DNA from: a virus
Reading direction: 5' to 3' (one strand)
Length of the DNA: 21,426 nt
Virus record (IMG/VR): IMGVR_UViG_3300021964_000659
Coordinates: 1-21,426 of that record
Shown here: piece after piece, positions 1 through 21,426 of the stretch
How positions within the stretch are numbered: position 1 is the first letter of the stretch
Layout of the letters: every line of letters starts with the position of its first letter
Program-made: the position numbers and the translations under genes
Notes under the pieces: generated by a model
Told to the model about the DNA's origin: nothing
What the model saw: the letters and a program-made list of their open reading frames with translations, nothing else
Database searches by the model: none

Positions 1-451
1 CATCATTAGTAGGTGCTTCTGGACATGTATGTCTAAGTCTCCACCCCTTTTTAGATGGGTGAGGAATATCAAAGTTTTTCTTTCTTGATAAGATATGAAG
101 ACCACAACGAGAAACAACTTCTCCTTGGGCAATCACATGTAATCCTACATTAACACTAAAGTTTGTGTCAACATTTCCCATGAATGCTGCAGGTCCTACA
201 ACAGCGAGAGAATATGGATTACTAATTCCCATACAAAGGGAACCAGGGATAACTGGTGGTGGTGACTCTGGGTTAACCAGAGGACCAATCATAGATGATG
301 CCCAGACATTTGGGAATGTTGCCGTTCCTGTGATAGTAGGGCCCTGTAAGTAAGCAGAACCTCTAATTTCTGCTAGTCCTCTACCTAATGCTTCTGGTTT
401 CCCAAGACCACAAAATAATCTTTTACCAACATTTATATCAGATACTTTCAT
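1..451 (-). CDS. Virion structural protein (tail/fibre type), C-terminus cut by window edge
   Basis: Only the first 150 codons are present; the frame runs off the left edge without a stop. It starts at the ATG at 451, which overlaps the TGA of the upstream gene as ATGA, so translation is probably coupled. The protein begins MKVSDINVGKRLF, is rich in Gly, Pro and beta-branched residues, and near the truncated end has the stretch FDIPHPSKKGWRLRHTC. From memory this resembles a motif (FDIxHP...RLxHxCxEGPE) common in cyanophage structural proteins with fibre-like repeats, but I could not search it. It lies last in the hub operon as seen here, which fits an accessory baseplate or fibre part. No signal peptide or membrane segment is visible. 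Function beyond virion structure is inference. Confidence 0.7.
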   Translation of the reverse strand, partial: MKVSDINVGKRLFCGLGKPEALGRGLAEIRGSAYLQGPTITGTATFPNVWASSMIGPLVNPESPPPVIPGSLCMGISNPYSLAVVGPAAFMGNVDTNFSVNVGLHVIAQGEVVSRCGLHILSRKKNFDIPHPSKKGWRLRHTCPEAPTND

Positions 452-1023
452 AATTTGTTTTGCTCCTCGTTAAGTGAACCACCTAAAGATCCTTTAAGTT
501 TGGTTGCTCCATCGGCAGCATCAATAAGACCACCGTACATATTTAAAATACCTTTACCAATCATATTTACAGTATTTTCCGAAAATATTTTTGTACTTAC
601 TGTTGAACTGACATCGATGATTTGAGATTTGATAATAACTTTTTCATTGGAATCAATGGTGATGACACCATTTTCACCATCAGGTCCAGATGCAATTAAA
701 TCAATATTAACACCTTCGATTCTCACTCTACCACTGGGTGCCCGAAGTATAAGGTCACCACTTACTGCTTCTACATATACACCTGGTTGATCTTTTGGTG
801 CATTATCACCTGCTCTTACTTGAAAGGAACCAGGAGAACGACAAATCGTTCCATACTTTCTATGAGGTTCACCAGATGAATCTAACGTAATATAATGATT
901 ATTGGATGCACCATTTCTTAGCATCACTGCAGATTGAACATTATCTTGAGTGAGATGTCCAAATTTTATTTCACCTTCTGCCGTTCCATATCTAACAGTA
1001 TGATAATTTTTAAGTTGTGCCAT
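448..1023 (-). CDS. Beta-helical baseplate spike-like protein (detached gp5 C-terminal needle type)
   Basis: 191 aa from the ATG at 1023, chosen because it forms TAATG with the stop of the preceding hub gene; an alternative ATG 18 nt upstream would add only six residues. The middle (about residues 70-165) is built of short alternating hydrophobic/polar strands such as GVYVEAVSGDLILRAPSG and VRIEGVNIDLIASG, then KVIIKSQIIDVSSTVSTKIF. This is the look of a VgrG/gp5-type beta-helix or needle. T4 gp5 carries such a needle after its lysozyme domain; here the needle-like segment is a separate protein directly after the OB-fold hub gene. Role inferred: central spike that contacts the envelope first. 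The C-terminus is polar and disordered (GSLNEEQNKL). A generic structural beta protein is the alternative. Confidence 0.6.
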   Translation of the reverse strand: MAQLKNYHTVRYGTAEGEIKFGHLTQDNVQSAVMLRNGASNNHYITLDSSGEPHRKYGTICRSPGSFQVRAGDNAPKDQPGVYVEAVSGDLILRAPSGRVRIEGVNIDLIASGPDGENGVITIDSNEKVIIKSQIIDVSSTVSTKIFSENTVNMIGKGILNMYGGLIDAADGATKLKGSLGGSLNEEQNKL

Positions 1024-3392
1024 TAAAATTTGCCCACACAATCAATTACAGTAACAACCTTATCTTGCCCCATTGGTTCTTTCAGTTTATCTGATCCAAC
1101 TCTATCTATACAAAGTTTTGGTATCAATACTGCATTATAACCTGTATCAGACTGAATGTAAAGTTGTGGGAATTCAGTAAATCCTTCACCACCTTCAGTA
1201 ACTTTAATAGATGCGACTCTTCCTTGTTGGTCAAACTTAGGTTCTGCAGAGGCACCATTGTCTGGTCTTATCACAATCTTATCACCTTCAGTGTAATTTA
1301 TACCTGCATCAACTATATTGATTTCACAAAGATAAAGTATTGCAGGATAAGAACCAGAAGAAGATGATGGATAGACTCCAGAGAATCTAGAATAATCTGG
1401 TTTAGGAGAAGTAAACACTCCTGGTCTAGTGACTATTACTTCATCACCACCACAGATTTCTTCACCACCACCCTGATCACCTTCCTGTGGTTCTGTGACT
1501 ATACAGACACCAGGAGGAAGAGTAACTTCATCACCAGGGTTTACAACAATAATATTTCCTGGTGGTTTTGGAACATCATAACTACCGTCAGGGTGTTTTA
1601 CAATCGAATCCTCTGGATCTGCCCAAGTATATTCATTTCCACCTCTACTACCATCAGGTGCAGAAAGATATCCAGTACCAGGATCGAGAATGTCAATACC
1701 AGTAACACCAGACTGAATATTTCCATTTTCATCAGTGTAATCTTCAACAATTGGTCTTATTACCGCACCTTTACCTTTTCCACAATTATCAAATACATTA
1801 CCATAAGTCCTTTCTTTATCATATCCAATACCAAAACTTATCATATCGATACCAATAACTTCTCCTGCTGTAGATATAATCAGATTACCTAATGCACCAG
1901 TACCACCAGCACCAAAAAATTCAGCCAAAGGTGGACCACAAAGTTGTGGACCAATATTACAAGCATCTAATCCCAATATATCACTTGTATTAAAATTAAA
2001 TTCAGGATTAGTAATATCTTCTGCAACACTCTGGGCATTAGCTGCAATATTTTTTGCCTTATTGATAATAGAGTCTATGTCACCTTTACTAATTTGTTTT
2101 GCACCACTTAGAATATTCCATTCATTTACAGATGAGCACTCAGGTTTTTCTTCACATGATAAAAATGATAAGAGATCAGTAAGGAGACCTAAAACATCAC
2201 CAACAATAGATGCTACCTGACCTACAAGTGATGTGATACCACTTAAAGCATTATTAATTTCTCTTGAAATCTCACCAATAATTTGACCAAGCGTATTGGC
2301 AACTAAATTTTCAATCACACATTTAGCACCATTGATAATTTTATTTGCAGCATCTTGTAGAAATGCACCTATTTGACCGATAAGTAATTTTATAAATTTT
2401 CTAAACAGACATGCAATTAAATCATTGAGAGTATCAACGGCTTTTTTTAATTCAGGTCTTTCATTTGGAAACAATAAGAAATAGGTATCCTTCATAATAT
2501 TATTCACTTTATTAGTAACAAATTTTTGAATTTGTTTAAATACCCATTTAATTCCCTCAGAAGCTTTCTCTGTTGCCCAACTTAGTTTTTCATTAATAAA
2601 ATTTTGTAGTTCATTAACATTACCAGTAATAGCTTTTGAATAATTATAGATTGACTTCTGTGCTTTTTGAATCTCTACAATAGTATTCTGGATATCTTTT
2701 TGAATTTTACCTAAAGGAATTGGTTCACAATCAGATGGTTGAGCAAAAGGTTGACTTTGTTCTTGGGCACTAGCCTCAGATGCTGCATCCTTTTTTGCAT
2801 TAGACTGTGTTGCTGACTCATTGACGGTAGGATTGTTTGGTTCTTTAGTTTTACTACCTTGTGAGTTTGTTTTACCTTCGGTTTGGGCACCAGTCTGTCT
2901 AACAATCTCACCACCCTTATCGACATTGAACGAAGTATATGCTACCTTATCACTTTCTGTATAACCACTGAATGGGACAAATCTTGCATTTGGTATATTT
3001 TTACTTACTGCGGCATATTCATTATTACCGAGAATACCCATGATGACTGGCATCTGAGCATCTTCACCATCCATGAAGAAGCCAAATACAAAATCACCTT
3101 GAGATATATTTGCAGTTTGTGATCCAGATCTACCACCACCTCCTGCGGTGGTAGGATACATGACATATGCCCAAGGCAGTTCATCATCAGGTATTTCATC
3201 AATATTAGCCGTGTGGTATCCCATGATACGGACACGATATCTCTCACCAAAACCTTTTATATCATTATTTGTTCCTATAGGAGATCCAGGTTTATTATCT
3301 TTCCATGTGGATTCTGGGGCAATCTGACCTAACCACCAGATAAACCCATCTCTACCTACAAAATATCTTTTAAAGAGTCCTTGTTCTATCAT
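1023..3392 (-). CDS. gp5: gp5-like baseplate hub protein, OB-fold domain without lysozyme
   Basis: 789 aa. Residues about 47-121 (GERYRVRIMGYHT, DELPWAYVMYP, GDFVFGFFMDGEDAQMPVIMGIL) match the OB-fold entry domain of T4 gp5 and related hub proteins. A polar Gln/Ser/Lys linker (165-220) leads to a long amphipathic, partly hydrophobic helical region (225-410). The rest (about 500-789) contains beta segments ending in G-x-G-[YF], such as MISFGIGY, IDILDPGTGY and IKVTEGGEGF, repeated around a Pro/Gly-rich spacer. I see nothing like the T4 lysozyme domain; T4 gp5 is 575 aa and carries one. The start ATG overlaps the upstream gp27-like stop as ATGA. Role: central hub below the tube, with gp27. The helical and repeat regions are of unknown function. 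Confidence 0.75.
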   Translation of the reverse strand: MIEQGLFKRYFVGRDGFIWWLGQIAPESTWKDNKPGSPIGTNNDIKGFGERYRVRIMGYHTANIDEIPDDELPWAYVMYPTTAGGGGRSGSQTANISQGDFVFGFFMDGEDAQMPVIMGILGNNEYAAVSKNIPNARFVPFSGYTESDKVAYTSFNVDKGGEIVRQTGAQTEGKTNSQGSKTKEPNNPTVNESATQSNAKKDAASEASAQEQSQPFAQPSDCEPIPLGKIQKDIQNTIVEIQKAQKSIYNYSKAITGNVNELQNFINEKLSWATEKASEGIKWVFKQIQKFVTNKVNNIMKDTYFLLFPNERPELKKAVDTLNDLIACLFRKFIKLLIGQIGAFLQDAANKIINGAKCVIENLVANTLGQIIGEISREINNALSGITSLVGQVASIVGDVLGLLTDLLSFLSCEEKPECSSVNEWNILSGAKQISKGDIDSIINKAKNIAANAQSVAEDITNPEFNFNTSDILGLDACNIGPQLCGPPLAEFFGAGGTGALGNLIISTAGEVIGIDMISFGIGYDKERTYGNVFDNCGKGKGAVIRPIVEDYTDENGNIQSGVTGIDILDPGTGYLSAPDGSRGGNEYTWADPEDSIVKHPDGSYDVPKPPGNIIVVNPGDEVTLPPGVCIVTEPQEGDQGGGEEICGGDEVIVTRPGVFTSPKPDYSRFSGVYPSSSSGSYPAILYLCEINIVDAGINYTEGDKIVIRPDNGASAEPKFDQQGRVASIKVTEGGEGFTEFPQLYIQSDTGYNAVLIPKLCIDRVGSDKLKEPMGQDKVVTVIDCVGKF

Positions 3393-4702
3393 TTAAATCC
3401 CGTTTTCTTACCAAATGAATCTCTAACCAGAGCGAGTCTTGTAAAAGTTTCTCTTGGAGTAACTCTGTGACATACACTTGCTACCATATATATACCCCCT
3501 GTCTGTGGGTTTTTCTCTTTAACTCTATCTCCAGTAACCTCAGGGAAATCACATTGAATAATGTCACCTGCTTTAATACTAAAATCTGCTGCAATAGTCA
3601 CATTTGTTTTAACAGTAAACATTTGATTATATCTCATCACAGACTGTGCCATTGTGTTCTCGGCATCATAATTTGGAGAAGTTGAATTCTTCTTCCATTG
3701 TTCTAACTGTTCGTTACCTGTCCCATCAGGCATAGCACCAACATCAAATACATGACTCATCAATCTTGTTGGAGTTTCGGTAAATTCTTTTGCAACTAAG
3801 TCACCACCAAAGTATTTTCCTGCTTTACCAATGTTGTCAGGGTTGTACTTGAATTCTTTAACATAATAATCCATAGAGAATGGATTAAAGTAGATTGCTC
3901 TACTATTATATGTTCCAAGAGTGAGATTTTGTTTGAGGTCTATGTCACTATCAATAGAATAGTCAAGTATATTCCCATCATATCCCACTGGAGGTTCTCC
4001 AGTATTATTGAACATATATTTTTTGACTGGTTCTTCTTCAAATATTTTATCAATAGACCTAAAGTTGAATCCGTCTCTGGTTTGATAAAAAAGAAACCCA
4101 GCTCTTGACCCTACATCTTTATCTGGTACTGCCTTAGATGCTAGCCAAGTACAGGTATAAAATGGTTTTCTATCATTCCCTATGAAATTATAAGTGAGTG
4201 AGGTGTTATCTACTTGTTCAATTTTTACATCACCAAGAGAATTAAGTATTTCCTTTACATGATCAGATATTTTTCCTTCATATCTTTTTATTACTCTTTG
4301 TTGTTCATTTGCAAAATATTCCTTTGATGCAAAATCAACAAAGAATACATCCTTTGATGTACCAGAGTCAGTATCTCTTACTCTATTGACATACAAACCT
4401 TTCATTGGTTTGAATGTAAGTTTGTTTTCATTATTATCTTCAATGACTATATCAGTTCTCTCCCCACCTCTGATTGGTAAAGCATCTAACACACCTTTCG
4501 ATGATTTAATCGCACCACCATCTGATTCATAACCACTATCAACAATAACTGCTGTTGCTGTGACATTATTTGATAAGACACTCTCGTAGTATCTAAATTC
4601 AACTACACCACCAGATAAGTCAATCGCTTTGTCAGACTGATTTGATGATATTTTGAACTTCTGAATATTACCAGGAGATGTTGGAGCGTTTTGTGATGGC
4701 AT
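3389..4702 (-). CDS. gp27: gp27-like baseplate hub protein
   Basis: 437 aa. In phages of this type the protein between the tape-measure-type genes and the gp5-type hub gene forms the gp27/gpD ring connecting tube and spike. Features that fit are the N-terminal beta region, the mid-part FVDFASKEYFANEQQRVIKR, and the C-terminal strand block ITIAADFSIKAGDIIQCDFPE followed by GGIYMVASVCHRVTPRETFT, which resembles the second tube-like domain of such hub proteins. Assignment rests on these segments plus synteny with T4 (26-51-27), since gp27 is poorly conserved. The ATG forms TAATG with the upstream stop, and its own stop overlaps the next start as ATGA, so hub subunits are probably made in linked amounts. 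A generic tail structural protein is the alternative. Confidence 0.6.
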   Translation of the reverse strand: MPSQNAPTSPGNIQKFKISSNQSDKAIDLSGGVVEFRYYESVLSNNVTATAVIVDSGYESDGGAIKSSKGVLDALPIRGGERTDIVIEDNNENKLTFKPMKGLYVNRVRDTDSGTSKDVFFVDFASKEYFANEQQRVIKRYEGKISDHVKEILNSLGDVKIEQVDNTSLTYNFIGNDRKPFYTCTWLASKAVPDKDVGSRAGFLFYQTRDGFNFRSIDKIFEEEPVKKYMFNNTGEPPVGYDGNILDYSIDSDIDLKQNLTLGTYNSRAIYFNPFSMDYYVKEFKYNPDNIGKAGKYFGGDLVAKEFTETPTRLMSHVFDVGAMPDGTGNEQLEQWKKNSTSPNYDAENTMAQSVMRYNQMFTVKTNVTIAADFSIKAGDIIQCDFPEVTGDRVKEKNPQTGGIYMVASVCHRVTPRETFTRLALVRDSFGKKTGFK

Positions 4703-7700
4703 TATCCTTGTTTATATAAGAATCCCATAAGTTGAGATTTATAATAACTATTTAATACCTCTTTTGTAGAAGGACCTCCCATCATAGGAACTCCTCCACC
4801 ACCTCCTCCACCAGGAGTTGTTTGGGATGGTATTGGGAATGGAGTTATTCCGCCACCCTGTGAATAACCAGATTCATATGGAGCACGTCTATCAATACCA
4901 TTTCTTGATTGTGAAGCGGTTTGTTGTGGAGATAAATTTATACTCTGTCCATGTGCCTGACCCACTGGACCAGCAGAATTCAAAATCAGGTGACCAACAT
5001 ATGGTGAAGGATTTCCCATTCCACCATATCTGGTACCATCTTTCTTATTATCAACCTCAAAGTGTAAATGTGGTCCAGTAGAACTACCTCTACCTCTATC
5101 ACCACTTGCTCCACCAGTTTGACCAAGAGGAACACCAGCAGGTATCCTTTGTCCTTTTCTTACAAGTATTTTATTTAAGTGTGCAAGTCTAAATTGTAAT
5201 CCTAATGATGGTGCCCATGCATCAACAACATTTCCGTAACCGTGTCCTGGTGCTCTTCCATGCAATCCTGCAAACACAATTTCAACTTCAACATCCAATG
5301 CAACATATGTTCCCTCTGGTGTTCCAATATCAATACCTCCATGTAGTCTTCCCCATCTTTGACCATATCCAGATGTAACTGGGAAACCACTTACTTTTTG
5401 ACCTTTTTGTGCACCAGTAGTTGCACCTTTCCTTTGTATCATACCAGATACATTTTGTCCTATACTTGCAAGTTGAGCTTGTTGAGCAGATGGTGATGAC
5501 GGAGTGATATTACTAATCATCTGAGATACTTTAGCATAATCTGCACCATCTTTAGCAGTAGCTGACTGACCACCTCTGATGAGTGCTGCATTACTATCAC
5601 CAACTACAATGTCTGGTTTATACTTATTCTTGATTGCTCTGGCACTTGATGGTGTCAAATGAACATAATTACCCAATAAATCGATAGGCGCATAAACACC
5701 ATAGTCAATCCTACAACCCATCTCTGCTGCAGCTGTAGTTACACCCTGATATGGGGCTGTAATAACCACACTACCTTTAGGATTATTCTTAACAACCAGT
5801 TTATCTGATGGGGGTACAACGATAACAGTATAACCCTTGTCCATCAATCCTTTGATAAGTTTTTTGGTCGCGGATACGATGTAAGATTTGTTCCTACCCC
5901 ATTCATTGGTACCATATGCCAAGACAGCAATTTTTTGTTGAGCACTACCAGTCTGTTGTGTTATTGTATTAAAATTAGGAGCATTTCCACTAACTGTTCC
6001 TGTGTAATTCCAATCCCAACCAAAATAATTATTTGGCGCACCAGATTGTCTTATGATTTCTCCCTTTCTCTGATTTCTATATCCTCCACTATAGTTTGTA
6101 AAATCAGTTCTACCACCCAAAAAGTCTTTTGCATTCTTCATTAATGTGGGGTTATTAATAACCGCTGCAGTCTTTTCAACTTCTGATGTATTTTTCCATC
6201 CTGCAGCAAGTGCTGCCGATTGAGCATCAACAATATTATACCACTCATCATTGGGTTTACCGTATCCATTTTTTGATCCGTTTGGATAATCCCAAGTGGG
6301 TTGAAATTGTGTTTGTCCAAGAATCAAATCTCTTATATTTTTAGAACTATATGCTCCAGACGCAGCTCTATTATAAAGTGCTTGAACAACATCCGCCCTT
6401 CCTTGATCGTCACCATCCTCTCTTGATGCAATAGCAGCAAGAGTCCAAAAGTCTGAACCTCCTCCAGAAGTTGTTGATGTTGGTGTTGTAACTGTTCCCG
6501 TAGTTCCAGTGGTTCCATTGGTTCCAGATTGGTCTAGATACCCTAATCCCGAAACTATTAATGGCTGACCTGTTGCTGGATCTATCCAAGGTTCTTCCTC
6601 AAGCATTTGTCGCCAGTAAGGCAAATTACTATATTTTCTTTTTGCTGGAACGGGTGGTATTGAACTAAATTTTTTCTTGATAAGTTCATACAGTGCTTTA
6701 CCACCCCAATCACCAATCATACCACCAAGAATGGCGCCTGCTGCTGTCCCTGCAAATGGAAATACTAATGAACCAATACCACCACCGATCCAAGCACCAA
6801 TACCACCACCGACTGCACCTACTACAGCTCTGTCAAGTGGTTCACCAAGTAACATATCAATAAAGATACTGAGAAGACCACCAACAACAGGAACTCTTTT
6901 AAATATATTGCCAATCTTTAAAATACGCTTACCACCTGTTCCAAACAAATTTTTTGCAGTTTGTTTAGATGCCTGTTGTGTTGCTCTATTGGTTGCAGTT
7001 TTTGATGCCGATCGTGATGCTTGTGTAGCAACAGTTCGTCGTCCACCCCCTCTCAGACCCTGTGCAGCACCACTTGCTCCAGCAGAGGCAGCACCACCAG
7101 TAAACTTGGATGTAACATTTTTTATAAAATTAACAAGACCAGAACCTAAACCACCAAATAATCTTTTAGCCTTAGGTACCACCTTTTTCATCAAACTCTT
7201 AAGGCCTGAACCAGCCTTCTTCATTCCTTTCCAAGCGGTATTGAAGATCCCCTTTATAGGACCACCAAAAACACTTGTAATACCAAGTATAACACTCTTT
7301 AATAATTTAAATGGATTGTTAAAATTTTGAGATAAAGTGCTAATTACATTCTCAATTTTATCGTAATTATTGAGAAGAAATAATACTAAACCACCTAGAG
7401 CAATATTCGTTAAAAAATCAAAGATATTGAAATTTTTACCTATAGTTTTTCCTACACCAAGTAATGATGAACCACCTCTTTTCCTTTCTAATTTATCTTC
7501 TTTTTTTCTAGCTTTTTCTTTTTTGTTTTTATTTTTAATTGCCTTGTTTAATTCTTTTTTTGATTTTTTTTCACTCTCAGAAACTTTGACTAACGTCTGT
7601 GCTGTCTTATCAATTTTTTCAAGTTGTTTACTAAGAGATTCAAAAGATACTTTACCAGTTGATTTTGTAGGTGATGAACTTTCCGAGGATTTTTTATATA

Positions 7701-7938
7701 CAGATTTGGGAAGTTTTACAGAAGATACTTTCTTAGCACTAGGTCTGGATTTTGTTTTTTCAGATACCTTTCTACCAATACTTTCAACTTTATTTTTAGA
7801 ACTATATTTTGATTTACCTTTGACAAACTTCTTTGCTGCACCAGAAACAGCTCTCTTAGCTCCTCCTGATACTGCACTTCTGGTGGCACCCTTTGCTATA
7901 CCACCCATCAATCCTCTTGCTAATAATGGGAGTACCAT
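4702..7938 (-). CDS. Large tail protein with glycine zipper, SleB-like, SGNH-like and M23 peptidase domains
   Basis: 1078 aa. Residues 1-165 are very basic with a charged coiled coil; hydrophobic stretches follow at 172-235, then a Gly-zipper segment at about 370-412 (GAVGGGIGAWIGGGIGSLVF). Residues 496-645 resemble SleB/Hydrolase_2 wall hydrolases (ASREDGDDQG with candidate Glu507, then QALYNRAASG and QFQPTWD). Residues 669-808 carry SGNH-type motifs in permuted order: YGTNEW (Asn678), YVHLTP (His760), VVGDSNA (Ser782). Residues 851-985 are an M23/LytM zinc endopeptidase: HGGID (His866, Asp870), LAH (His920), HLHFEV (His957, His959). A Gly-rich tail ends the protein. Start at 7938 has AGGA 6 nt upstream, overlapping the upstream stop. 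Likely tail-tip or tape-measure-like protein that opens the peptidoglycan during infection. Confidence 0.8.
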   Translation of the reverse strand: MVLPLLARGLMGGIAKGATRSAVSGGAKRAVSGAAKKFVKGKSKYSSKNKVESIGRKVSEKTKSRPSAKKVSSVKLPKSVYKKSSESSSPTKSTGKVSFESLSKQLEKIDKTAQTLVKVSESEKKSKKELNKAIKNKNKKEKARKKEDKLERKRGGSSLLGVGKTIGKNFNIFDFLTNIALGGLVLFLLNNYDKIENVISTLSQNFNNPFKLLKSVILGITSVFGGPIKGIFNTAWKGMKKAGSGLKSLMKKVVPKAKRLFGGLGSGLVNFIKNVTSKFTGGAASAGASGAAQGLRGGGRRTVATQASRSASKTATNRATQQASKQTAKNLFGTGGKRILKIGNIFKRVPVVGGLLSIFIDMLLGEPLDRAVVGAVGGGIGAWIGGGIGSLVFPFAGTAAGAILGGMIGDWGGKALYELIKKKFSSIPPVPAKRKYSNLPYWRQMLEEEPWIDPATGQPLIVSGLGYLDQSGTNGTTGTTGTVTTPTSTTSGGGSDFWTLAAIASREDGDDQGRADVVQALYNRAASGAYSSKNIRDLILGQTQFQPTWDYPNGSKNGYGKPNDEWYNIVDAQSAALAAGWKNTSEVEKTAAVINNPTLMKNAKDFLGGRTDFTNYSGGYRNQRKGEIIRQSGAPNNYFGWDWNYTGTVSGNAPNFNTITQQTGSAQQKIAVLAYGTNEWGRNKSYIVSATKKLIKGLMDKGYTVIVVPPSDKLVVKNNPKGSVVITAPYQGVTTAAAEMGCRIDYGVYAPIDLLGNYVHLTPSSARAIKNKYKPDIVVGDSNAALIRGGQSATAKDGADYAKVSQMISNITPSSPSAQQAQLASIGQNVSGMIQRKGATTGAQKGQKVSGFPVTSGYGQRWGRLHGGIDIGTPEGTYVALDVEVEIVFAGLHGRAPGHGYGNVVDAWAPSLGLQFRLAHLNKILVRKGQRIPAGVPLGQTGGASGDRGRGSSTGPHLHFEVDNKKDGTRYGGMGNPSPYVGHLILNSAGPVGQAHGQSINLSPQQTASQSRNGIDRRAPYESGYSQGGGITPFPIPSQTTPGGGGGGGVPMMGGPSTKEVLNSYYKSQLMGFLYKQG

Positions 7939-7941
7939 ATC

Positions 7942-10290
7942 TTATCCTACTATATTATAGATTGATTTGACAACAATGAGATCAAAATTACTTGAGTCTT
8001 CAGCAGAAAATCCTGGAATTTGTTTTTGTGCCGCACTTGCAGCACTATTTACCTGACCTTGTTGTCCTACTGGAACTGGTAACACTGCTGCACCACCTCC
8101 TTGTGATGGCGGTGGACTAATTCTTACATCTACTACTTGTCTTGATACTTGTGCTTGTTGTGGTGATGTACCACCAGGTTGTAAATTCAAACCTCTTGAG
8201 AGAGATTCCTCAAGTGGTTTGGTCAAGGCGTCAAGTTGTTGATTACTTAAACCAGGTCCTCTTAACACCAAATCCTGAAGTAGTGGTGACATATTACCGA
8301 GTTCGATCAAACTAATACCTCTATTTGTTCCAGCTAGACCACCTCTATGTGTTTTACTAAATGCTCCAGCTGTTCTTGCAAAGTCAGCCTCTACGGGGTT
8401 AATAGCATCAGTACCTGGCATGGGTGGAATGACACCACGTCCAGTTCCATAGCCAGACTCTAGTGACGCATCCATGTGGATTTCAATGACTTCATAACCT
8501 TGTTTCTCCAATGTCTTAAGTTTATTTTGTTGTTCTATAAATCCTGCATCAGTGTTAGGTGTTTGATCATGCATGTCTAACAATCTAACAGGAATACTTT
8601 GTCCATATTTAGCCTTTAAGTTTTCAACAGTTCTCCTTGCAAGATCTCTTACTAATTCCATTTCACCAGGAGCTCCAGCTCCAGCAGCGTGACCAGGAAC
8701 AACAATATAACCTTTAGATCCTGCACCACTTCCCAAACCGAAATCTCTAATTGGTGCTGATCCTTGGCCACCAAGACTAACCTGGCCACCACCTTGGAAA
8801 CCTTGAATCTTTCCAAACTTAGGTTTGTTATTTCCACCAGCCATAGCATTTGCTGCCAGAAGATTACCAGCACCAAACATGTCAACAGCCTTTTTACTCA
8901 TCATAATTTCACCAGGTTGAGCAGCAATCAACTGAGTGTCCTTGCCCATACCTTTGATTTGAAGACCAGTCAATTTGTCAATGGCACCACCATCAAAGAG
9001 TGAAAGATTTTTGACATCTATAACCTGACCACCACCTTCTTGTTGTTGTATCCAATTTGGATATTGAATATTTGGAATATTTGGAAGTGCGACTTTAGGT
9101 ATTCTTGGTAGTTTTGGTGTTGGAATACCAGGAAGAACCTTTGCTAATTGTTTAAGAGCCCATTCTATCTCATTAAATGCTGTATTCCATAGACCAATAT
9201 ATGCATTGATAGGTGCAAATACTATATCATTGATAAATTTAATAATCTTGTCATTAATAAAGTCGATTATAAAATTACCAAAGTCAATTAAGGGTTTTAA
9301 ATACTTACCTGGATTTTGAATGATATCAAGAATAAGATTAATAGCTCCACCCAGTAAAACATTCTTAAAGAAGTTTATTATACTATCAAATATATTAGAA
9401 GCTGGTTTTAAAGTTTTTGAAACCTTTTCTGCGCTTTTCTTTTCAGTATCTTCAAGTTTTGCCTCTTTCTTTCTGAATCCCTCAGTCTCTTCCTTCTTAG
9501 TAGCTTCTCTTGCTGCTTGTTTTTCAAGTTCAAGTTTTTGTCGTTCAATTTTTAGAAGTTTATCTAAATTACTATTAATATCGTCTAATGTTTTAGACAA
9601 TGGCAATAATTGTTCTTGAGTATCTTCTTGAATCTCAACCTTTACATTTTCTGGACTACTGGTTTGACCAGCAGATGGTAAAAGTTTTGTGGCCTTAACA
9701 CTTTTAGGTTTTGGTTTTTGTCTTGGTCTTTTACTTACAAAATTTGAAGTTCTTGCCTTTCTTTTATTTTTATTAGCCTGTACTTTAAATGAACCTGATT
9801 GTGTTCTTGCTCTTTTAAATTCATTTTTTAATAATTCATTATCACCCTCTTCTTCTTCTCCCTTTCCACCTCCCATTCTATCGGCAGCCATCTTCTCTTT
9901 CAGAAGACGTTTATAATCCTCATAATCTAATTCTGCTTCATAATCTTCTAAACCAAGAAGTTTTAATATTCTTGGGTCAATATTCTCAGTTTGAGTTTCT
10001 TTTTTATTACCATTTTTTATTTTTTTGATTGCATTATCAACTGCCTTCTTTGACTCTCTCTGTTTCTTTTTCTTTTCTTGTTCGTCTTTCTTTCTTGATT
10101 TCTCTAATTCTTTAAGTAAATTATCTACATTTAAAAAATCGTCTTCTTTTTCTTCTTCATCTCTAATTGCGTTAATAAGAGCGTCAAGTTGATCAGATAC
10201 TTTTCCACCAGAAGCCTTCTTCAACTGTTCGACTTGTCTATCGACAGCTGACTTCTTGTCGGATTTTGACCTTCTGATCCTTTTAGCCAT
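7942..10290 (-). CDS. Tape-measure-like tail protein with amidase_3-type domain
   Basis: 782 aa. Residues 1-295 are highly charged Lys/Glu-rich, predicted coiled coil. Residues 299-385 contain hydrophobic helices starting NIFDSIINFFKNVLLGG, similar to NIFDFLTNIALGG in the neighbouring 1078-aa protein. Residues 432-502 carry a Gly-rich stretch with LIAAQPGEIMMSKKAVDMFG, of a kind I associate with tape-measure and internal tail proteins. Residues about 526-690 show the four zinc/catalytic positions of an N-acetylmuramoyl-L-alanine amidase (amidase_3 type): VPGH (His534), Glu543/545, EIHMDAS (His605) and LIELGNMS (Glu663). A Pro/Gln-rich tail follows. AAGG lies 7 nt before the ATG, which overlaps the stop of the small upstream frame. 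Its place right after gp26 and the frameshift frame is the usual tape-measure position. Role inferred: tail-length or ejected wall-degrading protein. Confidence 0.75.
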   Translation of the reverse strand: MAKRIRRSKSDKKSAVDRQVEQLKKASGGKVSDQLDALINAIRDEEEKEDDFLNVDNLLKELEKSRKKDEQEKKKKQRESKKAVDNAIKKIKNGNKKETQTENIDPRILKLLGLEDYEAELDYEDYKRLLKEKMAADRMGGGKGEEEEGDNELLKNEFKRARTQSGSFKVQANKNKRKARTSNFVSKRPRQKPKPKSVKATKLLPSAGQTSSPENVKVEIQEDTQEQLLPLSKTLDDINSNLDKLLKIERQKLELEKQAAREATKKEETEGFRKKEAKLEDTEKKSAEKVSKTLKPASNIFDSIINFFKNVLLGGAINLILDIIQNPGKYLKPLIDFGNFIIDFINDKIIKFINDIVFAPINAYIGLWNTAFNEIEWALKQLAKVLPGIPTPKLPRIPKVALPNIPNIQYPNWIQQQEGGGQVIDVKNLSLFDGGAIDKLTGLQIKGMGKDTQLIAAQPGEIMMSKKAVDMFGAGNLLAANAMAGGNNKPKFGKIQGFQGGGQVSLGGQGSAPIRDFGLGSGAGSKGYIVVPGHAAGAGAPGEMELVRDLARRTVENLKAKYGQSIPVRLLDMHDQTPNTDAGFIEQQNKLKTLEKQGYEVIEIHMDASLESGYGTGRGVIPPMPGTDAINPVEADFARTAGAFSKTHRGGLAGTNRGISLIELGNMSPLLQDLVLRGPGLSNQQLDALTKPLEESLSRGLNLQPGGTSPQQAQVSRQVVDVRISPPPSQGGGAAVLPVPVGQQGQVNSAASAAQKQIPGFSAEDSSNFDLIVVKSIYNIVG

Positions 10291-10450
10291 TTCGTGCCTT
10301 CATCTTTTGCTCTTCATCCTCTAAATGTTCTTGAAGTAAAGCAACATAGATGTCTCGTTCCCAAGGCATCATATTTTCAATCTCTGTCAAAGAATATTTA
10401 TGGTATTGCATCAAGGCAAAATTTAACCTGAAATAATTTTCAAGGTCCAT
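10283..10450 (-). CDS. 55-aa gp51-position protein, probable -1 frameshift extension of gp26
   Basis: 55 aa, ATG at 10450, starting MDLENYFRLN and containing LTEIENMMPWERDIYVALL, then an acidic/basic helical end. It is a genuine frame: it fills the gap between gp26 and the 782-aa gene exactly, with its stop overlapping the next start. It lies in the -1 frame relative to gp26 and that frame is open from the gp26 slippery site through to this stop, so it may be made mainly as the end of a 298-aa gp26 fusion (237 + 6 + 55 residues). In many tailed phages a short MPW-containing second reading frame just before the tape measure gene is the T part of the G/GT tail assembly chaperone. T4 has gene 51, a baseplate hub assembly factor, at this place; I do not claim sequence homology to it. 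Confidence 0.75.
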   Translation of the reverse strand: MDLENYFRLNFALMQYHKYSLTEIENMMPWERDIYVALLQEHLEDEEQKMKARNG

Positions 10451-10474
10451 ATGGACCAGGCCTATCCGAAAAAA
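10444..10474 (-). promoter_or_regulatory. Candidate programmed -1 ribosomal frameshift site (T TTT TTC plus hairpin)
   Basis: Near the gp26 stop the zero-frame codons are AGT TTT TTC GGA TAG, giving the perfect X XXY YYZ heptamer T TTT TTC at 10474-10468. After a 10-nt spacer comes a GC-rich hairpin GGTCC-ATAT-GGACC (10457-10444). The -1 frame reads CGG ATA GGC CTG GTC CAT ATG without a stop and enters the 55-aa frame. The ATG of that frame sits in the loop and stem of the hairpin, which would hinder independent initiation. Seen directly: heptamer, hairpin and open frame. Frameshifting itself is inferred. Confidence 0.65.
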
Positions 10475-11178
10475 CTTGATAACCCTTCCAGTACTACTGT
10501 ACTTGTTACTTTTGTGACAGGATTTTTTACTTCGAGAGTATGAGAAAGTTTTGGCATTGTTTCAAAGAATTTCTCAATGTCTTTGAATTGATTTGAACTC
10601 ATCTGTTCAAGAAATTCAACTACCTCTTTCTTACTCACATCATCAGTAGACCATACCTCTTCTTCATTATAAATCTTATCAATACAAGTAGCAATCAATT
10701 CAAAAGATCTATCAATACTCTTATCATCAAAATCAAAATTATTCCTAATAAATTGATCAAGTGATGGATACTTCATTTCCATCATCAAATTATCATCAAG
10801 TTTAATCTGTTTGTCATGTTCTTCATTTTCAACAACCTTGATATCTTCAAGATCGATCTTTACAGTGATTGATGTTTCACCATCATCTGGCGCAATGATG
10901 CTCACTTCAACTTCTTCACCAACAGACTTACCTCTAATATTAAGAAACAGATATTCAATATCAAAGGTCGGAAGTTCCTCAACTTTAATACCTCTAGTAG
11001 AGATACAATTTTTAATAACAGTTTTAATCGCAGTTGTGATTTGTTTAGTGTCCTCACTTTCAAGGGCAAGAACAAGAAGTTTTTCTTCTTTAACTAAAAA
11101 AGGTCTGAATTTAATTTTCTGTTTAGTGGATGGCAACTCAAGTTCATATGTTGGAGTAGCAATCTTTGGTAAAGGCAT
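10462..11178 (-). CDS. gp26: gp26-like baseplate hub assembly protein
   Basis: 238 aa, starting MPLPKIATPTYELELPSTKQKIKFRPFLVKEEK, which is the typical opening of the T4 gp26 baseplate family. The protein is mostly alpha/beta with an acidic middle (EVEVSIIAPDDGETSITVKIDLED) and a helical C-terminal half ending LEGLSSFFG. T4 gp26 is 208 aa and is needed for baseplate hub assembly. Its position and the slippery sequence at its 3' end suggest that the protein also acts as the G part of a tail assembly chaperone pair. A TATAAATA-like late promoter box lies 27 nt before its ATG, overlapping the gp4 stop, so it probably starts its own late transcript as well as being read from gp4. Confidence 0.8.
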   Translation of the reverse strand: MPLPKIATPTYELELPSTKQKIKFRPFLVKEEKLLVLALESEDTKQITTAIKTVIKNCISTRGIKVEELPTFDIEYLFLNIRGKSVGEEVEVSIIAPDDGETSITVKIDLEDIKVVENEEHDKQIKLDDNLMMEMKYPSLDQFIRNNFDFDDKSIDRSFELIATCIDKIYNEEEVWSTDDVSKKEVVEFLEQMSSNQFKDIEKFFETMPKLSHTLEVKNPVTKVTSTVVLEGLSSFFG

Positions 11179-11205
11179 GATATCTGATAATGATTTCAGT
11201 AAGAA

Positions 11206-11212
11206 TATTTAG
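11206..11212 (-). promoter_or_regulatory. Candidate T4-type late promoter box for gp26
   Basis: Minus-strand CTAAATA, 27 nt before the gp26 ATG and overlapping the gp4 stop codon. It is one or two bases from the T4 late element TATAAATA and matches the box before gp4 in both sequence and spacing. Late promoters of this type have no -35 element. Confidence 0.4.
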
Positions 11213-11688
11213 TTACGTTTTTTACGTTTCTTTGGTGGGGTAATTCCAAGATCATGTTCTGTCAAAACTTTGAATTGAATTCCATTATCTTTTGCAAAGT
11301 CTGATGCAGCTTCCCACTTTGCTTGATTGACTGCATATGTCGTACATTCATTTATATAAGACTTAGTAACTCTTGAAGGTTTCTTTGGCTCCACACATTG
11401 TTTTGCTGGTTTAATCTCAATAATATATCGACACACTCTTCCGTCCTGATGTCTTATCTGAACAATACCATCGGGATAATATCTGTGAACTCTTTTATCA
11501 ACTGGACTAACATAAGGTATTGAAAATTCTTCAGATGCATATTTTAAAACTGCATCATTTCTGTCACACCACTTGAGAAAATGTAGTTCCCAACTACTTC
11601 GATAAACAATATTTCTTGCATCCCCCATATATTTTTCAGGATGCTGTGGGTGAAACCTACCTTGATGGTACTTCGAACCTCTGGGCAT
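11209..11688 (-). CDS. gp4: gp4-like head completion protein, PD-(D/E)XK nuclease fold
   Basis: 159 aa. Very characteristic of T4 gp4 (also called gp50/4): YMGDARNIVYRSSWELHFLKWCD, then IPYVSPVDKRVHRYYPDGIV and YIIEIKPAKQ, VTKSYINE and NQAKWEAASDFAKDNGIQFKVLTEHDLGI. The fold is that of TnsA-like nucleases; candidate active residues are Glu34, Asp73, Glu91 and Lys93, all present. In T4 it is required to finish the packaged head before tail joining. It ends in a basic tail (PPKKRKKRN). It is the first gene of the minus-strand structural operon, divergent from gp54 with only 35 nt between them. Confidence 0.88.
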   Translation of the reverse strand: MPRGSKYHQGRFHPQHPEKYMGDARNIVYRSSWELHFLKWCDRNDAVLKYASEEFSIPYVSPVDKRVHRYYPDGIVQIRHQDGRVCRYIIEIKPAKQCVEPKKPSRVTKSYINECTTYAVNQAKWEAASDFAKDNGIQFKVLTEHDLGITPPKKRKKRN

Positions 11689-11691
11689 CAG

Positions 11692-11699
11692 TATACATA
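11692..11699 (+). promoter_or_regulatory. Candidate late promoter box for the gp54-gp53 strand
   Basis: Plus-strand TATACATA differs by one base from the T4 late element TATAAATA and sits 24 nt before the gp54 ATG, in the 35-nt divergent gap. No -35 element is expected for gp55/gp33-dependent late promoters. Confidence 0.4.
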
Positions 11700-11716
11700 G
11701 TAATAGTAGAGTAATT

Positions 11717-11723
11717 TATTTAG
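11717..11723 (-). promoter_or_regulatory. Candidate late promoter box for gp4
   Basis: Minus-strand CTAAATA followed by AATTAC, 28 nt before the gp4 ATG. It has the same sequence and nearly the same spacing as the box before gp26. The two divergent late promoters of this 35-nt gap would overlap face to face. Confidence 0.4.
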
Positions 11724-12581
11724 ATGCCTAGTAGAGGTGGAGTTCCAGCTCCAAGATCTTACAAAACATCAGAGATCAAGAGTAGGATTCTTAATGTTGC
11801 TACTCCAAACATTTACCAGGTGAGATTCGCACCTCCAAGTGCAGTCCAATCATTTTTAACAAGAAGAGGTGTCTCATATTCGCAGTATGGTGAAGATATT
11901 GAGCTGAGATGTATACAAACTACAACTCCTGGTACATCATTCCTGACACATTCTGTTAGTGCTGATTATCATGGCGTCGTAGAAGAAATTCCATATAGAA
12001 GAGCATATGAGAATGAGATCGGTATGACATTCATTGTTGACAATAACTATGATACTGTCGCATTCTTTGAGGGTTGGGTTGATTATATGAGTGGGTTGGG
12101 TACCAATGCATCAAGACAACAATATAAAGACTCAAAATTTGTTAATTACAGAATGAATTATTATGATGATTATATTACAAACATCTACATCGTTAAATTT
12201 GAAAAAGATATATCAGGGTCAATAAGAATTGATGAGACTCGTGAGAATAAGAGAGCTCTTCAGTATACTTTGATTGATGCCTATCCAAAACAAATAAATA
12301 GTATGGACCTAGCTTATGGTCCAACTGAAGAATTCCTTAGATTCAATGTAACCTTTGGATACTCTAGATATGTAAGAGAGAGATTAACTGTACCACAATT
12401 GGCTACTACTGATAATGTTGGTGCAGATCCATCAAAACCACAGACTAATAATCCACAAAATAAGGCTGAACTGCAAGAAGCTATTAGACAAACTGGTGTT
12501 TTAGATTTGAATAGACCATACTTCGGAACATCATCACCACCACCTGGATTATTTCCTGCCGATAGAATAGACTTAGCATAA
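11724..12581 (+). CDS. gp54: gp54-like baseplate tail tube initiator
   Basis: 285 aa (T4 gp54 is 320 aa). The opening RGGVPAPRSYKTSEIKSRIL and the tube-fold segments (ATPNIYQVRFAPP, EDIELRCIQTTTPGTSF, MTFIVDNNYDTVAFFEGWVDYM, then LIDAYPKQINSMDLAYGP and LRFNVTFGYSRY) are those of the gp19/gp54 tail tube family. In T4, gp54 tops the hub and starts polymerisation of the tube. The last 60 residues are polar and Pro/Asn-rich, likely flexible. It is the first gene of the plus-strand baseplate cluster and is separated from the next gene by 2 nt. A tube protein gp19 paralogue is the alternative, but the neighbours gp48 and gp53 favour gp54. Confidence 0.7.
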   Translation: MPSRGGVPAPRSYKTSEIKSRILNVATPNIYQVRFAPPSAVQSFLTRRGVSYSQYGEDIELRCIQTTTPGTSFLTHSVSADYHGVVEEIPYRRAYENEIGMTFIVDNNYDTVAFFEGWVDYMSGLGTNASRQQYKDSKFVNYRMNYYDDYITNIYIVKFEKDISGSIRIDETRENKRALQYTLIDAYPKQINSMDLAYGPTEEFLRFNVTFGYSRYVRERLTVPQLATTDNVGADPSKPQTNNPQNKAELQEAIRQTGVLDLNRPYFGTSSPPPGLFPADRIDLA

Positions 12582-12583
12582 CC

Positions 12584-13207
12584 ATGAAGACATTCCATCA
12601 ATTCAACGAAGACGCAGCATCTTCTACACAGTCAGCCGTTAGTGGATCAGGATCTTTTAAGGGTAGTTCTGACAAAATAGTTCCACGGTATGATACAAAA
12701 TTTAAGAAGAGACCATCAACTGGTCTTGGTAGATATGCAAAAGATAAACTCACATCAGCTGCTGCGGCTGCAGCTGACAGACTGAAGAATAGGAAGGGTA
12801 AACCAAAACCTGATGGTCCAGGTAAACAACCAGATAGAAAACCACAACCATATAGAAGTTCAAAACCTCAACGTGCTCTACCTCAAGGCAAAGAACGTCC
12901 CGCACTTCCTGCAGGTAAAGATTCTATGGTAGCAAGAAGAACTGCAGCGGCAAAACAACCACCACAACATAAACAAATCGCTGCAAGACCAGCATCGACA
13001 GCAATGGCTGGTAGTAGACAAAGACCTGCGATCAGACCACAACCTCAACGAAAGGCATTACCTACAAGTAATATCTCTAGGGATAATAGTGGTGTACAAA
13101 AAGTTAATGTGAGAGTTCAAGAACCTCAACAAAAAGCACTCCCACAGTCACAACAAAAAGCGCTCCCACCAGCAAAACAAAGACAGTTAAAAGCTGCTAA
13201 TGGATGA
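12584..13207 (+). CDS. Disordered Pro/Gln/Lys-rich virion-associated protein, unknown function
   Basis: 207 aa, no recognisable fold. It begins MKTFHQFNEDAASS, an N-terminal pattern I remember from several cyanophage proteins. The rest is low complexity: a run of Ala (TSAAAAAADRLKNRKG), then Pro-, Gln-, Arg- and Lys-rich stretches with short repeats such as QRALPQG, QRKALP, QQKALPQSQ and QQKALPPAKQ. It contains no cysteine or tryptophan and is strongly basic. It lies between gp54 and the 129-aa gene with a 2-nt gap before and an 8-nt overlap after, so it should be made with the baseplate proteins. It might be a flexible linker, an ejected DNA-binding protein or an assembly aid; the sequence does not decide. 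Confidence 0.7.
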   Translation: MKTFHQFNEDAASSTQSAVSGSGSFKGSSDKIVPRYDTKFKKRPSTGLGRYAKDKLTSAAAAAADRLKNRKGKPKPDGPGKQPDRKPQPYRSSKPQRALPQGKERPALPAGKDSMVARRTAAAKQPPQHKQIAARPASTAMAGSRQRPAIRPQPQRKALPTSNISRDNSGVQKVNVRVQEPQQKALPQSQQKALPPAKQRQLKAANG

Positions 13208-13589
13208 AGAACAAGAAGAATATCTGAATAGTACAGTCAATAGATTTACTGAGGAGGAGGTCAATCGTATCAAAACGATGGTAGTCGAAGATGATATGAT
13301 GTTAGAAATCATTGAGAAACTTCAAACCGAAGTAGAAGTTGTTCCTGATGTCGGTAAGTATTTTACATTCATATATAAAGCAAAGACTCCTAGAGTTGAA
13401 TACGATAGATTTCCTTTAGTTGCCGTAACAGGTCTGTTTAGGTGGGGATTCAGAGGACTTAATTATCACTGGGGAGAATTCAGAAACTATACCTGGGAAG
13501 AATTGCAGAGCAATCTATACAAAGTATATCCTATGGAACTTAAGACTTTAAGATCTATTCCATATCAAAATTTCACAATAAATAACTAA
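13200..13589 (+). CDS. Conserved baseplate-cluster protein of unknown function
   Basis: 129 aa, ATG at 13200 overlapping the previous stop by 8 nt. Two parts: an acidic helical N-terminus (about 1-45, EEEVNRIKTMVVEDDMMLEI) and a compact aromatic domain (about 50-125) with FTFIYKAKTPRVEYDRFPLV, then AVTGLFRWGFRGLNYHWGEF and YTWEELQSNLYKVYPMEL. From memory the aromatic domain recurs in T4-like phages of marine hosts and in some larger phages without an assigned role. Its position between gp54 and gp48 suggests a baseplate or tube assembly role. No catalytic motif, signal or membrane segment is visible. Confidence 0.75.
   Translation: MDEEQEEYLNSTVNRFTEEEVNRIKTMVVEDDMMLEIIEKLQTEVEVVPDVGKYFTFIYKAKTPRVEYDRFPLVAVTGLFRWGFRGLNYHWGEFRNYTWEELQSNLYKVYPMELKTLRSIPYQNFTINN
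13578..13584 (+). promoter_or_regulatory. Candidate late promoter box for gp48
   Basis: Plus-strand CAATAAATAACT contains AATAAATA, one base from the T4 late element, ending 20 nt before the gp48 ATG and overlapping the end of the 129-aa gene. No Shine-Dalgarno sequence is clear before gp48. Confidence 0.4.
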
Positions 13590-13604
13590 AAGTATCGTAG
13601 TATA

Positions 13605-15125
13605 ATGTCTGACGAAGTAAAAGCTACTGTTACCTGGCGAAATTTAAAGTTAGACACCTATACCAATTTGCGTACAGGAGAAATAAAAGTATATAGACCT
13701 GGTTTTGCTCCACTAGGTGGTATAGGTGGAGTACTTCTTGCCACGTCTAAACCTGAAAATGGGAAGACTACATGGGTCTACAATGATCAAGATCAATTTA
13801 GAAGATCATTTAACATTGCACAAAGAAATGAAAATAAACCAGAATTAAGTCAACAAGAATTTAATCGAGCATTTTTTACGACTGGAACACAAACATTAAA
13901 CACTAATGTAAGAGCAAAGATTCTCTTAGATGAAGATAATAGAAATTACGAAAATGCAGGTATCTCAGTTATTGATACAGAACAATTAAAGCAAACTCAT
14001 TTCGATAATAGAATACCTGGAGTAATAGAACCTGGATCAAGAAGAAAGGTGAACTCTGATGGTACAGTAACAACTACATCTACTACTGAACAACAACCAG
14101 TGGTAGTAGTTGCACCAACTAACCCTCCCAACCCTACTGCAACTCCAGATCCTGATGCTCCAGCAGCACCAGCTCTTCCTGGTGAAGATACACCAGATAA
14201 TGTTGGGACTGATCTGGATGGAGATGGTACAACAGATCAAGGTCCTAATCCTTCATATGAATCTGCAGTAACTAATAGAGGTGGTCGTGCAAGAACTTTA
14301 AGATATCCCTATCATGCACCACCAGCCGGCTTTGAATATGACTATATTTCAATAACAGCATATGATTACAAACCATCTGGATTGGAAGATAATTATAATA
14401 GTGATAAAAATCTAGGGCAGCAATATGAAACTATATTTTTCCCAATGCAACCCCAATTAAGTGAAACGAATGCAGTGAGTTGGTCAGATGATCAATTGAA
14501 TCCAATTCAAGCCGGTTTTGGTGATGCAGCAAAGAAAGTAATTGATAAACTTGGTGGAGCAGATATAAGTGGAGCGTTTAGTGAAATTGGAGCAGGGTTT
14601 GATAAATTAAAAACAAAACTAAACGATAGTAATCTTAAGAGTTTTATTTCCGCTTATTTTGCTGGTCAAGCAGTTGGTGCAAATATTGTGGGTAGAGCTA
14701 CTGGTATGGTAATTAATCCAAACCTTGAACTTCTTTTCAATGGTCCTAATCTTAGAACTTTTAGTTTCAATTTTAGACTCACACCAAGAAGTCAGATAGA
14801 ATCAGAAGAAATAAGAAGAATCATACGAGCATTCAAAAGAAATATGGCAGTTTCTAGAAGTAGTAAAGATTTATTCCTCTTATCACCAAGAATCTTTAAG
14901 TTGAAGTATATTTACAAAGGTGGAGGTGACCACCCATATCTAAATAAATTTAAACCTTGTGCTTTATCAAACTTTGTGGTAAATTACACACCAGATGGTT
15001 CCTATGCAACATTTGATTCCACTGGGTCTTTGACAGCATATGACTTAACAATGACTTTTAGTGAAGTTATGCCAATTTATGCTGATGATATTCCTGATAA
15101 CACAGAAATAACAATGGGATACTAA
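13605..15125 (+). CDS. gp48: gp48-like baseplate tail tube cap, with extra linker and calcium-type loop
   Basis: 506 aa, longer than T4 gp48 (364 aa). The C-terminal half has the family signature: INPNLELLFNGPNLRTFSF, NFRLTPRSQIESEEIRRIIR, SPRIFKLKYIY, then KPCALSNFVVNYTPDGSYAT and LTAYDLTMTFSEVMPIY. The N-terminal 145 residues form a separate domain (VTWRNLKLDTYTNLRTGEIK). Between them is a Thr/Pro/Asp-rich linker (about 150-225) containing DLDGDGTTD at 203-211, a match to the DxDGDGxxD calcium-binding loop. In T4, gp48 sits on the hub with gp54 and begins the tube. Its stop is 2 nt before gp53. Confidence 0.82.
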   Translation: MSDEVKATVTWRNLKLDTYTNLRTGEIKVYRPGFAPLGGIGGVLLATSKPENGKTTWVYNDQDQFRRSFNIAQRNENKPELSQQEFNRAFFTTGTQTLNTNVRAKILLDEDNRNYENAGISVIDTEQLKQTHFDNRIPGVIEPGSRRKVNSDGTVTTTSTTEQQPVVVVAPTNPPNPTATPDPDAPAAPALPGEDTPDNVGTDLDGDGTTDQGPNPSYESAVTNRGGRARTLRYPYHAPPAGFEYDYISITAYDYKPSGLEDNYNSDKNLGQQYETIFFPMQPQLSETNAVSWSDDQLNPIQAGFGDAAKKVIDKLGGADISGAFSEIGAGFDKLKTKLNDSNLKSFISAYFAGQAVGANIVGRATGMVINPNLELLFNGPNLRTFSFNFRLTPRSQIESEEIRRIIRAFKRNMAVSRSSKDLFLLSPRIFKLKYIYKGGGDHPYLNKFKPCALSNFVVNYTPDGSYATFDSTGSLTAYDLTMTFSEVMPIYADDIPDNTEITMGY

Positions 15126-15127
15126 AG

Positions 15128-15796
15128 ATGGCACAAAAATATTTTAGAAACCTACCAAACTTTGATTATGTAAACAGAGTCAAAGGTGGTGATAATATTT
15201 CTGATTATACAGAAGTAAAGAATCTCTTCAAAAGAGGTAAACTTAGAGATGATATTTTTCGTGACCTCAACTATTTCACAAAGTATAAAGTTGTAGGTGA
15301 TGAGAGACCCGATGAAGTTGCATATAAAATTTACGGAGATGAGAATCTTGATTGGATCATAATGTTATCCAACAATATTATGAATCTTGAATCTGAATGG
15401 CCTTGGTCTCAAGAATCCTTTGATAATTACCTACTTAATAAGTATGGTAGTTATGAAAAAATGTATGAAACTAGACATTATGAGACTAATCAGATTCAAG
15501 ATAGTGGCAAAAGAACGATTGTAGAAAGAGGATTAATAGTTCCTAGTGATTGGAGTATTACTTTTTATGATATTAATTTGGGACAACAAATCACGAGATC
15601 TTCAGTTTATCCAGTTTCTAATTTAGAGTATGAGACAAGAATTCAAGATAGTAAAAGAAATATATTCATATTAAAAGACATCTACGTGGGTCTTGTTATC
15701 GACGATATGGAGGAGTTTATGCCATATACTCCTGGATCTAGTCAGTATGTTTCTGATAGGTTGGTACGAGGAGAAAACGTTAGATTGTATCAATAA
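15128..15796 (+). CDS. gp53: gp53-like baseplate wedge protein
   Basis: 222 aa (T4 gp53 is 196 aa). The first part is diagnostic: KYFRNLPNFDYVNRV, then VVGDERPDEVAYKIYGDENLD followed by WIIMLSNNIMNLESEWPWS and FDNYLLNKYGSYEKM. The segment around residues 58-80 has the LysM-like look known for gp53. In T4, gp53 joins the wedges around the hub. The C-terminal half (SDWSITFYDINLGQQITRSS, then IFILKDIYVGLVIDDMEEF) is mixed beta and probably contacts neighbours. It is the last gene of the plus-strand cluster and is followed by terminator hairpins. Confidence 0.88.
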   Translation: MAQKYFRNLPNFDYVNRVKGGDNISDYTEVKNLFKRGKLRDDIFRDLNYFTKYKVVGDERPDEVAYKIYGDENLDWIIMLSNNIMNLESEWPWSQESFDNYLLNKYGSYEKMYETRHYETNQIQDSGKRTIVERGLIVPSDWSITFYDINLGQQITRSSVYPVSNLEYETRIQDSKRNIFILKDIYVGLVIDDMEEFMPYTPGSSQYVSDRLVRGENVRLYQ

Positions 15797-15807
15797 AAAA
15801 AAGTAAA

Positions 15808-15836
15808 GGGGCCAAAAAAGCCCCAGGATTTTTTTT
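15808..15836. terminator. Bidirectional intrinsic terminator between gp53 and gp32
   Basis: Hairpin GGGGC-loop-GCCCC (15808-15824) followed on the plus strand by AGGA and eight T. On the minus strand the same stem is followed by TTTACTTTTTTTT, so it can stop both gp53 and gp32 transcripts. It lies between the convergent stops at 15796 and 15871. Confidence 0.75.
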
Positions 15837-15837
15837 A

Positions 15838-15861
15838 CGGCTTTTTTGAAACAAAAAGCCG
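15838..15861. terminator. Second hairpin of the convergent terminator region
   Basis: Inverted repeat CGGCTTTTT...AAAAAGCCG (9-bp arms, 6-nt loop) next to the first hairpin. The T run on the plus side is weak (ATTTTGG). It is the first structure met by the minus-strand gp32 transcript and may help termination or protect the RNA 3' end. Confidence 0.5.
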
Positions 15862-15870
15862 ATTTTGGTA

Positions 15871-16833
15871 TCAGGACTCAGCCAGTTTTGAAAAATAACT
15901 CATGGGGTCGTCATCGTCATCGTCTCCTTTACTGAGAGTAATATCAGGAGAGTTGAAGTCATTAGTTGTCTTCGAAGATTGATAGGAGTCTTCAAGCTTT
16001 CGCATGACTTCTTCTTCGGAGACAGTCTTTCGTTCTGTTGCTGCGTAGTTATCATACTCAGTTTCTTCCTCTACGGTTGATCGACGGGTGGACTTATTGC
16101 CCAGTACATAATCAAGACGCTTCTTCAGTTCATCATAGGATTTGAACTGATCAGGTGCAGTGAAGGCAGTGAGTGAATACTGCTTCTTCCAGATTGCTTC
16201 CATCGCTTCATCGTCATCCAAGAGAGGAGACACACGATCGAACTCGGAACTATCATAGTTCCAATAACCAGCAACCTTCTTCAGTTTGAGTTTGAAGTTG
16301 GCACCTTGCCAGAAGTCAAAGGGGTTGATAGGAGTTTCATCTTCGAATTCAGGTTGCATTGCTTCCATGATCTTGTCGAAGATCTTCTTACCAAACTTGT
16401 ACAGGAACACCTTACCCTCATTTTGAGGATTGGCAGGATCCTTGACCACGTAGATATTTGCGTAGAAAGAAAGTTTACGCTTTTGTTTACGAACAGTTTC
16501 CTTATCTGCTTCGTTACCACTGTTCCACAGTTCACGGTTCAGTTCACCGATAGGATCCTTACCACCAATGGTAGTCAGGGAGTTTTCGATGTACCAACCA
16601 CCAGGACCTTGGAAGGCATGGGAGAACAGCTTCACCCAAGGGAGATCTTCTCCTTCGGGAGCAGGAAGGAAACGAATAACAGCATATCCGTTACCACTCT
16701 TATCCATCTCTGGTTTCCACAGACGGTCATCGGTACCATTACCGCCACCACCATTTTGTTTCTCTACTTCTTTAACCAGTTTCTGTGTCAGAGAACCAAG
16801 AGAGGATTGTTTCTTTAAATCTGAAAAGGACAT
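15871..16833 (-). CDS. gp32: gp32-like single-stranded DNA-binding protein
   Basis: 320 aa (T4 gp32 is 301 aa). Family marks: basic N-terminus SFSDLKKQSSLGSLTQKL, then LWKPEMDKSGNGYAVIRFLP, LSFYANIYVVKDPANPQNEG and KVFLYKFGKKIFDKI, FDFWQGANFKLKLKKVAGYWN, and an acidic C-terminus with DDDDDDPMSYFSKLAES for partner binding. It coats ssDNA in replication and recombination and works with gp59, encoded just upstream. No cysteine occurs anywhere, so the His-Cys3 zinc site of T4 (around residues 64-90) is absent; the matching stretch reads WYIENSLTTIGGKDPIG. Codons look more GC-rich than those of neighbours, as expected for an abundant protein. A weak AGGT lies 10 nt before the ATG. Expression is probably self-limited through the leader. 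Confidence 0.93.
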   Translation of the reverse strand: MSFSDLKKQSSLGSLTQKLVKEVEKQNGGGGNGTDDRLWKPEMDKSGNGYAVIRFLPAPEGEDLPWVKLFSHAFQGPGGWYIENSLTTIGGKDPIGELNRELWNSGNEADKETVRKQKRKLSFYANIYVVKDPANPQNEGKVFLYKFGKKIFDKIMEAMQPEFEDETPINPFDFWQGANFKLKLKKVAGYWNYDSSEFDRVSPLLDDDEAMEAIWKKQYSLTAFTAPDQFKSYDELKKRLDYVLGNKSTRRSTVEEETEYDNYAATERKTVSEEEVMRKLEDSYQSSKTTNDFNSPDITLSKGDDDDDDPMSYFSKLAES

Positions 16834-16865
16834 TCGTATTTACCTGTAGTTTGTATTTGGCTTGT

Positions 16866-16899
16866 TGGTTAAGTTTTGGTGGGGGACCTAACCACCCCC
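16866..16899 (-). promoter_or_regulatory. Possible H-type pseudoknot in the gp32 leader (autoregulatory operator)
   Basis: RNA from the minus strand: stem 1 GGGGG (16899-16895) with CCCCC (16885-16881); the loop GGUUAG (16893-16888) can pair with UUAACC (16872-16867), crossing stem 1. This leaves a 1-nt loop, a 2-nt junction and an 8-nt A-rich loop, very like the T4-family gene 32 operator pseudoknot. It is followed by about 33 nt of unstructured, A-rich leader up to the AUG. Caveat: if the promoter just upstream starts at the usual distance, the first G residues of stem 1 would be lost. Confidence 0.55.
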
Positions 16900-16901
16900 T
16901 T

Positions 16902-16930
16902 ACTATAGGACCCTCAGGGGGTGTTGTCAA
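16902..16930 (-). promoter_or_regulatory. Near-consensus sigma-70 promoter before gp32
   Basis: Minus strand TTGACA (16930-16925), 17-nt spacer, TATAGT (16907-16902). The -35 element is a perfect match and the -10 element matches 5 of 6. The -35 lies inside the 3' end of the DUF1825-like gene. It would give gp32 its own transcript, made by the host polymerase, in addition to operon read-through. Confidence 0.7.
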
Positions 16931-17249
16931 GAGACTTCTTCATGTTTTCAATGATATTGGTCATATTACTGAAGACATATGCCAGATCAACATCTGGCGG
17001 AAACCCAAGTTGTTTTGCAGATTCCATGATATTTTCCCTCATCAATTTTGCTTCGGGATCTTCAGACAAACTCATACGAGTATAGAGGATCTGTTGTTTT
17101 TTCAACAGTTCCTCCAACATTTCAACATGCTCAAGTTTATCTTCTTTTGTCATAGATGAAAATGTAAACACATTTTTATAGATTGCCTCTTGTAATTCGG
17201 CAATCCTGTTCATCTCATCTTGGACTAATTCCGATTGGAAAAAACTCAT
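16914..17249 (-). CDS. DUF1825-like protein
   Basis: 111 aa, helical and without cysteine. The opening MSFFQSELVQDEMNRIAELQ, then LEHVEMLEELLKKQQILYTR and MSLSEDPEAKLM resemble the cyanobacterial DUF1825 family (xFFxSExVQxE...ExMexLxxxxxxxxxRxxLSEDxxA). Such genes are found in cyanobacteria and in cyanophages; the function is unknown. Its ATG overlaps the stop of the 61-aa gene as ATGA, and its 3' end carries the -35 of the gp32 promoter, so it is the last gene before gp32. Its place between gp59 and gp32 hints at a replication role. The recombination mediator UvsY was considered but the sequence does not resemble it. Confidence 0.75.
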   Translation of the reverse strand: MSFFQSELVQDEMNRIAELQEAIYKNVFTFSSMTKEDKLEHVEMLEELLKKQQILYTRMSLSEDPEAKLMRENIMESAKQLGFPPDVDLAYVFSNMTNIIENMKKSLDNTP

Positions 17250-17431
17250 TGTACTTGTGCTTCTGCTTCTAAAAGTTGTTCGTCTTGTTGTTTAGATTCT
17301 TCAATTTGCTCGAGAACATCGATTGCTCCACATACTTTCAGGTACATTTCTCTACCACCATCAAGTTGTTTTTCCAATTCTTCTCTCTGAGATTTCAGAT
17401 TTTCAAGCACAGTTGCATTATCAAGTGCCAT
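17246..17431 (-). CDS. Small coiled-coil protein, unknown function
   Basis: 61 aa: MALDNATVLENLKSQREELEKQLDGG then YLKVCGAIDVLEQIEESKQQ and an acidic Gln-rich end. The heptad-like spacing of Leu, Val and Ile suggests an antiparallel coiled-coil hairpin, perhaps for dimerisation. Its start overlaps the gp59 stop by 11 nt and its stop overlaps the DUF1825-like start (ATGA), so it is translated with both. From memory similar short genes are common beside DUF1825 in cyanophages. Function not known. Confidence 0.7.
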   Translation of the reverse strand: MALDNATVLENLKSQREELEKQLDGGREMYLKVCGAIDVLEQIEESKQQDEQLLEAEAQVQ

Positions 17432-18032
17432 GGACTATAACCTCCTTAAGGATTGATTTAAATTTAAATACATCAATATGTATAAAGGAATCATACTTTT
17501 CAATTCTCATTGATAAGAATTTCCAAACAGGATCATCCAATTTACTATCGAATTGTTTTTTGAATCCCAAAATCTTATTTAAGATTACAAGAGATTCAAG
17601 TGATAAATTTTTTGCCAAATGTTCTTTGACAATTTGAGGGTGTCTCGTTCCCACAATATTAAACATTGAATCAAAGTCTTTATCACCGAAGACATTTTCT
17701 ATTTCCGATTTGAACGTATAAGATAACGACTGAAGTCGTCTCTTCCAATCGGTGTAATTCTGTTCCCCGTTCCGAACAATTTCTCCGATCCACAGAGACT
17801 GAGGATCGTTACAACTGACAAAGTTAGAAACAAAAAACTCAATGACTTCACTATCATCTTTTTGACGACTCAACTTTTCAAAAAAGAATCTGTCCTTACG
17901 TTTATAGAAGGACTCTAATGATGCACGTGACTTACCACCATAACGATGGTAATCATATTTGTCTTTGGTAAAGTGATTTTTCAATCCAAGGTATGCCTTG
18001 TATGTATCAAAGGGACTCACTTTTGGTATCAT
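17421..18032 (-). CDS. gp59: gp59-like replicative helicase loader
   Basis: 203 aa (T4 gp59 is 217 aa). Matching features are the start (FDTYKAYLGLKNHFTKDKYD, YHRYGGK), the RKDRFFFEKLSRQ segment that corresponds to RRDKYFFQKLSEK in T4, then EFFVSNFVSCNDPQSLWIGEI and the C-terminal helices with LSLESLVILNKIL and FLSMRIEKYDSFI. It loads the replicative helicase onto gp32-coated forks. Its ATG overlaps the gp33 stop as ATGA. The order gp33-gp59-(small genes)-gp32 is the T4 order with two extra genes inserted. Function well supported by both sequence and synteny. Confidence 0.88.
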   Translation of the reverse strand: MIPKVSPFDTYKAYLGLKNHFTKDKYDYHRYGGKSRASLESFYKRKDRFFFEKLSRQKDDSEVIEFFVSNFVSCNDPQSLWIGEIVRNGEQNYTDWKRRLQSLSYTFKSEIENVFGDKDFDSMFNIVGTRHPQIVKEHLAKNLSLESLVILNKILGFKKQFDSKLDDPVWKFLSMRIEKYDSFIHIDVFKFKSILKEVIVHGT

Positions 18033-18298
18033 AAAGGAAGTTTGGCGTGAGATGTACGTTTCAATAGATTCAATTCCATTGCCTCTGCTTTCAATCTTTC
18101 CTTGAGGGGTTTTGAAATTAGTTTAGGAATAGATTCGATGTCCAAACTATTCTTTTCACAAAAATATACTATAGCATCAACGTACTTCATGTCAATATTG
18201 TCTTTAACAATATTTTCAATTTCCTCTGCGAAGGTTCGACTGTTGTAAAATTTTTTATCAATCAGTTGATCAACACTTAGTTCTTCAGATTTAGACAT
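18029..18298 (-). CDS. gp33: gp33-like late transcription coactivator
   Basis: 89 aa from the ATG at 18298. A longer upstream extension would run deep into the exonuclease gene, while this ATG overlaps that gene by 8 nt. The part FAEEIENIVKDNIDMKYVDA, IVYFCEKNSLDIESIPKLIS and LKERLKAEAMELNLLKR aligns by eye with T4 gp33 (MVEEF...YLEATTAFLEENSI... and IQSEAIDENLLR). In T4 it links RNA polymerase with the sliding clamp and late sigma gp55 at TATAAATA promoters, fitting the late boxes seen elsewhere here. Followed by gp59 with an ATGA overlap. Confidence 0.82.
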   Translation of the reverse strand: MSKSEELSVDQLIDKKFYNSRTFAEEIENIVKDNIDMKYVDAIVYFCEKNSLDIESIPKLISKPLKERLKAEAMELNLLKRTSHAKLPL

Positions 18299-18956
18299 GT
18301 TGTTGTAATTTGAATTCAACAAACTCGCTAATATATTTTGCGAGAAGGTTGATGTACTTTCTCTTATCATACTGTTCATAGACTTCAACTTCTCCATTTT
18401 CACAAGACATGATGATGACAAATTTTTTAACCATAATACCAGTCATTTCGTACAACATACATGCGTAGGCTGCACACTGTACATAGTAATGTTCGATCCA
18501 CTTTTCTGGTTTAGGTTTCTTACTTGTCTTAAAGTCAATGACAGCAAGTTCTCCATCATACTCAGCAATACAATCGACCGTTCCTGCAACACCCAACTCC
18601 CTACTAAAAAGGGCTTGTTCAATTGCATGAATATTATCGATTTTATCTAGATCAGGTTTGGCTTGTTTAAAAAGGAACTCTGACAACGGTTGTACTGTCG
18701 GAAGTTCTTTGTTTAACATATAGTTTTCAACCAGTGTGTGCATGTCAGTACCACGACTGGTTGCTGCCTTTGTGATCTTGTTTGCTTCTTCAACACCAAC
18801 CCTCTTTCTCCACTTAGTGAAGATTTCTCGATTGTAGTGACTAATAATAGATGTGATGGAAACTAATTTTTGTCCATCAGGAGTGTCATAATATCGAACA
18901 CCGTCAATCATCTCTCTATCGATAGTTGGATAATCTATTTCAATGTGATTAAACAT
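18291..18956 (-). CDS. PD-(D/E)XK exonuclease (RecB/MGME1-like)
   Basis: 221 aa. Motifs of the RecB-type nuclease family are in order: SRGTDMH (His73) with Glu77/113, GTVDCIAEYDGELAVIDFKTSKK split as GTVD (Asp128) and VIDFK (Asp141, Lys143), and YYVQCAAYACM (Gln160, Tyr164). These are the active-site positions of the MGME1/Cas4-like subgroup, so it is probably a single-strand exonuclease acting in DNA repair, recombination or host DNA breakdown. There are four cysteines but no CxxC iron-sulphur pattern. The ATG overlaps the phoH stop as TAATG. Confidence 0.82.
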   Translation of the reverse strand: MFNHIEIDYPTIDREMIDGVRYYDTPDGQKLVSITSIISHYNREIFTKWRKRVGVEEANKITKAATSRGTDMHTLVENYMLNKELPTVQPLSEFLFKQAKPDLDKIDNIHAIEQALFSRELGVAGTVDCIAEYDGELAVIDFKTSKKPKPEKWIEHYYVQCAAYACMLYEMTGIMVKKFVIIMSCENGEVEVYEQYDKRKYINLLAKYISEFVEFKLQQHV

Positions 18957-19720
18957 TACATACCGAGTTCAAGTTTGGCAATGATGTACTCTTTAACAAG
19001 ACCACTTCTACAGATATCCTCTGCATTAAATTCAATTGTATCAAAGGATGGCATGTTCGTCAAGATACGCATGAAGTCAGCAATACCATTTCTTTCATTC
19101 TGTTTTGTCAAGTCAGACTGAGTTGCATCACCACAGAACATAATTTTTGAGTTCTCACCAATACGGGTGATCATTGAGTCAAGTTCGTGGAAATTAAGGT
19201 TCTGGAACTCGTCAACAATAACGATCACATTGTCCAGGGTTGTACCACGAATGAATGATGTGGACCAGAAAGAAATAGTACCCTGTGCCTTGAGATTGTT
19301 ATACAACATTTCAAAAGAAGCATCATCAGGCATCTCGAACATGTACTTCACCATGTTCTTGTATGGAATCTGATAGAGAGATGACTTATCCTCATGATCA
19401 CCAGGAAGGAAACCAATCTCTCTGGTGGGCACAAGGGATCTGACGATGTAAATCTTCTCGTAGGGTGACTTAGGGTCTAAGACATCCAGAAGGGCGTTGT
19501 AGAGGGTGATAAAGGTCTTTCCTGTACCAGCACATCCATATGCTACCAAGTTCTGTTGATTTTTATACTTTTCAAAAAAGATTTCCTGATTTTCTGTGAT
19601 CGGTTCAACCTTTTTGATGTAGTCGAGATTAATTGGCTTCTTTCTCTTCATCGTTCTATTGCTCATACCAAATGGAACTGGGTTTGTAGTTCCGACACCT
19701 GCTTTTTTCTTCGCTGACAT
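18956..19720 (-). CDS. phoH: PhoH-like P-loop ATPase
   Basis: 254 aa. Walker A GCAGTGKT (62-69), Walker B VIVIVDEFQN (Asp170, Glu171) and GDATQSDL (197-204) are intact, with YIVRSLVPTREIGFLPGD between. This is the PhoH family, widespread in marine phages; in bacteria it is linked to phosphate starvation and RNA metabolism, but its phage role is unsettled. The first 35 residues are basic and probably flexible. A GATTAAATAC stretch precedes the ATG. It ends in a TAATG overlap with the exonuclease gene. Codons look more GC-rich than those of the small upstream genes. Confidence 0.92.
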   Translation of the reverse strand: MSAKKKAGVGTTNPVPFGMSNRTMKRKKPINLDYIKKVEPITENQEIFFEKYKNQQNLVAYGCAGTGKTFITLYNALLDVLDPKSPYEKIYIVRSLVPTREIGFLPGDHEDKSSLYQIPYKNMVKYMFEMPDDASFEMLYNNLKAQGTISFWSTSFIRGTTLDNVIVIVDEFQNLNFHELDSMITRIGENSKIMFCGDATQSDLTKQNERNGIADFMRILTNMPSFDTIEFNAEDICRSGLVKEYIIAKLELGM

Positions 19721-19724
19721 GTAT

Positions 19725-19985
19725 TTAATCGTAGTGTTTTAGATTTGAACCTGGTTGTTTCTTTGCTTTACCAATAACATCTTTCCATCCTGGATGTTTG
19801 GTGTAAATCTTACTGAAGGGATCTCCCATCTCAACACCAAGACAGGGAGCGTTATCAGGAGTATAGTAACGCTCCCAGTCTGGATTGTCTTTGCACCACT
19901 GGTCCCAATCATGAATACTCATTCGTATTTCTTTTTGTTCACCAGTTTGTTTATTTTTAACAGGATATGTTGCCAAAACTTTCAC
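19725..19985 (-). CDS. Conserved 86-aa cyanophage protein, possible degenerate FmdB-like domain
   Basis: 86 aa with a GTG start at 19985; GAGG abuts the start codon. The sequence (TYPVKNKQTGEQKEIRMSIH, DWDQWCKDNPDWERYYTPDN, APCLG then DPFSKIYTKHPGWKDVIGKA) resembles small cyanophage proteins with a T-Y-x-x-x-N-x-x-T-G-E opening. That opening recalls FmdB-type zinc ribbons, but only two cysteines exist and not as CxxC, so metal binding is unlikely to be kept. It lies 18 nt after thyX and 4 nt before phoH. A weak ATAAATA box is 12 nt before its start. Function unknown. Confidence 0.7.
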   Translation of the reverse strand: MKVLATYPVKNKQTGEQKEIRMSIHDWDQWCKDNPDWERYYTPDNAPCLGVEMGDPFSKIYTKHPGWKDVIGKAKKQPGSNLKHYD

Positions 19986-19997
19986 CTCAAGTTTGAA

Positions 19998-20004
19998 TAT
20001 TTAT
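19998..20004 (-). promoter_or_regulatory. Weak late-promoter-like ATAAATA box
   Basis: Minus-strand AATAAATA overlapping the thyX stop, ending 12 nt before the GTG start. This is closer than the 20-28 nt seen for the structural genes, so it may be chance in AT-rich DNA. Confidence 0.2.
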
Positions 20005-20639
20005 TACCACTCTAGAGCCTCTGAAATCACAGGAAACTGCTCTTTGAAAATGTCTTTACAAGAGTTTGCGATGTCCATGTGTTCTTTCTGAGTTCCATTT
20101 GCAGATCTCAATTCAATGTAATGAATCCAAGAACGAATAGAACCAGTCATATACATTCTGGTTGGTGTGGCAAGAGGTAAAACAAAACGTGCACACTCTT
20201 TTGCTACACCTTCTTCCAACATTTGATTATAAAGACTTTGTGCAGAACTAAACAATGTAACCATCTGACGTTCAAGTTTATCGACAACTTCAGGATCAAG
20301 ATCATCAATAGAATTTTGACGATTCTTCGTATCTTGACGACGAAGTTCTGGAAGTTCAATGTCCGTACTTAGAAGATTAGTACTTGCATACCGTTGAGAA
20401 AACTCTTGAAATGTAAATGAACGATGTCTCAAAACCTGAGCAGCAAGACCGCGTGTGGTCTCAATCTCAAGGGTCATGAACGCTTGTTCAAAGATACTCC
20501 AGTGTTGGTGTTTGATACAATACTTAAGTAGTCCAGCAAACTTTTCACTGTCCTGATTGTTTGGATTAGACACACGTGCACAATATGCAATGTGTTGTTC
20601 AGCATCAGGAGTTACTGATATCAGTTTTGCTTGATTCAT
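20004..20639 (-). CDS. thyX: Flavin-dependent thymidylate synthase ThyX
   Basis: 211 aa, full length for the family. The ThyX signature RHRSFTFQEFSQRY is at 71-84 (canonical RHRxxSxNExSxR type, with Thr/Gln variants usual in phages). HQHWSIFEQ at 45-53 is the conserved G/H-S-x-x-E region, and the C-terminal MYMTGSIRSWIHYIELR holds the dUMP/FAD-contacting residues. It converts dUMP to dTMP with NADPH and methylene-tetrahydrofolate, supplying dTMP for phage replication. The start overlaps the 51-aa gene by 35 nt. It lies in the replication operon, upstream of phoH. Confidence 0.95.
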   Translation of the reverse strand: MNQAKLISVTPDAEQHIAYCARVSNPNNQDSEKFAGLLKYCIKHQHWSIFEQAFMTLEIETTRGLAAQVLRHRSFTFQEFSQRYASTNLLSTDIELPELRRQDTKNRQNSIDDLDPEVVDKLERQMVTLFSSAQSLYNQMLEEGVAKECARFVLPLATPTRMYMTGSIRSWIHYIELRSANGTQKEHMDIANSCKDIFKEQFPVISEALEW

Positions 20640-20760
20640 ATTTCTTTTGTAACTTAATTTGTTTACGTTCTTTTTTTACTCTCTCAACATACATTCTTTC
20701 ACCTTCTGTGAAAAGTTCTGGATGTTTAAGGATGTACTTGATTGCTTTCTTGGTTTTCAT
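20605..20760 (-). CDS. Small basic protein, unknown function
   Basis: 51 aa from the ATG at 20760: MKTKKAIKYILKHPELF, then TEGERMYVERVKKERKQIKL and a polar end. A longer frame exists upstream but lies wholly within the neighbouring gene; this start gives the compact, basic helical protein I recall from related cyanophages. It overlaps the preceding gene by 35 nt and thyX by 35 nt. No domain is recognised. Confidence 0.6.
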   Translation of the reverse strand: MKTKKAIKYILKHPELFTEGERMYVERVKKERKQIKLQKKYESSKTDISNS

Positions 20761-20968
20761 GGTTGAAATAAGCGTTGAAATAAGCAATGATTCCATTACT
20801 AATCTTGTTTCCTTGTGAGATCCAAGTATCAACACACTCATAAATGTTTTGTGACGTATATGACGTTTCGTTTATATTAGCACTACCATATCTATTTAAC
20901 AAAACCTTAAGACATTGTTCCCTGAGTTTAAGTCTTTCTTCAGAGTAACGCCAATCATCATTCATCAT
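20726..20968 (-). CDS. Small conserved cyanophage protein, unknown function
   Basis: 80 aa from the ATG at 20968 (a second ATG follows immediately). Sequence MNDDWRYSEERLKLREQCLK, then VLLNRYGSANINETSYTSQN, IYECVDTWISQGNKISNGII and AYFNAYF. The middle YGSANINETSYTSQNI is distinctive and I recall it from other cyanophages, without known function. It overlaps the 53-aa gene by 11 nt. Mostly helical, no cysteine pair, no membrane segment. Confidence 0.65.
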   Translation of the reverse strand: MMNDDWRYSEERLKLREQCLKVLLNRYGSANINETSYTSQNIYECVDTWISQGNKISNGIIAYFNAYFNHENQESNQVHP

Positions 20969-21119
20969 CTTCAAACACCTCATCATAGTCAGGAAGCGGG
21001 GGAAGGGTCTCTTCTAACCTATTTGTGTATGCCGAGACATCAGAATACACCTCAGACTCTAATGCGTCAACCAGTAGTCTCAGATTTCTAACAATTACTT
21101 TAAGTTTGTCTTTTTCCAT
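20958..21119 (-). CDS. Small acidic protein, unknown function
   Basis: 53 aa from the ATG at 21119: MEKDKLKVIVRNLRLLVDAL, then ESEVYSDVSAYTNRLEETLP and an acidic end PDYDEVFEDDE. The longer open frame upstream is non-coding-like because it runs through a terminator hairpin and overlaps the DUF4278-like gene. The T run of that terminator touches the start codon and there is no Shine-Dalgarno sequence, so expression depends on read-through or an unseen signal. It is probably the first gene of the thyX-phoH-gp32 operon. Confidence 0.6.
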   Translation of the reverse strand: MEKDKLKVIVRNLRLLVDALESEVYSDVSAYTNRLEETLPPLPDYDEVFEDDE

Positions 21120-21145
21120 AAAAAAAGGAGGACTTATGTCCCCCC
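21120..21145 (-). terminator. Intrinsic terminator after the DUF4278-like gene
   Basis: Minus strand GGGGGAC-ATAA-GTCCTCC (7 bp with one G-U, 4-nt loop) followed at once by seven T. It lies 33 nt after the stop of the 54-aa gene and directly abuts the ATG of the 53-aa gene, so it can also act as an attenuator of the downstream operon. Confidence 0.75.
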
Positions 21146-21177
21146 AGTCTATCAGATTGCTTGACAAATGACAAGTA

Positions 21178-21342
21178 TCATTTGTTGTAAGTATGACCAC
21201 GATAACAGAAGGTACCATGGGTTTCCCCTTCACCTTGCTGACACTCGTACTTGACACCACGGTATGATGTCATATGAATTTGTGCATCGTGAAGTGCAGA
21301 TGCTTTTTTGATCTGCCTACGAATCATGTTAAGTGTGTTCAT
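21178..21342 (-). CDS. DUF4278-like small protein
   Basis: 54 aa: MNTLNMIRRQIKKASALHDA, then MTSYRGVKYECQQGEGETHG and TFCYRGHTYNK. The paired YRGVxY and YRGxxY motifs are the mark of the DUF4278 family found in cyanobacteria and cyanophages, of unknown function; the region before them is a basic helix. It has the best ribosome site in this part, AGGAG 7 nt before the ATG (21350-21354). A terminator follows its stop, so it forms a single-gene or 3'-terminal transcript. Two cysteines and two histidines could bind metal, but the spacing is not a known motif. Confidence 0.75.
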   Translation of the reverse strand: MNTLNMIRRQIKKASALHDAQIHMTSYRGVKYECQQGEGETHGTFCYRGHTYNK

Positions 21343-21349
21343 TGTGTTT

Positions 21350-21354
21350 CTCCT
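21350..21354 (-). promoter_or_regulatory. Shine-Dalgarno AGGAG for the DUF4278-like gene
   Basis: Minus-strand AGGAG with a 7-nt spacer to the ATG at 21342. It is notable because most genes in this window lack a strong site and rely on overlap with the previous gene; here it confirms the start. Confidence 0.7.
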
Positions 21355-21366
21355 GAAATACTAAGG

Positions 21367-21426
21367 TTAATTAAAACCCGTTCCTTCAGTCGTTTGCGGT
21401 CTATGATTTAATGCACCTTGAAGGAA
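21367..21426 (-). CDS. Possible C-terminal end of an upstream gene, cut by window edge
   Basis: On the minus strand one frame is open from the right edge to TAA at 21367, ending ALNHRPQTTEGTGFN. The other two frames are closed within this 60-nt stretch. This is short, so chance is possible, but it fits the dense gene packing. Product not identified. The 24 nt after it up to the DUF4278 ribosome site are AT-rich (TTAGTATTTC) without a clear promoter. Confidence 0.35.
   Translation of the reverse strand, partial: FLQGALNHRPQTTEGTGFN

Follow-up and report, generated by a model that had tools for sequence, protein, structure and literature searches.

A tail protein of a T4-like cyanophage carries a domain that is very likely a circularly permuted SGNH fold and not a chance string of motifs, and this domain is likely also an active enzyme of that kind. 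We analyzed a window of 21,426 nucleotides (positions 1 to 21,426 of IMG/VR record IMGVR_UViG_3300021964_000659), a T4-like cyanophage fragment whose gene block recurs in Synechococcus phage S-B05, where most proteins are 48–93% identical. The domain (residues 668–812; 5503..5937, minus strand; delimited by profile limits and AlphaFold2) lies within a 1078-aa baseplate/tail protein (ORF at 4702..7938, minus strand) orthologous to S-B05 protein QCW22918 and its relatives. The best explanation, which we hold with good confidence, is a circularly permuted SGNH hydrolase, predicted to act as a virion esterase or deacylase beside Peptidase_M23 and Hydrolase_2-like modules. Motif order, family-wide conservation, similarity to SGNH profiles after rotation, and a confident permuted α/β prediction were all computed directly.

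The motifs follow one another along the minus strand in an order that departs from canonical SGNH enzymes. A first strand (669–674) leads into block III, YGTNEW (675–680, with the oxyanion residue Asn678; 5899..5916), followed by a helix (684–700), a second strand (703–708), and a PPS motif (709–711; 5806..5814), both prolines of which are invariant across the family. After a further helix (728–739) come Asp753 (5680..5682), the proposed catalytic acid, and, beyond an insertion, block V, YVHLTP (758–763, with His760; 5650..5667), which runs into helix 763–773. Block I, VVGDSNA (778–784, with Ser782; 5587..5607), spans strand 777–780 and the start of helix 782–788, and block II, KDG (796–798, with Gly798; 5545..5553), precedes the last helix (801–809). 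The sequence-only reading had marked positions 5515–5934, equivalent to residues 669–808 and thus the domain itself, and had described the order III, V, I without any GDS ahead of block III. Both observations were confirmed, the sole GDS of the ORF being residues 780–782, and the addition of block II completes the order as III-V-I-II.

The first relatives to be located were four contigs of about 90% or more identity. The search path to more distant relatives ran from a weak collinear tblastn match in S-SSM4 (E = 0.1) to ACG-2014d and from there to locus L082 (43% identity). Scanning with a seven-row profile yielded 43 loci; counting S-SSM4 and ACG-2014d, the family comprises 38 distinct domain sequences. 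Every full-length domain sequence in this family has the blocks in the order III-V-I-II, and none has the canonical order I-II-III-V. The motif order proposed from the window therefore extends to its relatives and exceeds chance, given also that the block I–II part scores above shuffled controls (see below). Across the family, a short, constant linker joins the helix that follows block V to the strand of block I. The genes encoding the domain are cyanophage-like baseplate genes, and in nearly all loci tested they adjoin phrog_350 and/or gp26-like and gp5-like genes. Within the proteins, the domain follows Peptidase_M23 in the L082 group and precedes it in the window group, and in L113 it precedes an Amidase_5 match (E = 5.5e-5). 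A scan of bacterial and archaeal genomes returned no relative, and rotated queries found no close relative in canonical order among phages; a weak full-length match in Pseudomonas phage Y7 (E = 0.3) is a remote canonical SGNH. A tblastn match to Urla was judged a chance hit, the encoded protein having no SGNH motifs, and a DNA pattern for VVGDSNAA returned mostly unrelated ORFs.

Neither in native nor in rotated order did the window's own domain match an SGNH entry in Pfam, PHROGs, NCBIfam, or PDB sequences, so the link to SGNH runs through its relatives. (A phrog_5321 match obtained on rotation, E = 0.005, was discarded because a third rotation scored equally.) GDSL families were the top Pfam matches of L082, L108, L111, L093, L113, and L119. 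Each of these six members scored higher against PF13472 once its sequence was rotated to canonical order (L082, 18.0 to 20.0; L108, 22.2 to 24.8; L111, 17.9 to 22.3; L093, 18.1 to 21.3; L113, 17.4 to 21.9; L119, 19.5 to 22.8), and the match of rotated L108 began at profile position 1. Rotated L111 exceeded the PF00657 cut-off (24.4 vs 23.6), and the other scores stayed below curated cut-offs. We also used HHalign to compare the family profile, excluding degenerate rows, with a profile built from 13 canonical SGNHs, namely E. coli TesA and 12 sequences of phage or viral-contig origin; these are single-template scores, and weight was placed on shuffle and rotation controls and not on E-values. 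In native order the alignment scored 41.6 over 102 columns and covered blocks III–V only, and after rotation at residue 774 it scored 54.7 over 133 columns, with each of the four blocks (I, II, III, V) aligned in register. Residue 774, just ahead of the block I strand, was the best of 24 cut points and lies where the permutation predicts. When the block I–II columns of the rotated profile were shuffled, scores averaged 41.7 (max. 47.1) and 0/120 reached 54.7. A search with a permuted SGNH profile, one of the checks suggested from the sequence, thus came out in favor of the assignment, the rotated family profile matching canonical SGNHs best at the predicted cut.

Structure prediction, another check proposed from the sequence, was in keeping with the permuted reading. 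AlphaFold2 performed poorly with four near-identical rows (pLDDT 57, pTM 0.59), and fold matches of that model were disregarded; the 32-row alignment gave a pLDDT of 92 and a pTM of 0.87 (protein residue = model residue + 659). The latter model is a confident, Rossmann-like α/β domain that carries the block elements in permuted order, and its element order is that of an SGNH with the block I–II unit moved to the end. Searches of the good model against the PDB with Foldseek and VIA-align, aligners that follow chain order, placed no SGNH among the best 50 rows and returned assorted Rossmann-like proteins with Z below 8. In a viral library, the sole match with E below 0.001 was the ACG-2014d relative, and the SGNH esterase of Streptococcus phage 5093 was matched partially, over 93 columns (E = 0.077, prob 0.96).

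Residues expected in an SGNH active site are widely retained. Among the 32 aligned rows, Asn678 is kept in 30 (the window's block III reading GTNE), His760 in 29, Ser782 in 30, and Gly798, which aligns to block II of canonical profiles, in 28; Gly780 and Asp781 of the GDS motif are present in 32/32. Twelve relatives have DxxH in block V: ten rows with DP[LA]HL, and L108 and L111 with DGYHPT, which together with GTNDW and GDSIA gives these two the complete canonical triad in permuted order. In the window and other members the stretch from the Asp column to the His is lengthened (DLLGNYVHL), and the second residue ahead of the His is usually Tyr or Phe. The catalytic Asp had been suspected to be replaced by Asn757, leaving a dyad or altered catalysis. 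Asn757 does lie three residues before His760, but it sits in the insertion, and the residue aligned with the DxxH Asp is Asp753, which the insertion places seven residues from His760. Judged by the alignment, Asp753 is the better candidate for the catalytic acid, which is then probably not lost but moved away from His760. The longer acid–His loop of the window subgroup could nonetheless reduce activity. In another relative, L105 (domain at 3001–3399), Asn and Ser are kept and the block V His is Gln (FSQLDS), a possible separate and recent inactivation.

Three other explanations were weighed. A Rossmann-like domain outside the SGNH superfamily, resembling SGNH blocks by chance, would fit the failure of the window's domain by itself to match any SGNH model as well as the assorted fold matches in the PDB. 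It is nevertheless very improbable: against canonical SGNH profiles, the block I–II part alone scores 22.1 (120 column shuffles, mean 8.9, max. 14.7) and the block III–V part alone 41.7 (shuffles, max. 16.9), the rotation optimum falls at the predicted cut, and GDSL families are the best Pfam matches of those relatives whose DGYHP and GDSIA motifs are complete. The mosaic nature of tail genes in the central slot could suggest instead that a gene fusion or an assembly error joined two SGNH fragments and only mimics a permutation. We consider this ruled out for practical purposes by the many independent contigs, since the identical order recurs in dozens of them from different samples and in the isolates S-SSM4, S-SSM6b, and ACG-2014d, the block V–block I link is short and constant, and block I precedes block III in no ORF; the lone GDS of S-SSM4 lies just ahead of the first strand.

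The remaining explanation accepts the permuted SGNH fold and supposes that the domain of the window phage is a pseudo-enzyme, serving as a glycan binder or structural module. In its favor, the S-SSM4 and ACG-2014d relatives have Asn, His, and Ser all replaced, a joint loss that would be expected if these residues act as a set, and the domain of these phages is unlikely to support SGNH catalysis. The four-residue insertion between the acid column and the His in the window subgroup, a difference from the DxxH members, points in the same direction. However, the degenerate members form one separate clade in the tree (support 100/99), so their joint loss is most simply read as one event, and the residues are kept in most of the family. 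Ser, His, Asn, Gly, and the aligned Asp are all present in the window's domain and also in close relatives with about 90% identity to it. We therefore regard a pseudo-enzyme in the window phage as unlikely, although it is the least improbable of the three. The genes of the degenerate members (S-SSM4, L070, 5137–7566; ACG-2014d, L072, 2634–5456) are annotated as 'endolysin' or 'hypothetical protein'.

For a permuted SGNH hydrolase, we infer catalytic activity, a role for Asp753, a substrate, and an action during entry. The chain would begin at the block III strand, pass through block V, and only then form the strand of block I, the GDS nucleophile elbow, and the loop and helix of block II, giving the residue order N-H-S-G in place of S-G-N-H. 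Once folded, Ser782 would be the nucleophile, paired with His760 and with Asp753 as the acid on a loop longer than usual, and Gly798 and Asn678 would form the oxyanion hole; with the triad added, the resulting active site would be of the ordinary SGNH type. Because the protein belongs to the tail tip (baseplate-hub gene block), the domain would be carried with the virion. There it may remove O-acyl groups, most likely O-acetyl, with the peptidoglycan of the cyanobacterial host, or a surface polysaccharide attached to it, as candidate substrates. Such deacylation, alongside the Hydrolase_2-like and M23 modules, would clear away groups that stand in the way of cutting the wall or of contact with the surface at entry.

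Canonical SGNH/GDSL enzymes (PF13472 Lipase_GDSL_2 and PF00657 Lipase_GDSL), among them the SGNH domains found in phage tail proteins, are one of the closest known systems. The domain shares with them the four blocks with Ser, Gly, Asn, and His, a predicted α/β fold, and the 133-column match once rotated, and it differs in block order, in the short helix after GDS, and in the lengthened acid–His loop of the window subgroup. Permutation itself is compatible with membership in the superfamily: the accepted members AlgJ and AlgX (alginate O-acetyltransferases) and PatB1 (DHHW family) are circularly permuted SGNHs with the order H-S-G-N (PMC9487903, PMC4148444). These proteins have an SGNH active site on a permuted chain and act on polysaccharides, two features that the present domain is proposed to share. 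Their chains are opened between blocks III and V, whereas the chain described here is opened between blocks II and III (N-H-S-G). Furthermore, their block I reads GTSYS or KDS and their block V DxH or DHHW, in contrast to the GDS (GDSN) and GTN[DE] motifs found here, and AlgX and AlgJ have Tyr in place of the block III Asn that is retained here. The window domain thus lacks the features that define the AlgX/AlgJ/DHHW group (H-S-G-N order, DxH or DHHW, a non-GDS block I). One rotated member weakly matched DUF459/PatB, an SGNH peptidoglycan O-acetyltransferase, over blocks I–III (PF04311, E = 0.008), a likeness that hints at a possible peptidoglycan substrate, although PatB is a bacterial periplasmic protein in canonical order. 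A further close system is the tail 'endolysin' of S-SSM4 and ACG-2014d (phrog_1200-type), which has a homologous domain with identical order and gene slot; unlike the window's domain, this one has its Asn, His, and Ser replaced and is probably not SGNH-catalytic.

In the open-access papers searched, circular permutation of SGNHs is described for one cut point only, that of AlgX, AlgJ, and PatB1, and we found no paper among them on the N-H-S-G order or on permuted SGNHs in phage tails. We consider it fairly probable that the domain represents an SGNH lineage of its own, with a distinct permutation (order N-H-S-G, opened between blocks II and III), so far confined to tail-tip proteins of T4-like cyanophages, acting as a virion deacylase for wall entry and decayed to a non-catalytic form in one clade. 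A second cut point fixed across a phage family, if true, would mean that SGNH chains tolerate a break at another site and still keep their active-site residues. It would also suggest that the surface or wall polymer which cyanophages encounter on entry is acylated. The rearrangement would account for the failure of annotation to recognize the domain, as no family model fires on the window copy and relatives are labelled 'endolysin' or 'hypothetical'. The family provides a candidate enzyme together with a ready pseudo-enzyme for comparison.

The proposed position between two wall hydrolases was upheld. Upstream in the protein lies a Hydrolase_2-like (cell wall hydrolase) stretch (residues 511–584; 6187..6408, minus strand) whose PF07486 match is below the Pfam cut-off (E = 3.4e-4, 21.6 bits, cut-off 27), and downstream lies a Peptidase_M23 domain (residues 865–966; 5041..5346, minus strand; PF01551, E = 8.6e-13). 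Downstream of the 1078-aa ORF, on the same strand, are an adjacent tail protein (3389..4702; phrog_350, E = 1.6e-90), which neighbors the gene of the domain in most loci of the family, and a gp5-like baseplate hub/tail lysozyme protein (1023..3392), identified by phrog_1922 (E = 1.2e-119) and synteny. The closest sequenced orthologs (S-B05, RN05-S, and RB11-B) have the N-terminal part and the C-terminal end in common with the window protein, and the domain is absent from them. The central slot (5041–6408 in the window; compared with L005, L006, and L008) appears as a swap site between conserved ends, and its wall-active modules differ among orthologs: S-B05 holds another module, RB11-B a DPBB_1 match (E = 2.4e-4), and ACG-2014f a phage lysozyme (E = 5.6e-15). 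In the neighboring 782-aa protein (7942–10290), the C-terminal region is variable (PGHAAG...EIHMD... in the window vs GAGHAP/GAGHSP...DLHFDARG in L002/L004); it matches no Pfam model at E < 0.1 and looks amidase-like by eye. The 1078-aa protein itself contains, at residues ~350–420 (approx. 6680–6890), a long Gly-rich hydrophobic stretch, AVVGAVGGGIGAWIGGGIGSLVFPFAGTAAGAILGGMIGDWGG, that is conserved in the S-B05 orthologs and resembles the membrane-inserting segments of tape-measure proteins, with a PHROG tape-measure match at E = 1.2e-18.

Follow-up and report, generated by a model that had tools for sequence, protein, structure and literature searches.

The junction between gene 26 and gp51 raises the question whether gp51 is made as a protein of its own or as the tail of a longer form of gp26. 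The window, by which we mean the whole stretch of DNA analysed, is a 21,426-base fragment of a T4-like cyanophage, and its nearest named match is Synechococcus phage S-H68 (Kyanoviridae). From conservation, reading frames, folding excess and homology, gp26 and gp26-gp51 are very probably a G/GT (TAC-N/TAC-NC) pair that is made by −1 frameshifting at T TTT TTC.

Layout of the gene 26/gp51 junction

The 3' end of gene 26 reads TTA TCA AGT TTT TTC GGA TAG on the minus strand of the window. The junction is composed of the following features.

11178..10462, minus strand: gene 26 (TAC-N, 'G'-like), 238 aa plus TAG stop
10483..10489, minus strand: Shine-Dalgarno-like GGAAGGG (Glu-Gly codons GAA GGG), 8 nt before the heptamer
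10474..10468, minus strand: slippery heptamer T TTT TTC, in frame with gene 26
10468..10283, minus strand: −1 frame (TAC-C, 'T'-like extension), RIGLVH plus the 55-aa gp51 frame
10467..10458, minus strand: spacer GGATAGGCCT from heptamer to stem-loop, 10 nt
10462..10464, minus strand: zero-frame stop TAG of gene 26
10457..10444, minus strand: stem-loop GGTCC-ATAT-GGACC, starting 10 nt past the heptamer
10283..10450, minus strand: gp51 ORF of the annotated type, with its ATG at 10450..10448

The sequence-only reading saw a perfect −1 slippery heptamer closing gene 26, and this is what the minus strand shows (AGT TTT TTC GGA TAG), with the heptamer in the X XXY YYZ phase that is right for a −1 slip. 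From the last heptamer base, the −1 frame runs R I G L V H M D L E ... and is open until the stop at 10285..10283. The claim of a frame open through all 55 codons, giving a 298-aa fusion, agrees with both coordinates and length, the virtual gp26-gp51 fusion being composed of 237 + 6 + 55 = 298 aa. Its junction peptide would be SSFF-R(I/V), predicted for the window as ...LSSFFR or IGLVHMDLENYFR. The hairpin, formed by the palindrome GGTCCATATGGACC, is likewise present where it had been placed, and folds on its own with −7.1 kcal/mol.

T6C alone is nothing unusual in this AT-rich window, which holds 10 such sites against 12.5 ± 3.5 expected; the signal is its conservation. No tRNA gene was found in the window.

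Conservation of the heptamer and its surroundings

Loci of relatives were fetched through gp26 peptides outside the junction and were therefore not picked for the heptamer. The set comprises close IMG/VR relatives together with relatives of S-PM2, Melnitz, KVP40, Mendera and pf16. It holds 332 junctions, 243 of them distinct over 150 nt, from which 85 divergent clusters were defined at below 80% identity. T TTT TTC is kept in 80/80 close IMG/VR relatives, and an in-frame T TTT TTN is found in 241 of the 243 distinct gp26/gp51 junctions, the two exceptions being Vibrio phage D492 and one Stenotrophomonas record. The record of Stenotrophomonas phage IME-SM1 has one T fewer than a near-identical sister (~2250-2256), which breaks the heptamer and sends gene 26 into the third frame; the missing T is possibly a homopolymer sequencing error.

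The codon before the slippery pair is always NNT (AGT, TCT, GAT, AAT, GGT, GCT or ACT) and the first slippery codon is always TTT (85/85 clusters each), while the second is TTC, TTT, TTA or TTG. The log10 P of the NNT TTT pattern, calculated from gp26 codon usage, is about −31; this treats the clusters as independent, although they are not entirely so. All 226 distinct T6 junctions have an open and homologous −1 frame, and complete extensions have 56-68 aa. The zero-frame stop varies between TAG, TAA and TGA and stands 0, 1, 2 or 8 codons past the heptamer among the 85 clusters. Conserved heptamer and −1 frame next to a varying zero-frame stop is the pattern that the sequence-only reading had expected in relatives. 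In a marine group including Pelagibacter phage Mosig, gp26 is about 8 zero-frame codons longer past the heptamer and the −1 frame is the same.

Upstream of the heptamer, a purine-rich Shine-Dalgarno-like core lies within 22 nt in 81/85 clusters, compared to a background of 20%, and nearly always ends 7-11 nt before the heptamer. Compared to the rest of gp26, codon choice at this site favours GAG over GAA (odds ratio 3.7, p 6e-7) and GGA/GGG over GGT/GGC (odds ratio 4.1, p 4e-9). The site overlaps a conserved Glu-Gly, which is R/K-G in T-evens, phages that do not frameshift. Part of the signal is therefore protein constraint, as the dipeptide itself is conserved. In the window, 32 nt separate the element from the gp51 ATG, a distance too great for a role in gp51 initiation. 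Judged from sequence, we propose that GGAAGGG is an internal frameshift stimulator.

Downstream, the 47 nt past the site of the window have only a slight folding advantage over shuffles (z −1.0, for this single sequence). A folding scan of the 85 clusters in 45-nt segments from −150 to +150 around the heptamer shows a clear excess in one segment, directly past the heptamer, with mean z −1.56 and half below −1.5. The other segments have mean z of −0.9 to +0.2, apart from the +150 segment with an artefactual mean and a median of 0.28. In the group of the window, the 5-bp hairpin covaries (GTC with GAC, ATC with GAT, GTT with AAC), with a permutation p below 0.0002 at two pairs from which relatedness is not removed. 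S-PM2 and P-SSM2 have strong stems of other sequence at the equal place. An internal Shine-Dalgarno element and a stem-loop on either side of a slippery heptamer is the three-part layout of E. coli dnaX, conserved here as sequence. The dnaX signal differs in its heptamer, A AAA AAG, and in a shift that gives the shorter product.

Probable chaperone identity and the two genes of T4

The gp26 protein belongs to Pfam T4_baseplate PF12322 (E 1.5e-73) and to phrog_150. The 55-aa frame belongs to phrog_634 (E 5e-27) and has a second match at the C-terminus of phrog_150, a profile of 282 positions that already includes the gp51 extension. In the ACG-2014j record, gp51 is unannotated though the −1 frame is conserved; gene callers missed it as there is no usable start codon near the junction.

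A sequence search of the gp26 profile against the PDB returned nothing credible, and Foldseek with the AlphaFold2 model of gp26 (pLDDT 87) gave no PDB match at E below 0.001; VIA-align alone separated the chaperones. Its best PDB matches for the model are HK97 gp13 2ob9 (Z 7.8), 3fgx (7.8), YqbN 3klu (7.3) and 5ir0 (4.9), and the first unrelated row follows at 2.2. The chaperone matches have moderate Z and are confined to residues 1-96. As modelled, gp26 would have its best match, at this moderate Z, in the solved HK97-type tail assembly chaperones.

The junction is flanked by gp4 upstream and by two large tail proteins (782 aa and 1078 aa) downstream. The adjoining 782-aa gene has no tape measure match; the 1078-aa gene next to it matches the tape measure family phrog_167 (E 1e-18). 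The 1078-aa protein rather than the adjoining one may be the real tape measure. It is encoded at window positions 4702-7938 (minus strand) and combines an M23 peptidase domain with the weak tape measure match. A tape measure duplication is not supported, as the two proteins are only marginally similar. The gp4-like head closure protein (window 11209-11688, minus strand) matches the TnsA-like endonuclease N-terminal family PF08722 (E 2.8e-22).

In T4 and other T-evens, gene 51 is separate, divergently oriented and codes for about 249 aa. With hhalign, the virtual cyanophage fusion and the T-even gp51 profile can be aligned over their full length, junction included (E 1.7e-19); against gp26 alone E is 2.4e-11, and the reversed control gives 0.11. 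The end of T4 gene 26 is without a T6 run, and T-evens code the conserved Phe-Phe as TTC TTC or TTC TTT. We infer that T-evens carry the short and the long form as two genes.

The T6 site is kept in KVP40, K571, Mendera, S-CRM01, phiN3, Mosig, PX29, Aeromonas 65, phiWae14, V45v66, pf16 and XG4, and the T6 signal extends to Vibrio, Stenotrophomonas, Aeromonas, Variovorax, Sinorhizobium and Pelagibacter phages. The T6 site is absent from four Ackermannviridae or Ackermannviridae-like phages (May, CRW-SP2, D492 and 1.244), which keep a gp51-like −1 frame. Three of them have a TAATG stop/start overlap, and Klebsiella phage May has no ATG there.

Frameshifting compared with other readings and known systems

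The ATG of the window, 11 nt past the gene 26 stop, could start gp51 separately, and most cyanophage records annotate gp51 as a separate gene. Both would suit a 55-aa protein made only on its own, by re-initiation or translational coupling. Across the 85 clusters, however, the −1 frame has no ATG ahead of the conserved Y-Y/F motif in 40, and no ATG, GTG or TTG in 28. A Shine-Dalgarno core precedes a near gp51 ATG in 4/122 cases, compared to 133/226 for gene 26 itself. Independent gp51 initiation can therefore not be the general route, and as it also leaves the T TTT TTN conservation and the natural fusion of T4 unexplained, we regard a solely separate gp51 as very unlikely. The sequence-only reading had argued for frameshifting from a gp51 start buried in the hairpin. 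This holds in part: one base of the ATG lies in the stem, but two lie in the tetraloop, so that it is not fully buried. As an argument it is weak, since the position is a methionine in only 26/85 clusters. The 28 clusters without any start are, on sequence grounds, the better argument and replace it.

A T run could also cause slippage of RNA polymerase and thus a mixture of mRNAs, and some relatives have 7-8 T in the run. Transcriptional slippage usually needs longer runs than the mere six T, with a C after them, that most clusters have. The X XXY YYZ phase, the Shine-Dalgarno-like element and the stem-loop are features of ribosomal frameshifting, and slippage at the level of transcription appears extremely improbable. 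The heptamer might finally be fixed by the protein sequence Ser-Phe-Phe alone and have no role, given that Phe-Phe is conserved in T-even gp26 too. Yet NNT TTT TTN is found in all 85 clusters with the gp51 overlap, even with Leu as the second residue, whereas the T-evens use other Phe codons, and the codon-usage probability given above, with the same treatment of clusters as independent, speaks against protein constraint. We give this explanation practically no weight.

For frameshifting at T TTT TTC, the following mechanism can be proposed. The gp26 protein would act as the short form of a tail assembly chaperone (TAC-N, as gpG in lambda). By analogy to lambda and to published T4-like work, a minority of the ribosomes would slip one base back at the heptamer, with tRNA-Phe at both codons, and would read on through the gp51 frame to give the 298-aa long form (TAC-NC, as gpGT in lambda). 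Ribosome pausing, and with it the ratio of the two forms, probably depends on GGAAGGG 8 nt upstream and on the stem-loop about 10 nt downstream. On the same analogy, the short form is expected to cover the tape measure protein and the gp51 tail to bring in tube or hub subunits.

The likeness to a G/GT chaperone arrangement that the sequence-only reading had drawn is borne out by the kept heptamer, the open −1 frame, the downstream folding, the natural fusion in T4 and the chaperone folds. Shared with lambda G/GT (Levin 1993; Xu 2004) are a short chaperone, a −1 slip close to where the first frame ends, a C-terminally extended long form and the position upstream of tail genes. In contrast to lambda, the heptamer is T TTT TTC instead of G GGA AAG, the chaperone is larger (238 aa) and the phage has a contractile tail. 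Closest are the T4-like TAC genes: gp26 falls in PF12322, and T4 gp51 is a homologue of the gp26-gp51 fusion.

The abstract of a 2022 study by Vladimirov and colleagues reportedly states that frameshifting is retained in several T4-like groups and that the genes used by T4 are 26 and 51. To our knowledge, that study does not name the contig of the window. It reportedly identifies genes of the same protein families as the tail assembly chaperones of T4-like phages (Vladimirov, Gautam & Davidson, Virology 2022, doi 10.1016/j.virol.2021.11.003). Two papers cite it, one for a short gene and a long fused gene in some T4-like phages (the PRFect paper, PMC10885494), the other for TAC-N genes of T4-like phages with poly-T slippery sites (the phage Adele paper, PMC12846349). 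Going by these papers, the arrangement was already described in 2022, and the earlier view that it is not established for T4-like phages has to be given up. An open literature search found no paper on gp26/gp51 frameshifting in cyanophages. The frameshift in the window is well supported and of a kind already known; the statistics on the Shine-Dalgarno-like element and the stem-loop possibly add to the published picture.

Beyond that, we lean towards a scenario in which cyanophages and the other T6-keeping T4-like groups share a dnaX-like three-part element, made up of an internal Shine-Dalgarno under selection, the heptamer and a stem-loop conserved in position and free in sequence. T-evens would have replaced this element by a gene duplication that gave 26 as the short copy and 51 as the long copy with a permanent fusion, losing the heptamer. 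Frameshifting explains gp51 as the tail of the longer chaperone, where the usual annotation gives a 55-aa 'baseplate hub assembly catalyst' as a gene of its own or misses it, and so corrects the gene model of hundreds of marine phage genomes. Set against T4, with its two genes for the same two products, the transition from frameshift to duplication becomes directly testable.
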